From NCBI RefSeq assembly GCF_010671565.1, contig NZ_JAABOQ010000004.1, positions 186,001 through 250,000 on the forward strand: a stretch of 64,000 bases of DNA, in the 5' to 3' direction. The translations under genes were made by a program, and so were the position numbers. The stretch's first letter is position 1. Each line of letters begins with the position of its first letter. The notes below the pieces were generated by a model that was given only the letters and a program-made list of their open reading frames with translations, ran no database searches and was not told the DNA's origin. Origin of the DNA: Spongiivirga citrea (lineage in GTDB: Bacteria; Bacteroidota; Bacteroidia; Flavobacteriales; Flavobacteriaceae). This document shows, piece by piece, positions 1 to 64,000 of the stretch.

Positions 1-412
1 AGAAATTTGTATTGGAACTGGCAAACCATATTCTTCATTTTTAAGTAATCCCAATAAAGAGCGAACGTTTAAAACTATCAAAGTTGGACTCACTGCCGAT
101 AGACAGATTGTTTATGATCGTATTAACCGTCGAGTCGATATCATGATCGATGAGGGTCTCTTGGAAGAAGCCAAAGCGCTTCATAAGCACAAAAGCCTCA
201 ACGCTTTACAAACTGTTGGTTACAAGGAGCTGTTCCATTATTTTGAAGGAGAATGGGACTTAGACTTCACTATTTCAGAAATCAAGAAAAATACGCGCCG
301 TTTTGCAAAACGACAATTTACTTGGTTTAAGAAAGATGAAACTACGTTATGGTTTGATTATGAAGCAGCGTTGGAAGAAGTGTTAAAAGCGCTCGAAGAA
401 AGAATTTCTTAA
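1..412 (+). CDS. miaA: tRNA dimethylallyltransferase, C-terminal part (gene cut by window start)
   Basis: This is the last ~136 residues of MiaA, read in frame from base 2; the P-loop half lies outside the window. MiaA transfers a dimethylallyl group to N6 of A37 in tRNAs reading UNN codons. The visible family features are the segment LQTVGYKELFHYFEGEWD and the basic C-terminal run NTRRFAKRQFTWFKKD, which contacts the anticodon stem. The gene is convergent with the response-regulator gene, with a shared hairpin terminator between them. The next enzyme acting on this nucleotide, MiaE, is encoded at 45087-45671. The start is not visible, so length and N-terminal motifs cannot be checked. Confidence 0.93.
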   Translation, partial: EICIGTGKPYSSFLSNPNKERTFKTIKVGLTADRQIVYDRINRRVDIMIDEGLLEEAKALHKHKSLNALQTVGYKELFHYFEGEWDLDFTISEIKKNTRRFAKRQFTWFKKDETTLWFDYEAALEEVLKALEERIS

Positions 413-505
413 GGGATCTCGATACATTTTTCATTTTCTTATCAGTCAATGAAAAACACTCGATGTAAGATGGTTAAAGCGAGATGCTCGTGTCTCCAGA
501 TTCGT

Positions 506-556
506 TCTCGATACAATCCCGATAGCGATCGGAATCACTCGAACTGACATTTCGAT
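506..556. repeat. Intergenic palindromic sequence (REP-like)
   Basis: Between miaA and the terminator lies a short imperfect palindrome centred on CCGATAGCGATCGG (519-532; stem CCGAT/ATCGG), flanked by TCTCGAT and TCACTCGAA. Similar CCCGATAGC-ATCGGG pieces next to gene ends are, from memory, common in Flavobacteriaceae genomes. No second copy was seen in this window. Whether it is a mobile REP-type element or only a hairpin is not decided by the sequence. The rest of 413-613 holds nothing else recognisable apart from the terminator. Confidence 0.35.
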
Positions 557-561
557 TAACA

Positions 562-592
562 AAAAGCCTCAAGATTTCTCTTGAGGCTTTTA
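562..592. terminator. Bidirectional rho-independent terminator between miaA and the response regulator
   Basis: A perfect 8-bp stem (GCCTCAAG 566-573 with CTTGAGGC 580-587) with a 6-nt loop, preceded by an A run and followed by TTT and a T-rich stretch. It therefore works as an intrinsic terminator on both strands. It sits between two convergent genes and should stop both transcripts. Confidence 0.85.
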
Positions 593-613
593 CTTTATTT
601 CTTTGAGTTAAAA

Positions 614-1330
614 CTATCGCTCTACATCACTTTTTACGACTAGACGGAACCCTTCTCCGTGAATGTTTAGTATTTCTACTTCGTCATCTCTACGTAAATA
701 CTTACGTAACTTTGCGATGTATACATCCATACTACGTGATGTGAAGTAATTGTCATCACGCCATATTTTAGTAAGTGCTAATTCACGTGGCATTAGGTCA
801 TTTTCATGTAATGCTAATAAACGTAAAAGCTCATTTTCTTTTGGGGAAAGCTTTATTGGCTCTTCGTCTTTATAAGTTAAGAAACGTAGTTTTGAATTCA
901 AGTGGAAATTACCAACAACAAACTCAAACTGCTTACTATCCGCAACAGACTCAGTTGCCTTACGCTGCATAATTGCACGAATCTTATAAAGCAACACTTC
1001 TGAATCAAAAGGTTTGTTCAAATAATCGTCAGCGCCTGCTTTGTATCCTTTTAATACATCTTCTTTCATGGTCTTTGCCGTAAGGAAGATAATAGGCACA
1101 TCGGCGTTTTTTTCTCTGATCTCTTTAGCCAATGTAAAACCGTCTTTATAAGGCATCATTACATCGAGAATACAAAGATCGAAATCATCTCTTTTGAACT
1201 TCTCAAACCCTTCCATTCCATTTTTGGCTAGGGTTACATCAAAATCGTTTAGTGTTAAATAATCTTTTAAAACAATCCCGAAATTCGGATCGTCTTCTAC
1301 CAATAATATTTTCTTTTCTACTGTTTCCAT
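614..1330 (-). CDS. OmpR-family response regulator (RprY-like)
   Basis: A 238-residue DNA-binding response regulator. The receiver domain (residues ~7-120) has the acidic pair D13/D14, the phosphoacceptor D56 in LCILDVMMP, T84 and K106 in NKPF, so all catalytic residues are present. The C-terminal winged-helix domain (~135-235) contains LSPKENELLRLLALHEND and RSMDVYIAKLRKYLRRD, typical of OmpR/PhoB. It follows its sensor kinase by 18 bp and is surely co-transcribed and its partner. Length and context resemble the RprX/RprY pair of Bacteroides. The signal and targets are not readable from sequence. Confidence 0.92.
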   Translation of the reverse strand: METVEKKILLVEDDPNFGIVLKDYLTLNDFDVTLAKNGMEGFEKFKRDDFDLCILDVMMPYKDGFTLAKEIREKNADVPIIFLTAKTMKEDVLKGYKAGADDYLNKPFDSEVLLYKIRAIMQRKATESVADSKQFEFVVGNFHLNSKLRFLTYKDEEPIKLSPKENELLRLLALHENDLMPRELALTKIWRDDNYFTSRSMDVYIAKLRKYLRRDDEVEILNIHGEGFRLVVKSDVER

Positions 1331-1348
1331 AAGGATCTGTTGATCTTA

Positions 1349-2917
1349 TTAAATTAACGGAAGTTTGATATAAAACGTACTTCCTTTATCTTTTTCACTC
1401 TCGGCATATACTTCGCCTTGATGATCGTCTACTATTTTCTTTACATAGGCAAGTCCTAAACCATGCCCTTTTACGTTATGTATATTACCGGTTGTTTCCC
1501 GATAAAATTTTTCAAATATTTTTTTCAGCACCACCTTACTCATCCCCATTCCTTGATCCTGTATTTTTACGATGATGTAATTACCAACGTTCTCTGTATA
1601 CACATCAATTTTCGGGCCATCTGGCGAATATTTGATGGCATTGTCTAACATATTAACGATTACGTTAGTAAAATGCATCTGACTCGCTACCACATCATCT
1701 CTTTTGGCTTCTAAATGCGTGTTGATAAAACCACCCCTATCTTCTACAATCAGAGAAACATGTGTGACCGCTTCTTCAACTAAGTCGTGCATGCTTACCC
1801 TATCCTTACTAATGTCAAGTTGATTTTTCTCTAATCGAGAAATACGCAATACATTTTCAACTTGTGCATGCATTCGTTTATTCTCATCCTTGATCATTTT
1901 TAAATAGATCTTCATCCGCTCTTCATCACCCATTGTTTTGGGATTTTTAATTGCGTCTAGAGCTAAATTAATGGTCGCGATAGGCGTTTTAAACTCATGC
2001 GTCATATTATTGATGAAATCAGTCTTAATTTCTGATATCTGCTTCTGCTTTACCAATTGATACAATGCACTGGAATAGGCAATTACAATAATAAGTGTAA
2101 ACACTACCGAAAGAACAGCCATTCCTAAAATCGAACTCAATATGTAGCTTTTCCGTTTCGGAAAGTTTACAAACAACTGAAAGTTGTCTAAACCATTATT
2201 ATTTGGAAAAAGCTCTATATCATATTGTCTCAGATTATCAATCTTAAAACCGTCTGACCTCACTTTTGTGGGCAAACCACCACCATAAACCGCATATTCA
2301 TATTCAATGTCAATATCATTTTTACGCAGCTCATCATTTAAAGCCAACTCCAACTCCTTGTTAGAAACTCGCTTGTGAACGGGTTGTTTATTGCCTACTT
2401 CATCATAAGCCTTCAACATAGTAAGCCGCTGTAATTCATCAAACTCACTAACTCGGTTTATCCATTCCTCCGTAGATAAGTTTTTCAAATTGCTATCAGG
2501 GTTTTCTCCTAATACAATTCCATACTCTCGACTGATATAGTTTTTTAACTGAATGCTATCTAATCCATCTTCAAAGAACGAGGAAGAAAACCCATAGTCT
2601 TCTTCTAAAATACCATGCTGATAAATAAAAGTTTCGTTGGTTTGTGGGTTTTCAGTTTGGTAATACAGACGGAATCTTTCAAGAACCCGACCTGGATTCG
2701 TAGTATCCTTTTCTGCTAAAGCCCGATCCATAAATCTATTGAAATCGTTTTCTTTAATTTCTCGACTTACATTGACCAAAATCTGATTGATATTCATTGA
2801 GAATTGCTCCTCTTTATCATCAACCGAAGTCTTTATCCAATAGCCCTGAACGAAAATTATTCCAATGAGAGAAAGACTCATTAAAATCACTAAAACAACG
2901 AATAGTCTTTTATTCAT
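1349..2917 (-). CDS. Sensor histidine kinase (RprX-like)
   Basis: A 522-residue membrane histidine kinase. It has a TM helix at residues ~5-25, a ~230-residue periplasmic sensor domain with no recognised fold, a second TM at ~258-282, then the H-box MTHEFKTPIATINLALD with H307, N-box NMLDNAIKYSPDG, G1 DQGMGMS, F-box IFEKFYRE and G2 GHGLGLAYVKKIV. There is no HAMP domain: the second TM leads directly to the dimerisation helix. It is cotranscribed with the response regulator downstream, and coaE lies 81 bp upstream. The start is the ATG closest to a -7 box (2923-2930), which would give a very short leader. The periplasmic stimulus is unknown. Confidence 0.92.
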   Translation of the reverse strand: MNKRLFVVLVILMSLSLIGIIFVQGYWIKTSVDDKEEQFSMNINQILVNVSREIKENDFNRFMDRALAEKDTTNPGRVLERFRLYYQTENPQTNETFIYQHGILEEDYGFSSSFFEDGLDSIQLKNYISREYGIVLGENPDSNLKNLSTEEWINRVSEFDELQRLTMLKAYDEVGNKQPVHKRVSNKELELALNDELRKNDIDIEYEYAVYGGGLPTKVRSDGFKIDNLRQYDIELFPNNNGLDNFQLFVNFPKRKSYILSSILGMAVLSVVFTLIIVIAYSSALYQLVKQKQISEIKTDFINNMTHEFKTPIATINLALDAIKNPKTMGDEERMKIYLKMIKDENKRMHAQVENVLRISRLEKNQLDISKDRVSMHDLVEEAVTHVSLIVEDRGGFINTHLEAKRDDVVASQMHFTNVIVNMLDNAIKYSPDGPKIDVYTENVGNYIIVKIQDQGMGMSKVVLKKIFEKFYRETTGNIHNVKGHGLGLAYVKKIVDDHQGEVYAESEKDKGSTFYIKLPLI

Positions 2918-2922
2918 TCATT

Positions 2923-2930
2923 CAAAATTA
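2923..2930 (-). promoter_or_regulatory. Bacteroidota -7 box (TAATTTTG) of the histidine kinase gene
   Basis: On the minus strand the sequence reads TAATTTTG, a full match to the TAnnTTTG -7 element. It lies only 5 nt before the ATG at 2917, so a transcript from it would be almost leaderless. No clear TTTG -33 element is seen at the usual distance, so the call rests on the -7 box alone. Confidence 0.4.
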
Positions 2931-2998
2931 ACGTTTTGGGTAGTAGAGCGAATTGTGTTTAACCTATAATTAACAAAAATGTTAAAATTTTGAAGAGG

Positions 2999-3583
2999 CT
3001 AAATCTTTTCAATTAACTGATTGTGAATATACTTAACGTGTTCTCGAGTATCTGCGACGTCAATGTTTTCAATACAATAGGTAGCAAGCACTCGCTTTTT
3101 ATCATCGCTCCATTGGTTGTTCATTCGCTTCAAAATCGTATCACGATCTGTTTTATCACGCTTCAACACTCTGTCGATTCTGGTTTCGATAGGCGCCGTT
3201 ACCAAGATGGTAAAATCCAATTTTTTCTCACCTTCATTCTCAAAAATAATGGCCGCCTCCTTGAGAACATAAGGTGCATTTTTAGTGGTAACCCAATCTT
3301 TAAAATCTTGGTGTACAGCAGGGTGAACAATGCTGTTTAGGGCAGTTAGTTTTTCTTTATTATCAAATACTTGGCTAGCGATATATGATCGATTAAGTAC
3401 GCCGTCAACATAAGCTTCCGCGCCGAATAATTTTGTTACTCCTGAGACAATAGCTTCCGATTCAACCATTAACCGCTTGGCTTCAACATCGGCGATGTAA
3501 ACAGGAATGCCAAGTTCATTAAACATACTCGCTACGGTAGTTTTACCACTTCCTATTCCTCCAGTAAGTCCACCTATTTTCAT
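2999..3583 (-). CDS. coaE: Dephospho-CoA kinase
   Basis: A 194-residue P-loop kinase that phosphorylates the 3'-OH of dephospho-CoA, the last step of CoA synthesis, in the cytosol. The N-terminus MKIGGLTGGIGSGKTTVAS holds the Walker A loop (GGIGSGKT, residues 8-15), followed by the CoA-site segment IPVYIADVEAKRLM and the lid region RIDRVLKRDKTDRD. Length is normal. It follows the YbbR-domain gene by 9 bp, so the two form an operon. The two preceding CoA steps (CoaBC) are encoded at 9304-10515 in this window. Confidence 0.95.
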   Translation of the reverse strand: MKIGGLTGGIGSGKTTVASMFNELGIPVYIADVEAKRLMVESEAIVSGVTKLFGAEAYVDGVLNRSYIASQVFDNKEKLTALNSIVHPAVHQDFKDWVTTKNAPYVLKEAAIIFENEGEKKLDFTILVTAPIETRIDRVLKRDKTDRDTILKRMNNQWSDDKKRVLATYCIENIDVADTREHVKYIHNQLIEKI

Positions 3584-3592
3584 TCGTGATTG

Positions 3593-4555
3593 CTATTTTT
3601 TTATAAGATAGTCTACAGAGCTACTTAGTAGTTGATAGTTAGTAACCTTATCTGTTGTCGATCTTAATTTAGGAATTAAGACCGCTCCCGCTTCTTTAAT
3701 GTCATTGTAATCACAACTTATTGTAAAACTATCAGCATTAATGTCTTTATAGTTCTTTAGACTTACGTTATAAGATACTTTCAAACCAGCAGGAAATAAT
3801 TTTACACTTACACCCTCAGGCACATTTAAAACTGTTATTGGGACTTCAACAGTACCTTCAGTAAATTTCCCTACCACGCCACTTACCACAATATTGGTAG
3901 TAGAAAAATTAATTATATCAAGACTATCGGGAATATTGATATCCAATTTTTCAATAAAATCACTATCAATATTTTTTAAGATAAGTGCCTCCGTTTCTAG
4001 TTCGGTAATCGCATCAACCAAATCTTCTCTTCCGTTTATTTCAACCATTTCAGGTTCGATAGTCACAGGTGCGGTAAGGTTGTAGCCCGCTTTAAAACTG
4101 AGATCGATCTTAGGCTTTAGGGCTATACTTTTTGTTTTATTAATTCCGAATTGAACAATAACTGAGTCTGGACTCAACTGCCCTATTTTTATTTCATTCG
4201 GAAATTGGCGTTGTAGCTTCGGCACATTTTGATTGAGTAAAAGAAAATGTTTGTCTTCTTTAAGTGCATTCGCATCAGCCAAGTCAACACTTAAATAAGG
4301 TTTGAAAAATCCGTATTTCAATAACCGAAATCCGTTACTTTTTAATTCAACATTGACCGTTTTTGAAGGATCGCCTAACAAAGTTTTCGTCTCTGGAACA
4401 TTCTGATATCTCAAGTTAAACTCAATATTTGTTTCGTACTGTTGCGACAACTTGATCAAGGACCATAACAGAAAAGATATGAGCAGAAACAGCGCAAAAA
4501 CATTGAGTTTATGCTGCTTTTTTAACTGACTAATAAAAGTTTTTATAATGTCCAT
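3593..4555 (-). CDS. YbbR-like domain protein
   Basis: A ~320-residue membrane-anchored protein. One N-terminal TM helix (KLNVFALFLLISFLLWSLIKLSQ region) is followed by an extracytoplasmic, beta-rich region whose tandem segments (for example VEVPITVLNVPEGVSVKLFP) resemble YbbR repeats. YbbR proteins often accompany diadenylate cyclase CdaA, but no cdaA is present here, and the role is unknown. The start is placed at the ATG giving MDIIKTFISQLKKQHKL, just before the TM helix. Two upstream in-frame ATGs (4648, 4600) would add an unlikely extension. It is cotranscribed with coaE. Confidence 0.75.
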   Translation of the reverse strand: MDIIKTFISQLKKQHKLNVFALFLLISFLLWSLIKLSQQYETNIEFNLRYQNVPETKTLLGDPSKTVNVELKSNGFRLLKYGFFKPYLSVDLADANALKEDKHFLLLNQNVPKLQRQFPNEIKIGQLSPDSVIVQFGINKTKSIALKPKIDLSFKAGYNLTAPVTIEPEMVEINGREDLVDAITELETEALILKNIDSDFIEKLDINIPDSLDIINFSTTNIVVSGVVGKFTEGTVEVPITVLNVPEGVSVKLFPAGLKVSYNVSLKNYKDINADSFTISCDYNDIKEAGAVLIPKLRSTTDKVTNYQLLSSSVDYLIKK

Positions 4556-4718
4556 ACTATACCAAATATAACATAAAATTAGACTTAAATACTTGTTCAT
4601 TTTCCTTCTTTCGTTATTGTAAATATCTTCCGTAGCAATGCTATGCAAAAGATTTACTGCTTCAAAAGAAGAAAAAGCAACTACCTATTTTTAGCCTAAT
4701 TCTATATCACATCTGGTA

Positions 4719-5723
4719 TTACTTTTTAAAGAACAATTTGGGGTACGCTTTTTCAGGATCTTTTTTTAACCAAGCAACATTAATGGTGGTATTAATAAAT
4801 CCTGAACCATATCCATAGAATTGAATAAGTACTGCTGGAAGACTCATTAAGCCAACTAATAGACTTCTATTCTTAATGGTACTATCTAAAGTTAACACTA
4901 AAAAATAGATAGCAAAAGGTATTATGGCAAAATAAAATCCGATAGCAGAAAGCATAATGGCACATAGTAGCGCCAAACAGAATAGCAAGGGAAACCAAAA
5001 AACCAGTTTAGCGGTCTCAGGATGCCATGTATTTAAAATTGGACGCACCAACCCGAACTTATGCACCTGCTGATAAAATTTTGTAAAGGAAATGCGTCTT
5101 TTATGATACACAAATGCTTTTTCGAAAAGCCTTGTTTCATACCCTGCTTTCCAGATTCGTATCGCAAGATCTGGATCTTCTCCCGGATGAATGCGACCAA
5201 AACCATTTGTTTTCTGAAACGCCTCCTTAGAAAGCCCCATGTTAAAACTACGCGGTTGAAATTTACCTACAGACTTATTTTTACCGCGAATACCTCCTGT
5301 CGTAAACAACGAGGTCATACTGTAATTAATGGCTTTCTGTAAAGGAGAAAATGAGCTGTGAGCAGCATCTGGACCACCAAAGCAATGAACAAAATCTTTA
5401 TCGAATGCAGAAGTAACTTCCCGCAAATAGTGTTTAGGTAATAAGCAGTCTGAATCTAAAATCAGGAAATAATCGCCTTTGGCCTTTTGCATGCCATAAT
5501 TGCGACTATCTCCTGGTCCTGTATTCTCTTTTTTGTAATAACTTATTTGAAGTGATTCCCCATATTTTTCAATAACTTCTTCCGAAGTTTGCTGAGAACC
5601 ATCTTCTACAATAACTACTTCAAATTCTTCTTCAAATTCCATTTTCTGCATGCTACTAAGCAGCTCATCGATCTCATCAGGTCGATTGTAAACGGGAATT
5701 ATAAAAGAGAAATAATATTTCAT
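4719..5723 (-). CDS. Family 2 glycosyltransferase with C-terminal membrane segments
   Basis: A 334-residue GT-A glycosyltransferase. The N-terminus YYFSFIIPVYNRPDEIDELL is the GT2 nucleotide-binding strand. The segment GDYFLILDSDCLLPKHYL carries the DxD metal motif (DSD), and FNMGLSKEAFQKTNGFG with GEDPDLAIRI supplies the acceptor and catalytic-base region (the ED in GEDPD). Hydrophobic helices at ~240-300 anchor it in the inner membrane. It lies 17 bp after fabI on the same strand. The sugar and acceptor cannot be predicted; a cell-envelope glycan is likely. Confidence 0.85.
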   Translation of the reverse strand: MKYYFSFIIPVYNRPDEIDELLSSMQKMEFEEEFEVVIVEDGSQQTSEEVIEKYGESLQISYYKKENTGPGDSRNYGMQKAKGDYFLILDSDCLLPKHYLREVTSAFDKDFVHCFGGPDAAHSSFSPLQKAINYSMTSLFTTGGIRGKNKSVGKFQPRSFNMGLSKEAFQKTNGFGRIHPGEDPDLAIRIWKAGYETRLFEKAFVYHKRRISFTKFYQQVHKFGLVRPILNTWHPETAKLVFWFPLLFCLALLCAIMLSAIGFYFAIIPFAIYFLVLTLDSTIKNRSLLVGLMSLPAVLIQFYGYGSGFINTTINVAWLKKDPEKAYPKLFFKK

Positions 5724-5739
5724 TTAACCACGACAGGGT

Positions 5740-6558
5740 CTATTCTTCATCTTCAAAACGATCCATTACTTTCTCGCTTACTCCCATGTTTGAGAAACCA
5801 CCGTCATTGTATAAATTTTGAAGTGTAACACGCTTGGTAAGGTCGGAAAATAAAGTAACGGTATAATCAGCACAATCATCGGCTGTTGCATTTCCTAACG
5901 GAGACATTTCCTCGGCATACTTGATAAAGCCACTAAAGCCTTTTACACCTTGACCAGCAGTAGTTGGTGTTGGCGATTGGGAAATGGTATTTACACGTAC
6001 TTTTTTATCGCGACCGAAGAAGTAACCAAAACTTCTGGCAATCGACTCTAAATACGCCTTATTATCAGCCATATCATTATAATCAGGAAATACGCGTTGC
6101 GCTGCCATATAGGTCAAAGCAACAATACTTCCCCATTCGTTCATAGCGTCACTCTTATATAATGTCTGCATTACTTTATGAAAAGAAACAGCAGAAATAT
6201 CCCATCCTTTAGCGGTCCAATCAGGTTTTAAATCGGTATAATGTCTTCCTTTACGTACATTTACCGACATACCAATTGAGTGCAGTACAAAATCTAATTT
6301 ACCTCCTAATATCTCAACTGATTTATCTACCAAATTCTGAAGATCTTCAAAAGAGGTTGCATCGGCTGGAATAACTTCTGAACCTGTTTTTTTTGCCAGT
6401 TCATTGATTGCTCCCATTCGCAATGCAACGGGTGCATTAGTTAATACAAACTTCCCTCCTTCCTCATGCACTCTTTCGGCCGTTTTCCATGCGATTGAAT
6501 TCTCATCTAAAGCACCAAAAATGATTCCTCTTTTTCCTTTTAATAAATTGTATGACAT
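5740..6558 (-). CDS. fabI: Enoyl-[acyl-carrier-protein] reductase
   Basis: A 272-residue short-chain dehydrogenase-type enzyme that reduces trans-2-enoyl-ACP in each fatty-acid elongation cycle. It has the FabI-type nucleotide-binding N-terminus KGKRGIIFGALDENSIAW, with the gapped glycine motif that separates FabI from other SDRs. The catalytic segment is YMAAQRVFPDYNDMADNKA, with the second Tyr and the Lys in the FabI Y-x6-K spacing. The C-terminal part GVKGFSGFIKYAEEMSPLG matches the substrate-binding flip loop. It lies 14 bp after recN in the same direction. Length is usual for FabI. Confidence 0.94.
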   Translation of the reverse strand: MSYNLLKGKRGIIFGALDENSIAWKTAERVHEEGGKFVLTNAPVALRMGAINELAKKTGSEVIPADATSFEDLQNLVDKSVEILGGKLDFVLHSIGMSVNVRKGRHYTDLKPDWTAKGWDISAVSFHKVMQTLYKSDAMNEWGSIVALTYMAAQRVFPDYNDMADNKAYLESIARSFGYFFGRDKKVRVNTISQSPTPTTAGQGVKGFSGFIKYAEEMSPLGNATADDCADYTVTLFSDLTKRVTLQNLYNDGGFSNMGVSEKVMDRFEDEE

Positions 6559-6572
6559 TGGTTTTTAGTTTT

Positions 6573-8225
6573 CTAGTTTAATAATTGTTTAGCGTGCGCC
6601 ATGGCCGATGAAGAAATCTCTTTTCCGCCAAGCATTTGTGCAATTTCTATAATACGATCATCCTCATTTAGTCTTTTTAGACTTGTGGTTGTGATCTCGT
6701 TAATATCTTCTTTATATACTTTGTAATGACTATTGCCTTTAGCCGCAATTTGTGGCAAATGCGTAATGGTAAACACCTGCATTGTTTTACTCATTTGCTG
6801 CATGATGGCTCCTATTTTGTTGGATACTTCACCAGAAACACCAGTATCTATTTCATCAAACATGATGGTTGGTAAACGCATATATTTTGATAATATAGCT
6901 TTTATCGATAACATGATCCTAGATAATTCACCACCACTGGCCACCTTTTTTAGTTCACCAAAACTGGTACCTTTATTCGCTGCAAAATGGAATTGTAATG
7001 TTTCTTTTCCATTGGAAAAAAATGTATCTGCAAGTGTCGTTTGAATATCAAAACGCGCATTTACCATTCCTAAATCAGCTAATATACTTGTCAGTTGATT
7101 TGTTAGGGTTGGAATTGCCTTTTGGCGCTTTTCATGAATAGTTTCTGCTATTTTATTTAAGGCACTTTCCGCCTTTGTAACTGCCAATTGCTTCGCCTCT
7201 ATCTCTGTCTCAATATTGTGAACGGTGCTTACCTTTTGTTCTAGGTCTTCTTGAATCTTAATCAATTCATCAATACCTAAAACAGCATGCTTTTTCTGCA
7301 GATCGTAAATAGCTTGTAACTTATCGTTTACTTGATTTAATTTCTGAGGATCGGCTTCTAGATTGTCATTGGCATCTTCAATGGCTGTAGAGACATCATC
7401 TAATTCGATCAGGATGCTATGAATACGTTCTTGTAATAGTTTGTATTCAGATGATAGCTGACTAGCTTGTTCTAAGCTATTTCGTAGTTGAGTTGCATTG
7501 CTTAAAATCCCGATTTGCTCATCATTCAACACTTTGTTTGCAGTTGCAAGATGAAGTTTGATCTCTTCGACATTATTCAAAGTCTCATAGGTCGATTCAA
7601 GACTTTCCAGTTCGCCTGCAATAAGATTTGCTTCCACTAATTCATTCAGCAAAAACTCATTATAATCCTGTTCTTTAGAAGCGTTTTGTTCGAATGCAAG
7701 CAGTTCATTTAAGGTACGCTGCGCAGTTTTATATACTTTATATTGCTCTTGATAAGCTTCTAAATCATCATTAGTAGCTGCCAATGCATCAATCACTTTA
7801 AATTGGAATGCATTTTCCGTTAGTTGCATTGTTTGATGTTGCGAGTGTACATCAATTAAATAACTACCTAAACCAGATAATACATTCAAATTTACAGGAG
7901 AGTCATTTACAAAGGCTCTTGATTTTCCTGAAGGAAGAATTTCTCTTCTTATAATCGTCTCCACTTCATAATCCAGATCATTCTCCTTAAAAAACTCGCG
8001 TAATTGATAGCCTTCAATTAAAAAAGAAGCCTCAATAATGCATTTTCTATCTTGATTTTTAAGAGAAGAAAGATCAGCTCGCTTACCAAGCACCAAGGCC
8101 AAACCACCAAGTAAAATTGATTTACCAGCACCAGTTTCACCAGTAATAATTATCAGTCCATCAGAGAATTGAACATCTAACGAATCGATTAATGCATAGT
8201 TTTTTATGGAAAGTGATGAAAGCAA
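6573..8225 (-). CDS. recN: DNA repair protein RecN
   Basis: A ~550-residue SMC-like ATPase for double-strand break repair. The N-terminal LSIKNYALIDSLDVQFSDG and Walker A GETGAGKS are followed by a long coiled-coil middle (~150-370), the ABC signature SGGELSRIMLSIKAIL and Walker B PTIMFDEIDTGVSG. There is no ATG near the N-terminus. Two in-frame TTG codons exist, at 8261 and 8225. The first lies inside a perfect -7 promoter box (8259-8266), so it cannot be translated from that promoter. The TTG at 8225, giving LLSSLSIKNYALID, also matches where RecN proteins normally begin. fabI follows 14 bp downstream. Confidence 0.93.
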   Translation of the reverse strand: MLSSLSIKNYALIDSLDVQFSDGLIIITGETGAGKSILLGGLALVLGKRADLSSLKNQDRKCIIEASFLIEGYQLREFFKENDLDYEVETIIRREILPSGKSRAFVNDSPVNLNVLSGLGSYLIDVHSQHQTMQLTENAFQFKVIDALAATNDDLEAYQEQYKVYKTAQRTLNELLAFEQNASKEQDYNEFLLNELVEANLIAGELESLESTYETLNNVEEIKLHLATANKVLNDEQIGILSNATQLRNSLEQASQLSSEYKLLQERIHSILIELDDVSTAIEDANDNLEADPQKLNQVNDKLQAIYDLQKKHAVLGIDELIKIQEDLEQKVSTVHNIETEIEAKQLAVTKAESALNKIAETIHEKRQKAIPTLTNQLTSILADLGMVNARFDIQTTLADTFFSNGKETLQFHFAANKGTSFGELKKVASGGELSRIMLSIKAILSKYMRLPTIMFDEIDTGVSGEVSNKIGAIMQQMSKTMQVFTITHLPQIAAKGNSHYKVYKEDINEITTTSLKRLNEDDRIIEIAQMLGGKEISSSAMAHAKQLLN

Positions 8226-8258
8226 TTGGTTCGGTTTTTTGGTCTTTCTTTTAGGAAA

Positions 8259-8266
8259 CAAATATA
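8259..8266 (-). promoter_or_regulatory. -7 promoter box (TATATTTG) of recN
   Basis: The minus strand reads TATATTTG, a perfect TAnnTTTG. Transcription would start near 8252, about 27 nt before the proposed TTG start codon of recN at 8225. It overlaps the more upstream TTG and so helps decide the start. No convincing -33 TTTG was found. Confidence 0.5.
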
Positions 8267-8420
8267 CCGCTTAGATGGGAAATACTAGTTACGAATTTTG
8301 ATTTACGAATGTCTAGTTTTGAGTTCAGAGTTATGAGTGCGGAGTTATAAGTTAAAAGTATTACTATGGGAGATATGATAAACTAAAAAAAACTCATATC
8401 TAATCTCAAAAATCTTGATT

Positions 8421-9311
8421 CTAGAATTTAATCCCTTCCCACTTCGAGGCGTAAAAAGGTGCAATTTTATTGAGTGTTTCTACAGTTCTAGTGATACTTA
8501 TTTGAGGGCCGTCAGAGAAAATACTGAGTACCTCATCACTTTTGGTGTCGAAGAAAGTTTGAAGTAAAAATGAATTAGGTCGGCGCTTGTTCATCAAACT
8601 CAAAATATTAAAGGTGTTTGATATTTTAACCTTTGCTTTTTTTGGGTCCTCATGCATTAAATCTAAACCTTGACGGTGGTATTGATACATGACTTGGTGA
8701 AATTCCTTGAAGGTATTAGACTGTAAATTATCACTTAACCAAAAACGGTTCCTTCTATTGTTGTCCGCCTGATTCCAGCCTTTAAAACCACTTTGCTGTG
8801 CTTGGTTTAATATTTGTTGCGCAATGGCAAAATACTCCTTCCCTCCATCTGGAGTAAAGGTGGCCGCGTCCATACCAATCATTATATAAACGTAATAGCT
8901 AATTACCGAAACAAGGTTCGATTCAAAGTTATTCGGATTAAATACTAATGGTTGAAACTCTATGTACTGAAACGCAAAGTCGTTGTCTTTATGAAAGAAT
9001 ACTGGCGTTAAATAGGTAGAGTTATACACTGGTCTCGACACCTGTAACTGAATACTCGCCTGAAAATTACCAGAGTCAAACTGCGATACATTAACAAGCA
9101 TATTCGAGCTTATCTTTTCAGAATTGGTATAGCGTTTATTGGTCCACTTTCTCTTATTAACGAAGTCGTTTAACGAGCGTTCGAGCGTTTGAAATATCTG
9201 CTGATTGGTTTGCCCGATCTTGTCAGAATTAACGGTAACCTTACAATTAAGCTCTTGTGCTGTGGTTAACAACATTGAACTGCAAAACAATAAGCACAAA
9301 AATCTACGCAT
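8421..9311 (-). CDS. porD: DUF4835 (PorD-like) secreted protein
   Basis: A 296-residue protein with a signal peptide (MRRFLCLLFCSSMLLTTAQ) and the full-length DUF4835 pattern: an early NxQIFQTLERSLNDFVN region, YYVYIMIGMDAATF, and a C-terminal block ending in a predicted periplasmic domain. The family is confined to Bacteroidota; its Porphyromonas gingivalis member PorD is reported to be needed for type IX secretion. It overlaps the end of coaBC by 8 bp, so it sits in the rpoZ-coaBC operon. Function in this species is inferred from the family only. Confidence 0.85.
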   Translation of the reverse strand: MRRFLCLLFCSSMLLTTAQELNCKVTVNSDKIGQTNQQIFQTLERSLNDFVNKRKWTNKRYTNSEKISSNMLVNVSQFDSGNFQASIQLQVSRPVYNSTYLTPVFFHKDNDFAFQYIEFQPLVFNPNNFESNLVSVISYYVYIMIGMDAATFTPDGGKEYFAIAQQILNQAQQSGFKGWNQADNNRRNRFWLSDNLQSNTFKEFHQVMYQYHRQGLDLMHEDPKKAKVKISNTFNILSLMNKRRPNSFLLQTFFDTKSDEVLSIFSDGPQISITRTVETLNKIAPFYASKWEGIKF

Positions 9312-10515
9312 TGGTTTTCTCTAAAATGACCTTAAAAATATCTTTTGCTACCTCACTTTTTGACTTGAGCTCGTAGCGATATACATTTAATTCCTTATCA
9401 ATTATAGTGATTTTATTGGTGGGTTGTTTAAAACCAGCACCTTTATCATTTAAAGAATTTAGTACAATCATGTCTAAATTCTTTTTTTCAAGCTTCCCTT
9501 TGGCGTTACCTTCTTCGTTTTCTGTCTCTAAAGCAAAGCCAACCAGAAATTGCTCTTTTTTAATTTCACCCAAAGACTTTAAAATATCTTGAGTTGGCTC
9601 TAATTGAATCTCCAACTTCGCATCTTTCTTCTTTATTTTTTGAGTTGCTACGCTTTTTGGCTTATAATCTGCCACCGCAGCTGCACAGATGGCAATATCA
9701 ACTTGATTGTAAATAGCGTGACAAGCATCATACATCTCTTGCGCACTATTTACAGGAATCACATTAATTAAAGAATGAACGACTGTTTGATTGGTTGGCC
9801 CAGTTACCAAATGCACCTCAGCACCGAGATTTGCTGCCACTTTTGCTAGCTCAAATCCCATTTTACCACTACTATGATTACCTATAAAACGTACAGGATC
9901 GATCGCTTCGTATGTGGGACCAGCAGTCATGAGTATTTTTTTTCCTCGAAGTGGCAATTTACTCAACATATCCGCTTCTATAAAAGCGACGATATCTTCT
10001 GGTTCAGCCATTCTTCCTTGACCAGAAAGTCCGCTTGCCAGTTCACCACTAGTTGCAGGAATCATGATATTACCAAAGGATTGCAATTTCTCGAAAGATG
10101 CAGTAGAACTCGGGTGTTTGTACATATCCAAATCCATTGCTGGAGCGAAATATACAGGACATTTTGCCGAGAGGTATGTCGCTAACAAAAAGTTATCGCT
10201 AGCACCCGAAGCCATTTTAGACAAGCTATTTGCCGTAGCTGGAGCTATAATGAAAATATCGGCCCATAAACCTAGCTCAACATGATTATTCCAGACCGCG
10301 CCTTCGTTTTCTTCATCCGTAAACGAAGAAACAACTGGGTTTTTGGACAGCGTGGAGAGCGTTAGGGGGGTAACAAAATCGGATGCTGAAGGCGTCATTA
10401 CGACACGAACCTCAGCACCCGATTTTATAAAAAGCCTTACTAACGAAGCTGTTTTATATGCGGCAATACCAGCAGTTACGCCAAGTAGTACCTTTTTACT
10501 TCGTAAGACAGACAT
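9304..10515 (-). CDS. coaBC: Bifunctional phosphopantothenoylcysteine decarboxylase / phosphopantothenate-cysteine ligase
   Basis: A 403-residue fusion enzyme for the second and third steps of CoA synthesis. The N-terminal CoaC flavodomain (~1-180) has VTAGIAAYK, the catalytic His in NNHVELGLWAD, and PAMDLDMYKHPS, a variant of the PxMNxxMW motif. At the flap, where E. coli has ACG, this protein reads ASG (ELASGLSGQGRMAEPEDI), so the usual Cys appears to be Ser; by memory this is common in Bacteroidota. The CoaB half (~185-403) has TAGPTYEAIDPVRFIGN and KIKKKD. It lies 3 bp after rpoZ and overlaps porD. Confidence 0.95.
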   Translation of the reverse strand: MSVLRSKKVLLGVTAGIAAYKTASLVRLFIKSGAEVRVVMTPSASDFVTPLTLSTLSKNPVVSSFTDEENEGAVWNNHVELGLWADIFIIAPATANSLSKMASGASDNFLLATYLSAKCPVYFAPAMDLDMYKHPSSTASFEKLQSFGNIMIPATSGELASGLSGQGRMAEPEDIVAFIEADMLSKLPLRGKKILMTAGPTYEAIDPVRFIGNHSSGKMGFELAKVAANLGAEVHLVTGPTNQTVVHSLINVIPVNSAQEMYDACHAIYNQVDIAICAAAVADYKPKSVATQKIKKKDAKLEIQLEPTQDILKSLGEIKKEQFLVGFALETENEEGNAKGKLEKKNLDMIVLNSLNDKGAGFKQPTNKITIIDKELNVYRYELKSKSEVAKDIFKVILEKTNA

Positions 10516-10518
10516 TTA

Positions 10519-10842
10519 TTAAGCGTCTTTTTCTGTATTGCGGTGATAGATCTTAGCTTCTAACCACTCTTGTAAAGCCAATGCGTGTGGCTTTGGAAGT
10601 TTTTCGTAAAACTTAGAAACCTCAATTTGCTCTTTGTTTTCAAAAACTTCTTCTAAGCTATCGTTATACGTAGCAAACTCCTCTAACTTTTCGATTAACT
10701 CTTTTTTAATCTCAGAGTTGATTTGAATAGCTCTTTTTGCAACAATTGAAATGGCTTCGTAAATATTATCGGTTGGTTGATCGAACTCATTTCGATTTAT
10801 GGTAACCGTGTTTACTGGTGCCTCTGTTTTCTTTAAATCCAT
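10519..10842 (-). CDS. rpoZ: DNA-directed RNA polymerase omega subunit (Bacteroidota type)
   Basis: A 107-residue protein of the Rpb6/omega family in the diverged form found in Bacteroidota. The segment DNIYEAISIVAKRAIQINSEIKKELIEKL is the core helix pair that clamps the beta-prime C-terminus. The C-terminal EWLEAKIYHR tail is typical of the group. It is placed between bamD (21 bp upstream) and coaBC (3 bp downstream), the usual order. Confidence 0.88.
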   Translation of the reverse strand: MDLKKTEAPVNTVTINRNEFDQPTDNIYEAISIVAKRAIQINSEIKKELIEKLEEFATYNDSLEEVFENKEQIEVSKFYEKLPKPHALALQEWLEAKIYHRNTEKDA

Positions 10843-10863
10843 ATCTGCTATAACTAACTTTTC

Positions 10864-11676
10864 TTATTTTGTTTCCTGATAATCGACTAATTCTTCGTCG
10901 ATATCAGTAATTAACTTATCTGCCATTTTAATAAACTCACCTTCTGGTCTAAATGCTTTAAGGTCATCATATGCCTCTCTGGCTTCGGTAAGTCTAGTTT
11001 TCTTCAAATACTCATAAGTGTTCATTGCTCGTCTATAAGCCGAATCGAACTTGTAATATAGTGCTTCTTCCTTAAATGGTGTACCGGGATGATCTACTAT
11101 AAAATTATCTAAAGCTGTAATCGATGAGCGATAATCTCTAATGGTATTGTATTGCTTTGCAATTTCAAATGCCTTTTTATCCAATTTTAAACGAAGCTGT
11201 CTTACCATATCGTTAGCTTCAGGAATTTCCTTTGCTGAAGGATATGCATTAATAAAAGCCTGTAATTTTTGAATTGCTGTGATAGTTTCTTCCTGGTCAA
11301 TACTGTATTTAGGAGAAAGTTTGAATGTACTTTTCGCAGCTAAAAATGCTGCTTCTTGAAGTTTCTCGCTTTTAGGATGTGACTTTACAAAACGATCAAA
11401 CTGATATGCAGCAGTGTAGTAGTCTTTTATTTGATAGTAACTGTTTGCATAGAAAAACACGATACGCTCCGCCTGAGGTTTCCCTCTAAACTTAGGTATG
11501 ATTTGTTCAAACAAACGATTGGCTCTTTTAAAATCGCCAGCGTCGTAGTACTGTTGGGCAAGTTCGTACTTGACCTTAGTATCTTCCGACTTTAATGCTT
11601 TTTGATACTCGTTACATGAAACAAGTACTGAAAAACAAGCTACTACGAAAAGAAATTGTGCTACTTTTTGAAACAT
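10864..11676 (-). CDS. bamD: Outer-membrane protein assembly lipoprotein BamD
   Basis: A 270-residue lipoprotein. The signal peptide ends in a lipobox (VLVSCN), with the lipidated Cys at ~21. TPR helices follow: KVKYELAQQYYDAGDFKRANRLFEQI, ERIVFFYANSYYQIKDYYTAAYQF and later GTPFKEEALYYKFDSAYRRA. BamD docks BamA in the outer-membrane insertion machine. The gene heads bamD-rpoZ-coaBC-porD. Immediately upstream begins the accessory block that separates it from dapA. Confidence 0.93.
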   Translation of the reverse strand: MFQKVAQFLFVVACFSVLVSCNEYQKALKSEDTKVKYELAQQYYDAGDFKRANRLFEQIIPKFRGKPQAERIVFFYANSYYQIKDYYTAAYQFDRFVKSHPKSEKLQEAAFLAAKSTFKLSPKYSIDQEETITAIQKLQAFINAYPSAKEIPEANDMVRQLRLKLDKKAFEIAKQYNTIRDYRSSITALDNFIVDHPGTPFKEEALYYKFDSAYRRAMNTYEYLKKTRLTEAREAYDDLKAFRPEGEFIKMADKLITDIDEELVDYQETK

Positions 11677-11680
11677 CGTG

Positions 11681-11688
11681 CAAAATTA
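11681..11688 (-). promoter_or_regulatory. -7 box (TAATTTTG) of bamD
   Basis: On the minus strand TAATTTTG matches TAnnTTTG exactly, 4 nt before the ATG of bamD at 11676. Like the histidine-kinase gene this implies a leaderless or nearly leaderless mRNA. No clear -33 box. It may be a new promoter now used because the accessory block cut bamD off from upstream genes; that is inference. Confidence 0.4.
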
Positions 11689-11987
11689 GAAAATTATACG
11701 GTATTTAAAAGGATTTAATAAAGGAACTTACCCCCTGCCAAATCTATTATCTGGCGCCTAAATTAATCGCTAAATAGAAACGAGCTGTATTTTTAGAAAT
11801 AGTTTAACGTTATCAGGTATGTCATGATATTTTTATGACCAATTAAATCTTGCTATATCTGGCTCATTTTTTGTATAAATGAATTTGACAAAAAAGCTTT
11901 TTATATCTCCTTTAAAATATAGGGTTATGAGAAATAAAAAATTAAATTGCGTATAAACACAAGTTGGCATTAATTAAGAAAACTGAA

Positions 11988-12461
11988 TTGAAAATTAGAG
12001 AAGCACATAGAAATGATTATACCATTTCAACTGACAAGGATAAATTAGATATTTTGAACATTCACAAATTCCTTGCAAACGAAACTGATTGGGCTAACGG
12101 AATTCCAATTAATACTTTAAAAACATCAATTGAAAACTCTTTGAATTTTGGGCTTTATTACGAAAACAAGCAAATTGGCTTTGCTAGAATAATTTCAGAC
12201 TATTCAACTATTGCATATTTAGGAGATGTTTATGTTTTAAAGGAATATAGAGGAAAGGGACTAAGTAAATGGCTGATAAATGAAATAATGGAACACCCTA
12301 ATCTCCAAGGATTAAGACGCTGGATTTTGTTAACTGACACAGCTGAGTGGCTTTATAAAAAATTTGGCTTTACAGAAATACCTAATCCTGAATTTTATAT
12401 GGAGAAACACAACCCGAATGTATATAACGCAACAGATAAAACTAATGCCAACAATGTATAA
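11988..12461 (+). CDS. GNAT-family N-acetyltransferase
   Basis: A ~157-residue GNAT protein. It opens MKIREAHRNDYTISTDKDKL, with ETDWANGIP and FGLYYENKQIGFARIISD, then the acetyl-CoA loop YRGKGLSKWLI (R/QxxGxG/A motif) and LQGLRRWILLTDTAEWLYKKFGF, as in a common single-domain GNAT subfamily of unknown substrate. No ATG is available; TTG at 11988 gives the normal family start. A TTG at 11964 lies inside the GTTGGCATTA unit end and is unlikely. The last residues (NANNV) are encoded by the start of the next palindromic element, typical of a cassette gene running into its recombination site. Confidence 0.8.
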   Translation: MKIREAHRNDYTISTDKDKLDILNIHKFLANETDWANGIPINTLKTSIENSLNFGLYYENKQIGFARIISDYSTIAYLGDVYVLKEYRGKGLSKWLINEIMEHPNLQGLRRWILLTDTAEWLYKKFGFTEIPNPEFYMEKHNPNVYNATDKTNANNV

Positions 12462-12623
12462 CCGTTCAGGGAAATTGCCCACGCCCGTAACTTCGCTATG
12501 AAATTTTAAAACTTCACATCTACATAAAAGACACCTCAAGAACAGTAAATATCAACTAGCGTAAGTTAGGGCAGTAATCAAAATCTCAAGACTATCGTAG
12601 TTCTCAATTTCCCTGAACGGTTA
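12459..12623. repeat. attC-like imperfect palindrome 1 (after the GNAT gene)
   Basis: The outer arms 12459-12477 and 12605-12623 are perfect 19-bp inverted copies. Inside, GCCCGTAACTTCGCTA (12483-12498) pairs with TAGCGTAAGTTAGGGC (12557-12572) with two single-base bulges. About 32 nt lie unpaired on one side only. The element starts within the 3' end of the GNAT gene at TGCCAACAATGTATAA. An asymmetric folded single strand with unpaired bases is what integron attC sites look like. Confidence 0.7.
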
Positions 12624-12699
12624 CCGAATAAAACGCTGAAAAACCTAAAGACAAAACCAATAAATCTCGGCATGAAGCACACAATATTCATGAACCACT

Positions 12700-12831
12700 T
12701 ATAAAGCGCATCCGGCGTTATGAAAGCTCAACGCGAGGCAGACCAAATCCAAAAAATGCCTATCTTCACAAGTGAACAATAACAAATCACCAAAAAAAGC
12801 AGAACAACCAAAACGCCGCACACGCTTTATA
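12700..12831. repeat. attC-like imperfect palindrome 2 (before the esterase gene)
   Basis: TATAAAGCGCATCCGGCGTT (12700-12719) pairs with 12812-12831 at 17 of 20 positions. A small hairpin TTCAC-AA-GTGAA sits at 12765-12776 in the loop. The motif TATCTTCACAAG in that loop recurs in the element after the fourth unit (15286-15297). The next unit appears to begin at GTAGTAGA (12840). Bases 12624-12699 between the two palindromes show no gene. Confidence 0.65.
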
Positions 12832-12870
12832 CGGTGACTGTAGTAGAACATTGACACAAGACCTAAAACT

Positions 12871-13998
12871 ATGAAGCTCTTATTCGCTTTTATCACTTGC
12901 TCTTTTCTAATTACAATATGTCCGGCGCAAGAAAACAATTCTCAAATTTCTATTGGAGTTAATCATATTATAAAATCATCTAATTTAAATGAAGAAAGAG
13001 TGATTCAAGTCCACACACCCGATGGATATTCAGAATCTGAACAAAAATATCCAGTACTGTATATATTGGATGGACAACAGTACTTTTTAAGTGGTGTAGG
13101 GGTTCAAAAAGCCTTGCGTAAGCCACGTGCTATCCCAAAAATGATTATAGTAGGCATTAATGATAACGAATCATCGAGATGGACGTGGTTTGGAGATGAA
13201 AAAGAGAAATTTTCAAGCTTTTTAATTGATGAAGTTATCCCTTTTATTAACTCTAGCTACAGAACAAATGAAGAACATATAATTTTTGGTTGGGAAGGTG
13301 CTGCTTATTATGCGAGTGAATTGATTTTAAAACATCCTGAGGCTTTTAATGGGGTAATATTAAGTAACGGCGGCTATGCTTCTAAAGAAATAATCAAAGA
13401 CTTTAGCAAAACCAAAGCCACTTATCTATATATGGCCAATTCGAAAAAGGATATTTATAACATAAGTTATACTGCAGAATTTCATGAGATTTTGAAAGAA
13501 CATGGTCCCCAAAACCTCGTTTGGAAATATGATTTATACAATGATGAAATACATGAGAGCTTAGCACACTTAGCACTCTACAAGGGATTAAAATTCTATT
13601 ATCACAACTATAATTCACTTGTTTTTGAAAGTATACAACAATACATTGATTTGGGCGGAATGGATTACTTGAATACATATTTTAAAGAACGAGCAAAACG
13701 ATTCGGTGGAAACGAGGCTATAGACAATAGCACAAAAAATGGATTAATTTGGTTAGCATGGAACAAAGATAATTTTAAATATTTCAATCTGTTCATGACT
13801 GAATTCAAAGATGTTTTAACTACAAAAAGATATGCTTCTGCATATTGGCAAAATCGCTTTGGGCAGTTCTACTTAAAACATAAAGATTACCAAAATGCTA
13901 TTAACCATTTTAATGCAGGGCTTACTAAATATCCAAACTCAAGATTTGAAAAACAAATGAAAGAAGGACTCAGCGATGCGAAAAGCAGGAAAGACTAA
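12871..13998 (+). CDS. Putative esterase-like secreted protein with altered nucleophile elbow
   Basis: A 375-residue protein with a signal peptide (cleavage near CPAQ, residue 20), an alpha/beta-hydrolase domain of the esterase D / IroE type (ERVIQVHTPDGYSESEQKYPVLYILDGQQYF) and a C-terminal TPR-like helix pair (FGQFYLKHKDYQNAINHFNAGL). In active relatives the nucleophile elbow is G-x-S-x-G; here it reads G140-W-E-G-A, with Glu142 where Ser should be. The catalytic-His region (DEIHESLAH) is kept. It may thus be a pseudoenzyme. It lies alone between two palindromic elements in the cassette-like array. Confidence 0.75.
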   Translation: MKLLFAFITCSFLITICPAQENNSQISIGVNHIIKSSNLNEERVIQVHTPDGYSESEQKYPVLYILDGQQYFLSGVGVQKALRKPRAIPKMIIVGINDNESSRWTWFGDEKEKFSSFLIDEVIPFINSSYRTNEEHIIFGWEGAAYYASELILKHPEAFNGVILSNGGYASKEIIKDFSKTKATYLYMANSKKDIYNISYTAEFHEILKEHGPQNLVWKYDLYNDEIHESLAHLALYKGLKFYYHNYNSLVFESIQQYIDLGGMDYLNTYFKERAKRFGGNEAIDNSTKNGLIWLAWNKDNFKYFNLFMTEFKDVLTTKRYASAYWQNRFGQFYLKHKDYQNAINHFNAGLTKYPNSRFEKQMKEGLSDAKSRKD

Positions 13999-14027
13999 TT
14001 ATTTAAAACAGAAAATACAATAAACAC

Positions 14028-14140
14028 TCTACAACAATGGCCAAAAGTAATTGCTTGTTCTCGCGGATTTTCGGTTAGGTGCATACTTGCAAAAGTTAAG
14101 TGCTAACGCATGCAACTACTCATAGCGGAAACTGTTGGGC
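14028..14140. repeat. attC-like element 3 (after the esterase gene)
   Basis: It runs from CTCTACAAC (14027-14035) to GTTGGGC (14134-14140), a full match to the integron R' consensus GTTRRRY. Inside, GTTAG (14074-14078) can pair with CTAAC (14102-14106). The internal symmetry is weaker than in the other elements. No coding sequence lies in it. Confidence 0.5.
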
Positions 14141-14154
14141 GCTATTAAAAAACA

Positions 14155-14539
14155 ATGAATAAAACTTATACTATAGAACTAAACGGAATTATTCTCGGCA
14201 CTAGTATGCTGGAAAAAGCGGACCCTTCCATGGGCGTAGTGTTTGGAGAAATTATAATTCGGAATAGTCAAATCGACTATCTCTTTTTAAAATCTTTTTG
14301 TGAAAATAACGGAATTGAATTGGCTAGTGATTATCCAGAAGGCAAATTGATTTCGACTACGACTATTGACTCTTTAAAAGTTACAAACTCTGAAGGAATT
14401 GCAATTGAGGGGGGTTGGAAATCAAATATCTGGAATGGATAGTGAAGGATTTGAAATTTCATTAGAAGGAATTCCCTACCCTTTTTATGAAGAGGAATTT
14501 CCTCATCATGTAAGAGAATCTGAAAACAGGTTTAAATAA
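14155..14539 (+). pseudogene. Small conserved hypothetical gene, frameshifted in a G6 tract
   Basis: The reading frame from ATG 14155 stops at 14442 after 95 residues. A run of six G (14409-14414) precedes the stop. Dropping one G gives a continuous 127-residue protein whose tail reads ISGMDSEGFEISLEGIPYPFYEEEFPHHVRESENRFK in two pieces, ending at 14539 right before the next palindromic element. I recall small unnamed proteins ending in GIPYPFYEEEFPHH, so this tail is likely genuine. The break may be a true inactivating change, a phase-variable tract or a sequencing error. No function is known. Confidence 0.7.
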
Positions 14540-14551
14540 AAATAAACGAAC

Positions 14552-14679
14552 GTCTAACAACGGCTATAATTCATTGCGCCCGAAATTTCCTTCGGAATTT
14601 CCTCGCTGAAAACAATGGGTTCTCTCCTTTTTGCTATCTTAACCTCTACGTAACGAAACAATACACAAACACGTTGTAT
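14552..14679. repeat. attC-like element 4
   Basis: It starts with GTCTAAC (14552-14558), an exact match to the integron R'' consensus RYYYAAC, and ends with GTTGTAT (14673-14679). ACAACG (14557-14562) is inverted as CGTTGT (14672-14677). A second inverted pair ATTG (14573-14576) / CAAT (14659-14662) lies 10 and 9 nt further in, giving a two-box arm on each side. A central hairpin GAAATTTCC-TTC-GGAATTTC sits at 14582-14600. The TTG inside GTTGTAT is not a start codon. Confidence 0.65.
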
Positions 14680-14700
14680 GTAATTAAAATAAACATAGGT

Positions 14701-15156
14701 ATGAGTACTCAAACAGAAATTAAACTATCATCTAATTGGACTAATGTAGGGCTTTATGGTGGAAGCCTTCTAGTTTTATTTATGATTCCTATTCTGATTT
14801 TTGCTACCAAAGAGCAAGAATTTCATATGGGAATGTTACTTGCAGGAATTATATTTTTGGCTCTAATTGGATTTTTAATATACTTATTCATTTATACCTG
14901 TGATGCCAGAATTATTGAGGATAAAATCATTTTGAAAAAACAATTTAGACGAGCAAAGTCGTATTCATTTGATAGGATTGGATATCCAACATCTTTTCAG
15001 TTAAAGAGGACCAAATACATTACAGTCGAAATGAAAAATGACGATAATTCGACTGAAAAGTATCTTATAATGAACTCAAAATCATTATTGTCTTTTGAAA
15101 ATAAAGATGCGGAACAAGCATTAATAAGTTTACGAAATTCGACTCGAAAGAAATAA
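14701..15156 (+). CDS. Small membrane protein, PH-like (hypothetical)
   Basis: About 151 residues. Two TM helices (residues ~20-36 and ~45-65) are followed by a ~75-residue cytosolic beta-rich tail (DARIIEDKIILKKQFRRAKSYSF onward) that looks like the PH-like domain often found after paired helices in small bacterial membrane proteins. The start is ATG 14701 (MSTQTEIKLSS); the frame is open back into the preceding attC-like element but that part is not coding. It is the fourth gene of the cassette-like array. I do not recognise a specific function. Confidence 0.6.
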   Translation: MSTQTEIKLSSNWTNVGLYGGSLLVLFMIPILIFATKEQEFHMGMLLAGIIFLALIGFLIYLFIYTCDARIIEDKIILKKQFRRAKSYSFDRIGYPTSFQLKRTKYITVEMKNDDNSTEKYLIMNSKSLLSFENKDAEQALISLRNSTRKK

Positions 15157-15159
15157 AAA

Positions 15160-15345
15160 CTAAACACAGCTAAGTGTTTAGCGAATAAGATGCGATTTAT
15201 GGCTAATAGTGAGGTACGCCTCACCTCGCTATATATAGTAGACAAACAGGTAAATTGTCTATGCCGATCAATTTCAAAAATTAAGTATCTTCACAAGCAA
15301 ACTATAGCGAATCATTAAATCAAAGCACAATTTTCATAACACAAC
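15160..15345. repeat. Palindrome-rich element 5 after the last cassette-like gene
   Basis: It contains nested hairpins: CTAAACAC (15160-15167) / GTGTTTAG (15174-15181); GTGAGG (15209-15214) / CCTCAC (15219-15224); TAGACAA (15239-15245) / TTGTCTA (15255-15261); TCGCTATA (15226-15233) / TATAGCGA (15303-15310). The motif TATCTTCACAAG (15286-15297) is shared with element 2. It ends near ACACAAC (15339-15345). The remaining bases to 15436 hold only the upstream region of the permease gene. Confidence 0.55.
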
Positions 15346-15436
15346 ATAAGCTTTATCCGATACCCGACCGTGGTAATCTATTTAGGATATAAATACTAAT
15401 CCATAAGCTCGTCTTTGTACAACTAACCAAACAAAC

Positions 15437-17155
15437 ATGCAAGAAAAGACAAACTTCCAACAATTTGAAAATCTAGACGAAGAACAATTACCAGTAGCTA
15501 AACACAAATTACACGATTGGACTCATTTTGCAGGCCTCTACGCTGCCGAACATGTTGCAGCAACAGAGTTTGTAATTGGGGCGACCTTTGTGGCACTTGG
15601 CGCCAAGACGATGGATATCATCCTCGGTCTTCTGATTGGTAATATTCTGGCCGTACTAAGCTGGAGATTCATCACTTCCCCTATCGCAGTTGATACCCGC
15701 TTAAGCCTCTATACCTATCTGAATAAGATTGCAGGTGACTCGATGACAAAACTGTATAATTGGGCCAATGTCATTATCTTTTCAGTGATTTCGGCCGCAA
15801 TGATAACAGTCTCATCCACTGCAGTGCGTTTTGCCTTTGATATTCCGGCACAACTCAATTGGTACCCGACCAATGCTTGGTTTATATTGATTGTATTGGC
15901 TGTTGGTATCGTTGTCGTGTCAATTGCGATCTATGGTTTCAATGCCGTTTCTGAATTCTCGGGCATATGCGCTCCATGGCTCTTTGTGATGTTTACTAGT
16001 GGTGCTATGGTGCTACTTCCTGCCTTATCCTTAGATGTATTAGATAAAACTTTACCAGCTGGATGGGCTGATTTTATGACCCTCGGCGATCAGAGTATCT
16101 GGACAGGCATCAACAGCGATGGCGAGCCTGGAATCGGATTAGTAGAAGTCATCGGTTTTGGTTGGGCTGCTAATACCATTACGCATTTCGGATTGATTGA
16201 TATGGCTCTGCTACGTTTTGCTAAAAAGAAGAACTATGGATATGCAACCAGTACGGGTATGATGTTCGGTCATTATGTAGCATGGATTGCAGCTGGAATC
16301 ATGGGTGCCGGTGCCGCCGTCATATTAGGAAAATCTATTGTAGAACTCGATCCAGGTGATGTGGCTTATTATGCTTTAGGCCTGTCAGGTTTTGTGATTG
16401 TTATTGTTGCCGGTTGGACTACCGCGATTACGAATTTGTACAGGGCAGGTTTGGCAGCACAAGCAATTTTTTTCAACCATTCTCGAAAGAAAACGACTAT
16501 TGTGGTTGGTTTGGTCACCGTAGCCATCGCTTGTTTCCCTTTTGTGTTTTCACAAATACTGCCACTACTAACTTATGCTGGGTTGTTGGTTGTTCCCGTA
16601 GGAGCGATTGTGTTTGCCGAACATCAGATTTTCCCTAGAATTGGTTTTACACGATATTGGTCTTCATACCGCAAACTAACCTTTAGCATGCCTGCAGTTG
16701 CCTCCTGGGGCTTGGGCTTAGTCTTCGGATTTGGCTTGAATTTTTTAGATGTAATTTCCTTCTATTATCTGTTTATTCCTACATGGTTTTTTACCATCGC
16801 GGTGTATACGTTGCTCGCATCTAAATACGGTGCGAAAGAGAATTATGCGGAGGAAGTAAAAGAAGAAGAAGTCCGGATGGAAACGATTGAACGTTTTCAA
16901 GAGGAACAAGCAAAGAATGAGCCCAGTATTGCAAAGGATGTTTCTTTATTCTCGAAAGGATTAAAATTCATAGCCATTTCGGCCTTGGTAGCTACTTTGG
17001 TATTGGCCTGTAATGTGATGTTCGGTAGTGCTACAGAAACAAATTATATTGAAAACCGTGAACTCTTTTATAGGTATGCATTCATCTGTACCATCATTTA
17101 TTTTGTGCTAGCCTATTGGGCGCTTAAACGCGGAAAATCAAATACAGTAGCATAG
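15437..17155 (+). CDS. NCS1-family permease, candidate mannitol transporter
   Basis: A 572-residue integral membrane protein with about 12 TM helices. It resembles the purine-cytosine permease branch of NCS1 symporters, with early helices HDWTHFAGLYAAEHVAATEFVIG and a middle GFGWAANTITHFGLIDMALLRFA region. A charged cytosolic stretch (EEVKEEEVRMETIERFQEEQ) precedes the last two helices and makes the protein longer than typical NCS1 members (~420-490). It ends 2 bp before the mannitol 2-dehydrogenase gene, so the two are cotranscribed. The substrate is therefore more likely a polyol than a nucleobase; this is inference from context. Confidence 0.75.
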   Translation: MQEKTNFQQFENLDEEQLPVAKHKLHDWTHFAGLYAAEHVAATEFVIGATFVALGAKTMDIILGLLIGNILAVLSWRFITSPIAVDTRLSLYTYLNKIAGDSMTKLYNWANVIIFSVISAAMITVSSTAVRFAFDIPAQLNWYPTNAWFILIVLAVGIVVVSIAIYGFNAVSEFSGICAPWLFVMFTSGAMVLLPALSLDVLDKTLPAGWADFMTLGDQSIWTGINSDGEPGIGLVEVIGFGWAANTITHFGLIDMALLRFAKKKNYGYATSTGMMFGHYVAWIAAGIMGAGAAVILGKSIVELDPGDVAYYALGLSGFVIVIVAGWTTAITNLYRAGLAAQAIFFNHSRKKTTIVVGLVTVAIACFPFVFSQILPLLTYAGLLVVPVGAIVFAEHQIFPRIGFTRYWSSYRKLTFSMPAVASWGLGLVFGFGLNFLDVISFYYLFIPTWFFTIAVYTLLASKYGAKENYAEEVKEEEVRMETIERFQEEQAKNEPSIAKDVSLFSKGLKFIAISALVATLVLACNVMFGSATETNYIENRELFYRYAFICTIIYFVLAYWALKRGKSNTVA

Positions 17156-17157
17156 GT

Positions 17158-18642
17158 ATGAAAACATCCATACAACTTCAACAAGAAAATTTAGAAGAAT
17201 TGGGAAGCAATATGCCTGTTCCAACATATAACCGAACGGACAATAAAATTGGAATTGTACATGTCGGCGTTGGCGGATTCCATCGTGCGCATCAAGCATA
17301 TTATTTGCATCAACTACGACAGCTGGGGGAAGCCCCAGACTGGGGAATCTGTGGAATCGGTTTACGCGATGCAGATACCAAAATAAAGAACATTTTAAAA
17401 ACGCAAGACCATCTCTACACGCTTATGGTGAAACACCCAGATGGAAAAATCGAACCAGAAGTTATTGGGTCGATAGTTGACTTTGAAATGGGAACTACCG
17501 ATCCAGAACTAGTCATAGCCCGTATGGCAAATGCGAATACAAAAATAGTATCACTGACCATTACTGAGGGAGGTTATAATTTCAATCCTACCACGGGAAA
17601 ATTCAATTTTGACAATCCTGACATACAACATGAATTACGCCATCCACAAGACCCAAAAACCGTCTATGGTTTTTTAACTGCCGCCTTAAAAAGACGACGA
17701 GATACGGGCTTGCCTGCTTTTACCATTTTGTCTTGTGATAATATCGAACATAACGGAGATATGGCGCGTAAGATGCTTCTTGCTTTTGCCAAAGTGCAAG
17801 ATGAGGAACTGGCAACATGGATTGCCCAAGAAGTCCGCTTTCCCAATAGCATGGTCGACCGTATTACACCAGTAACGACCAAAGCTGATATTGATACTCT
17901 GGCTCAAAACTATGGTGTAGACGATGCTTGGCCAGTGACTTGCGAACCTTTTATACAATGGGTGGTTGAAGATACATTCTCGAACGGACGACCTCCCTTT
18001 GAAAAAGTAGGTGTCCAATTTGTACCTGATGTAGGTCCGTATGAGAAAATGAAATTACGACTCCTAAATGCAGGGCATTCAGTTTTGGGAATTTTGGGAG
18101 CGATTCACGGGCACACGACCATCAATGCATGTGTAGAAGATGAAGTCTTTGCAAACTACTTACGTGCATTCTTAGACGAAGAAGCTACACCTGTTTTAGG
18201 AGACATTGAAGGCATAAATTTGGAGGACTACAAAGACAGCCTCTTAGAACGTTTTGCCAATCCTAATATAAAAGATAGTGTTAGCCGTATTTGCTCAGAA
18301 AGCTCGGCTAAACTGCCTAAATTTTTAATCCCAACCCTACATGAGAATTTAGCGGCAGGAGGAAGTTTCAAATTCGCCACTTTAGTCTTAGCAGCATGGT
18401 GTTACTATAGTGATAAACAGCTAGACCAACATGGAAAACCACTCGAAATTATTGATGCAATGTCGAATGAATTACACAACATGGCTTCAGAAACGAAAGA
18501 TGACCCTCTAGCCTTTATTAAACAAGAAAGTCTGTTTGGAGATCTAGCAAAAAAAGATAGTTTTGCTAGTACCTACACTTCAATGTTACAGAAATTGTAT
18601 ACAGGCATTAAGATCAATGAACTGATGCAAAGCATGATTTAG
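17158..18642 (+). CDS. Mannitol 2-dehydrogenase (polyol-specific long-chain dehydrogenase family)
   Basis: A 494-residue enzyme expected to oxidise D-mannitol to D-fructose with NAD+. The N-terminal Rossmann domain carries KIGIVHVGVGGFHRAHQAYY. The catalytic motif K-LRLLN-AG-H (in GPYEKMKLRLLNAGHSVLG) has Lys, Asn and His in the i, i+5, i+8 spacing known from Pseudomonas fluorescens mannitol 2-dehydrogenase. Related family members use fructuronate, tagaturonate or arabinitol, so mannitol is the most likely but not proven substrate. It is paired with the upstream permease (2-bp gap). No fructokinase is nearby. Confidence 0.85.
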   Translation: MKTSIQLQQENLEELGSNMPVPTYNRTDNKIGIVHVGVGGFHRAHQAYYLHQLRQLGEAPDWGICGIGLRDADTKIKNILKTQDHLYTLMVKHPDGKIEPEVIGSIVDFEMGTTDPELVIARMANANTKIVSLTITEGGYNFNPTTGKFNFDNPDIQHELRHPQDPKTVYGFLTAALKRRRDTGLPAFTILSCDNIEHNGDMARKMLLAFAKVQDEELATWIAQEVRFPNSMVDRITPVTTKADIDTLAQNYGVDDAWPVTCEPFIQWVVEDTFSNGRPPFEKVGVQFVPDVGPYEKMKLRLLNAGHSVLGILGAIHGHTTINACVEDEVFANYLRAFLDEEATPVLGDIEGINLEDYKDSLLERFANPNIKDSVSRICSESSAKLPKFLIPTLHENLAAGGSFKFATLVLAAWCYYSDKQLDQHGKPLEIIDAMSNELHNMASETKDDPLAFIKQESLFGDLAKKDSFASTYTSMLQKLYTGIKINELMQSMI

Positions 18643-18754
18643 AGCAGTTCATCCGATTTCTAAACTTTGGTAGAATTCAAAAATAAAATACCCACAACAA
18701 AGAACTGAGGTAAAAAACGACTCTTTTCAAGTTTATATTGACACAAAATTTTCA

Positions 18755-19582
18755 ATGAAAGCAATAATTATTCTTTTAAAACAGAAAATTAATTTTTCAA
18801 ATTTTTGGGTCAAAACTGGTTTAATAGTTATAACACTATCAATTTTTGCCAATCACCTTAGTAAACCCGAAAACTTTCCACTACATAAATCCTATAAATT
18901 CCCGTGGTTTCCTATAGTTGTTTCAATTCTTCTTGCTGGTATCGCCCTAATTATCGCTTATTTCAATTTTAATTACTTCAAAAGAAGACATTTGGTTGAA
19001 AAAGTTACGGTGCACCTAATTTTCCGTTTTCTATTCACGACCTTGGGATATATTTCGATTGTCTATATCCTCTTTTACTTTACTTTAAATGGATTGATAA
19101 ACGGAATCAACTCCTATAACCTTTATGGTCTACTAACAGGGTACTCTATTTCTATGCTATCATGTACAATAGTCATTACGCTGTTGTTCGCAACGGATAT
19201 ATATAGACTTCATAAGTTCGCATCTATTCAAGGAAAGCTTAAAGTGGAACATGCTGGCAAAATCACCTTGGTAGGTTATGATGAAATCGCATTTTTTTAC
19301 AGCGAAAACAAAATAGTCTATATTATAAAAACTGATGGCACTTCAATTGTTACAGATTTTACTTTAAACGAAGTTGAACCCAAAATCAGCGAACAAAGCT
19401 TTTTCAGAGCAAATAGACAAACCATTCTTCATGCTCGGTCTATTGAACAAGTACAATCCATAGAAAATGGAAAACTACAAGTACTACTCAAACCTACATT
19501 GTTTGACAAAAACGCTTTTCAAATAACCATCAGCAGATATAAAAAGCAAGCTTTTATGGACTGGTTTGAAAATAAGATGTAA
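18755..19582 (+). CDS. Membrane-anchored LytTR transcriptional regulator
   Basis: A 275-residue protein. Four TM helices (~20-32, 47-68, 88-112, 124-147) are followed by a C-terminal LytTR DNA-binding domain (~165-275): GYDEIAFFYSENKIVYIIKTDG, FTLNEVEPKISEQSFFRANRQTILHARSI and the final FQITISRYKKQAFMDWF. The typical receiver domain is missing; the membrane part probably senses something directly. This architecture is common in Bacteroidota. It is followed by a CPBP protease on the same strand. Targets are unknown. Confidence 0.85.
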   Translation: MKAIIILLKQKINFSNFWVKTGLIVITLSIFANHLSKPENFPLHKSYKFPWFPIVVSILLAGIALIIAYFNFNYFKRRHLVEKVTVHLIFRFLFTTLGYISIVYILFYFTLNGLINGINSYNLYGLLTGYSISMLSCTIVITLLFATDIYRLHKFASIQGKLKVEHAGKITLVGYDEIAFFYSENKIVYIIKTDGTSIVTDFTLNEVEPKISEQSFFRANRQTILHARSIEQVQSIENGKLQVLLKPTLFDKNAFQITISRYKKQAFMDWFENKM

Positions 19583-19697
19583 GTCTGGCCGATTATTCAG
19601 CTATTATTTTTATACCATTCAGTAAAAATTCCTGATTTTCTGCAATTTCCCATTATGAGCTATTGTTAATTCGTTTAAAATTTAAAACGAATAAAAA

Positions 19698-20348
19698 ATG
19701 AATAAATCCTTTTTAACTACCAAATTGACACCTGTAATCACTATCATTCTTTGCTGTATTTTATACATGTCAGGTTATTTTCAAATGATTATAGCGGCGA
19801 TATTAATGATAATAGCGAGTGCAGTAGAATACAAAAAAGACTTTTTCAGCTCTTTAGGGTTTCAGCGTAAAAGATTTAATGTTAAAAGCTTATTAGTTAT
19901 CGCGCCAATATATGGGGCCGTAATTTTCCTGTTTTATTACTACGTCATGCTTCCTAGTATTACTTACATTACGGGGCAACCCATTGACTTTTCTGTGTTC
20001 AAACCCTATGCTGGCAACTTGCCTAAAACACTTAGTTTATTGGCACTTATATGGGCATCGGCAGCATTTGCTGAAGAAATTGTTTTTAGAGGCTATTTAA
20101 TGCGACAGTTCACCCAATTTTTTGGCTCAAGTAACATAAGTCTTGTTATTAACATCCTACTATTTGGGTTTCTTTTTGGTTGGGTACACGCCTATCAAGG
20201 GATAACCGGCCAGATATTATCCGGTATGACAGGTATGATACTTGCCATTATTTTTCATCTCCGTAAGAGTGACTTATGGTTCAACATCGCTGTTCATGGT
20301 TTTATTGATACGGTCGCTTTGGTTTATATATATTATGGATGGATTTAA
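19698..20348 (+). CDS. CPBP-family intramembrane metalloprotease
   Basis: A 216-residue membrane protein with about six TM helices. It has the CPBP (Abi) motifs: AEEIVFRGYLMRQF (EExxxR), FGFLFGWVHAYQG (FxxxH) and a third segment NIAVHGFIDT with the other conserved His. Family members process CaaX-like or bacteriocin-related substrates, or modulate two-component systems; the role here is unknown. It follows the LytTR regulator by ~115 bp and may be its target or partner. Confidence 0.85.
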   Translation: MNKSFLTTKLTPVITIILCCILYMSGYFQMIIAAILMIIASAVEYKKDFFSSLGFQRKRFNVKSLLVIAPIYGAVIFLFYYYVMLPSITYITGQPIDFSVFKPYAGNLPKTLSLLALIWASAAFAEEIVFRGYLMRQFTQFFGSSNISLVINILLFGFLFGWVHAYQGITGQILSGMTGMILAIIFHLRKSDLWFNIAVHGFIDTVALVYIYYGWI

Positions 20349-20389
20349 TTGTTTAAAACGCTTAAAACCTATGTAAAAAATAGCTAATA

Positions 20390-20416
20390 GAGCATAAATC
20401 GAATAGATTTATGCTC
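20390..20416. terminator. Strong hairpin downstream of the CPBP gene
   Basis: An 11-bp perfect stem GAGCATAAATC (20390-20400) / GATTTATGCTC (20406-20416) with a GAATA loop, followed by a T-rich but interrupted stretch. It may terminate the CPBP transcript; the lack of a clean T run leaves this open. Confidence 0.45.
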
Positions 20417-20436
20417 ATTCACTATCTTTCCTTTTG

Positions 20437-20496
20437 TAGAAAAATAAGTGTACTAAATGGGACCCGAAAACCTTTCTAGAAAAAATAAGTTCACTA
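20437..20496. repeat. Short direct repeat in an intergenic gap
   Basis: TAGAAAAATAAGTGTACTA (20437-20455) and TAGAAAAAATAAGTTCACTA (20477-20496) are near-identical copies separated by 21 nt (AAATGGGACCCGAAAACCTTTC region). They could be paired regulatory sites for the lipoprotein gene at 20631 or a fragment of a mobile element end. Nothing else is recognised between 20417 and 20630. Confidence 0.35.
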
Positions 20497-20630
20497 TATA
20501 AAACGCAGCATTTCATAATGTTCAGAATTAGTTGAGAACGACTGGTAACTATTCTTAAACCAACCTTTGGTAATTAGACGCAACTTTTCATTAAAGTAAT
20601 CATCATGTTAATAGACTTAAGATCATTTAA

Positions 20631-21131
20631 ATGAAAAAAATCGGATTATTTCTCGTAGTAATTTCTTTTTTATCCTGTTCTAAAGGCAAGGATTCCACTA
20701 TAGATCCAAATTTAATTGGGCTATGGGAAATTTCTTCTGAATTGGGAATTAATGATATTCCAAGTGTTCAAAACGAAGGCTATGAACGCGTTACACAATT
20801 CAATTTTAATATGGATGGATCCTTTGAATTTGGGAGTTTTATTAGAAATATTAATTCAAGGAGTATCCTGGCTTATAGCCAGAGATATTTGGGGACTTAT
20901 GAAATTGAAGGAGATCGATTGAATCTTACCTATGACTATTGGGGTGCTCAACCTTTAGATGATCAATATGGCGACTTACAAAGCCTAGATGAGCTTATCT
21001 TGGTCAATGAAAACCAATTATGGAGTTTCACGTATTCAATAAGCGACAATCAAAAAATTGTTTTCGACTATGATCCTTGCGGACCTGCTGAAAATTGTAT
21101 TGATAGTTCTACTCTTTATCGTGTAGATTGA
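20631..21131 (+). CDS. Lipocalin-like lipoprotein (hypothetical)
   Basis: A 166-residue protein with a lipoprotein signal (MKKIGLFLVVISFLSCSKG, lipidated Cys ~16). The following NLIGLWEISSELG, a middle strand set and LGTYEIEGDRLNLTYD are typical of small lipocalin-like proteins of Bacteroidota. No enzyme motif is seen. It is the last gene of the accessory block before dapA. Confidence 0.65.
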   Translation: MKKIGLFLVVISFLSCSKGKDSTIDPNLIGLWEISSELGINDIPSVQNEGYERVTQFNFNMDGSFEFGSFIRNINSRSILAYSQRYLGTYEIEGDRLNLTYDYWGAQPLDDQYGDLQSLDELILVNENQLWSFTYSISDNQKIVFDYDPCGPAENCIDSSTLYRVD

Positions 21132-21223
21132 TTTTTCAGATTATTGATAGCTCGCCACAGAAAGCATAACACGCTTTTATGGTAAAAGTTCATAGTTAAC
21201 TACAGTATTGTCTTCTTCGTCAA

Positions 21224-22099
21224 TTACAGTCCATCAACAAAAGCTTCTAATCTGGCTCTTAAGTCTTGATTTGCTTTTACCAGTGGCAGTCTTACCACAT
21301 TTTTTATGATGCCTCGATGCGTTAAAATGGTTTTAATTCCCGCTGGATTCCCATCTTCAAAGATCATTTTTATACCTTCCATTAGTTTATAGTACAATAC
21401 AAAAGCTTCTTTGCTATTACCTTCTAAGCCGAGTTGTATCATTTTAGAAAACTCCACCGGCGTACCTTGTCCCATTACGGAAATCACCCCATCACCTCCT
21501 GACAAAGTAAGATTTAAAGCTAGATCATCATCGCCGGAAATTACCAAGAAATCGTCTGGCGTATCTTTTACCAATTGCATGCCTTGCATGATATTATTTC
21601 CAGCTTCTTTTACACCAATTAAATTTTCAAAATTGTTAGCCAATCGCACCACAGTTTCTGGCAACATATTCATTGACGTACGCCCTGGAACATTGTACAT
21701 AATAATTGGTTTAGGCGATGCCAAGGCTATTTGCTCAAAATGGCGATATAGACCCTCTTGATTTGGTTTGTTGTAATAAGGAGAGACCGATAAAATAGCC
21801 GCAAAATCATTGAGATCTGTATTTTTAATGGTTTCAACTACCTGTGCCGTATTGTTGCCCCCAATACCCAAAACCATTGGTAAGCGATTATTGTTCGCCT
21901 TAGTAATTGTATCTATTACCAATTGCTGCTCAGTCTTATTCAAAGTTGCTCCTTCGCCCGTCGTACCTAAAACAACAAGGTAATTTACACCGCCTTCGAT
22001 CACAAAATCGACTAAATTGGCAAGTGCTGTTGTATCAATTGAAAAATCATCATTAAACGGGGTGACCAAAGCCACTCCAGTTCCTCTAAGTGTATTCAT
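21224..22099 (-). CDS. dapA: 4-hydroxy-tetrahydrodipicolinate synthase
   Basis: A 291-residue TIM-barrel enzyme that condenses pyruvate with aspartate semialdehyde in lysine and diaminopimelate synthesis. It has TGVALVTPFNDDFSID at the N-terminus, VLGTTGEGATL (Thr of the proton relay), the catalytic Tyr in IIMYNVPGRTSMN and the Schiff-base Lys in LIGVKEAGN. Length is normal. It lies 4 bp after a DUF6913 gene. From memory dapA is usually followed closely by bamD in Flavobacteriaceae; here ~9.5 kb separates them. Confidence 0.95.
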   Translation of the reverse strand: MNTLRGTGVALVTPFNDDFSIDTTALANLVDFVIEGGVNYLVVLGTTGEGATLNKTEQQLVIDTITKANNNRLPMVLGIGGNNTAQVVETIKNTDLNDFAAILSVSPYYNKPNQEGLYRHFEQIALASPKPIIMYNVPGRTSMNMLPETVVRLANNFENLIGVKEAGNNIMQGMQLVKDTPDDFLVISGDDDLALNLTLSGGDGVISVMGQGTPVEFSKMIQLGLEGNSKEAFVLYYKLMEGIKMIFEDGNPAGIKTILTHRGIIKNVVRLPLVKANQDLRARLEAFVDGL

Positions 22100-22103
22100 T
22101 ATT

Positions 22104-22631
22104 TTATATAATCTTTAAAATGGAAAGATACTTGAGTAGTTCTGACTCAAACGAATCGTAGTTCTTAATATCTGTTGAAATCACCAAATCGTTCAAACGT
22201 TTGTCAATACCCTCAAATCCTACTCGAAATGCCGCTTGGCTTTGCGCAGCGATTAACTGCGGACCCAAAAGGTCCGGATTATCGAAATAATTAATCAATA
22301 AGTCCATCGGATTCTCAGCAAAATGCTGCAAGGCAAAATGCTTTAATCGACCGTTCCAGCCAAAATCAGCTTCAGAAAACATTGTTTTATCAAAATTTGC
22401 ATGCATCTTCGGATCGGAATGGTAACAGATAAGATTCAAATTAAAATTAGGCAGATCAATCGAGTTTGCCAGTCGTGAAAAAGCTTCGAAATCAGAAAAT
22501 GATTCCGCATCAACGATGCATCCTACTTTATGAATACCGGTGGACTCATAATTGGTTTTAATATCGTCACGCGATAGCGCTTTCTTTAAAAAATTTTGAC
22601 TCGTCTTTTTCTTAAGTGCCTCTAAAAACAT
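22104..22631 (-). CDS. DUF6913 family protein
   Basis: A 175-residue conserved protein of unknown function seen next to dapA in Bacteroidota. Recognisable segments are IHKVGCIVDAESFSDFEAF, FSEADFGWNGRL and PMDLLINYFDNPDLLGPQLIAAQS with the middle AFRVGFEGID. There is no signal peptide or TM helix, so it is cytosolic. It is transcribed into dapA with a 4-bp gap. A full promoter lies just upstream. Confidence 0.75.
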   Translation of the reverse strand: MFLEALKKKTSQNFLKKALSRDDIKTNYESTGIHKVGCIVDAESFSDFEAFSRLANSIDLPNFNLNLICYHSDPKMHANFDKTMFSEADFGWNGRLKHFALQHFAENPMDLLINYFDNPDLLGPQLIAAQSQAAFRVGFEGIDKRLNDLVISTDIKNYDSFESELLKYLSILKII

Positions 22632-22650
22632 GTATCTTTAAGCTGTGCTA

Positions 22651-22683
22651 CAAATGTATGTAAAAAGCCTGTTTATTCACAAA
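22651..22683 (-). promoter_or_regulatory. Promoter of the DUF6913-dapA operon
   Basis: On the minus strand a TTTG (-33 box, 22683-22680) is followed after 21 nt by TACATTTG (22658-22651), a full match to the TAnnTTTG -7 box. The transcript would begin ~12-15 nt before the ATG at 22631. This is one of the better two-box matches in the window. It lies back-to-back with the nucleotidase gene starting at 22692. Confidence 0.55.
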
Positions 22684-22691
22684 CCTTAAAT

Positions 22692-23450
22692 ATGAAAATA
22701 CAACAAATTGTTTTATTTATAACTTTTTGTTTTCTAGTAGGATGTAAAAACACATCTCCACATCTTAAAACCATAGAAGCAAAACAACTTGCTATCGATG
22801 CTACCATTCCTAACGATCCGACCATCGACAGTATTGTAAAACCTTATCAAAAACGTGTAAATGAAGAGCTTAATCGTGTACTGAGTTATAGCTCTAAAGA
22901 CATGCATAAAAATGATGGGCACTACGAAAGTACGATCGGCAATTTTATGGCAGATCTTTTATTGGAGCGGGCCAATGCCGTTTTAGAAAAAAGAGAAAAT
23001 ATTAAAGCCGATGTCTGTCTACTAAATCATGGAGGAATTCGATCTGCCATAGGAAAAGGTCCCATCAACATGCAACATATGTACGATGTCATGCCTTTTG
23101 AAAACACACTGGTCGCGGTTGAACTTAGCGGTGATAAAATTCAAGAAATGCTAGCTTATTTAAGTAAGGCCAAAAGAGCGCACCCTATTGCTGGGATGAC
23201 CATTACCCTGGATAAAGACCTTAAGGTAGTCGATGCTAAAATAGGCGGTAAGAAAATTGACGAAAACAAAAATTATCTTGTCGCCACTTCCAATTTTTTA
23301 TACCAAGGAGGTGATAATATGCACTTTCTGGCAAACCCTGTTAAGTACTATGAGTTAGACTATTTGATTAGGAATGCCATGGTCGATTATTTACAAAAGA
23401 CTGATACTATCGATGTTTCTTTAGATAACCGCTTTATTCAACGGCAATGA
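22692..23450 (+). CDS. 5'-nucleotidase C-terminal-domain lipoprotein
   Basis: A 252-residue lipoprotein (signal ending FCFLVGCKN) made only of the UshA C-terminal substrate-binding domain. It has ESTIGNFMADLLLE, ADVCLLNHGGIRSAIGKGPI and MYDVMPFENTLVAVELSG, all typical of that domain, plus the late NFLYQGGDNM. The metal-binding catalytic half is in the next gene, which overlaps it by 4 bp. Together they match one UshA/CD73-type nucleotidase split in two; they should act at the periplasmic side on nucleotides. Confidence 0.88.
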   Translation: MKIQQIVLFITFCFLVGCKNTSPHLKTIEAKQLAIDATIPNDPTIDSIVKPYQKRVNEELNRVLSYSSKDMHKNDGHYESTIGNFMADLLLERANAVLEKRENIKADVCLLNHGGIRSAIGKGPINMQHMYDVMPFENTLVAVELSGDKIQEMLAYLSKAKRAHPIAGMTITLDKDLKVVDAKIGGKKIDENKNYLVATSNFLYQGGDNMHFLANPVKYYELDYLIRNAMVDYLQKTDTIDVSLDNRFIQRQ

Positions 23451-24361
23451 AAAGAAGACAATTTATAGCAAATACGGCAGGCGGAGCTACCTATATGGCA
23501 ATGGGAAGCGGAATATTACAAGCTTGCGCAACCGACCAAAAAAAGCATATAACGATTCTACATACAAACGATACGCATAGTCATATTGATGCTATTGAAG
23601 CCAATCATCCTCGATATCCTAATGCCGGTGGGGTAACAAGACGTGCCCAGCTGGTTGAAAAAATAAGACGGGAAAATGAACATACATTATTGTTAGATGC
23701 TGGAGATATTTTTCAGGGTACTGCCTATTTCAATTTTTATGGTGGTGAATTAGAATTTAAACTAATGAGTCATCTAAAATATGACGCTGCGACGCTTGGT
23801 AATCATGATTTTGACAATGGCATTGATGGATTATATGCTCAGTTACCCCATGCCAAATTCGATTTTTTAATAGCGAATTACGACTTTAAGAATACCGTTA
23901 TGAATACGCATACTAAACCATATAAAGTGTACGTAAAAGATGGTATTCGTATTGGCATATTCGGTCTCGGCATACAATTAGATGGATTAGTAACTCAAAA
24001 AATGTATAAGGAGACGAAGTTTTTAGATCCCATTGAAATAGCTACTGATATGTCGCGTATTTTAAAAGAAGAAGAACAATGTGATTTGATCATTTGTTTA
24101 TCTCATTTAGGGTACGAGTATCGGAACGATCCTAACAAACCATCTGACATGACCGTAGCTACCGCTACCAAGAATATCGATCTGATTATTGGCGGACATA
24201 CACATACCTTTTTAGAACGCCCAACGATCGTAGATAATGCCGAAGGTAAAAAGGTTCTAGTAAATCAAGTTGGCTGCTGGGGGATTAATCTAGGTCGCGT
24301 AGATTTTTACTTTGATTCTGCAAAGAATAGTTCAGCTGAAGGAACTTCGATTATTGTTTAG
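23447..24361 (+). CDS. 5'-nucleotidase catalytic (metallophosphatase) subunit with Tat signal
   Basis: A 304-residue metallophosphatase, the N-terminal half of a UshA-like enzyme. It carries ITILHTNDTHSHID (D-x-H metal site), LLLDAGDIFQGT, ATLGNHDFDNG (GNHD) and IGGHTHTF (GHTH). A twin-arginine-type leader (MKRRQFIANTAGGA, ending near LQACA, a possible lipobox) exports it folded. It overlaps the preceding C-terminal-domain gene by 4 bp, implying translational coupling. Confidence 0.9.
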   Translation: MKRRQFIANTAGGATYMAMGSGILQACATDQKKHITILHTNDTHSHIDAIEANHPRYPNAGGVTRRAQLVEKIRRENEHTLLLDAGDIFQGTAYFNFYGGELEFKLMSHLKYDAATLGNHDFDNGIDGLYAQLPHAKFDFLIANYDFKNTVMNTHTKPYKVYVKDGIRIGIFGLGIQLDGLVTQKMYKETKFLDPIEIATDMSRILKEEEQCDLIICLSHLGYEYRNDPNKPSDMTVATATKNIDLIIGGHTHTFLERPTIVDNAEGKKVLVNQVGCWGINLGRVDFYFDSAKNSSAEGTSIIV

Positions 24362-24415
24362 TCCAAAGTGATTACTCAAATTATTGTAACTTTCATGAAG
24401 TAAACTAATTGACTA

Positions 24416-24802
24416 ATGAAAAAGTACCTTCCTCTTGTGCTGCGGATTGTTGTGGCAGCAATTCTAATTCAAACCCTTAGATTCAAATTTACAGCGCATC
24501 CTGATAGTGTTTACATTTTTACTCAAGTCGGTCTTGAACCAACTGGTAGAATCGGGATAGGTGTAGTCGAACTTATTGCAGGTATTTTGTTGTTAATCCC
24601 AAAAACAATTTGGCTAGGAGCTACGCTAACTGTTGGTGTTATAGCCGGTGCAATCTTTATGCATCTAACCAAATTGGGCATTGAAATAAATGGTGATGGC
24701 GGTGTTTTATTTTATACTGCAATAGTCACTTTTTCGCTCGCACTAATTATATTGTGGATTTACAGGAAGCAAATACCAATAATTGGAGACAAATTTTCTT
24801 AG
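24416..24802 (+). CDS. DoxX-family membrane protein
   Basis: A 128-residue four-helix membrane protein of the DoxX/DoxD-like superfamily: LVLRIVVAAILIQTLRFKFTA, GRIGIGVVELIAGILLLIP, GAIFMHLTKLG and a final helix. Family members are small quinone- or thiol-linked membrane proteins of poorly known function. It lies after the nucleotidase genes and is convergent with ligA. Confidence 0.75.
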   Translation: MKKYLPLVLRIVVAAILIQTLRFKFTAHPDSVYIFTQVGLEPTGRIGIGVVELIAGILLLIPKTIWLGATLTVGVIAGAIFMHLTKLGIEINGDGGVLFYTAIVTFSLALIILWIYRKQIPIIGDKFS

Positions 24803-24827
24803 CGGATAGTTTTTGTTTTGGACAATT

Positions 24828-26861
<2,034 letters not shown>

Positions 26862-26890
26862 TTAATTTCAAATTAAAGTGCAGGAATAGT

Positions 26891-27472
26891 TTAGGTCAAC
26901 TCCTTTTTAATCCACTTAGGCACTTCAACTGGTTGGTAGTTATTCATTTTTTCAATTAAGCGTTCTATGTTATCATCAACGATCAACATTTCGAAATTGC
27001 TCATTTTTAAGAACCCTTTTCTGACCATATTCTCCAATAGGCCTAACATATCGTCATAAAATCCGCTTGTATTTAATATTCCCATGGGTTTTTGATGTAA
27101 ACCTAATTGCCCCCAAGTAACCATTTCGAATAACTCTTCCAATGTTCCATAGCCACCAGGTAATGTAATAACTGAATCAGAAAGGTCATGCATCAGCAAT
27201 TTACGCTCATGCATATTATTAGTCACATGCAGCTCTGTTAAACCTAAATGCACTACCTCTTTCAACTTTAAAAATTCAGGAATCACACCAATGACACGTC
27301 CCTTATTTTCAAGTGCACCCTGTGCCACTTTCCCCATAATACCGATCTTACCGGCACCATACACTAAATCAATATCATTGTTGGCCAAATAAGCACCTAA
27401 CTGATAGCCCTGATCGATTATTTCGGTATCGTTTCCCTCACTACTTCCACAAAAAACTACACAACTTTTCAT
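26891..27472 (-). CDS. LOG-family protein (TIGR00730 type)
   Basis: A 193-residue Rossmann-like protein with the LOG motifs YGAGKIGIMGKVAQGAL and PGGYGTLEELFEMVTW (PGGxGTxxE). Members hydrolyse cytokinin riboside 5'-monophosphate or AMP to base and ribose phosphate; the biological role in bacteria is often unclear. It overlaps prmC by 4 bp and is translated after it. Confidence 0.88.
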   Translation of the reverse strand: MKSCVVFCGSSEGNDTEIIDQGYQLGAYLANNDIDLVYGAGKIGIMGKVAQGALENKGRVIGVIPEFLKLKEVVHLGLTELHVTNNMHERKLLMHDLSDSVITLPGGYGTLEELFEMVTWGQLGLHQKPMGILNTSGFYDDMLGLLENMVRKGFLKMSNFEMLIVDDNIERLIEKMNNYQPVEVPKWIKKELT

Positions 27473-28320
27473 ACTCTTATGGCTTTTATCATTCTTGGTT
27501 TCCCAAAGATATCGTTTTTAACAGTCACTTTGATAAAACCAGCCGCCTCACAAACTTCTTTTGTTTCTTCAGATAAATATTCATTGATCTCAAAATAGAG
27601 TTTCCCATTTGTTGAAAGAGAATTAAAAGCTAACTCTGCAATCTTTTTATAAAAAATAAGTGGATCATCATCAGACACAAAAAGTGCTTTATCAGGTTCG
27701 AATTGCAATACATTTTTTTGCATTAACTCCTTTTCCTGCTCCCGAACGTAGGGTGGATTAGAAACAATAATATCATAGCTTTCAACTAATGCATCGAGAC
27801 CTAGAATATCAGTCTTTATAAAACTAACCTGCACATTATTTCTTTGCGCATTTTCAGCTGCCTGATCAATTGTTAGCTCATCTATATCAATTGCTGAGAC
27901 GGCGGCCTTTTGAATATTTTTAGCCAAGGAAATGGCAATACAACCTGAACCAGTGCCAATATCTAAAATGGAAATTTCTTGTTCTAAACTCTGATGATCA
28001 TCGATAATCCATTGCACCAAGTCTTCGGTCTCTGGACGAGGAATCAGCGTATGCTGGTTAACCTGAAAATCCAAACCAAAAAAATGGGTTTGCCCGATGA
28101 TATATTGAATAGGTTCGTGATTATTCAAGCGAGATAAGGCAAGGTATAATGTTGTCTCTTCCTCCTTAGAAATCTGCAGGCTGTTGTCTAATGCAAGGCT
28201 AAGACGCGAAATACCAAAATGGTGCTCAGTTAGCATAAAAAAGAAACTCGACACTTCCTCACTTCCGTATTGGGCATCGAGTTCTTTGTGGAATATGTTT
28301 TTTAATTCGGTGAGTTTCAA
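27469..28320 (-). CDS. prmC: Release factor glutamine methyltransferase
   Basis: A 283-residue SAM methyltransferase that methylates Gln of the GGQ motif in release factors. It has the N-terminal helical domain (~1-80), the SAM motif ILDIGTGSGCIAISLA and the catalytic NPPY in YDIIVSNPPYVREQE. The segment IPRPETEDLVQW matches the family too. It overlaps the LOG gene by 4 bp. Confidence 0.95.
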   Translation of the reverse strand: MKLTELKNIFHKELDAQYGSEEVSSFFFMLTEHHFGISRLSLALDNSLQISKEEETTLYLALSRLNNHEPIQYIIGQTHFFGLDFQVNQHTLIPRPETEDLVQWIIDDHQSLEQEISILDIGTGSGCIAISLAKNIQKAAVSAIDIDELTIDQAAENAQRNNVQVSFIKTDILGLDALVESYDIIVSNPPYVREQEKELMQKNVLQFEPDKALFVSDDDPLIFYKKIAELAFNSLSTNGKLYFEINEYLSEETKEVCEAAGFIKVTVKNDIFGKPRMIKAIRV

Positions 28321-28406
28321 ATTGGAGTGTTTATATTGGATTTAGAATCGCTACGCTTCTAGATTCAAGACTCAAAACTTCCCTTTATGGGTAACACCTC
28401 ACCTAA

Positions 28407-28424
28407 CCTCTCCTCAAGGAGAGG
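28407..28424. repeat. Intergenic hairpin CCTCTCC-TCAA-GGAGAGG
   Basis: A 7-bp perfect stem in the prmC-DUF2147 gap, inside the phrase CACCTCACCTAACCTCTCC. From memory, near-identical sequences recur between genes in many Flavobacteriaceae, so it may be a small dispersed repeat rather than a terminator. No T run follows. The rest of 28321-28526 shows nothing. Confidence 0.4.
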
Positions 28425-28526
28425 AACAGTATTAGCTTTGATCGAAAAGTCCACCTGAAAGACCTTCTAAGTTCGCAAAAAGAGTTATTTCTTTTTTCTT
28501 GTTTCTTGACTCTTGCTTCTGATTTA

Positions 28527-28952
28527 CTACTTTACCCGATACCAATTCTGAGTGCGGTATAAAAATGCGATATAGCCGCGTACATTCAATTTATTCGTAT
28601 CATCTTCATCCACCCAAATCTTGCATTTATATTGTTTTCCTTTTTGTGGATCGAAAATGGTGCCGCCTTTATACTCTTCGCCGTTTTTCTTTAAATTCTT
28701 TATGATTGTAAGTCCCAAGATGGGTTTGTCCTTTTCATCACCTTCACATTTTTCGCACAAGACATCCTTTCTGTCTGGATTCAAGATTTCAACAATCTTA
28801 CCATAAATCCTTCCACCATCTTCATAAATCTCTACAATTGATTTTGCTTCACCAGTTTCATCATCAATACTTTTCCATTTACCCATAACCGATTGAGCAG
28901 TTAAGGTTGCTGTTGAAACCAACAGCAGTGTCACTACTAATAGCTTTTTCAT
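28527..28952 (-). CDS. DUF2147 secreted protein
   Basis: A 141-residue exported protein (signal MKKLLVVTLLLVSTATLTAQ). The DUF2147 pattern is clear: VMGKWKSIDDETGEAKSIVEIYEDG, GRIYGKIVEIL, a two-Cys segment LCEKCEGDEKDKP, GGTIFDPQKGKQYKCKIW and GYIAFLYRTQNWYRV. The family is a lipocalin-like barrel of unknown ligand. It lies downstream of the BrkB-type gene by 18 bp. Confidence 0.85.
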   Translation of the reverse strand: MKKLLVVTLLLVSTATLTAQSVMGKWKSIDDETGEAKSIVEIYEDGGRIYGKIVEILNPDRKDVLCEKCEGDEKDKPILGLTIIKNLKKNGEEYKGGTIFDPQKGKQYKCKIWVDEDDTNKLNVRGYIAFLYRTQNWYRVK

Positions 28953-28970
28953 CTTTTTACAATTTTACAT

Positions 28971-29978
28971 TTAATCAATATTCGCGTATATATCGGGTTT
29001 TTCTTCCTGCTGCTTATGACTTCTTTTAAGTCTACTTAAGGTAGCATTCAGCTCAAAACCAAGTAACAAAATATTGCAATTAAGCCATATATACACCATA
29101 AGAATAAGTAGTCCTCCTAATGCACCATACAACTCGTTATACCTTGCAAATTTATCAACATATATGCCAAAAAAGTAGGATGTGAGAATAAATAATAAAG
29201 TGGTCAGTAAAGCTCCTGCCGAAAAGAATTTAATCGATCTCCCTTCAGAAGTTCCAAAATAGAATAATGTTGTGGTGATTACATACGCCAGCATAATGAA
29301 GAATCCTATTTGTGCTGCTTTCACTCCAAAATCATCTCCAATATCGACATTCGTACCGTACTCTCTACCCGCATATTCGCTTAAATATTCTACCACATAA
29401 AACTCAAAATATACTAATGCAACAACACCAATTACTAGCAATACTGAAATTATTAAGCCAACCATAAGTGCGTATGCATACTGCTTAATAAAATTTCTAG
29501 TAAGCTCTACATGATACGAATTTTCAAAACTGCTAAAAATAGCGTTGATGCCATTTGCAATTAAAAATATTGATAAAATGAAAGCAGATGATAGTAAGCC
29601 TCCGTGTTTTTGCTCTTTTATTTGATAATAGATTTCCCCGAAATAATCGCTTGTTGCCTTTGGCAAGATCGATTCTAAAAACGCTAAAAACTCGATATCA
29701 AATTCAGTATGCTCGCCAGGTAAATTAACATAGGGCGCAGCAAAAGGGACAAGATTTACCAAGAAAATAACTAATGGAAAAAGCGCCATAAATAAACTAA
29801 AGGCGATTGCACTTGCTCTAGCCGAAAAAGCGCCTTTTACCACGCCGAGGACATACATCTCCAATAAATAATACAAGGAAAGCCCTTCAAAGCCTGGGAT
29901 TTTTATTCGCTTAAAAAAACGAACAATGATGTTAATGATAGGTATGCGCTCTAGCCGTTCCTCAACCTTATCTGACAT
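28971..29978 (-). CDS. YihY/BrkB-family inner-membrane protein
   Basis: A 335-residue protein with six predicted TM helices. ASAIAFSLFMALFPLVIFLVNLVPF is the family hallmark (FSLFLALFP-type). The later GALGGLLILMVYIWLNCNILLLGFELNA matches the conserved C-terminal helices. Older names tie it to RNase BN, which is not correct for this family. Function is unknown. It lies 3 bp after nadC. Confidence 0.85.
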   Translation of the reverse strand: MSDKVEERLERIPIINIIVRFFKRIKIPGFEGLSLYYLLEMYVLGVVKGAFSARASAIAFSLFMALFPLVIFLVNLVPFAAPYVNLPGEHTEFDIEFLAFLESILPKATSDYFGEIYYQIKEQKHGGLLSSAFILSIFLIANGINAIFSSFENSYHVELTRNFIKQYAYALMVGLIISVLLVIGVVALVYFEFYVVEYLSEYAGREYGTNVDIGDDFGVKAAQIGFFIMLAYVITTTLFYFGTSEGRSIKFFSAGALLTTLLFILTSYFFGIYVDKFARYNELYGALGGLLILMVYIWLNCNILLLGFELNATLSRLKRSHKQQEEKPDIYANID

Positions 29979-29981
29979 TTT

Positions 29982-30839
29982 TTAGACCGCTTTAAGACTA
30001 AGATCCATGTTATTCACTGAATGTGTCAATGCTCCTGAAGAAATAAAATCGACTCCACATTCAGCATAGCTGCGAATTGTTTCATCGGTTATACCTCCGG
30101 AAGATTCTGTCAAGCACCGATCACCAATAAGCTCCACGGCCTTTCTAGTATCATCATAATTAAAATTATCTAGTAGAATGCGATACACAGGTCCGGCATC
30201 AAGAATTTGCTGTACCTCATCTAGGTTTCGCGCCTCAACAATGATTTTTAGGTCTAACTTATTTTCTGCCAAATAGGATTTAGTTTTTGAAATAGCATTT
30301 GCGATACTTCCTGCATAGTCAATATGATTATCTTTAAGCATGACCATATCATATAATCCGAACCGATGATTAACACCGCCACCAATCTTAACGGCCCATT
30401 TTTCCAAAGCACGAAATCCGGGTGTCGTTTTTCTAGTATCTAAAATTTTGGTTTTAGTTCCTTTTAGTAATACAACATACTTATGTGTTTTGGTAGCAAT
30501 AGCACTCATACGCTGCATTGAATTAAGTACCAATCGTTCGGCCTGTAAAATGGACTGCGAACTACCTTCAACATAAAAAACGATATCACCATGTTTTACA
30601 GCTTGCCCATCTTTAATTAGCACCTCTACTTTCAAATGAGGATCGACATGAGCAAAAATCATTCTAGCTAACTTGACTCCGGCGATAATTCCTTCATCTT
30701 TTACAAGCAATTTTGCCTTGCCTTCTTTCTCTAAAGGAATACAGGCTAAACTACTATAATCACCAGGTCCTACATCCTCACGGATTGCGTTGTGTATTAT
30801 TAAATCGATTTCTTGGTTGAGATGCCTCTGACTAATCAT
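29982..30839 (-). CDS. nadC: Nicotinate-nucleotide pyrophosphorylase (carboxylating)
   Basis: A 285-residue quinolinate phosphoribosyltransferase of NAD synthesis. The family segments LNSMQRMSAIATKT, ILDTRKTTPGFRALEKWAVKIGGGVNHRFGL (split here by reading), MLKDNHIDYAG, VEARNLDEV and ESSGGITDETI are present. Length is normal. It begins the operon with the BrkB-type gene, 3 bp downstream. Confidence 0.95.
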   Translation of the reverse strand: MISQRHLNQEIDLIIHNAIREDVGPGDYSSLACIPLEKEGKAKLLVKDEGIIAGVKLARMIFAHVDPHLKVEVLIKDGQAVKHGDIVFYVEGSSQSILQAERLVLNSMQRMSAIATKTHKYVVLLKGTKTKILDTRKTTPGFRALEKWAVKIGGGVNHRFGLYDMVMLKDNHIDYAGSIANAISKTKSYLAENKLDLKIIVEARNLDEVQQILDAGPVYRILLDNFNYDDTRKAVELIGDRCLTESSGGITDETIRSYAECGVDFISSGALTHSVNNMDLSLKAV

Positions 30840-30906
30840 TGTATCTAAGTTAGTTTTAATGACTTCTAAAGTAGCACAACCGCAAGAATAATGCTAATTT
30901 TATAGT

Positions 30907-31380
30907 ATGAATATTTCATTGCTGGCGATCGGTAAAACCGATAAATCCGAACTAACTAGTTTAATTGATGACTACACGAAACGCCTAGGACATTATGTGA
31001 ATTTTTCTTTGGATATTATTCCAGATATTAAGAATACCAAAAATCTAAACGAAGCACAACAAAAAGAAAAAGAGGGCGAACTATTGTTAAAAAAAGTAAA
31101 GTCCAGCGATTATGTAATTTTGCTTGACGAAAAAGGAAAGAATTATGATTCTGTTCAGTTTTCGGGCTTAATACAGAAAAAAATGAATGCTGGTTTAAAA
31201 CAAGTCTTTTTTGTTATTGGTGGTCCGTATGGATTTTCACCTTCGGTATATCAACGAGCAAACGAGAAATTATCGCTTTCTAAAATGACATTTTCCCACC
31301 AAATAATACGTCTTTTTATGGTGGAACAGCTGTATCGTGCATTCACGATCATAAAAAATGAACCATATCACCACAGATAA
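30907..31380 (+). CDS. rlmH: 23S rRNA (pseudouridine1915-N3)-methyltransferase
   Basis: A 157-residue SPOUT methyltransferase acting on helix 69 of 23S rRNA. YVILLDEKGKNYDSVQFS, FFVIGGPYGFSPSVY, LSLSKMTFSHQIIRLFMVEQ (20 residues) and the invariant C-terminal NEPYHH are all present. The next gene (ITPase) starts 2 bp after its stop, so they are cotranscribed. Confidence 0.96.
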   Translation: MNISLLAIGKTDKSELTSLIDDYTKRLGHYVNFSLDIIPDIKNTKNLNEAQQKEKEGELLLKKVKSSDYVILLDEKGKNYDSVQFSGLIQKKMNAGLKQVFFVIGGPYGFSPSVYQRANEKLSLSKMTFSHQIIRLFMVEQLYRAFTIIKNEPYHHR

Positions 31381-31382
31381 TT

Positions 31383-31973
31383 ATGGATGACTCTATTGAG
31401 GAATTAGAACTTGTATTTGCAACGCATAATGAAAATAAGTTTATTGAAGTAGCTGCGCAATTACCAAATCATATTAAATTACTGAGTCTTGATGATATTG
31501 GATGCGTTGAAGACATTCCTGAAACGGGTGACACCATTGAAGAAAATGCCATTTTAAAGGCTGATTATGTAAAAGAGCATTATAAAAAAGATTGCTTTGC
31601 TGATGATACAGGGCTAGAAGTTGTTGCTCTAGAAGGAGCGCCGGGTGTATATTCAAAGCGCTATGCTGGTGATGACGCTACTGCTGATGATAATATGAAT
31701 AAATTAATACAATCACTAGAACACATTACAAAACGTAATGCCACATTTAAAACCGTTATCGCTTTGGCTATTGGTGGTGAAAAAACTTTGTTTGTAGGCG
31801 AGGTAAATGGCAGTATTACTCACAAACGACATGGTGAAAAAGGTTTTGGCTATGACCCAATTTTTAAACCAGACGGATTTGAAGAGACGTTCGCCCAAAT
31901 GTCACTCACTCAAAAAAGCGAGATTGGACATCGTGGAAGGGCTATGAGACAGTTGATAGACTATTTGAAATAA
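31383..31973 (+). CDS. rdgB: RdgB/HAM1-type non-canonical purine NTP pyrophosphatase
   Basis: A 196-residue enzyme that hydrolyses ITP, XTP and dITP to monophosphates, keeping them out of nucleic acids. Motifs: LVFATHNENKFIEVA, FADDTGLEVVALEGAPGVYS, GYDPIFKPDG and IGHRGRAMRQL. The seven residues before ELVFATHN are longer than usual; no better ATG is present. It is coupled to rlmH. Confidence 0.93.
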   Translation: MDDSIEELELVFATHNENKFIEVAAQLPNHIKLLSLDDIGCVEDIPETGDTIEENAILKADYVKEHYKKDCFADDTGLEVVALEGAPGVYSKRYAGDDATADDNMNKLIQSLEHITKRNATFKTVIALAIGGEKTLFVGEVNGSITHKRHGEKGFGYDPIFKPDGFEETFAQMSLTQKSEIGHRGRAMRQLIDYLK

Positions 31974-31998
31974 GAAGAGTGTTACCCACGACCTTTTG

Positions 31999-32922
31999 TT
32001 ACTCTAACCCAAAAACTTTAATTGCGTTCTCATAATACATCTTTTGTAGCTCTTCCTGAGTAAAACCATATCTGTCCATTGTTTCGCGAGCCGGTTTTAG
32101 GTCAAAAACAGGAAAGTCCGAAGCGAAAAAGAATTGATCAATACCTATTTCTCTCATCGTCCACATAAGTTCCTCTTGTCTTGGAGAATCAATATATAAA
32201 TCAGCTATTGCAGACAAATCAAAATAAACGTTGTTTTTATAGAATGGTCCTTTTGCAAAAACTGCGAACAACAACGTTTCATGAAATTGTGTGCCTCTCA
32301 TATGTGCTAAAACTATTTTGGTATTAGGGTTAGCTAGCGCCAAATCCACAAATTTTCCAGTAGCACCACCATCGGAAGCTGAAATAGAATCAAAAATAAC
32401 AGTAAGACCAAACTTTCCAGCAGTAGCTAGAACTTCATTAACATTAGGGTCCGTAAGTTCAAAACCTTGATAGAACGGGTGAATTTTTATAGCTTTTGCA
32501 CCCAGCTTTGCAACCCTTTCTATTTCTTTCAGTGCTTCTTTACCATCCAACGGATGAACAGAACAGATTGGGAAAAATTCTGAATTTTCTTTTGCCAGCT
32601 TTAATATATAATCGTTGTGCTGACGCGTGACAGCTAAATTACCTTTGGGAACCATGCTCATAATTCCACATTTAGATACCCCGGCAGCTTCCATTTGACT
32701 TTTTAATTCATCAGCAGAGGCAGGAGTACTTGGATTTAAAGATAATTCTTGCCCTGGTAATTGTATGTGGGCATGTGTATCTATAATAGTCTTTATTGTC
32801 GAAGAATCAACATTTTCTATAGTAGTTTCCGCTTTTTGCTTCCCGATCGAAGAAGTATCCTTGGTGTTTTTGTTACAAGAAACTAGTATAATACATGCTA
32901 AGAAGTAAATTAAGGTTTTCAT
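31999..32922 (-). CDS. Amidohydrolase-family lipoprotein
   Basis: A 307-residue protein with a lipoprotein signal (LACIILVSCNKN). The metal-dependent TIM-barrel has the amidohydrolase-2 pattern: IIDTHAHIQLPG (HxH), AIKIHPFYQGFE, KIVLAHMRGTQFHE and FFASDFPVFD (final Asp). It should be exported to the periplasm or outer membrane, unusual for this mostly cytosolic family. Substrate is unknown; decarboxylase-like or lactonase activity is possible. Confidence 0.8.
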   Translation of the reverse strand: MKTLIYFLACIILVSCNKNTKDTSSIGKQKAETTIENVDSSTIKTIIDTHAHIQLPGQELSLNPSTPASADELKSQMEAAGVSKCGIMSMVPKGNLAVTRQHNDYILKLAKENSEFFPICSVHPLDGKEALKEIERVAKLGAKAIKIHPFYQGFELTDPNVNEVLATAGKFGLTVIFDSISASDGGATGKFVDLALANPNTKIVLAHMRGTQFHETLLFAVFAKGPFYKNNVYFDLSAIADLYIDSPRQEELMWTMREIGIDQFFFASDFPVFDLKPARETMDRYGFTQEELQKMYYENAIKVFGLE

Positions 32923-33068
32923 GGTTTTTTGATTTGGTTAATAATAGAGTGATTTTTAGCAGACATAATCTTTAGTAACTCGAAAGAATCTCAACTAATT
33001 CATTATCGCTTAGCTACTTAAAAGCAGCTTCTAAAGTAAAAGTACGAATTTAAATGCGCTTAAAGTGA

Positions 33069-33605
33069 TTAGCTATATTCAGGAATCTTACCCTTCACCC
33101 CTTCATAAAACTTCATGATTTCGTCAATATCAGACTCCATATTGTCAGTCATTTCTATAGGATCAGCAATCTTAATGGTCTTTTTGCCGAAGTCAAAAGC
33201 AACTTTTATTACAGGAACATTAGCGGCACAGGCAATGTAATAAAAACCAGTTTTCCAAGTATCTACTTTCTTTCTGGTTCCTTCTGGAGCTAGTGCCAAT
33301 CTAAACACTTCTTTTTTTTCAAAAATTTCAGCGATTTGTTGCACTTGATTCTTGTTTTCAGAACGTGTAATTGGTGCACCGCCCATCCATCGCAAAAGCC
33401 AACCAATGGGCGGTCTAAATAGTGAAGCTTTCCCTATAAAATTAATTTCTTTTTTGACCACGGCTCGAATAAGAAATCCTAAAAACAAGTCAAGCCAATG
33501 CGTATGTGGCGCGACAACAATAATACATTTAGGAATATCTGACAACTCACCTTCCAGCTTCCACCCAAGCAGTTTGAAATAGATAAATCGGGCGATTGCC
33601 TGCAT
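33069..33605 (-). CDS. 1-acyl-glycerol-3-phosphate acyltransferase-like protein
   Basis: About 178 residues of the PlsC/LPLAT fold. The HX4D motif is HTHWLD, the substrate motif is FIGKASLFRPP, and APEGTRKKV is the PEGTR motif. It is near the minimum length for the fold. The start is placed at ATG 33605 (MQAIARFIYFKLLG); an upstream in-frame ATG at 33665 would overlap kdnB by ~55 bp. It lies 5 bp after kdnB and may add an acyl group to lipid A precursors or phospholipids. Confidence 0.82.
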   Translation of the reverse strand: MQAIARFIYFKLLGWKLEGELSDIPKCIIVVAPHTHWLDLFLGFLIRAVVKKEINFIGKASLFRPPIGWLLRWMGGAPITRSENKNQVQQIAEIFEKKEVFRLALAPEGTRKKVDTWKTGFYYIACAANVPVIKVAFDFGKKTIKIADPIEMTDNMESDIDEIMKFYEGVKGKIPEYS

Positions 33606-33610
33606 ACAAC

Positions 33611-34693
33611 TTACATTTTTTCGTAGAGACCCCTTAATTTTTCTGGAGTCACTGTTTTTCTCCAATCAACACCTACAGCATTTTCCCAAAGAGGACCTAA
33701 TCCCATAGCAACTTCGATCATAGTATCGAAATCTTCGTCACTTAAATTGGAGCAAACACCTTGCGGTATGGTAATATTATGTTTCTTAACCATTTCCTTG
33801 AATTCCGCCACACCCTCGGGGTAAAATTCTTCTAAATGATCAAAAACAATACAGTTTCCTACACCATGGCGTGTTCCTAATAAGTAAGACAAACCATAAC
33901 TCATTGCATGTGCAACACCAACTTGAGAATAAGCAATACTCATACCTCCGTGCCAACTTGCCATCATTAACTGGTCCTGACTTTCATCATCAACAACTGA
34001 TTTATGGGTAAAAACATCACGACATAAATCCAGTGCTTTTTCGCCATAACTCTTACTAAAGGCATTTAAATAAGTACCATTTAAAGATTCAATACAATGT
34101 ATATAGCAGTCCATTCCTGTATAAAACCATTGTTTGGTATCAACTCCTTTGGTTAATTCAGGATCTAAAACTACTTGATCAAATGGTGTGTAATCAGAAT
34201 TAATTCCCAATTTCTTTTTCGGCCCAGTTAACACCGTAGTTCTTGAGACTTCAGCTCCTGTTCCTGAAATAGTTGGAATTCCGACATGATAAACCGCTGG
34301 ATATTTTACTAAATCCCAACCTTGATAATCAGCTGAACTACCAGGATTGGTCAACATAATTGATACTGCCTTAGCCAGATCCATTACTGTACCACCACCA
34401 ATGCCAATTATTCCTTCGGGCACTTCGGCAGTGCGACTAAATATAGTTTCGCGTAAGGAATCTACCTGAATGGTTTTAGGTTCATTATCTGCATTAATAA
34501 AAATGATATGGTCGCGGTCTCGTTTTGGAATTCGTTTTATAAATGCATCATTGGTTGAGAATACATCATCTACCAAAAAAACCATCGGACTTTTAGGTGA
34601 GCTTCTTTTTTCGGCTAGTATTTGATCTAGTTGATCAAAACTTCCGCGGCCGAAAACCACCCTAGGTACCATAGGAAAATTTTTATACATCAT
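33611..34693 (-). CDS. kdnB: 3-deoxy-alpha-D-manno-octulosonate 8-oxidase
   Basis: A ~360-residue iron-containing alcohol dehydrogenase-fold protein that closely follows Shewanella KdnB as I remember it: FPMVPRVVFGRGSFDQL, MLTNPGSSADYQGWDL, YPAVYHVGIPTISGTGAEVS, FYTGMDCYIHCIESLNGTYL and GLSYLLGTRHGVGNCI. KdnB oxidises C8 of Kdo so that KdnA can aminate it, giving 8-amino-Kdo. Metal-ligand His residues (in VAHAMSYG and TRHGVGN) are kept. No kdnA aminotransferase lies in this window. The start MMYKNFPMV is preferred; a more upstream ATG (34723) adds ten atypical residues. Confidence 0.85.
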   Translation of the reverse strand: MMYKNFPMVPRVVFGRGSFDQLDQILAEKRSSPKSPMVFLVDDVFSTNDAFIKRIPKRDRDHIIFINADNEPKTIQVDSLRETIFSRTAEVPEGIIGIGGGTVMDLAKAVSIMLTNPGSSADYQGWDLVKYPAVYHVGIPTISGTGAEVSRTTVLTGPKKKLGINSDYTPFDQVVLDPELTKGVDTKQWFYTGMDCYIHCIESLNGTYLNAFSKSYGEKALDLCRDVFTHKSVVDDESQDQLMMASWHGGMSIAYSQVGVAHAMSYGLSYLLGTRHGVGNCIVFDHLEEFYPEGVAEFKEMVKKHNITIPQGVCSNLSDEDFDTMIEVAMGLGPLWENAVGVDWRKTVTPEKLRGLYEKM

Positions 34694-34744
34694 ATTAGTT
34701 CTTGGTCTATTTAGGTTCTGCAAAACTATTAAAAGAATTACAGA

Positions 34745-35386
34745 TTAATTGGTTGTTTTGTTTAAATGATTTTGAAAGCGCTGGTAAAATGTCCCTATAT
34801 CTGAGCCGTCTACCAATGCATGGTGCACATGTATAGATACAGGCATTAGTAATTGGTTGTCTCGTTCCTGTATTTTTCCAACAGATATTTTCGGAATTGA
34901 ATCCTTAAACCCGCTGTGCATGGCATGGGACAAGCTTGTAAAATGAACCCAGGGTATCGCAGAAAAGTGTATAGTTCCGATATTTCCGTTGGAAGGCACT
35001 AAGCCCTCACTATTTTGAACTCTATCTATTTCTTGCTGCGTGTTTGCCTGAAATACATCAAAATCGGAATCATAATCAATGTATGAAAATCCAAAAGTGC
35101 CGTTAGGCCGGTTAATCGTAGCCGATGCTCCTATTTTTTCATGGATTGATACCTCACCCTCATCATCAATGCGATATTTTAATGATTCTATTTCATTAAC
35201 CGCGGTGAAGCACTTATGTAAATACCATATAAAAAATGAGTTCTTAGTAGCGTCACAGAATTCTCTAGCAATCTTAACATCAACATTCGCCGTCAAACCA
35301 TAAAAAGGCTTGTCAAAATCCTTATAAAAATTGAAATGGTCTTTGCGTACCCAAGTATCAATATTTAGTTTTTTAATACTTGACAT
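34745..35386 (-). CDS. Chloramphenicol acetyltransferase-like (CAT) trimer-fold acyltransferase
   Basis: A 213-residue CATA-type protein. It has LNIDTWVRKDHFNFYKDFD at the N-terminus, YGLTANVDVKIA, HFSAIPWVHFTSLSHA and the catalytic HHALVDG (HHxxxDG). Such proteins outside resistance contexts O-acetylate unknown substrates. It overlaps the HAD gene by 14 bp and precedes kdnB, so a sugar or Kdo acetylation role is possible but unproven. Resistance to chloramphenicol cannot be inferred. Confidence 0.85.
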   Translation of the reverse strand: MSSIKKLNIDTWVRKDHFNFYKDFDKPFYGLTANVDVKIAREFCDATKNSFFIWYLHKCFTAVNEIESLKYRIDDEGEVSIHEKIGASATINRPNGTFGFSYIDYDSDFDVFQANTQQEIDRVQNSEGLVPSNGNIGTIHFSAIPWVHFTSLSHAMHSGFKDSIPKISVGKIQERDNQLLMPVSIHVHHALVDGSDIGTFYQRFQNHLNKTTN

Positions 35387-36074
35387 ACTCTAAAATATCT
35401 TTAATGCTACTTGCTGTAATAAATTGATCTTCATGTTTTGTGCTAGTGGCTACCTGTTCATGTACCCAGGTGGTGTGAAATGGAACGTGGATTGCCTGAG
35501 CTCCAATATTGAGCAGCGGTAAAATATCCGATTTTAAAGAATTACCAATCATTAAAAAATGAGCCGGCGTTATATCAAGATGTTTTAATAAACTAGTATA
35601 GTTTTCCTCTTTCTTTTCACTTAAAACTTCTATATGATGAAAGTATTTAAGTAAACCTGATCGTTCGAGCTTTCGTTCTTGGTCCAGCAGATCGCCTTTT
35701 GTGGCAACTATGAGTTTATATTTTTTTGAAAGTGTTTCTAAAACCTCATGAACCCCATCCAATAACTCAACTGGCTTTTCGATCATGTTCTTACCGATAT
35801 CGAGAATTTTATTAATCGTTTCGTTAGACACCTTATTATTAGATAGAACTAAGGCCATTTCAACCATAGACAACATGAACCCTTTAACACCGTAGCCATA
35901 TAATGGAAGGTTCTCCATTTCCATTTTAAAGAGTTCTTGATCTATCTTATTCGGAGTTTCGTATTGCGAAAGTAGTTTTGCAAATTCTTCTTCTGCCTCC
36001 CGAAAATATGTTTCATTTACCCACAAGGTATCATCAGCATCAAAGCCGATTACTTCTATCTCATCAAAATTCAT
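35373..36074 (-). CDS. HAD-superfamily hydrolase (subfamily IA)
   Basis: A 233-residue phosphatase-like protein. Motif I is [14 protein letters not shown] (D-x-D), motif II lies in KLIVATKGD, and motif III/IV in [24 protein letters not shown] (split here). A helical cap follows motif I. It is translationally coupled to kdsB by a 4-bp overlap and to the CAT-like gene. It is not the class-C0 type of the classical Kdo-8-phosphate phosphatase KdsC, so its substrate is open. Confidence 0.83.
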
Positions 36075-36796
36075 AATAGTTCTCTTGCTCGTTCCAAGTC
36101 TTCAGGCGTGTCGATCTCAACCCCTTCAACATTACTTTCTACCATTTTGATCTTTTTCCCATATTCTAAATATCGAATTGCCTCAATTTTCTCCGAAGCT
36201 TCCAATGTCAACATCGGTGAGTTATGAAAATCGAGAATGGCCTGCTTTCTAAATGCGTAAACACCTTTATGCTTGTAATAGGTAACTCCGACATTTTTAT
36301 CTCGAGGATACGGTATAGGAGAACGTGAAAAATAAAGCGCAAAGTTATTTTGATCGACAATTACCTTTACTGTATTGGGGTTATTAATCTCGTCGATATC
36401 ACTAATTGGAGACATGATCGACGCAAGATCGATCTCTTTTTTAGAATCATCCTTAAAAACATTCAAGACCTTCTCTAAAGCTGTACGCTCTGTAAAAGGC
36501 TCATCGCCTTGCACATTAACTACGATATCAATATCAAGATCAGCAACGGCTTCTGCTATTCGGTCTGATCCACAATCATGTTCAGCAATGCTGATTATTG
36601 CTTTGCCTCCATTATCGACTATTTCTTTGTAGATAATATCGCTATCGGTAACTACAAAAACATCGTCGAATAACTTGGTTTCGACAGTGGCTTCGTATGT
36701 TCTTAAAATAACTGATTTTCCTCCAAGATCTTGCATTAATTTTCCTGGAAATCGGGATGCCGCATAGCGGGCTGGAATCATTGAAATTACTTTCAT
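36071..36796 (-). CDS. kdsB: 3-deoxy-manno-octulosonate cytidylyltransferase
   Basis: A 241-residue enzyme that activates Kdo (or 8-amino-Kdo) as a CMP-sugar for lipopolysaccharide core assembly. [32 protein letters not shown] and [10 protein letters not shown] are the family motifs. Given kdnB three genes downstream in the same transcript, it may act on 8-amino-Kdo as the Shewanella enzyme does; sequence alone does not show this. Confidence 0.93.
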
Positions 36797-36842
36797 TGGT
36801 CGGGTCTATAATACGACATAAAAGTAGCTATTATTCGTGTAT

Positions 36843-37403
36843 TTAAGTGACTTTGTGTCGAAGCTTTTTATAAAATATCCGCACAATCAAGATGATAATG
36901 ACCGTTAGTATAAAAGCGAGGATTGGAATAAAAACTGAAGTTACTGATAGGATTCCTGCTGTAGCTGTTTCGACAGTCGATACAGCTGGATTACCAAGCC
37001 CTCCTGTTGTTGCTGTACTGGCCAATCGTGTAGCGGCTGAAGTACTTGCAATAGCCGTCGCGGTTCCTCCGCCAGCAATAATGGCAAGCGACCAGGTAAT
37101 AACTGGGTCTAAATCTGCCATCGTAGCTACCATAACCGCGGTTCCAGCAATTGCCGCAAGAGGCACTGCAACACTATCTAACAAATTATCAACCCAAGGA
37201 ATGTAGTATGCAAAAATCTCAATTACTGTGGCCACACCTAATACGATTAGCGCTGTCATGCTACCTACCCACATCCAACTTTCGTTAAGTGGAATATGTC
37301 CTAGATGTGCCGCCAAGCTAAGTGCAAACAAGGGCACAAAAACGCGAAAGCCTACTGAAGCAGCTAGCCCCACCCCTAAAAAGATACTTAAAATGGTATC
37401 CAT
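36843..37403 (-). CDS. DUF4126 membrane protein
   Basis: A 186-residue hydrophobic protein with about five TM helices. The start FLGVGLAASVGFRVFVPLF and WVDNLLDSVAVPLAAIAGTA are typical of DUF4126. A Ala/Thr/Ser-rich segment (TATAIASTSAATRLASTATT) lies between helices. Function is unknown. It lies between kdsB and the helicase gene, all on the minus strand. Confidence 0.8.
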   Translation of the reverse strand: MDTILSIFLGVGLAASVGFRVFVPLFALSLAAHLGHIPLNESWMWVGSMTALIVLGVATVIEIFAYYIPWVDNLLDSVAVPLAAIAGTAVMVATMADLDPVITWSLAIIAGGGTATAIASTSAATRLASTATTGGLGNPAVSTVETATAGILSVTSVFIPILAFILTVIIILIVRIFYKKLRHKVT

Positions 37404-37448
37404 TGTTCTGTTTATTTAGATTTTGAAATAAAGTTACTATTTCATTTT

Positions 37449-38879
37449 TTAATCCGTCTCCTCGAAAAACTCTTTTTTAAATCCAATCAGATACAATCTG
37501 TCTTTAGCTCGAGTTACGGCCGTATACAACCATCTTAAATACTCACGATCTACGCCATTCGGCAAATAAGGCTGCTCAACAAAAACAGTACTCCATTGTC
37601 CTCCTTGTGATTTATGACAAGTAATAGCATAAGAGAATTTTACTTGAAGTGCATTAAAGTATTTATTCTTTTTAACCTTTAGAAATTGGCGGTATTTAGA
37701 TCCTTCATCCGCATAATCCTGCATCACCTCTTGATATAATTTGTTGGATTCTTCATACGACAATGAAGCAGACTCTGCACTAATAGTATCCAACAATAAA
37801 ACCGTCTCAAAAGGTTTTTGATTAGGATAATCGACCATTCTGACCTTTACTTCTGCAAAGTTGAATCCGTATAACTCTTTAATACCGAATATCTCTAGAA
37901 TCTCGATAATATCACCATTGGCTATAAATCCAGCATCACTGCTTTCTTTTAACCAGAAGTAATTATTTTTAACCACCATCAAATAATCTCCCGCCGTAAT
38001 TTCATGTTCGTTGAATAAAATGCGACTTCGTATTTGCTGATTGTACAAATTGGCGCGTTTATTCGATCGGACAATGATTGCAGTATCTTCCTTTCCGTAA
38101 GTATCGTAGGCATCGTTAATCGCGTCTAAAATCTCGTTACCTTCAATAAGTCTTACAATATCTGTAAACCCATCGAGATTGAATTTAAACTCGTCAAAAA
38201 AAGATGATGCCAACTGCTCTCTTAATAATGTAGCATTAAAAAGAATACCAGAATCTTGTTGCTGACGCACTACTTCATCCATTTCAATTTGAGTGACATC
38301 CTTATTAAATGAAAGCGAGAGTTTATCGGCATCTAGAGCGGGACTCAATTCCAACTTCACAGGAGGTAACTGAGCCGTATCGCCTATTAACAACAACTTA
38401 CAATTGTGACCCGAATAAACATACATCATTAGATCATCTAGCAAACTTGCGTTTTCAAACAACTTAGAATCTGCAGGAATATCAGGAATCATAGACGCCT
38501 CATCCACGATAAAAATGGTGTTTCTATGCTTATTTTGTTGTAGTTGGAATGAAACACCTCCATTCGCCTCCTTTTTAGGAAAGTAAATTTTTTTATGAAT
38601 TGTAAACGCTTTTGAATTGCTGTAGTTGGTTATAACTTTAGCTGCGCGACCTGTGGGGGCCATCAAAACCGTTTTTAACTTGACATTCCACAAATTTGTG
38701 ACAATTGTAGATATCATTGTCGTTTTTCCTGTACCGGCGTATCCTTTTAGCAGAAATAAACCGTCCTTATTATCGGATAATAAAAATTCTGATAATTGAT
38801 TTAACACCGCCGCTTGGGTAAGGGTGGGTTCGTGCGGAAATTTCTTCTGGAGCAATGCGTGGAAAGAACGACTATCCAT
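37449..38879 (-). CDS. RecD-like superfamily 1 DNA helicase
   Basis: A 476-residue ATP-dependent helicase. Walker A GYAGTGKTTMIS, motif II IFIVDEASMIP, motif III LLIGDTAQLPPV, then FSYAITCHKSQGGQWSTVFV and the last motif LYTAVTRAKDRLYLIG, as in RecD2/TraA-type enzymes without the long N-terminal domain. It is a common short RecD-like form in Bacteroidota, probably in repair. A -7 box lies just upstream. Confidence 0.88.
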   Translation of the reverse strand: MDSRSFHALLQKKFPHEPTLTQAAVLNQLSEFLLSDNKDGLFLLKGYAGTGKTTMISTIVTNLWNVKLKTVLMAPTGRAAKVITNYSNSKAFTIHKKIYFPKKEANGGVSFQLQQNKHRNTIFIVDEASMIPDIPADSKLFENASLLDDLMMYVYSGHNCKLLLIGDTAQLPPVKLELSPALDADKLSLSFNKDVTQIEMDEVVRQQQDSGILFNATLLREQLASSFFDEFKFNLDGFTDIVRLIEGNEILDAINDAYDTYGKEDTAIIVRSNKRANLYNQQIRSRILFNEHEITAGDYLMVVKNNYFWLKESSDAGFIANGDIIEILEIFGIKELYGFNFAEVKVRMVDYPNQKPFETVLLLDTISAESASLSYEESNKLYQEVMQDYADEGSKYRQFLKVKKNKYFNALQVKFSYAITCHKSQGGQWSTVFVEQPYLPNGVDREYLRWLYTAVTRAKDRLYLIGFKKEFFEETD

Positions 38880-38895
38880 TAAGGGTATTTAGCAT

Positions 38896-38903
38896 CAAAG
38901 ATA
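38896..38903 (-). promoter_or_regulatory. -7 box (TATCTTTG) of the RecD-like helicase gene
   Basis: The minus strand reads TATCTTTG, a full TAnnTTTG match, 17 nt before the ATG at 38879. It faces away from the promoter of the next gene, so 38880-38987 is a divergent promoter region. Confidence 0.45.
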
Positions 38904-38927
38904 GCAATGCTTTTTTGGTTAAAAACT

Positions 38928-38956
38928 TTTGCGATTAAAAAAAAATTGTAGATTTG
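38928..38956 (+). promoter_or_regulatory. Promoter of the 38988-rsmD operon
   Basis: TTTG (38928-38931), 17 nt spacer, TAGATTTG (38949-38956): both Bacteroidota sigma-factor boxes at a normal distance. Transcription should start near 38963, about 25 nt before the ATG at 38988. Confidence 0.6.
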
Positions 38957-38987
38957 CGTGTAACACTAATTAAATTTTAGCAAACAA

Positions 38988-39638
38988 ATGAAACGCATCA
39001 TTCAGATCGCTCTTTGGTTAATCAGTATTGGCCTCGTATATCTTATCTATGACTCGATTAACGCTCCAATACGTTTTGGAAAAGTTAAAAAAGAGCGTTA
39101 CACCGAGGTGATTGAGCGTTTAAAAGATATTAGAGATGCGCAGATTGCTCATCGTACTGTAACTGGAAAATTTGCAAATGATTTTAACGGATTAATTCAA
39201 TTCGTTGATACTGCGAAATTTACGCTAACAGAAACAAGAGATTCTAGTTATATGGAATATGATGAGAATTTCCGTATTGACATGTTACGTGAAGTAAAGG
39301 TGATCGACACTTTAGGTTTTGTTGCAGTTAAAGATTCATTGTTTAAAAACTCTGACCGATACAAGCAACTAGAGATCGTTCCATCGGCTAAAGAGGGAAG
39401 TAAATTCACCATGAAAGCGGATCAGATTGATAAAAACGGATTTAAAATTGCTGTTTTTGAGGCAAGAGTTCCAAAAGATTTTATACTCCACGATCAACCT
39501 GACTATTTATTACAGCAAGAAAAGGAACATATTTCTGTAGAAGAAGTAAACGGAGCCGACATTGTTGTTGGGTCTTTGGGAGAGGTAAGTACCAATGGTA
39601 ACTGGCCAACCATTTATGACACCCCCCAAGATAATTAA
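38988..39638 (+). CDS. Conserved membrane-anchored protein of unknown function
   Basis: A 216-residue protein with one N-terminal TM helix (IIQIALWLISIGLVYLIYD) and an extracytoplasmic domain. The segment RLKDIRDAQIAHRTVTGKFANDF resembles the exposed start of pilin-like proteins, but no prepilin cleavage site is seen. It starts a three-gene unit with DUF3822 and rsmD (overlap 23 bp, then adjacent). I recognise it only as a conserved Flavobacteriaceae protein. Confidence 0.65.
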   Translation: MKRIIQIALWLISIGLVYLIYDSINAPIRFGKVKKERYTEVIERLKDIRDAQIAHRTVTGKFANDFNGLIQFVDTAKFTLTETRDSSYMEYDENFRIDMLREVKVIDTLGFVAVKDSLFKNSDRYKQLEIVPSAKEGSKFTMKADQIDKNGFKIAVFEARVPKDFILHDQPDYLLQQEKEHISVEEVNGADIVVGSLGEVSTNGNWPTIYDTPQDN

Positions 39639-40452
39639 TAGAAATATAGAAGATAATACACTTCTAGAACTGTCCATTCAGCTTAGCTTGGGTGGACTTT
39701 CTTTTTGTATTCTAGATAAGTCTATAAATACATTAGTTCATTATACGTCCTTTCCTTTTCATGAGGTTGCTACACCAAATCAATTATTAGACAAGGTAAA
39801 AAGAGTATTTGCAAGCTCGTTAGTATTGCAACAACCCTTTCAAAAGGTCAAAATAATTTATGTTAATGAACTAAATAGTTTTGTTCCCACCGCACTTTTT
39901 AGTGATAAGAATCTCGAGGATTATTTAAAATTTAACACTAAGGTATTGCCCAATGATTTCATCACATTTGATGTTTTAAGTAATACTGAAATGGTGAATG
40001 TTTATATCCCCTATGTCAATATCAACAATTTTATTTTTGAACAATATGGCACTTTCGAGTACAAGCATTTTGCTTCCTTGCTTGTCAACTCAATCTTAAA
40101 TACCGCGCCTTCTGATGAACAGGCTGCAGTATATGTTTATGTGCATGACCAACAGTTTGATGTTGTTGTTGTAAAACAGCGTAAGCTACAGTTATTCAAT
40201 ACATTTAAGCATACCAATAAAGAAGATTTTATATACCATCTTTTGTTTGTCGCTGAACAATTAGGATTGAATCCAGATAAATTTCCATTATACTTTTTAG
40301 GTGACGTTAAAAAGGATGATGATTTATATGAAATTGCCTACACCTATATAAGGAATGTAGATTTTGGTAAACGAAATGATATTTTTGAGTATAAAGAAGA
40401 GCTCGCCCCTCCTACCGATCACGAGGACTATGTATTACTAAACTCGTTCTAA
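39616..40452 (+). CDS. DUF3822 family protein
   Basis: A ~278-residue protein with an actin-like (ASKHA) feel: LELSIQLSLGGLSFCILDK at the N-terminus and VYVHDQQFDVVVVKQRKLQLFNTFKH in the second half. DUF3822 regularly precedes rsmD in Bacteroidota. The start is ATG 39616 (MTPPKIINRN), which overlaps the previous gene by 23 bp; ATG 39595 is also in frame. Function unknown. Confidence 0.8.
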   Translation: MTPPKIINRNIEDNTLLELSIQLSLGGLSFCILDKSINTLVHYTSFPFHEVATPNQLLDKVKRVFASSLVLQQPFQKVKIIYVNELNSFVPTALFSDKNLEDYLKFNTKVLPNDFITFDVLSNTEMVNVYIPYVNINNFIFEQYGTFEYKHFASLLVNSILNTAPSDEQAAVYVYVHDQQFDVVVVKQRKLQLFNTFKHTNKEDFIYHLLFVAEQLGLNPDKFPLYFLGDVKKDDDLYEIAYTYIRNVDFGKRNDIFEYKEELAPPTDHEDYVLLNSF

Positions 40453-40995
40453 ATGCGTATCATCTCAGGGAAATATAAAGGAAAAAGACTTACAGCACCT
40501 TCAAAATTACCTGTTAGGCCTACAACGGATATGGCTAAAGAAGCTTTATTTAATATCCTTAATAACCGATTTTATTTTTCAGAGCTACGAGTGTTGGATC
40601 TTTTTGCAGGAACTGGAAATATTAGTTTTGAATTCGGAAGCCGCGGAGCTGAACAAATTACAGCAGTTGACAGCTATTATGGGTGCGTAAAGTATATTGA
40701 TAAAACCGCAAGCGAATTAGAGCTCCCTATTCAAGCTATTAAAAGTGATGTTTTTTCGTACTTAGAAAAAGTACCTACTAAAAGTAATCTCATTTTTGCC
40801 GATCCGCCTTACGATTTTAGCAAAGAACAATTTGAAAGGATAGTGACACTGGTTTTCGAAAATGACCTTTTAGAAGAAGATGGTGTATTAATAGTGGAAC
40901 ACTCAAAACATACCGATCTTTCGCAAAATGCATTTTTGCAAGAAGCAAGAAAGTATGGGGGCAGTGTCTTTAGCTTTTTTGAAAAACAGGAATAG
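40453..40995 (+). CDS. rsmD: 16S rRNA (guanine966-N2)-methyltransferase
   Basis: A 180-residue methyltransferase. It has MRIISGKYKGKRLTAP, the RPTTD segment, the SAM-binding motif LDLFAGTGNISFEFGSRGA and the catalytic FADPPYDF (DPPY). Directly adjacent to DUF3822. It modifies the 30S head near the P site. Confidence 0.95.
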   Translation: MRIISGKYKGKRLTAPSKLPVRPTTDMAKEALFNILNNRFYFSELRVLDLFAGTGNISFEFGSRGAEQITAVDSYYGCVKYIDKTASELELPIQAIKSDVFSYLEKVPTKSNLIFADPPYDFSKEQFERIVTLVFENDLLEEDGVLIVEHSKHTDLSQNAFLQEARKYGGSVFSFFEKQE

Positions 40996-41019
40996 GCCGA
41001 ATAGTTTTACAAATAAAAA

Positions 41020-41333
41020 AAGCAGGTCATAAGCCGGATTCTGTAACTTAGTAAACTAAGCCCTTATCATTTATCTAGTCCTAACGTTACCGCTAGGATC
41101 TAACCGCCTACCCTCCGACTCGAGCGCGCAGCCCTCAAATGTCGGTTTACATGGCGTTGCACCGCGTAGAGTTTACCTGATTTCACTACAGCATTATCTG
41201 TACATTCTTTCTGTTGCACTGGTCCTACCTCAATTTACATTGAGGTGACGGGTGTTACCCGCTACGCTGCGCTATGGTGTCCGGACTTTCCTCACTGACG
41301 CTAGCCGTCAGAGCGATAAGGAGACCTGCTCAG
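41020..41333 (-). ncRNA. rnpB: RNase P RNA, class A
   Basis: The minus strand holds the catalytic RNA of RNase P. The P1 helix is AGCAGGTC (41330-41323) pairing with GACCTGCT (41028-41021). The conserved 5' core GAGGAAAGTCCGGAC (minus strand, ~41293-41279) and the 3' core ACAGAATCCGGCTTATGACC (minus strand, ~41044-41025) are both present, with further helices between. End points are set by P1 and are good to a few bases. It lies between rsmD and dnaX. Confidence 0.95.
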
Positions 41334-41455
41334 GCAAATATACCGCTTTCACGTAGTGTCCATCTATCAATAAGACAAGAATTTTCTGTTAATAACTCAC
41401 AACAAATAAAAAGTCATTCATTTTTATAATTATCCGCATTGTTTAATTTTGTTTT

Positions 41456-43288
41456 GTGGAGCATTTTATAGTATCAGCCAGAAAATATAGACCCCAAGCA
41501 TTTCAAGATGTAGTGGGGCAACAGGCTATTACCAATACGCTATTAAATGCCATAAATAATAATCATTTGGCGCAAGCACTTTTGTTCACAGGGCCACGTG
41601 GTGTTGGTAAAACCACTTGTGCACGTATTCTCGCCAAAATGATCAATAGTGATGGTACTGAAAGTCCAGATGAGGATTTTGCCTTCAATATTTTTGAGCT
41701 GGATGCAGCTTCTAACAACTCCGTTGATGATATAAGAAGTCTTATCGATCAGGTGAGAATACCACCACAAGTTGGGAAGTATAAAGTGTATATTATTGAC
41801 GAGGTTCACATGCTGTCCTCTAATGCATTTAATGCATTTTTAAAGACACTGGAAGAGCCACCAAAACACGCTATTTTTATTTTAGCGACTACTGAAAAAC
41901 ACAAGATTATCCCTACTATTCTGTCGCGCTGTCAAATATTCGACTTTAAGCGTATAACAGTAGGCGACGCAAAAGAATATCTAAAATACATTGCCGGGTT
42001 ACAAGGAGTTGAAGCGGATGATGATGCTTTACACATCATCGCCCAAAAAGCAGATGGTGCCATGCGCGATGCTTTGTCCATTTTTGATCGAGTAGTTAGT
42101 TTCTCAGGAAACAATTTAACAAGACAAGCCGTATCTGAGAATCTGAATGTATTAGACTATGAAACCTATTTTACGTCTACAGATCTGATACTTAAAAACA
42201 ATATTCCGCAGCTACTATTACAATTTAATGAGATTACGGCAAAGGGATTTGACGGTCATCATTATGTTACAGGGCTTGCATCTCATTTCAGGGATTTAAT
42301 GGTCTGTAAAAACGAGGCTACTATTTCACTATTAGAGGTAGGCGAACAAACAAAGGCGAAGTATTTAGAGCAAAGCCGGAAAACAAGTTTATCATTCTTA
42401 CTAAAGGCGATTGATTTGGCCAATTCAACCGATCTTAAATATAAGGCGAGCAAAAATCAGCGTTTGTTGGTAGAGTTATGCCTCATGCAACTCGCTTCTA
42501 TTCTTGCACCTGCTGATCAAAACGATCAACAGGAAAAAAAAAATGACAAACCTCGCATAATTCCGCCTGCACATTTCAAAGGTTTTCAAATTGATCTTCC
42601 TCAAAAACGAGTAGAAACTGTTGAAAAAGCTATTGAAAAGCATGCAGAGTCAACTCCACCAATCCAGGAGCCTAGTAGTTTACCTGCTGCAACAATAGAT
42701 ACTCCCTCTGATTCTCCAATAGCTAGTGAGCCTATAGCGAAAACCGAACCAATTCCTATAGAAACAAAAGAGGCAGTTGAAGAAGTTAGTCCGACTCCTA
42801 AAACTCCGAAATTAAATATCAGTAGCAAGCGGGTTTCTGGCTTGTCTTTGTCTAGCATTAGTAGAAAGAAAGAGCACGAAAAAAGCAAAGAAGACCGACA
42901 AGTTGATGAAGAGAACCTCCCTACTGAACCTTTTACCGAGAAACAGGCGCAGGATGCTTGGGAGGCCTACATAAAAAAGCTACAAAATAAGGGCCAGAAA
43001 AATATGGCATCAATCGTTGGTATTGATCAGCCTGTTTTACGGGATAAGAAAACACTAGTTGTTGAGTATCCTAATGATACCATGCGGGTGGAACTAGAAC
43101 GTTCCAAGGCACCATTGCTCAAGTTTCTGCGTGCTCAGCTCCAAAATTACGATGTTGATATTCTAGTTGAAGTAAATGAAACAGCGACTAAAAAGTATGC
43201 TTTTACCCCACGTGAAAAATACGAAAAGCTTAAGGAGAAAAATCCGCTTATCGAAACTTTGAGGCAGACATTTGATTTGGATATTTAG
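41456..43288 (+). CDS. dnaX: DNA polymerase III subunits gamma/tau
   Basis: A 610-residue clamp-loader ATPase. Walker A FTGPRGVGKTTCARILAK, Walker B YIIDEVHMLSSNAFNAFLKT and sensor TTEKHKIIPTILSRCQIF are clear. The zinc module with four Cys, present between these in E. coli DnaX, is replaced by INSDGTESPDEDFAFNIFEL with no Cys. A Pro/Glu/Ser-rich linker (~370-480) precedes the tau-like C-terminus. The start is GTG 41456; no ATG is near. Confidence 0.95.
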   Translation: MEHFIVSARKYRPQAFQDVVGQQAITNTLLNAINNNHLAQALLFTGPRGVGKTTCARILAKMINSDGTESPDEDFAFNIFELDAASNNSVDDIRSLIDQVRIPPQVGKYKVYIIDEVHMLSSNAFNAFLKTLEEPPKHAIFILATTEKHKIIPTILSRCQIFDFKRITVGDAKEYLKYIAGLQGVEADDDALHIIAQKADGAMRDALSIFDRVVSFSGNNLTRQAVSENLNVLDYETYFTSTDLILKNNIPQLLLQFNEITAKGFDGHHYVTGLASHFRDLMVCKNEATISLLEVGEQTKAKYLEQSRKTSLSFLLKAIDLANSTDLKYKASKNQRLLVELCLMQLASILAPADQNDQQEKKNDKPRIIPPAHFKGFQIDLPQKRVETVEKAIEKHAESTPPIQEPSSLPAATIDTPSDSPIASEPIAKTEPIPIETKEAVEEVSPTPKTPKLNISSKRVSGLSLSSISRKKEHEKSKEDRQVDEENLPTEPFTEKQAQDAWEAYIKKLQNKGQKNMASIVGIDQPVLRDKKTLVVEYPNDTMRVELERSKAPLLKFLRAQLQNYDVDILVEVNETATKKYAFTPREKYEKLKEKNPLIETLRQTFDLDI

Positions 43289-43405
43289 TGTTTTCACATC
43301 AAAGAGTTAATACCACTTTCACAAGTAATTTACGATCTTGATCTTTAGCAATATCCTTTCTTTTTTTCTAACTTAGGGCTATCCTGCCAACTAAATCCAA
43401 GAAAA

Positions 43406-43975
43406 ATGAAACAGTCCGAATCGGATAATTTAGATAAGTTGAAAATGGATTATCAATACACGGTGAACTATATATTTCGCCTATCTGACATTCGTTTTAA
43501 ACTATTGGGATTATTACCATTAGCCACAGGTATCGCATTCGCTTTTATTGATGAAAACCAATCGCCTGTTACAAGCTTGATCCTTGGAGTTTTTGGATTT
43601 TTAATAACTATCGGAATTCTGTTTTACGATCTAAGAAATACGGAGATTTACAATCAACTAATCCATCGAGCGAAAGCCTTAGAGCAGCAGATAGATTTTC
43701 CAAAGGCTCAAGCTAACGAAACTAACGGTGGAATTTTCGGAAATCGGAGCTCGAGAAACATCAAGTTTCTTGGATTGTTTAGCATTTGGCATGATAAGGC
43801 CCTCGCAATTATTTATAGCACTGTTTGCTGGGTTTGGCTTTTTGTGGTGTTTGCTTCCTCACTGAGTCTGCTACATATCAACATTCTAATCTATACTCCT
43901 CTGTCGCTTGGCTTAGCAGCGTTCCTCGCTTTAATTCTATATCGCCATCTGATAGATTTGGATAAAGAAAAATAG
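43406..43975 (+). CDS. Hypothetical four-TM membrane protein
   Basis: 189 residues. Two TM helices (~32-48 and ~56-75) and two more (~133-155 and ~158-178) flank a cytosolic stretch with a conserved-looking IYNQLIHRAKALEQQ. It resembles SLATT/SMODS-type small membrane proteins in layout, but no nucleotide-cyclase partner is near, so I make no such claim. It stands alone with no operon partner. Confidence 0.55.
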   Translation: MKQSESDNLDKLKMDYQYTVNYIFRLSDIRFKLLGLLPLATGIAFAFIDENQSPVTSLILGVFGFLITIGILFYDLRNTEIYNQLIHRAKALEQQIDFPKAQANETNGGIFGNRSSRNIKFLGLFSIWHDKALAIIYSTVCWVWLFVVFASSLSLLHINILIYTPLSLGLAAFLALILYRHLIDLDKEK

Positions 43976-44288
43976 ATCACAAGCTCTTTTAGTAATTTTC
44001 TTTTACATTTATTTATCGAATCGTCATTGCATTAGGCTATCCGCTAAATTGTACCGAGCCTGTCCTTGAGTTAGTACGAGAAGAATAAGGTCGACTCAAA
44101 ATTGAAACTTAGTCATTTCGACCTAAAATTCTTTCCGTTCGTGTTATTTACACTTTCGAACATTCATTTTTTTTCTATCTTACTAAGGATGATCGATTTT
44201 TTCATCATAATTCCTAACTCTCACCCGTTCAATTTCTCTTCTTGAATATTTAGCCAATAAATGCTACTTGGTATAAATCGATATTCGT
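43976..44288. other. Intergenic stretch without a gene
   Basis: 313 bp with no convincing gene. It holds an inverted pair GGTCGA (44089-44094) / TCGACC (44118-44123) and a piece GTACCGAGCCTGTCC that looks like part of a dispersed intergenic repeat. No promoter with a full -7 box was seen for the gene at 44289. Confidence 0.4.
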
Positions 44289-45005
44289 ATGGAACGTTTT
44301 AAAAAATTACACCTTTGGATGCTCCTTCCTTTGGTACTAATGCAGGTCGGCATTTTCAATTACTATTGGCCTACTTTCTCTTCCGAGACATGGGAAATTC
44401 ATATTCATTTTTGGCTGGTAACACTATGGTCTTTTCTTTTAATTATTCAACCTTATCTGGCAACTACTGGAAAAATCGCAAATCATCGCACAGTCGGCAT
44501 TATTGGTTTTTTACTTGCTGGAGGAGTCATTTTTACGGGATTTAGTTTGTTAGATTTTCCGCTGAGATTAATGGAAAAACTTGATCCTTCTAGCCCAGGT
44601 CCTCCCGTCGCTTTTTATTATGGAACTCTGGTCGTAGAGGCTATTTTGATGTTAGCGTTTGCCTATGCTGTACTAAAAAGCATTGTTCAAAGAAAAGAGC
44701 TGCAAAATCATTCATGGTGGCTTATCTGCAGTATTTTTTATATGATGATGCCTGCTTTAGGACGTGGTATGATCGTTTTTTGGCGAAGTATACTGCCTCC
44801 CGATAAGTTCAATCCCATGATTGTTTTTGTTAGCGCTGAAGTCATATACATTCCGTTGTTTGTATTGTTCGTTTATAAATTTGGAAAGTTTAAACACTTG
44901 GCGACTATTATTGGATTTTTTCTGGTTATCGTTCGCGTATTGAGAGTTCCAATTGGCTCATCAGAAATGGTTCAGGAATTCTTAAAAGTGTTAATTAGGT
45001 TTTAA
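44289..45005 (+). CDS. Hypothetical seven-TM membrane protein
   Basis: 238 residues, almost all helix. HIHFWLVTLWSFLLIIQPYL followed by KIANHRTVGIIGFLL places His residues in two neighbouring helices, like cytochrome b561/DUF2306-type proteins; haem binding is possible but not shown. It lies upstream of miaE on the same strand with its own promoter between, so it is probably monocistronic. Confidence 0.55.
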   Translation: MERFKKLHLWMLLPLVLMQVGIFNYYWPTFSSETWEIHIHFWLVTLWSFLLIIQPYLATTGKIANHRTVGIIGFLLAGGVIFTGFSLLDFPLRLMEKLDPSSPGPPVAFYYGTLVVEAILMLAFAYAVLKSIVQRKELQNHSWWLICSIFYMMMPALGRGMIVFWRSILPPDKFNPMIVFVSAEVIYIPLFVLFVYKFGKFKHLATIIGFFLVIVRVLRVPIGSSEMVQEFLKVLIRF

Positions 45006-45058
45006 ACGACCACAATCAAACATTCTCTAACAAATTAATATTAATTAAAAAGTAGCTT

Positions 45059-45066
45059 TATCTTTG
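45059..45066 (+). promoter_or_regulatory. -7 box (TATCTTTG) of miaE
   Basis: A full TAnnTTTG match ending 20 nt before the ATG of miaE (45087). The -33 region is AT-rich without a clear TTTG. Confidence 0.45.
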
Positions 45067-45086
45067 TCTAATACATTCAATTTATC

Positions 45087-45671
45087 ATGCTAGGATTAAA
45101 GCTGTCAACAGATCCTCGTTGGGTCAACATTGTCGAAAAAAACATTGAAGAAATTCTAGTCGATCATGCTTATTGCGAGCAAAAAGCTGCTAGTACCGCT
45201 ATCTCATTAATTATCGGTTTTCCAGAAAAAACAGCATTGGTGCAAGAAATGATTGCCCTAGTCAAAGAGGAAATGAGTCACTTTAAATTGGTACATGATC
45301 ACATTATAAAACGTGGCTATGTTTTAGGACGTGAACGTAAAGATGAATATGTATTAAAACTGCTGAAATTTTTCCCTAAGGGAGGAAGTAGAACCACACA
45401 CCTCGTTCATAAGTTACTTTATGCCGCATTAATTGAAGCCAGAAGTTGCGAGCGTTTTCGATTATTATCAGAAAACATCAATGATGAAGAACTAGCAGCT
45501 TTTTACAGAAACTTAATGGTAAGTGAAGCGAATCACTATACTATGTTCTTAAAATTTGCTCGAAAATATGGTGAAGATCGAAAGTTAGTCGACAGAAAGT
45601 GGCAAGACTTATTAGAATATGAGGCCGAAATCATGAAAGAGCTAGGCACCGTTGGGACGATGCATGGGTGA
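45087..45671 (+). CDS. miaE: tRNA-(ms2io6A)-hydroxylase
   Basis: A 194-residue ferritin-like diiron monooxygenase that hydroxylates the isopentenyl group of ms2i6A37. Diiron ligands sit in DHAYCEQKAASTA, EEMSHFKLVHDHI, ARSCERFRLLSE and SEANHYTMFLKFAR, in the expected order E, ExxH, E, ExxH. MiaE is found in a minority of bacteria, and acts downstream of MiaA, whose gene ends at base 412. It stands alone. Confidence 0.92.
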   Translation: MLGLKLSTDPRWVNIVEKNIEEILVDHAYCEQKAASTAISLIIGFPEKTALVQEMIALVKEEMSHFKLVHDHIIKRGYVLGRERKDEYVLKLLKFFPKGGSRTTHLVHKLLYAALIEARSCERFRLLSENINDEELAAFYRNLMVSEANHYTMFLKFARKYGEDRKLVDRKWQDLLEYEAEIMKELGTVGTMHG

Positions 45672-45720
45672 TTGGACTTTAGATAATCTCTTATATCGAG
45701 AACATAGGTCTCATATCTAA

Positions 45721-46239
45721 CTACAACGTATATGCAATAGTGACTTGTACATAACGATGTTGACTATCTTGAAATACATTAGGGTCATCAAAAATTTGTT
45801 GTAACCCGAAAGAATACCGAATATCGAATTCAATATTTTCGATAATATTAATCCCTACGCCACCGACAGCGGCATAGTCCAGATTTTTTAAGCCATCTTG
45901 AAATTCATGAATCTTAAGTCCTACTTGAGGACCTAATTGAATATTGACATTTTTAGTAACGAAGTATTTCCCTAAAACTGGAAGTTGTAAGTACTCTACA
46001 CGAAATTGCTTTGAGCCTTGAGCCGAATATTGTAGCTCTGGTTGAATTTTAAATTTGTCGTTAATTGAATAGCTAATAAAAAATCCGGTAGCAAATCCGT
46101 TTCTGGTATCGGCAACATCTTTTCCTTCAAAAGTGAGGTCGGAGAAATTAGCCCCAATTTTAAACCCATATTTTGGAATTGCTTGCGAAAAACAATTCAA
46201 CGAAAATAAAATAAAAGCAATTGCTAAAAGCTGCTTCAT
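45721..46239 (-). CDS. Outer-membrane beta-barrel protein (PorT/OmpX-like)
   Basis: A 172-residue exported protein (signal to NCFSQA). Alternating strands such as YGFKIGANFSDLTFEG, GFATGFFISYSIND, IQPELQYSAQGSK and FDIRYSFGLQQI end in an aromatic-terminated barrel strand (VQVTIAYTL). This is the small porin-family barrel common in Bacteroidota; ligand unknown. Convergent with miaE. Confidence 0.8.
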   Translation of the reverse strand: MKQLLAIAFILFSLNCFSQAIPKYGFKIGANFSDLTFEGKDVADTRNGFATGFFISYSINDKFKIQPELQYSAQGSKQFRVEYLQLPVLGKYFVTKNVNIQLGPQVGLKIHEFQDGLKNLDYAAVGGVGINIIENIEFDIRYSFGLQQIFDDPNVFQDSQHRYVQVTIAYTL

Positions 46240-46367
46240 GAAGATGATGTTTACTACTGTAAATATATTTTAAACCTCTAGGTTAAGCATTAAAACGCGG
46301 AACTAATGTTTAAATTATCGGTAAATATGCGTTTTTTTCGACGTATTGCGGAAAATGAATCAAGCAT

Positions 46368-48470
46368 TTATTCGCTTAGCTTTTCCAAATAGTAATTATA
46401 AATAGCAATTTGTGAGCGTATTGCGGGTCCATCAGTTTTTCGATAAGCATTATCATTTTTAGCAGAAAATACTCTCGCTTTTACATTATCGCTCCAGCAA
46501 ATATCAAACGTATCGATCAATTCTTGCTTGATATCTTCATCATAAATTGGACAACTTACTTCCACACGTTTATCAATATTACGGGTCATCCAATCGGCTG
46601 AAGAAATATAAATTTTGGTGTCTCCACCATTTCCAAAGATAAATAATCTTGGATGCTCTAAGTACTTATCAACTACGCTAATTGCTTCAATATTTTCACT
46701 CATTCCAGGAATCCCGGGTATTAAACAACAAATACCACGGACGATGAGTTCTATTTTAACTCCGGCATTACTTGCTTCATATAATTTGTCGATCATTTTA
46801 AAATCGGATAAACTATTGATTTTTAGTTTAATGAAAGCAGTTTTCCCTTCTTTTGCATTGGCAATTTCGGTATCTATAAGTCGAACAAATGCTTTCCGAG
46901 TATAATGTGGTGAAACGATTAAGTGTTTGTACCGTGCAATCTTATAGTTGGTCTCAAAAAAGGTGAATACTTTATCTACTTCCTTTAAAATATCTGGATT
47001 TGCTGTAAACAAAGTATAATCAGTATACAGTTTTGCTGTCGATTCGTTGAAATTACCCGTACTAATAAATCCGTATCGTTTTATTCCGCCTGCTTCTTCA
47101 CGCTCTACTATACAGGTTTTGCTATGTACCTTTAGTCCAGGTACTCCAAAGGTCAATTTTACACCTTCTAGTTGCATTTGCTCGGCATACTTAATATTCG
47201 CTGCTTCGTCAAATCGAGCTCGAAGTTCTAGTTGTACGGTAACTTCTTTCCCATTTTTCACTGCATTTATTAGTGAACTGGCAACATGCGAAACCTTGGC
47301 AAGACGATATATAGTGATTTTTATTGTTCGCACTCTAGGGTCAAGAGCTGCTTCGCGTAAAAACTTCACCAAATACGCAAATGAATGATAAGGCGCGAAC
47401 TGCATATAATCTTTCTGAGCTATTTTATTAAAAAGACTTCCTTCTAAACTCAGTCCCTTAATAGGCAATGGTGGATATTGTTTGTATTGCAACTCATCGC
47501 GGCCTAAACTTGGGAAGCCCATATAGTCTCTTCTGTTGTGGTAACGTCCACCGGGAATAAGACTATCATTATTTTGGATTTTCATTTTCTCCAATAGAAA
47601 TTGGAAGGTATCCTTGTCTATTTTACTATCATAAACAAAACGAACAGGATCGCCTTGACGTCTGTCTTCGACACTAGCAGCTATTTTTTGTATGAAACTC
47701 TTCTTAAAATCATTATCCAAATCAAGCTCCGCATCTCTTGTAATCTTGATCATATGTGCTGATATGGTCTCGTAGTCAAACACATTAAATATCGAATCAA
47801 GACAATACCGAATCAGGTCATCAAGAATCATAATGTACTGCTTATTTCCTTCTTTAGGAAGCACTACAAAGCGATCAATAGAGCGAGGTATTTCAACTAA
47901 AGCATATCGTTTTTCCTTTGGTTTAGATTTAAATAGTTTTCCGAGACCTTTAGCTTCATTTTGCGGCTTTAAGGTCATTTTTACCGCTAAATATGCAGCA
48001 CTGTCTTTTAGTTCGGGAAACTGAGTAAGGTCATTTAAGACAATGGTAACTAAGGCCGGACTAACTTGCTGAATAAAATAATCTCGTATATAGGCACTTT
48101 GACCTTCAGACACATGATTTTCATTAATCATGAAGATATTCTCCTTCTCCAATGCTTTCTGGATTTCGCCCAATATTTTGAGGCTCTCGGCTTGTAGCTC
48201 GATCACTTTTTCAGTGATATCTTCCATCAGATCCTTCGCTTTAATTCCGCCAAGAAGACTTTTGGCGCCCTTTCCAACCTCTGCAATTCGTTTTACGGTT
48301 GCATATCGAACTTTAAAAAACTCATCTAAGTTGTTCGAGAAAATCCCAATAAATCGAAGCCTATCAATCAGCGGAACTTTGGCATCCGCTGCCTCCTGCA
48401 GTACACGCGCATTAAATTGAAGCCAACTTTTTTCTCGATTGAAATATTTTTTGTCTGCAGTTTTTATCAT
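46368..48470 (-). CDS. ppk1: Polyphosphate kinase 1
   Basis: A 700-residue enzyme that builds inorganic polyphosphate from ATP. The N-terminus FNREKSWLQFNARVLQEA, NLDEFFKVRYATVKR, the phosphorylated His in LKVHSKTCIVERE and the second HKD-like region NIDKRVEVSCPIYD with FISTGNFNESTAKLYTDYTL are all present. It overlaps the upstream sixA gene by 4 bp (the two are coupled), an arrangement seen in other Bacteroidota. Confidence 0.95.
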   Translation of the reverse strand: MIKTADKKYFNREKSWLQFNARVLQEAADAKVPLIDRLRFIGIFSNNLDEFFKVRYATVKRIAEVGKGAKSLLGGIKAKDLMEDITEKVIELQAESLKILGEIQKALEKENIFMINENHVSEGQSAYIRDYFIQQVSPALVTIVLNDLTQFPELKDSAAYLAVKMTLKPQNEAKGLGKLFKSKPKEKRYALVEIPRSIDRFVVLPKEGNKQYIMILDDLIRYCLDSIFNVFDYETISAHMIKITRDAELDLDNDFKKSFIQKIAASVEDRRQGDPVRFVYDSKIDKDTFQFLLEKMKIQNNDSLIPGGRYHNRRDYMGFPSLGRDELQYKQYPPLPIKGLSLEGSLFNKIAQKDYMQFAPYHSFAYLVKFLREAALDPRVRTIKITIYRLAKVSHVASSLINAVKNGKEVTVQLELRARFDEAANIKYAEQMQLEGVKLTFGVPGLKVHSKTCIVEREEAGGIKRYGFISTGNFNESTAKLYTDYTLFTANPDILKEVDKVFTFFETNYKIARYKHLIVSPHYTRKAFVRLIDTEIANAKEGKTAFIKLKINSLSDFKMIDKLYEASNAGVKIELIVRGICCLIPGIPGMSENIEAISVVDKYLEHPRLFIFGNGGDTKIYISSADWMTRNIDKRVEVSCPIYDEDIKQELIDTFDICWSDNVKARVFSAKNDNAYRKTDGPAIRSQIAIYNYYLEKLSE

Positions 48471-48958
48471 TTAAGTTGTTTTGGAAAAAGTACTAATTCG
48501 GTAACTCCTTTTTCCTCTGGAATATTTTCCCAATTAGAACTGGCAAAATTAATAACTACAACACCAGCAGTTGTCACATTATCGATAAATTTATCGCCAA
48601 GCATGTTTACAACAGAGGTCATCGCATAATTATGTCCAAAAAGCATGGCGGTATCTGCCTCATTAGGTAGACTTTTTATTGTAGTAATCAGTGAAGAGCC
48701 TTCAAAGTCATATAAATTGGCATCTATCTTTAATGTCGATGGTGAAATAGCCATTTGCCTTAACATTATTAAAGCTGTATGCATAGCTCGGTTAGCAGGG
48801 CTGGAAAAAACAAGATTGGGGTGATAGTTTTCTTTTTTTAATCGATCTCCTATTAAATAAGCATCTTGAATGCCTCTCATTTTTAAAGGCCTGTCTATAT
48901 CACTTACCTCATAGTCCCAAGAACTTTTAGCATGTCGCGTAAATATTATTTTTTTCAT
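48467..48958 (-). CDS. sixA: SixA-type phosphohistidine phosphatase
   Basis: A 163-residue histidine phosphatase. The catalytic RHAKSSWD (RH motif), second-site PANRAMHTALI and the late His in MLFGHNYAMTS fit SixA. In E. coli SixA acts on phosphohistidine of Hpt/PTS proteins; here the target is unknown. It is translated just before ppk1 (4-bp overlap). A role tied to polyphosphate is possible by context only. Confidence 0.87.
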   Translation of the reverse strand: MKKIIFTRHAKSSWDYEVSDIDRPLKMRGIQDAYLIGDRLKKENYHPNLVFSSPANRAMHTALIMLRQMAISPSTLKIDANLYDFEGSSLITTIKSLPNEADTAMLFGHNYAMTSVVNMLGDKFIDNVTTAGVVVINFASSNWENIPEEKGVTELVLFPKQLK

Positions 48959-49316
48959 GATTGATGGTATTCAATTATTGTTGAAAAAATAAGTGGTAAA
49001 AAATGTATTCAGCTATTGAGCACGTATTAAATAGTGCTATTTTTGCGGCTAATTAAACTCATTTTTTCTACTGTTGAAATTAAAAAAATAACAATAGAAA
49101 TGAGCAGTTGCAATGCCCTTTTTAGAGTTATTTAACCGTAATTTGGTCGTTTAATCGAATTTATGTGAAGACGCTATTGAAGGTACATACCTTTAGAGTC
49201 CAACTTAGATCCGTAGTGTAAACGGAACGAAACAACTGCCTTTTGTAAGCCCCCTATTTATCGACCCTACTTTCAGATGGAAATCTGAATGCTATTGTAT
49301 TTTATAATGTAAGCTT
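48959..49316. other. Long intergenic leader before the adhesin operon
   Basis: 358 bp between divergent sixA and the adhesin gene. ATTG (49015-49018), 19 nt, TATTTTTG (49038-49045) forms a plausible promoter, which would leave a ~265-nt 5' leader. The leader contains a small hairpin CAGAT-GGAA-ATCTG (49274-49287) just upstream of the gene. No ORF or known riboswitch is recognised. Confidence 0.4.
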
Positions 49317-52300
49317 ATGAGGCAATTTTACACTAGGGGGTTGGGAGTCATATTGGTATTTTTTACCGTCAATATTTCCCTAGCAAATTCAAATACTTTA
49401 ATATTAGGTAACACGACGGATAGTTGTACACTCTCTAACTTCGTTGAAGCATTGCCTCAAGATACGACAGTTGAATGTGCCAACATTCCTGATCCTGCTA
49501 TATTGACGGCAATAGACAGTTGCGGAAATAATGTTACCGTTGTTTTTAAAGAAACTAATAATGATGATGGCACTTGTACAGATTACACTATAGTTAGAGA
49601 ATGGTCTGCATGCGGACCTTCAGGAAACGTGATCAAGCACAAACAAACTATTACAGTTAGAGATACCGTAGCTCCTTATTTTATTCAAGATCTTCCTAGT
49701 GACCTTACCTTAGAGTGCACAGATACAGTTCCAGATGCAGTTACCTTAACGGCCGCTGACAAATGTGACCCTAGCGTTTGTGTTGTTAGTTTTGAAGAAG
49801 AGATTACAGGTCTAGATGATGGATGTGCTTCCAACTACGTGATTACAAGAACATGGAAAGTAAATGATTGTGCAGGAAATGAAAACGTTCATGTACAAAC
49901 GTTGACTATAGAAGATAATGAAGCACCAGAATTTCAACAGGATTTACCGGAAAGCTACACCTTAGAATGTACTGCTGGTATTCCTGATGCCGAAACCTTA
50001 ACTGCTCGTGATTCTTGTGATTCATCAGTATGCGCAGTTAGTTTTAATGAGATAACTATTGGCAAAGACGATGGTTGTGATGCGGAATACAAACTGAAAA
50101 GAATTTGGAAAACAGAAGACTGTGCTGGTAATGAAAACCAACATATCCAAATAATTACGATCGAGGATAATACGCCGCCAACCTTCGTTCAAACCTTGCC
50201 AACGGATGCTACCTTTCAATGCGATGCCGACGTGCCGGATGCACAGACGATCACCGCAGTAGATTCATGTGACTCTTCCGTTTGCGTGGTCGACTTTAAT
50301 GAAGTTATCACAGGAAAAGATGATGATTGTCCAGCGACATTTCAAATCGTTCGTACATGGACGACAAAAGATTGCGCTGACAATAGCGTTTCGCATACTC
50401 AAACATTGACGTTTGAAGATACTACTGCTCCAGAATTTGTTGAAACATTACCTGCGGATATTGAAGTTAGTTGTACTGATATTCCTGATGCTGCAGTCTT
50501 AACAGCAAATGACAATTGTGACGCTAATTTGGTTGATGTCACTTTTGAAGAAACTGTTTTTAATAAGGATGATGAGTGTGACACCGATTATGTCATAAAA
50601 AGAGTTTGGAAAGTATCAGATTGTGCAACCAATGAAGTAATGCATACTCAACACATCACTGTTACTAGTGGGGATCCAGCTTTTGTTGAAAGCTTACCAG
50701 CAGATATTGAAGTTAGTTGTGAGAGTATTCCAACCGCTGATACTTTAACAGCAACGGATGGATGTGGAAATATGCTAACAGTCAACTTTGAAGAAACATC
50801 AACTGCTGATAGTACTACTTGCGGTGATTATACTATTACGAGAACGTGGACAGCCCAAGCATGTGATTCTGAATTAGTGCATACTCAAACTATTACAGTA
50901 ACTGCACCGACAGTTTCTTTTAATGAAACACTTCCAGAAAATGTAACTGTAAGTTGCACAAACATTCGTCCTCCCGAAACTTTAACTGCTATAAATAGTT
51001 GTGGTGACGCTATTGCGGTTGTTTATGAAGAAACTAGTACGGCAACAGGCGATAGCTGTGAAGCATACACTTTAACTAGAGTGTGGAAAACTGACAGTTG
51101 TGTGGATACTGATATTACGCATACTCAAGTAATCACAGTTGAGCCTGCAGATAGTGCATCGTTTAACGAAACTCTACCTTCAGATGAAGCAATACAGTGT
51201 ACGAATGCTTCTGCTCCAGCAACATTAACCGCTGTTGACGCCTGTGGAAATACTATCGATGTTGTTTTTGAAGAAAGTTCGGACCAAACAGATAATTGTA
51301 GTAGTTATACACTAACAAGAACGTGGACTGCAGCCTTTTGTAGTGATAATTCAATTTCACATACGCAAACGATAAGTGTTACAACTGGTGAATCGACCTT
51401 TAATGAGGCACTTCCAGAAAATACTGAAATAGAATGTACGAGCATTCCAACCCCCGCTACATTAACAGCTATGGATGGTTGCGGAACACCAATTGAAGTT
51501 ACTTTTAACGAAACCTCAACTCAAGTTGACGATTGTACAGCCTATACGTTAACAAGAACATGGTCAACTGCAAGCTGTAATGATCAAACACTAACGCATA
51601 CACAAATAATTACTGTAAACCCAGGTGAGGGGTCATTTGTTGAAACTACATTACCAGAGAATATTGATATCCAATGTGAAGATCTCCCTGATCCAGTAGT
51701 ATTGACAGCAACTGATGGTTGTGGTAATAGCATCGATGTAAATTTTGAAGAAATATCCGATCAGGCTGATGATTGTGCAAATTATATGGTTACGCGTAAA
51801 TGGACAGCCACCTATTGTGGTGACAAAGTGCTGTCTCATACACAAGTAATTAATGTAACTTCTGGAGAGATTTCTTTCGTTGAAGAATTACCAGCGGATG
51901 AAACAATCGAATGTGGTGATCCTGATGCAGCAGTAACACTTACAGCAACTGACGGTTGTGGAAAACCCGTTGATGTAACTTTCGAGGAGACTTCAGATCA
52001 AGATGAAGCTAACGATTGTCCTTTATACTTAATTACAAGAACTTGGACAGCAATTGACTGTAATGGATCAGAAATTTCCCATACACAAATCATCTCAGTT
52101 GGTGATACCATAGCACCTACGGTTGTGGAGACTATTGAAGATATCGACTTAATATGTGGTCAAGATGTTCCTCCAGCGCCAGACTTAACATTTGAAGATA
52201 ATTGTACTGCGTCAGAGAATTTAACAGTTGAATTCGCAGAAGACGAACAAACAAATAATGGCGACATTGTAATTACCAGAACATGGAGTGTAACTGATAG

Positions 52301-52892
52301 TTGTGACAACTCAGAAACATTTAGACAAGTTATTACAATTACAGAACCTGCTACCGAATCTCAAACAGTTACCAATTGTATTAATGATGGAACAATTGAC
52401 CTAATGTCATTATTCAATGATAATGGAGTAACGGGGACTTGGGAAGACCTCAATAATTCTGGTGCACTAACAGGTAACGAATTCAACACCTTCGCAACTG
52501 GTGTTGGCACTTATAACTTTAGATTAATCGATAACACTACAAATTGCACAACAGGAAGAGAAGTAACTATAATTTTAGATGATAGTTGCGAAGTACTACC
52601 ATGTCGTTTAGAGGATATCGAAATATCAGAAGTAGTTACTCCAAATGGTGATGGTATTAACGAGTTTTTTGTAATTGACGGAGTTGAAGGTTGCGGTTTT
52701 GTAACACAGGTTAAGATTTTTAATCGTCTGGGACAATTAGTTTTTGAATCTAATGACTATCAAAACGACTGGTCAGGACGGGAATTAGGCAATGATCAGT
52801 TACCGTCGGGAACATATTTTTATATTGTGAAACTAGTAAATAGTGGCTTTGATGATATACAAGGCTTTATTTTCCTAGGTTCTGGGGCTTAA
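49317..52892 (+). CDS. Type IX-secreted repeat adhesin (gliding motility-associated C-terminal domain)
   Basis: A 1191-residue exported protein (signal peptide to SLANS). It contains about eleven full Ig/HYR-like repeats of ~80-92 residues plus one degenerate copy, each opening with a phrase such as LPADIEVSC and carrying paired Cys, then TATDGCGN and YTITRTWTA. The C-terminal ~90 residues (EISEVVTPNGDGINEFFVIDG, FNRLGQLVFESNDY, LPSGTYFYIVKL) are the T9SS type B sorting domain. It begins a three-gene unit with the PorP/SprF and OmpA genes, as for SprB-type adhesins. It should be a cell-surface fibre. Acidic composition suits a marine setting. Confidence 0.9.
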   Translation: MRQFYTRGLGVILVFFTVNISLANSNTLILGNTTDSCTLSNFVEALPQDTTVECANIPDPAILTAIDSCGNNVTVVFKETNNDDGTCTDYTIVREWSACGPSGNVIKHKQTITVRDTVAPYFIQDLPSDLTLECTDTVPDAVTLTAADKCDPSVCVVSFEEEITGLDDGCASNYVITRTWKVNDCAGNENVHVQTLTIEDNEAPEFQQDLPESYTLECTAGIPDAETLTARDSCDSSVCAVSFNEITIGKDDGCDAEYKLKRIWKTEDCAGNENQHIQIITIEDNTPPTFVQTLPTDATFQCDADVPDAQTITAVDSCDSSVCVVDFNEVITGKDDDCPATFQIVRTWTTKDCADNSVSHTQTLTFEDTTAPEFVETLPADIEVSCTDIPDAAVLTANDNCDANLVDVTFEETVFNKDDECDTDYVIKRVWKVSDCATNEVMHTQHITVTSGDPAFVESLPADIEVSCESIPTADTLTATDGCGNMLTVNFEETSTADSTTCGDYTITRTWTAQACDSELVHTQTITVTAPTVSFNETLPENVTVSCTNIRPPETLTAINSCGDAIAVVYEETSTATGDSCEAYTLTRVWKTDSCVDTDITHTQVITVEPADSASFNETLPSDEAIQCTNASAPATLTAVDACGNTIDVVFEESSDQTDNCSSYTLTRTWTAAFCSDNSISHTQTISVTTGESTFNEALPENTEIECTSIPTPATLTAMDGCGTPIEVTFNETSTQVDDCTAYTLTRTWSTASCNDQTLTHTQIITVNPGEGSFVETTLPENIDIQCEDLPDPVVLTATDGCGNSIDVNFEEISDQADDCANYMVTRKWTATYCGDKVLSHTQVINVTSGEISFVEELPADETIECGDPDAAVTLTATDGCGKPVDVTFEETSDQDEANDCPLYLITRTWTAIDCNGSEISHTQIISVGDTIAPTVVETIEDIDLICGQDVPPAPDLTFEDNCTASENLTVEFAEDEQTNNGDIVITRTWSVTDSCDNSETFRQVITITEPATESQTVTNCINDGTIDLMSLFNDNGVTGTWEDLNNSGALTGNEFNTFATGVGTYNFRLIDNTTNCTTGREVTIILDDSCEVLPCRLEDIEISEVVTPNGDGINEFFVIDGVEGCGFVTQVKIFNRLGQLVFESNDYQNDWSGRELGNDQLPSGTYFYIVKLVNSGFDDIQGFIFLGSGA

Positions 52893-52901
52893 ATAAAAAC
52901 T

Positions 52902-53822
52902 ATGAAAAAAAAATATGTATCACTCCTTCTAGTGGTGATTACAACCGTAAATTGTTACTCTCAGCAGAATGAACAATTTACGCAATACATGTATAATACC
53001 ATTGCAATCAACCCGGCCTATGCAGGGTCGCGAGAAGCGCTAAGTATTATCGCACTCAACAGAAACCAATGGATTGGTGTTGAAGGTGCTCCCGTTACTC
53101 AAACTATATCGATTAATACACCATTACGAAATGATCGTGTAGGTGTTGGAGTCTCTTTTATTAATGACCAATTGGGCTTCGAAAAATCGACCAAGCTCTA
53201 CGGTGATTTGTCTTATACCATTCCTGTATCTCAAACAATAAAAGCATCTTTTGGATTAAAAGCAGGGGCTAATTTCTTTAATTTTACAGGCTTGACATCG
53301 GCTACCGCACTTGCAGACCCCTACATAGCGGGTATCAATAAGCAATGGACATTTAATTTTGGCGTAGGAGGTTACCTCCACAGCGAAAAATTCTATGTAG
53401 GATTATCTGCGCCAAAATTATTAACTAATGATAGGAATAGAAATGCCGATTTTGAAACTTTAGAGCAGAATGATGTTTATGTGATTGCTGGATATGTTTT
53501 TGATATAAGTGAGACCGTCAAATTTAGGCCAACATCCTTATTACAGATTACCCAAGCTGTTCCAATCTCTTATAATTTTACAGGTAGTTTTCTACTATAC
53601 GATAAACTTTGGCTAGGGGCTTCATATCGTGTTGGCGGCAATCTAGGTAATGCCATTGGAGCATTGGCTGATTTTAAAATATCTGATCAGTTTAGGGTGG
53701 GTTATGCATATGAATCTCCTTTAACTGCCTTAAAGGCATTTACAAGATCGACTCATGAGATCTTGCTTATTTATGAGTTTAGTTTCGTGAAAAACAAAAT
53801 GAAATCTCCTCGTTATTTTTAA
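52902..53822 (+). CDS. PorP/SprF-family type IX secretion outer-membrane protein
   Basis: A 306-residue beta-barrel protein with a signal peptide (ending NCYSQQ). The diagnostic start EQFTQYMYNTIAINPAYAGSR and the following WIGVEGAPVTQTISINTPL are typical of PorP/SprF. In Flavobacterium johnsoniae SprF is needed to expose the adhesin SprB encoded next to it. It follows the adhesin gene by 9 bp and so probably serves it. Confidence 0.93.
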   Translation: MKKKYVSLLLVVITTVNCYSQQNEQFTQYMYNTIAINPAYAGSREALSIIALNRNQWIGVEGAPVTQTISINTPLRNDRVGVGVSFINDQLGFEKSTKLYGDLSYTIPVSQTIKASFGLKAGANFFNFTGLTSATALADPYIAGINKQWTFNFGVGGYLHSEKFYVGLSAPKLLTNDRNRNADFETLEQNDVYVIAGYVFDISETVKFRPTSLLQITQAVPISYNFTGSFLLYDKLWLGASYRVGGNLGNAIGALADFKISDQFRVGYAYESPLTALKAFTRSTHEILLIYEFSFVKNKMKSPRYF

Positions 53823-53835
53823 TCGCATCCATTTA

Positions 53836-55764
53836 ATGAGACACTATATTTCAATCACAATTTTATTACTACTAACTACTGTAAATGTTGTAAATGCTCA
53901 ATATGGAAGGCAACGTCGCGGCGATGCAATGTTTAATGGCTTTGCATATGCCAAGGCGATCAAGTCTTATCAAGAAATGATCGATAACGATTATAATGTC
54001 AATTACGCAAAACGAAAAATCGCAGATGCATATAGTTTATTAAGAGATCCGCAAAATGCTTCTAAATACTATGCCGATGTTGTAAAACAAAAGGATATCG
54101 ATCCTGATTATTACTTGCGCTATGCACAGGCACTCCGTGGGATAAAAGAATATAAAGAATCACGTATTTGGTTAAAAAAATATCGCAAAACAAAAAAAGG
54201 AAACCTTGATAATGTTGAGCGCATGATCAAAAATGATAGGTTCGTTGACGATATTTATCAGGCAAAACAACGCTATGAAATAGTAGAAAGCCCTTACAAC
54301 TCAACCTTTAGTGACTTCGGGGCCTATACACACGACTCAATTACTTATATCGCTTCTACTAGAGATGATGGCGGCTTAATAAAGCGCTTATACGGTTGGA
54401 ATTTACAACCATTTTTAGATATTTATAAAACTGAAATCGATACTTCAGGGATCGCTATACTTACAAAGCTTTCAGGTGATGTGAATACAAAAGTGCACGA
54501 GGGATCAATGACCATTTCAGAGGACGGGAATACCATGTATTTTACTCGAACTAATTACCTGAATAAAAAAGGAAAAGATGATAATGGTATTAGTAATCTA
54601 AAAATATACAGGGCCACCAAGATTGGTGGTAAATGGGATAATATTACCGAATTACCCTTCAATAGTAATGATTTTTCTACTGGACACCCGTCGCTTTCAA
54701 AAGATGGAAAAACCTTATATTTTGCATCGGATAGTAAAGAAGGATATGGAGGTAGTGACCTTTACAAAGTCTCAATTTTAGAGAACGGCACATACTCTAC
54801 TCCAGAAAATTTAGGTGATACGGTTAACACTCCGCTAAATGAGTTATTTCCATTTATACATGAAAACGGCACACTGTTTTTCTCTTCAGATGGCCATCAA
54901 GGTCTTGGACAACTCGACATTTTCGCAACTATTTTAAACGATGATGGAGATGCAGTTGATATTTTAAACCTAGGGCTTCCGGTAAACAGTAATAAAGATG
55001 ATTTTTCATATTATCTGGCACCAGATGGAATTAACGGTTACATTTCCAGTAACCGCATTGGCGGTACTGGTGATGATGACATCTATTCTTTTGAACGTAT
55101 TCCACAAATAACATTGAAAGGTGTTGTTACCGATGTTGTAAACGCAACACCAATTGCAAATGCTACAGTTAAAATTACCGAAGATAACAACAAAGTCTTT
55201 GCTACCGTACAAGCAGATAAAAATGGGTATTATGAGCAGGACGTAGATATGGGTGTGATTTATACTGTCGAAGCTTCGGCACCTAAATATATATCACAAA
55301 CTAAGCAAATTGAAACTATAAAACCAGAAAATGGTAGCTATAGTATGACCTTAGACTTTCAGTTAGAGCCAATAAAAAAATTAGAAGTCCTAGCAGATAT
55401 TGATATCAATAAAATCTATTTTGACTTCGACAGATATAACATTCGTCGAGATGCAGGCAAAGAACTTGATAAGGTAGTTGATTTAATGATCAACAAATAT
55501 CCTGAAATGATTATTGCCATAGGGTCACACACCGATAGTCGTGGTGCTGATGCCTACAACTTAAAACTATCTCAAAACAGAGCCTTAGCAACCTATCGTT
55601 ACTTAACTAAAAAAGGGGTTCCTAAACATCGTATCGAAAACCACCAAGGGTTTGGTGAAATGGAATTAATCACTCCTTGTGACGATGGTCAACAATGTTC
55701 AGAAGAAGAACATGAACTCAATCGCCGATCTGAGTTTGCAGTAGTGCGAATGGAGTCAAATTAA
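53836..55764 (+). CDS. OmpA-family protein with TPR, PD40 propeller and carboxypeptidase-like domain
   Basis: A 642-residue exported protein. Order: signal peptide, TPR-like helices (~20-130), WD40-like PD40 beta-propeller blades (SEDGNTMYFTRTNYL, LSKDGKTLYFASDSKEG, FSSDGHQGLG), a carboxypeptidase-regulatory-like domain (TLKGVVTDVVNATPIANATV) and an OmpA peptidoglycan-binding domain (IGSHTDSRGADAYNLKLSQN). It is the usual third partner of adhesin-PorP/SprF units, anchoring the apparatus to the wall. A strong terminator follows. Confidence 0.93.
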   Translation: MRHYISITILLLLTTVNVVNAQYGRQRRGDAMFNGFAYAKAIKSYQEMIDNDYNVNYAKRKIADAYSLLRDPQNASKYYADVVKQKDIDPDYYLRYAQALRGIKEYKESRIWLKKYRKTKKGNLDNVERMIKNDRFVDDIYQAKQRYEIVESPYNSTFSDFGAYTHDSITYIASTRDDGGLIKRLYGWNLQPFLDIYKTEIDTSGIAILTKLSGDVNTKVHEGSMTISEDGNTMYFTRTNYLNKKGKDDNGISNLKIYRATKIGGKWDNITELPFNSNDFSTGHPSLSKDGKTLYFASDSKEGYGGSDLYKVSILENGTYSTPENLGDTVNTPLNELFPFIHENGTLFFSSDGHQGLGQLDIFATILNDDGDAVDILNLGLPVNSNKDDFSYYLAPDGINGYISSNRIGGTGDDDIYSFERIPQITLKGVVTDVVNATPIANATVKITEDNNKVFATVQADKNGYYEQDVDMGVIYTVEASAPKYISQTKQIETIKPENGSYSMTLDFQLEPIKKLEVLADIDINKIYFDFDRYNIRRDAGKELDKVVDLMINKYPEMIIAIGSHTDSRGADAYNLKLSQNRALATYRYLTKKGVPKHRIENHQGFGEMELITPCDDGQQCSEEEHELNRRSEFAVVRMESN

Positions 55765-55788
55765 AATATTTATGTCCAAAAACCGTGG

Positions 55789-55823
55789 GCCTCAGCGCGA
55801 AAGTGTTGGGGCTTTTTTGTTTT
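55789..55823 (+). terminator. Strong intrinsic terminator after the adhesin operon
   Basis: A 10-bp stem (55789-55798 with 55803-55812, some G-T pairs), a GAAA tetraloop and a run of six T then GTTTT. It closes the three-gene adhesin transcript. Confidence 0.85.
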
Positions 55824-55886
55824 CAATCAACATCAGAATATAGTGTTTGCGAAAACTATTTTAAAGTTAGTTTCGGTGTCGTATTT

Positions 55887-55905
55887 TAGCTTCAAATTGA
55901 AGCTA
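55887..55905 (+). promoter_or_regulatory. Hairpin overlapping the start codon of the polyprenyl synthase gene
   Basis: TAGCTTCA (55887-55894), loop AAT, TGAAGCTA (55898-55905): a perfect 8-bp stem whose last base is the A of the ATG. In mRNA it could hide the start codon, or the palindrome could be a DNA operator. Confidence 0.4.
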
Positions 55906-56879
55906 TGTTATCTATTGACGCATACCGGTCGGTGTTTGTAGAATTTCTAGAAAAGAATACTTATAACAATCAACCTAAAAACCTTTACAAGCCAATTAAT
56001 TACATCTTAAAACTTGGAGGTAAACGGTTACGGCCCTTACTCACACTTATGACTACTGATATATTTTCAGGAGATCATAAAGATGCGCTAGAAGCTGCCC
56101 TTGCCATTGAGGTTTTTCATAATTTTTCTTTGGTCCACGATGATATAATGGATGATGCCCCCCTGCGAAGAGGACAGACTACCGTTCATGAAAAATGGGA
56201 TTTAAATACAGGAATTCTTTCAGGTGATGCGATGCTAATTAGAGCATATCAGTATTTTGAAAATTACGATGATCCTATTTTTAGGCAGCTTGCAAAGTTA
56301 TTTAGTAAGACCGCTATCGAAGTTTGCGAAGGTCAACAATATGATATAGACTTTGAGACTAGAGATGATGTAACTATCTCTGAGTATTTAAAAATGATTG
56401 AATACAAGACTTCGGTTCTAGTTGCAGCAGCAATGAAAATGGGAGCGATTATCGCGAAGGCCGATGAAACAGATCAAGACCATATTTACGAGTTTGGTCG
56501 AAACTTAGGAATTGCTTTTCAATTGCAAGATGATTATCTAGATGCATTTGGCGATCCCAAAACGTTTGGAAAACAAGTTGGTGGTGACATTATAGAGAAT
56601 AAAAAGACATATCTATACCTAAAGGCTCTTGAGCATGCCAGCAAAGAGCAAGCGAACCAACTTACAGATCTATTCTCTATTCAGCCAGCCTCTAGCGACG
56701 AGAAGGTTGCAATAGTCAAACAACTTTTTGAAGAGACTGGTGCCTCCAATGACACTAAACAAGCTATTAAAGATTATACCGAAAGTGCTTTTACAGTCCT
56801 TAATGACTTGAACATTAGTTCAGAGAAAAAGGCATTACTAAGAACATTTGGTGAAGGTTTAATGAACCGGACAGTTTAG
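55905..56879 (+). CDS. Trans-isoprenyl diphosphate synthase
   Basis: A 324-residue polyprenyl synthetase. The first Asp-rich motif lies in FSLVHDDIMDDAPLRRG (DDxxD type), the second in AFQLQDDYLDAFGDP, with GGKRLRPLLTLM upstream. It makes a linear isoprenyl diphosphate, probably C20 for carotenoids or longer for menaquinone; the chain length is not read from sequence. It ends 1 bp from the convergent lycopene cyclase gene, fitting a carotenoid link. Confidence 0.9.
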   Translation: MLSIDAYRSVFVEFLEKNTYNNQPKNLYKPINYILKLGGKRLRPLLTLMTTDIFSGDHKDALEAALAIEVFHNFSLVHDDIMDDAPLRRGQTTVHEKWDLNTGILSGDAMLIRAYQYFENYDDPIFRQLAKLFSKTAIEVCEGQQYDIDFETRDDVTISEYLKMIEYKTSVLVAAAMKMGAIIAKADETDQDHIYEFGRNLGIAFQLQDDYLDAFGDPKTFGKQVGGDIIENKKTYLYLKALEHASKEQANQLTDLFSIQPASSDEKVAIVKQLFEETGASNDTKQAIKDYTESAFTVLNDLNISSEKKALLRTFGEGLMNRTV

Positions 56880-58031
56880 CTAAAAAAGTCGCTTAAAAAA
56901 GGTCTCAAAAAATGGGAATGAAGTCAGACTAAACATTATACGAAGCTCTTCAAAAAAATGTGTCTGTTCATCTAGAAAGCGTAAAATTTGCCTAGGAGCG
57001 TTTCGTTTAAACATTCGGGTAAAAATCAATCCGCCTTTATGATTATACTTGGTCAAAACATCTAAAAACCACAGATCGTAATACCAAAACCTTGTTTTTT
57101 TATTGTAGGTTGTAAAGTCTAATGATTCATTTATCCGTGGTACTAGTTCCTTGGTCTTACGACTTATCATACTAAATGTAAATCCCGTACTTGCCTTAGT
57201 CCAACCACCAGCAGTACCAATATTTAGTATGTTTCTCGTATTTGTTGAAAACGGAGCGACAGTCATTGGTATTGAGCCTTGCTCCTTTTCTGCTATACGA
57301 TACTCTTTAACACCAAGTTCGTTTAAATACTCCTTAATGGCATTTTCATATTCAGATTTATCCAATATATGTTCTGAAAACAAGGTATACTCCAACAATG
57401 CTTTTTTTGATGTCTCCGGCAACACATACATAAATCGCGTATTCCCATTTTGCTGCAGATCGAAATCCATAAAAGTTGCCGTATCTGCATTAAAAACTGA
57501 CTTTTCCGTCTCAACAAACCAGCCAATAAAGTGCTGTTGTAAAACAGGGTATTTTTCTTGTTTGGTGATGGTGTTCCAATCAAAAATACTATTGAATACT
57601 TTTACACTTTTATAGGAACTAACATCAGTTATAATAGAAACATGAGAATGCTCATCTTTTATAGATTGAATGGATTCATATTTGATAGTGACATTACTAT
57701 AAGTTGACAACGATGAAAGCATCATCTCATAGAAATCAATTCCTTTAATCATTTTATAAGAAAAAGGTGATAACCTAAAAGAATTGCTGTATCCTTTTCC
57801 TTTAAATAAACAGCTATCCCATTTTTTAGTAATGATAGTATCCCATTCTCCTTCTCCCTCTTCCCAAAAACACCAAGTACGATCGTTGGTGTTTTTAAGG
57901 TTCTTATCAATTAGCAAAAATTGTTTTGTATTGAAATCGCCTGATTGCAACATTCTATATGCCAACATTAAGCCAGCAGCGCCTGCTCCTGCAAAGATAT
58001 AGTTATACGTTGCCGACTCACCTACTTCCAT
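56880..58031 (-). CDS. crtY: Lycopene cyclase (CrtY/CrtL type flavoprotein)
   Basis: A 383-residue protein with an N-terminal Rossmann motif (YIFAGAGAAGLMLAYRML), LIDKNLKNTNDRTWCFWEE, FMDFDLQQ, PMTVAPFSTN and NIGTAGGWTKASTGFTFSMI, all typical of lycopene beta-cyclases. It should close both ends of lycopene to beta-carotene, the precursor of zeaxanthin in these bacteria. It sits directly after the gene at 58032 with no gap, in one transcript with the TonB receptor. No other crt gene lies in the window. Confidence 0.88.
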   Translation of the reverse strand: MEVGESATYNYIFAGAGAAGLMLAYRMLQSGDFNTKQFLLIDKNLKNTNDRTWCFWEEGEGEWDTIITKKWDSCLFKGKGYSNSFRLSPFSYKMIKGIDFYEMMLSSLSTYSNVTIKYESIQSIKDEHSHVSIITDVSSYKSVKVFNSIFDWNTITKQEKYPVLQQHFIGWFVETEKSVFNADTATFMDFDLQQNGNTRFMYVLPETSKKALLEYTLFSEHILDKSEYENAIKEYLNELGVKEYRIAEKEQGSIPMTVAPFSTNTRNILNIGTAGGWTKASTGFTFSMISRKTKELVPRINESLDFTTYNKKTRFWYYDLWFLDVLTKYNHKGGLIFTRMFKRNAPRQILRFLDEQTHFFEELRIMFSLTSFPFFETFFKRLF

Positions 58032-58700
58032 CTAATTAGAGTAGGTAATTACAGGAATGCGAATAGTCTCTTTCTTAAAGGCAATATCTTCAACTATAGC
58101 TATAATCTCAATTGCAATGTGAATACCGTATAAATTATCAGGATTATTTAAGGCTAAGAAAACCGCATTTCGCGATTTCTTTTTGACGGTTACAATACCT
58201 GATTTATAATTCTCTCGTGAACTACTTAGATCATATGCGAAGTCATCTTTATCCTTAAAGAGCAAAGCATTCGATTCATCAACCACATAAATATCACAAA
58301 TATTAGCCCCAGGAGGCGCATTCAAACTACTCACAGATTGTTGCAATGATGACTTTTTCTCAATAAAAGACGACAGTTCTCCTGCAAGATTAAAAGTTTT
58401 TAAAGTATTGGTAATCTGCTCCTCATCGCGAGAAGCTGAAAACACATAGTACCACTCTTTCGTATTGTTTGGAATATTTACCGGCAGTAAAACTCGATTT
58501 TTACCGCCTTTCACTAGTGCATTGCTTCTGCTATTCAAGTAAAATTTATCTTTTTGAATGGATTGTGTTTGTAAAATAGCGACCGATTTCATCACTGTAG
58601 TTTGGTAGGCATAAGTGGTGTCAATCTTTCTTTTTTTCTGAGCTACTGAGACCATGGTTACAAAAGAAAAAACAACAATTAGTGAGGAAGATAAATTCAT
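58032..58700 (-). CDS. Secreted protein of unknown function between the TonB receptor and lycopene cyclase
   Basis: About 222 residues. The start is taken at ATG 58700 (MNLSSSLIVVFSFVTMVSVAQ), which gives a clean signal peptide; an upstream ATG (58736) would add twelve basic residues. The mature part has RKIDTTYAYQTTVMKSVAILQ and KEWYYVFSASRDEEQITN, which I do not recognise as a named domain. It lies between, and abuts, the receptor and the cyclase genes, so it likely works with the receptor in the periplasm. Confidence 0.6.
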   Translation of the reverse strand: MNLSSSLIVVFSFVTMVSVAQKKRKIDTTYAYQTTVMKSVAILQTQSIQKDKFYLNSRSNALVKGGKNRVLLPVNIPNNTKEWYYVFSASRDEEQITNTLKTFNLAGELSSFIEKKSSLQQSVSSLNAPPGANICDIYVVDESNALLFKDKDDFAYDLSSSRENYKSGIVTVKKKSRNAVFLALNNPDNLYGIHIAIEIIAIVEDIAFKKETIRIPVITYSN

Positions 58701-58737
58701 ATAACTACGTACTTTTCTCAAAAGTAAGAAAAGCAAT

Positions 58738-61077
58738 TTATAAATCAGTGCCTATTTTTAAGCCTACAAAATAAGTCCTTGGGCGTGAAGGACCATAAAT
58801 GTAATTTGCATCTCGATCTGCACCGAGATCAAAATCAAATTGATAGCTATTAAATACATTTTGCATTCCCGCACTTAGCTGTATTTTATATGAATCATCA
58901 ATATCAAATGTATATGATGATTTAAAATTTAATTCAAAAAAATCCTTTGTGAATTCCAGTCGGTCTTGCTGAATAAACCCCGCGATATGTGGCACATACA
59001 TGCGACCAGTATAAACAGCGGATAGATTATGCTGAAACTTCTTTGTCGGGGCAAAAGTGACAACAAAATTGCCGTACAAATTGGGTGATTTAAAAAACTG
59101 ATCTGCATTTTCTAAATCGATATCTTGGTCGTCGCTCCAGCGAATGGCTTCATCATAAATAGATTGTTGAATAGTACCACCAAGTTGCATCGTCCATTTT
59201 TCATTCGGCGCATACTTTGCTTCCATATTAACGCCATATACATTTGCGCCTGTACTATTCTTTTTAATATAGATAAATTGATTTTCTGACACGTCGAGAC
59301 CAAGAGCCGCCAACTCTTCGTCAGTTGCTTGCTCCGACACAAAAGGATCTTGTAATCGCGTATAAAAGGCCTCTATTGTAAGTCCAACCTCAGAAAACTG
59401 AGTAGTTTTAGACCAGTCAGCCGATGCTAAAAAGCTATGTGATGTTTCCGATTTTAAATTAGGCGCAAAACGAACAAAAGATACTTCACCAGCTGCCAAG
59501 GTTGCGTGTAAATCTTCAGTAAAAAATTGAGCAGCCCTAAAACCTTTTGCATAACTGGTACGCAACTGTAAATTATCGTTCACATCATACAAAACATTAA
59601 GTCTTGGATTTATATTTACCGCTTCATCTGTAATATTATGGATATCAACTCTCACACCACCAAGTAGCTTTAATCGCTCGTTTAACTGCCATTCCTGTTG
59701 GGAGTATAAACCATAAATGCGGACTGTTTGATCAACAAAGGCGTTAAAACCTGGTTTTGCATCTTGAGTTAAATTGTATTTAAATTCAATTCCACCAGTA
59801 AAAACACCTGAACCACCTAAAAACTTATCTTGATTTCTGGAAAATTGTCCTCCCGCAACCCATACATTGTCTTCAGAGGTTCCGAAACCGATAACCTCAC
59901 CTTGCTGAGCAATTAGATCTTCACCCCCGCCGTAATAATTTTGATTATTTGAAAGTTGCGTACTTACATATAGGGAATATCGGTTTTTGAGTAATTTATC
60001 GAATAACTCATATGTCAGACCAACTCCAGTCACTTTACTATCGATCTGCTCGGTAATTTCCGACTCAAAAGGCTGTAAATTTAACTGATCGCCACCACGT
60101 CGGAATTCATTAATATGATGAAAATCTAACGAAACCTTACTTTGGTCATCCGGTTTGTAATAGGTTTTAAAACCCAGCGTAGTATTCTCCATGGTCGTGA
60201 TCTCAGTGAAACCATCGTATTGATAATCAAAAGGATTTCGATCTCTATATAAACCAAAAAAAGTAATTCCTGCTTTGTTGTTGTCAGAAACAACAGTACC
60301 GTTAAGCGTCAATGACCTATCGGGAGCTATGCCATTAATAAACGCCAGATTACTACCTAGTTGAAAAGAATCTTCTAAGGCTTCTTTGGTGATTACATTA
60401 ATGGTTCCAGCTATGGCATTCGACCCATACAAGGCCGAGCCACCACCGCGCACTACTTCAATACGATCAATTATATTGGCGGGGATTTGATCGAGCCCGT
60501 ACACACCATTCAGTGCGCTAAAGATGGGGCGACTATCTATTAATATTTGTGAATAAGCTCCATTGAGGCCATTCATACGTACTTGAGCAAAACCACAGTT
60601 TTGACAATTAGTTTCCATACGCAAACCAGGCTGAAAATTCAACCCTTCAGATAAACTAATAGACTGAGTTGCGTTAAATATTTTTTCGTCAGTAATCGTA
60701 ACAATAACTGGGGCTTCTTTCCTGTTTTGCAAACCCCTAGTTGCAGATACTACTACTTGATTTAAACCAAGTACTTCTTCTTTTAATTCAAAGTTAAAAG
60801 TTAGTTTTTCGTGCTTCTTAATTGTAAATTCCTGTTCTATTTGTTTAAAACCAATGGTACGCACAAGCAGCGTAAATGTACCCACGCCGACTTTTAGTTC
60901 ATACTCACCTTTATTGTTAGTGGTGGTTCCGATATCCGTTCCTTCTACATAAACGCTTACATAAGGTACGGGTTCATCGTTGTGTGTGATTGTTCCATTC
61001 AAGAATCCACCATCATGTGAAAACAATTTGGACATAAAAAGTAGAAAAAAGACAACAATAAAAATTCTCATATTCAA
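58738..61077 (-). CDS. TonB-dependent receptor, probable metal or chelate uptake
   Basis: A 779-residue receptor. Signal peptide (to FSHDG), a carboxypeptidase-like domain (~20-110), a plug (VVSATRGLQNRKEAPVIVTI ... IIDRIEVVRGGGSALYGSNA ... INVITKE) and a 22-strand barrel ending RPRTYFVGLKIGTDL. The plug carries a CxxC (TNCQNCGFAQVRMNG), an uncommon feature. It is divergent from the DtxR-type regulator across a palindromic site, so its expression is probably metal controlled. The substrate (iron, haem, manganese or copper chelate) is unknown. Confidence 0.9.
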   Translation of the reverse strand: MNMRIFIVVFFLLFMSKLFSHDGGFLNGTITHNDEPVPYVSVYVEGTDIGTTTNNKGEYELKVGVGTFTLLVRTIGFKQIEQEFTIKKHEKLTFNFELKEEVLGLNQVVVSATRGLQNRKEAPVIVTITDEKIFNATQSISLSEGLNFQPGLRMETNCQNCGFAQVRMNGLNGAYSQILIDSRPIFSALNGVYGLDQIPANIIDRIEVVRGGGSALYGSNAIAGTINVITKEALEDSFQLGSNLAFINGIAPDRSLTLNGTVVSDNNKAGITFFGLYRDRNPFDYQYDGFTEITTMENTTLGFKTYYKPDDQSKVSLDFHHINEFRRGGDQLNLQPFESEITEQIDSKVTGVGLTYELFDKLLKNRYSLYVSTQLSNNQNYYGGGEDLIAQQGEVIGFGTSEDNVWVAGGQFSRNQDKFLGGSGVFTGGIEFKYNLTQDAKPGFNAFVDQTVRIYGLYSQQEWQLNERLKLLGGVRVDIHNITDEAVNINPRLNVLYDVNDNLQLRTSYAKGFRAAQFFTEDLHATLAAGEVSFVRFAPNLKSETSHSFLASADWSKTTQFSEVGLTIEAFYTRLQDPFVSEQATDEELAALGLDVSENQFIYIKKNSTGANVYGVNMEAKYAPNEKWTMQLGGTIQQSIYDEAIRWSDDQDIDLENADQFFKSPNLYGNFVVTFAPTKKFQHNLSAVYTGRMYVPHIAGFIQQDRLEFTKDFFELNFKSSYTFDIDDSYKIQLSAGMQNVFNSYQFDFDLGADRDANYIYGPSRPRTYFVGLKIGTDL

Positions 61078-61087
61078 TTTTGAAGTG

Positions 61088-61095
61088 CAAAAATA
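61088..61095 (-). promoter_or_regulatory. -7 box (TATTTTTG) of the TonB receptor gene
   Basis: A full TAnnTTTG match on the minus strand, 10 nt before the ATG at 61077. The 20-bp palindrome lies just upstream of it, in the spacer/-33 zone, where bound repressor would block polymerase. Confidence 0.5.
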
Positions 61096-61101
61096 GCTTT
61101 A

Positions 61102-61121
61102 TTTTTAGATTAATCTAAAAA
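61102..61121. promoter_or_regulatory. Palindromic operator, probably for the DtxR-family regulator
   Basis: TTTTTAGATTAATCTAAAAA is a perfect 20-bp palindrome placed between the divergent -7 boxes of the TonB receptor (61088-61095) and the DtxR-type gene (61149-61156). DtxR/MntR repressors bind AT-rich palindromes of this size, so it is the natural site for the regulator to control both directions. Confidence 0.7.
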
Positions 61122-61148
61122 ACAAATTACCAAAGCTTAAAAAAATGA

Positions 61149-61156
61149 TATATTTG
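61149..61156 (+). promoter_or_regulatory. -7 box (TATATTTG) of the DtxR-type gene
   Basis: A full TAnnTTTG match, 16 nt before the ATG at 61173. The palindrome 61102-61121 lies 27 nt upstream, over the -33 zone. Confidence 0.5.
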
Positions 61157-61172
61157 TTAAAATTTTGAGACC

Positions 61173-61829
61173 ATGTTCACGCATTCAGAAGAAAATTATC
61201 TAAAAGCTATTTATCATTTAAGTCAGCAACAGGAAGGTGGAGTAAGCACAAACTCAATTGCTGACAAAATGGAAACGAAAGCTTCATCAGTAACTGATAT
61301 GATTAAAAAACTAGCGGAGAAACAACTTGTTGATTATGTGAAGTATCAGGGTGTTACTTTAACCAAAAAAGGTGAAAAAGTGGCGATTAAAATTGTTCGG
61401 AAGCATCGTTTGTGGGAAGTTTTTTTAGTAGAAAAATTGAATTTCACCTGGGATGAAGTACATGATGTAGCAGAACAGTTGGAACATATTAAATCGGAAA
61501 AACTAACCGCTGAGCTTGATGCATTTTTAGAATACCCAACCGAAGATCCGCATGGAGACCCAATACCAGACAAGGATGGGCTGATAAAGAAATCGAAGCG
61601 CGTAACCCTATCTGAAATTGAAGTTGATGAACGTTGTTTTTGCGTTGGTGTTCATGATTCTTCTTCAGATTTTCTTCAATACCTAGACAATCACAACATT
61701 CGACTGGGAAAGAAAATGAAGGTAATCTCCAAAGAAGCATTTGATGGTACCATGGTAGTACGGCTTAAAAAGAAAGAACTCCCTTTATCTAGTAGAATAA
61801 CCAATAATTTATACGTAAAGAAAATTTAA
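61173..61829 (+). CDS. DtxR/MntR-family metal-dependent transcriptional regulator
   Basis: A 218-residue regulator. The winged-helix domain (1-60) has FTHSEENYLKAIYHLSQ and the recognition helix ETKASSVTDMIKKLAEK. The dimer and metal domain (~60-140) has VRKHRLWEVFLVEKL (H-x2-W-E) and VAEQLEHIKSEKL (E-x2-H), and EDPHGDPIP. A third FeoA/SH3-like domain ends the protein. It should repress with bound Fe or Mn; which metal is not certain. It is followed directly by a ZIP transporter gene. Confidence 0.93.
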   Translation: MFTHSEENYLKAIYHLSQQQEGGVSTNSIADKMETKASSVTDMIKKLAEKQLVDYVKYQGVTLTKKGEKVAIKIVRKHRLWEVFLVEKLNFTWDEVHDVAEQLEHIKSEKLTAELDAFLEYPTEDPHGDPIPDKDGLIKKSKRVTLSEIEVDERCFCVGVHDSSSDFLQYLDNHNIRLGKKMKVISKEAFDGTMVVRLKKKELPLSSRITNNLYVKKI

Positions 61830-62654
61830 ATGTTTGATCAGATTGTAACATATTTAGAAGGAATTGATCCCATTTTGGCAGCACTTTATGCTTCTTTATT
61901 TACATGGATTTTAACCGCTACCGGAGCAAGTCTTGTTTTTCTTTTTAAAGGAATGAATAGAGCATTGCTAGATGGTATGCTAGGGTTTACAGGCGGTGTA
62001 ATGGTAGCAGCAAGTTTTTGGAGTCTGCTCGCACCAGGAATTGAAATGAGTCCTGGCGAAGGTTTTGTAAAAGTAATGCCCGCGGCAATAGGTTTTGGAC
62101 TTGGAGCATTTTTTATTTTTGGCTTGGACAAAGTACTACCGCATTTACATATCAATTTTAGACAAGAAGAAGCTGAAGGTATTAAAACTCCTTGGCATAG
62201 AACCACTTTATTAGTACTTGCTATCACATTACATAATATTCCTGAAGGTCTTGCTGTAGGAGTACTATTTGGAGGTGTTGCAGCTGGGTTACCCGAAGCT
62301 TCGATTGCTGGAGCCGTAGTATTAGCAATGGGAATTGGTATACAAAATTTTCCTGAAGGCTTAGCTGTTTCAATGCCGATGAGAAGACAAGGCGCTTCTA
62401 AGTTCAAAAGCTTTTGGTACGGACAATTATCAGCAATTGTAGAACCAATTGCAGCGGTAATTGGCGCAGTTGCAGTAACGTTTTTCACTCCTATCTTGCC
62501 GTATGCGCTGGCTTTTGCTGCTGGAGCTATGATATTTGTAGTGATTGAAGAAGTAATACCAGAAACACAACGTGATAAATATACAGATATCGCGACTATG
62601 GGATTTATCGGGGGATTTATCGTCATGATGAGTTTAGATGTTGCTTTAGGATAA
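61830..62654 (+). CDS. ZIP-family metal transporter
   Basis: A 274-residue, eight-helix ZIP transporter. The two metal-site helices read LHNIPEGLAVGVLFGG and IQNFPEGLAVSMPM. The N-terminal ATGASLVFLFKGMNRALLDGMLGFTGGVMVAASF is also typical (read in parts). It may move zinc, iron or manganese. It starts one base after the DtxR-type gene and must be in its operon, suggesting metal control. A terminator follows. Confidence 0.9.
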   Translation: MFDQIVTYLEGIDPILAALYASLFTWILTATGASLVFLFKGMNRALLDGMLGFTGGVMVAASFWSLLAPGIEMSPGEGFVKVMPAAIGFGLGAFFIFGLDKVLPHLHINFRQEEAEGIKTPWHRTTLLVLAITLHNIPEGLAVGVLFGGVAAGLPEASIAGAVVLAMGIGIQNFPEGLAVSMPMRRQGASKFKSFWYGQLSAIVEPIAAVIGAVAVTFFTPILPYALAFAAGAMIFVVIEEVIPETQRDKYTDIATMGFIGGFIVMMSLDVALG

Positions 62655-62674
62655 CTCATAAAACAATAAAAATT

Positions 62675-62708
62675 AAAAAGACCTAGCTAAAATTGACTAG
62701 GCCTCTTT
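62675..62708 (+). terminator. Probable terminator after the ZIP gene
   Basis: AAAAAGACCTAG (62675-62686) pairs with CTAGGCCTCTTT (62697-62708) around an AT-rich loop, with a small bulge. It would close the DtxR-ZIP transcript. Confidence 0.5.
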
Positions 62709-62786
62709 GATTTATAAACTATTCCCTTTCTCATAGTTTACTAAAAATCATATTTAGAATTTTAATAACTATTCTGTGCGTTGTGC

Positions 62787-63146
62787 TTACGGAATCACCG
62801 CTGCGTGCTGATCGAATCCTTGGTGTAAGTAATCTTCAGTACTGAAATTGAATTCAATTACTTCCTCTTCTTCGATATTTACTTCCTTTTTAACCTCGCT
62901 ATCCTTTTCTATTAGAAATGGATCAAAATTTTTCGGTAGATATTTTTTTGCATTAAAACCAAGAGTTACAACTTCCTCTTGGGTAAAATAGAACACCTTT
63001 TGAGTGCTGTCTTGTCCATTTTTTTTTAACTCTATAACCTCTAAGACATCTTGAAAAGTGATTTCTCCTGTACTAGTGGGCTTTCCCGATCCTATAATTA
63101 TGACTCCTGCAATAATTAATAAGATGAATAAGGCTACTTTTCTCAT
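62787..63146 (-). CDS. Short membrane-anchored hypothetical protein
   Basis: 119 residues with one N-terminal TM helix (VALFILLIIAGVIIIGSG) and an acidic, Lys/Glu-rich extracytoplasmic tail (VKKEVNIEEEEVIEFNFST). The repeated phrase NFDPFLIE / GFDQHAAV suggests two short repeats (KKYLPKNFDP and EDYLHQGFDQ). No function is recognised. It is on the same strand as the CAP-domain gene, 66 bp away. Confidence 0.6.
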   Translation of the reverse strand: MRKVALFILLIIAGVIIIGSGKPTSTGEITFQDVLEVIELKKNGQDSTQKVFYFTQEEVVTLGFNAKKYLPKNFDPFLIEKDSEVKKEVNIEEEEVIEFNFSTEDYLHQGFDQHAAVIP

Positions 63147-63212
63147 GTTAATGGCTCTCTATTTAGTACTTAGTATAGTTTTCTTATTGTTAATCGTTAA
63201 GCGCTATCTCAA

Positions 63213-63728
63213 TTATAGTTTAGAAAAAATAGTAGTATAGTAATACTTTCCGTTCGTATCTTTTTTAGCTGAGATACCAATGTGAGTAAAATCATCTTCT
63301 AAAACTGTTCGGTGGCTATCACTGTTAATCCATGCAGTTACTACTCCTTGCGCGCTATTATAGTTAGCTCCTACATTCTCGGCAACATCATCAGCACCCA
63401 ACGTATTTTTAATATAAGTAGCTCTGGCTCCAAAATTTTTATGCGAGGCAGCTCCGTCTTTTATCATTGTATCGGAATGTTCATCAGCTTTTTCCGTAAT
63501 TACATCTTGCAGCACTAGGACTGAAAGACCAAGATTGGATCTAAATTGATTGATTCGTTCTTGAATCTCTTTTTCAATACTTGTATACGAAACAACGACT
63601 TTAACATTGGAATGTTCTGTATTGCTAATACTTAAACCGTCAGTTTCATTCTCGATAGAATCGACCGAACAAGAACTAAGAAAGCATAGTAAAAATAGAG
63701 CAGCGACTTGAGGGAATACTGATTTCAA
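63213..63728 (-). CDS. CAP-domain (SCP/PR1) lipoprotein
   Basis: 171 residues. The lipoprotein signal is FLLCFLSSCSVDS (Cys ~20). The CAP domain has KEIQERINQFRSNLGLSVL, KADEHSDTMIKDGAASHKNF (a conserved H), ADDVAENVGANYN and the second His in INSDSHRTVLEDDFTHIG. Bacterial CAP proteins of this type are secreted with unclear roles. It is preceded by a -7 box. Confidence 0.85.
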   Translation of the reverse strand: MKSVFPQVAALFLLCFLSSCSVDSIENETDGLSISNTEHSNVKVVVSYTSIEKEIQERINQFRSNLGLSVLVLQDVITEKADEHSDTMIKDGAASHKNFGARATYIKNTLGADDVAENVGANYNSAQGVVTAWINSDSHRTVLEDDFTHIGISAKKDTNGKYYYTTIFSKL

Positions 63729-63752
63729 AACATTATTTTAACGATTAAGTGT

Positions 63753-63760
63753 CAAATATA
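63753..63760 (-). promoter_or_regulatory. -7 box (TATATTTG) of the CAP-domain gene
   Basis: A full TAnnTTTG match on the minus strand, 24 nt before the ATG at 63728. Confidence 0.45.
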
Positions 63761-63830
63761 TCGATGAAAAATCAATGTAATCATAATTAAATGTTAAAAT
63801 AAAGATTATTAACATTTAATATCGATGAAA
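63758..63830. repeat. Inverted and direct repeats upstream of the CAP-domain gene
   Basis: A perfect 12-bp inverted repeat ATTAAATGTTAA (63786-63797) / TTAACATTTAAT (63809-63820), flanked by two direct copies of ATATCGATGAAA (63758-63769 and 63819-63830). They may be binding sites upstream of the CAP-domain gene promoter. Nothing else is recognised up to 64000. Confidence 0.5.
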
Positions 63831-64000
63831 TACATAAAAAATAAGAAAAGTAAATCAAAAAAACTATTTTAACGAAGATAGTGGGGCTTTGAAACTGATT
63901 TTTAAAGTTTTAATCATATATTTTTTCGAACCCATTTTGCATCCGCTATTGTAGAATAGTCAGAACGGATAATTTAAAATGAACGAGTGTATTTTATTCT

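Follow-up and report, generated by a model that had tools for sequence, protein, structure and literature searches.

A probable satellite cluster of an integron-like cassette system in the chromosome of Spongiivirga citrea

The analyzed window, a stretch of 64,000 nucleotides from the genome of Spongiivirga citrea, contains a block of four short genes, which are all encoded on the plus strand and are, as stated in the initial annotation, unrelated to each other. They code for a GNAT acetyltransferase, an esterase (PF00756) with TPR, and two orphans. The block is flanked by a YfiO-like gene and a gene for a 572-aa permease-like protein, and its features are listed in Table 1. The longest GNAT frame spans positions 11964-12461, and its stop codon falls within the site of cassette 1, whose R′ appears to be GCT, not GTT. 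At the left boundary of the cluster the TTATCC and GGATAT boxes of the attI-like site described below are absent. A 57-nt stretch within the degenerate terminal site is 74% like positions 12738-12794. No tRNA or tmRNA was found in a search for these genes, and an Rfam scan of positions 11500-15700 gave no match at E 1.

Table 1. Features of the gene block, in positions of the window.
Feature	Position	Strand	Description
Cluster left boundary	11951..11965	+	GTATAAACACAA followed by GTT; only the attI core (GATATAACAA followed by GTT) is resembled
Cassette 1 body	11963..12449	+	Start GTTGGCATTAATT; GNAT acetyltransferase cargo
Cassette 1 site, decayed	12450..12635	+	R″ (TAATGCC)AAC; 5′ arm AATGTATAACCGTTCAGGG, 3′ arm CCCTGAACGGTTA
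Second palindrome	12691..12842	+	TATAAAGCGCATCCGGCGTTATG / CAAAACGCCGCACACGCTTTATA; terminates at GTA 12840
Cassette 2 body	12840..14032	+	Start GTAGTAGA, GTT mutated to GTA; esterase-like ORF 12871-13998
Cassette 2 recombination site (predicted)	14033..14136	+	AACAATGG...CTGTT; R1 46.1 bits, E 1.2e-7
Cassette 3 body	14134..14555	+	Start GTTGGGCGC; 95-aa ORF 14155-14442, without family
Cassette 3 recombination site (predicted)	14556..14675	+	AACAACGGCTATAATTCATTGC...CACGTT; R1 30.4 bits, E 2.3e-4; also pattern match
Cassette 4 body	14673..15157	+	Start GTTGTATGTAATT; 151-aa membrane-protein-like ORF 14701-15156
Degenerate terminal site	15158..15372	+	R″-like AACTAAACACAGC at 15158; 3′ end in ATACCCGACC followed by GTGG at 15370

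The ends of the units had been described as complementary within each unit. For unit 1 (GTTGGCATTA / TAATGCCAAC) the agreement is exact (10/10) and follows the pattern of the site family, in which positions 1-7 pair, position 8 is A.C and positions 9-10 pair. Unit 2 (GTAGTAGA / TCTACAAC) agrees at 7/8 positions, with GTA in place of GTT at its start. The complementarity proposed for unit 3 turned out to be weak, as GTTGGGCGCT shares 3/6 variable positions with the reverse complement GTTAGACGTT, the shuffled mean being 2.2. For unit 4 there is only a degenerate partner, AACTAAACACAGC, with 9/13 matches.

The palindromes reported for the block are real. Two inverted repeats, 12459-12477/12605-12623 (19/19) and 12700-12722/12809-12831 (83%), have folding z-scores of -2.2 and -2.8. 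The top strand of 14000-14145 and 14545-14680 folds no better than shuffles (z -0.1 and 0.2). Despite this, both regions are recognized by the covariance model R1, which places their ends at R″ AAC and GTT. The first and the last site of the window do not match R1, and the folding of the window cassettes shows no clear bottom-strand preference. Long sites made of two palindromes had also been proposed. A double palindrome is present downstream of the GNAT gene, but the typical site is a single hairpin of ~125 nt. The double structure probably represents two successive decayed sites with a gene-less remnant between them, and no support was found for a unit boundary at 12635-12691 within it.

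The absence of an integrase holds for the block itself, but not for the genome. The suggested genome search for tyrosine recombinases and further palindromes led to a gene for a 397-aa tyrosine recombinase (C12:121925-123118) on the same contig, 75 kb upstream of the block. It is followed, in the same orientation, by a 36-kb one-strand array in which unrelated genes are separated by about 20 homologous sites of ~125 nt. The catalytic residues R, K, H, R, H, and Y are conserved in this XerA-like protein, which carries an N-terminal extension of ~100 aa. With the IntI model TIGR02249 it scores 194.5 bits, below the cut-off of 265, and its best family match, NCBIfam NF040815 (XerA_Arch, 210.2 bits), is likewise below the cut-off (220). 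The alignment with IntI4 is split into two pieces, with 59 IntI4 residues opposite 16 residues of the recombinase. The IntI-specific insert, present in the IntI L138, is missing in 18/18 relatives, and in a tree the protein groups with XerA-like recombinases of Bacteroidota, apart from IntI. PDB entry 5hxy was matched at E 1e-37 and was also the top Foldseek hit; the underlying AlphaFold model is moderate (pLDDT 77.8, pTM 0.49) and served only to assign the fold class.

Sites were searched with R1, as a 14-mer pattern was too noisy across the phylum for an association outside the family. The training set of R1 came from ten genomes and contained no site of the window; the named relatives and the greater part of the class survey were likewise outside it. 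In the S. citrea genome R1 detects 24 sites, all on the plus strand, of which 19 lie within 37 kb of the recombinase, two in the window and three alone. In 693 kb, 244 matches were found, mostly around the recombinases of relatives, although matches in the arrays of the ten training genomes are partly given by construction, because sites from these arrays trained the model. All but four of the 244 are on the expected strand, and those four are palindromic duplicates. Each site is an imperfect palindrome of the form R″-spacer-L″...L′-spacer-R′, with R″ being N6-7 AAC and R′ being GTT N6-7, and 10 of 12 stem pairs show compensatory change. The units bounded by these mutually homologous palindromes tile end to end as tandem, co-oriented cassettes.

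An earlier complementarity test with pattern-found sites had been diluted by missed sites and was rerun with model sites. In seven arrays the start of 105/120 units matches the reverse complement of the unit's own end at 5/6 or more of the variable bases. The mean own-end match of the 120 units is 5.41, compared to 2.18 (sd 0.12) after shuffling, whereas the two sides of the same palindrome do not match (mean 2.26). Judged from sequence, the pairing of a unit start with its own end, and not with the neighbor across the palindrome, is the signature of a circular cassette. Strong support for the integron-like character proposed for the block comes from these related arrays, and the window by itself would not suffice for it. 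The homology between near-identical copies of cassettes breaks off at GTT, in keeping with a G/TT boundary in the R″/R′ boxes that carry this cassette-specific complementarity. The conserved mismatches of the top strand are A.C in 116 cases versus G.T in 4. Because A.C becomes G.T on the opposite strand, the bottom strand is paired throughout, which is also the case in attC, and the restored circle site folds better as bottom strand in 118/121 cases in silico.

An attI-like site of ~58 nt, a conserved sequence ending in ATATAACNAGTT, lies across the 3′ end of the recombinase gene or follows it. Its motif occurs exactly four times in 4.15 Mb, always at the left end of a cassette, and three of these are orphan copies elsewhere in the genome with one cassette each. 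In congeners the homology stops at the GTT of attI, and the cassettes differ. Elements of the IS1111/IS110 type are inserted inside sites, directly after the R″ AACAA. A second element, encoding a 525-aa transposase, sits at the same spot in sites. The density of sites reaches 36 in 40 kb, and the cargo includes restriction-modification and Olokun defense genes.

The sites might alternatively be classic attC sites of a true integron which has lost its IntI, next to an incidental XerA-like recombinase. The attC-like logic of the sites (GTT/AAC boxes, own-end complementarity, bottom-strand bias, and IS1111-type targeting) and the IntI genes carried by other classes within the GTDB phylum speak for this. 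However, within the class Bacteroidia an IntI above the cut-off was found in one of 98 genomes, whereas the R1 survey detected sites in 151 of the 295 genomes sampled. Furthermore, the arrays begin directly after the XerA-like gene in 26/27 genomes, the sole exception being a genome with 0.7 kb of sequence behind the gene, and attI overlaps the 3′ end of this gene. A lost IntI is very unlikely.

Intergenic regions often contain long imperfect palindromes, and the unit ends are inverted repeats, so ordinary repeats or terminators (REP- or MITE-like sequences, transposon ends) were considered too, with the unit ends being inverted repeats of transposons. Against this, each unit has variable ends of its own, whose pairing spans 0.3-6 kb of gene and not the palindrome, own-end complementarity is found in the great majority of units, breakpoints fall at GTT, and the sites are co-oriented and begin at the recombinase. 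The terminator/REP and transposon-end readings, which are extremely improbable, were rejected due to the unit-specific ends, the GTT breakpoints and the co-orientation. It is only slightly less improbable that the window block lies outside the system and resembles it by chance or through a shared repeat family. Two of its four unit ends are poor, and R1 misses the first and the last palindrome; yet the model, naive to the window, finds two sites there whose ends fall precisely on R″ and GTT (E 1.2e-7 and 2.3e-4), and the ends of cassette 1 are exact partners that follow the family pattern down to the A.C at position 8.

The window block is therefore read, with high confidence though at the level of sequence comparison, as a putative decayed satellite cassette cluster, similar to CALIN elements, of a chromosomal integron-like system of Bacteroidota. 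Against this reading, the survey detected no site for some relatives of the recombinase in the class. The block itself, which the initial annotation compared with CALINs, has no integrase, but with a dedicated recombinase and its large array 75 kb upstream on the same contig it would be a satellite of a complete system. The diverged or undescribed cassette system considered in that annotation is supported. The recombinase would excise a unit as a circle by recombination between two sites at G/TT, with the folded, fully paired bottom strand as the presumed substrate. The circle would carry one restored site; for its reinsertion attI or a secondary site, for instance 11963, could serve. The cluster probably originated from such an off-target insertion or from separation from the main array, and it seems to have mutated since, with GCT, GTA, and GTG replacing GTT.

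More broadly, the data lean toward gene capture of the integron type having arisen a second time, or having been taken over by a second lineage of recombinases, in Bacteroidota. Folded single-stranded sites would then be recombined by a XerA-like enzyme lacking the IntI insert, and this would be the principal cassette system of the Bacteroidia, overlooked by surveys based on IntI. If this is true, cassette capture can do without the IntI insert, a second case for the evolution of folded-strand recombination is available, and a large, unlisted pool of mobile genes is opened. Its sites were found in about half of the sampled Bacteroidia genomes, where classic integrons are almost absent; with a recombinase of another kind, the system stands parallel to them. 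No description of it was found in the literature searched, which covered few subscription journals and no preprints.

IntI is the defining component of integrons, which are regarded as almost missing from Bacteroidetes; PMC9024848 gives one complete example there, in Salinibacter ruber. The system resembles sedentary chromosomal integrons (IntI, attC/attI) in its tandem, co-oriented short genes, its hairpin sites with a G/TT boundary, a GTTR start and complementarity of each cassette's own R″ and R′, and the asymmetric folding in favor of the bottom strand. An attI adjoining the recombinase gene, species-specific cassette content, CALIN-like satellites, and defense genes in the cargo are shared as well. 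Unlike in integrons, the recombinase lacks the ~41-aa IntI-specific insert, groups with XerA-like proteins and has an N-terminal extension, its gene is co-oriented with the array and overlapped by attI, the complementary ends reach 11 nt past GTT and not RRRY alone, with a conserved A.C at position 8, and orphan attI copies carry single cassettes.

By family, the recombinase comes nearest to archaeal XerA and to NF040815, named 'site-specific tyrosine recombinase/integron integrase'. The role of XerA is the resolution of chromosome dimers (PMC8371274), whereas the relatives described here head cassette arrays. The insertions after the R″ AACAA resemble those of the IS1111-attC group (ISKpn4, ISPst6), which targets one end of attC (PMC11187229), but the target here is the Bacteroidota site. 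Finally, the window block is like a CALIN, defined by two or more attC within 4 kb that lack a neighboring integrase, in consisting of few cassettes with sites; its two R1-positive sites, which may differ from canonical attC, are 523 nt apart, with no adjoining recombinase. CALIN origins include off-target insertion and separation (PMC8618304). For the window block the name fits only by analogy, because the system to which its sites belong is not one of the IntI family.

Of the four genes in the window block, one codes for a GNAT acetyltransferase, one for a PF00756 esterase that carries a TPR tail, and two have products that match no family. The complementary ends within one cassette, which the initial annotation had described here, are exact over ten bases in unit 1 (start GTTGGCATTAATT, end TAATGCCAAC) and agree at 7 of 8 positions in unit 2, but are weak in unit 3 and have only a degenerate partner in unit 4. 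The observation is therefore partly confirmed and, taken alone, suggestive rather than decisive. A search pattern derived from the window sites (AACAAYGNNTATAA) was run against the whole genome (4.15 Mb; the window is C12:186001-250000) and gave 18 matches, all on the plus strand, versus 2 and 2 for the reversed-pattern control. Eleven of the 18 are located within C12:123684-158027. The proposed lack of an integrase has to be qualified, since the same contig carries a tyrosine recombinase gene just upstream of these matches. The search for further palindromes beside unrelated genes elsewhere in the genome, which the initial annotation had proposed, did find such copies, as an array at C12:123684-159772.

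The genes behind the recombinase lie on the same strand. Their many products include a GNAT protein, an HTH protein together with a restriction-modification protein, a glyoxalase and the Olokun pair OloA/OloB. Palindromes of the type YAAC AAYG-NNTATAA...ATANN-ACC GTTR separate most of these genes. The first cassette starts with GTTGGCAGC, 25 nt past the recombinase stop codon, and ends with GCTGCCAAC.

Coordinates of the cassette-related features (C1, C11, C12 and C15, contigs of S. citrea; G024, genome of a relative; L-numbers, DNA stretches)
Feature	Location	Strand	Remarks
Window block	window 11963-15372	+	four unrelated genes
R1 site	window 14033-14136	+	46.1 bits, ends at AAC and GTT
R1 site	window 14556-14675	+	30.4 bits, ends at AAC and GTT
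Tyrosine recombinase	C12:121925-123118	+	397 aa, heads array
Restriction-modification fusion	C12:124010-127483		cassette in main array
Olokun defence pair OloA/OloB	C12:129203-132848 (L025:14203-17845)		cassette in main array
Orphan attI-like sites	C1:22375, C11:589191, C15:202596 (L030, L033, L034)		~58 nt, one cassette each
IS insertion stretches	G024 L067/L068 joined: 8885-10100, 13189-14404, 26528-27743

An alignment of 48 sites from ten genomes predicts 12 pairs in the stem, and compensatory changes are seen at ten of these. The conserved mismatches of the top strand are A.C, which gives the bottom strand the better fold in 44 of the 48 sites. The covariance model R1 was built from these sites, none of which comes from the window. 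At E <= 0.05 it detected 24 sites in the S. citrea genome, each on the plus strand; C12:123684-159772 holds 19 of them, the window two, and the other three belong to solo cassettes. An R1 site downstream of the recombinase on the same strand was present in 26 of the 27 relatives' genomes whose recombinase surroundings were searched. The near-perfect palindromic and very A+T-rich sites of another genome (G367:C9, L127) match R1 on both strands. In the G024 stretches and in G021 (L078), the R'' AACAA of sites carries insertions of IS1111/IS110-type elements (three copies, 325-aa transposase) and of another element (two copies, 525-aa transposase); such insertion resembles that of IS1111-attC elements in attC.

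For 120 units with R1-defined sites in seven arrays, the six bases after GTT were compared with the six that precede the AAC of the same unit, read as their reverse complement. The mean agreement was 5.41 of 6, with 105 units at 5 or 6, whereas shuffled partners reached a mean of 2.18 (sd 0.12, maximum 2.66 in 5000 shuffles); the two sides of one palindrome agree only at 2.26 of 6. The pairing extends to 11 nt past GTT, with A.C at position 8 in 97 of 106 cases, and its top-strand mismatches total 116 A.C versus 4 G.T. When the circular site was restored in silico, the bottom strand was stabler than the top strand in 118 of 121 cases; in 109 of the 121 it also exceeded the stability of the linear form. 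Judged from sequence, this is the pattern predicted for circular cassettes carrying one site each; transposon ends or terminators do not predict it.

Breakpoints at GTT also mark near-identical unit copies within and between genomes. In G034, two 849-nt copies with 100% identity start at GTTGTGCACAAG and end just past CTAGACCGTT, and in many copy pairs the right end is ACACGTT or similar, with divergence within a base or two. Not all repeats are clean cassettes, as some start within the preceding site and some are insertion sequences. Five of six species in the genus to which G014 belongs carry the recombinase; DNA homology spans its gene (and the flank where read) and stops at the attI GTT, past which mainly sites match, plus one common cassette.

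The sequence GATATAACNAGTT occurs four times genome-wide, always on the plus strand, once after the recombinase gene and once immediately to the left of each of the three solo cassettes. The common element of ~58 nt reads TGTTATCCGG...GGATAT...TGATATAACAA followed by GTT, and its first boxes fall within the recombinase 3' end. No recombinase remnant was found at the three orphan copies. The own ends of the solo cassettes pair at 9 of 9 (C1) and 7 of 9 (C15) positions and more weakly in C11. Similar orphan attI copies occur in other genera, with 8 of 9 paired in the cassette of G028.

At the left end of the window block, only GTATAAACACAA followed by GTT is present of the attI element. Its sites fold poorly, and GTT seems to have been lost at three boundaries (now GCT, GTA and GTG). 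The block is a decayed satellite of the main cassette system. The palindromic regions 12691-12842 and 15163-15372 of the window share a 57-nt segment (74% identity), are unlike the 125-nt sites and may represent another site type or decayed copies.

At least one site (R1, E <= 0.001) was detected in 151 of 295 class genomes and 99 of 156 genera, and distant sites may escape R1, as it derives from flavobacteria and near relatives. Among 80 named relatives, sites were found at Bacteroidota loci only, e.g., in Winogradskyella ursingii, Algibacter onchidii, Seonamhaeicola aphaedonensis, Zunongwangia mangrovi and Algoriphagus ornithinivorans. Many draft contigs (in G005, G008, G017, G410, G451 and G454) stop between a few hundred and about two thousand bases past the recombinase, and arrays are therefore probably under-counted in draft genomes. 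Recombinase relatives were found in 104 of 395 phylum genomes; IntI above cut-off was found in 105 of 395 of the phylum and in 1 of 98 of the class, the latter counted by hand from the kinship listing.

The recombinase has all catalytic residues conserved, and among solved structures archaeal XerA is the closest to it (E 1e-37). IntI4 aligns to it in two pieces, with the IntI-specific insert missing; this insert is also missing from all 18 relatives compared. In a tree with only three IntI and a provisional order of the deeper branches, the recombinases of Bacteroidota group together (SH-aLRT 97), separate from IntI (100).

The IntI-specific domain is taken as defining for integrons (PMC9668308). 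For Bacteroidetes, a single complete integron is reported, in Salinibacter ruber; earlier, only integrases without cassettes were described (PMC9024848). No account of the Bacteroidota cassette system was found in a literature search that excluded preprints and subscription papers. Going by its sites and cassettes, the system would function like an integron, yet a definition based on IntI does not include it.
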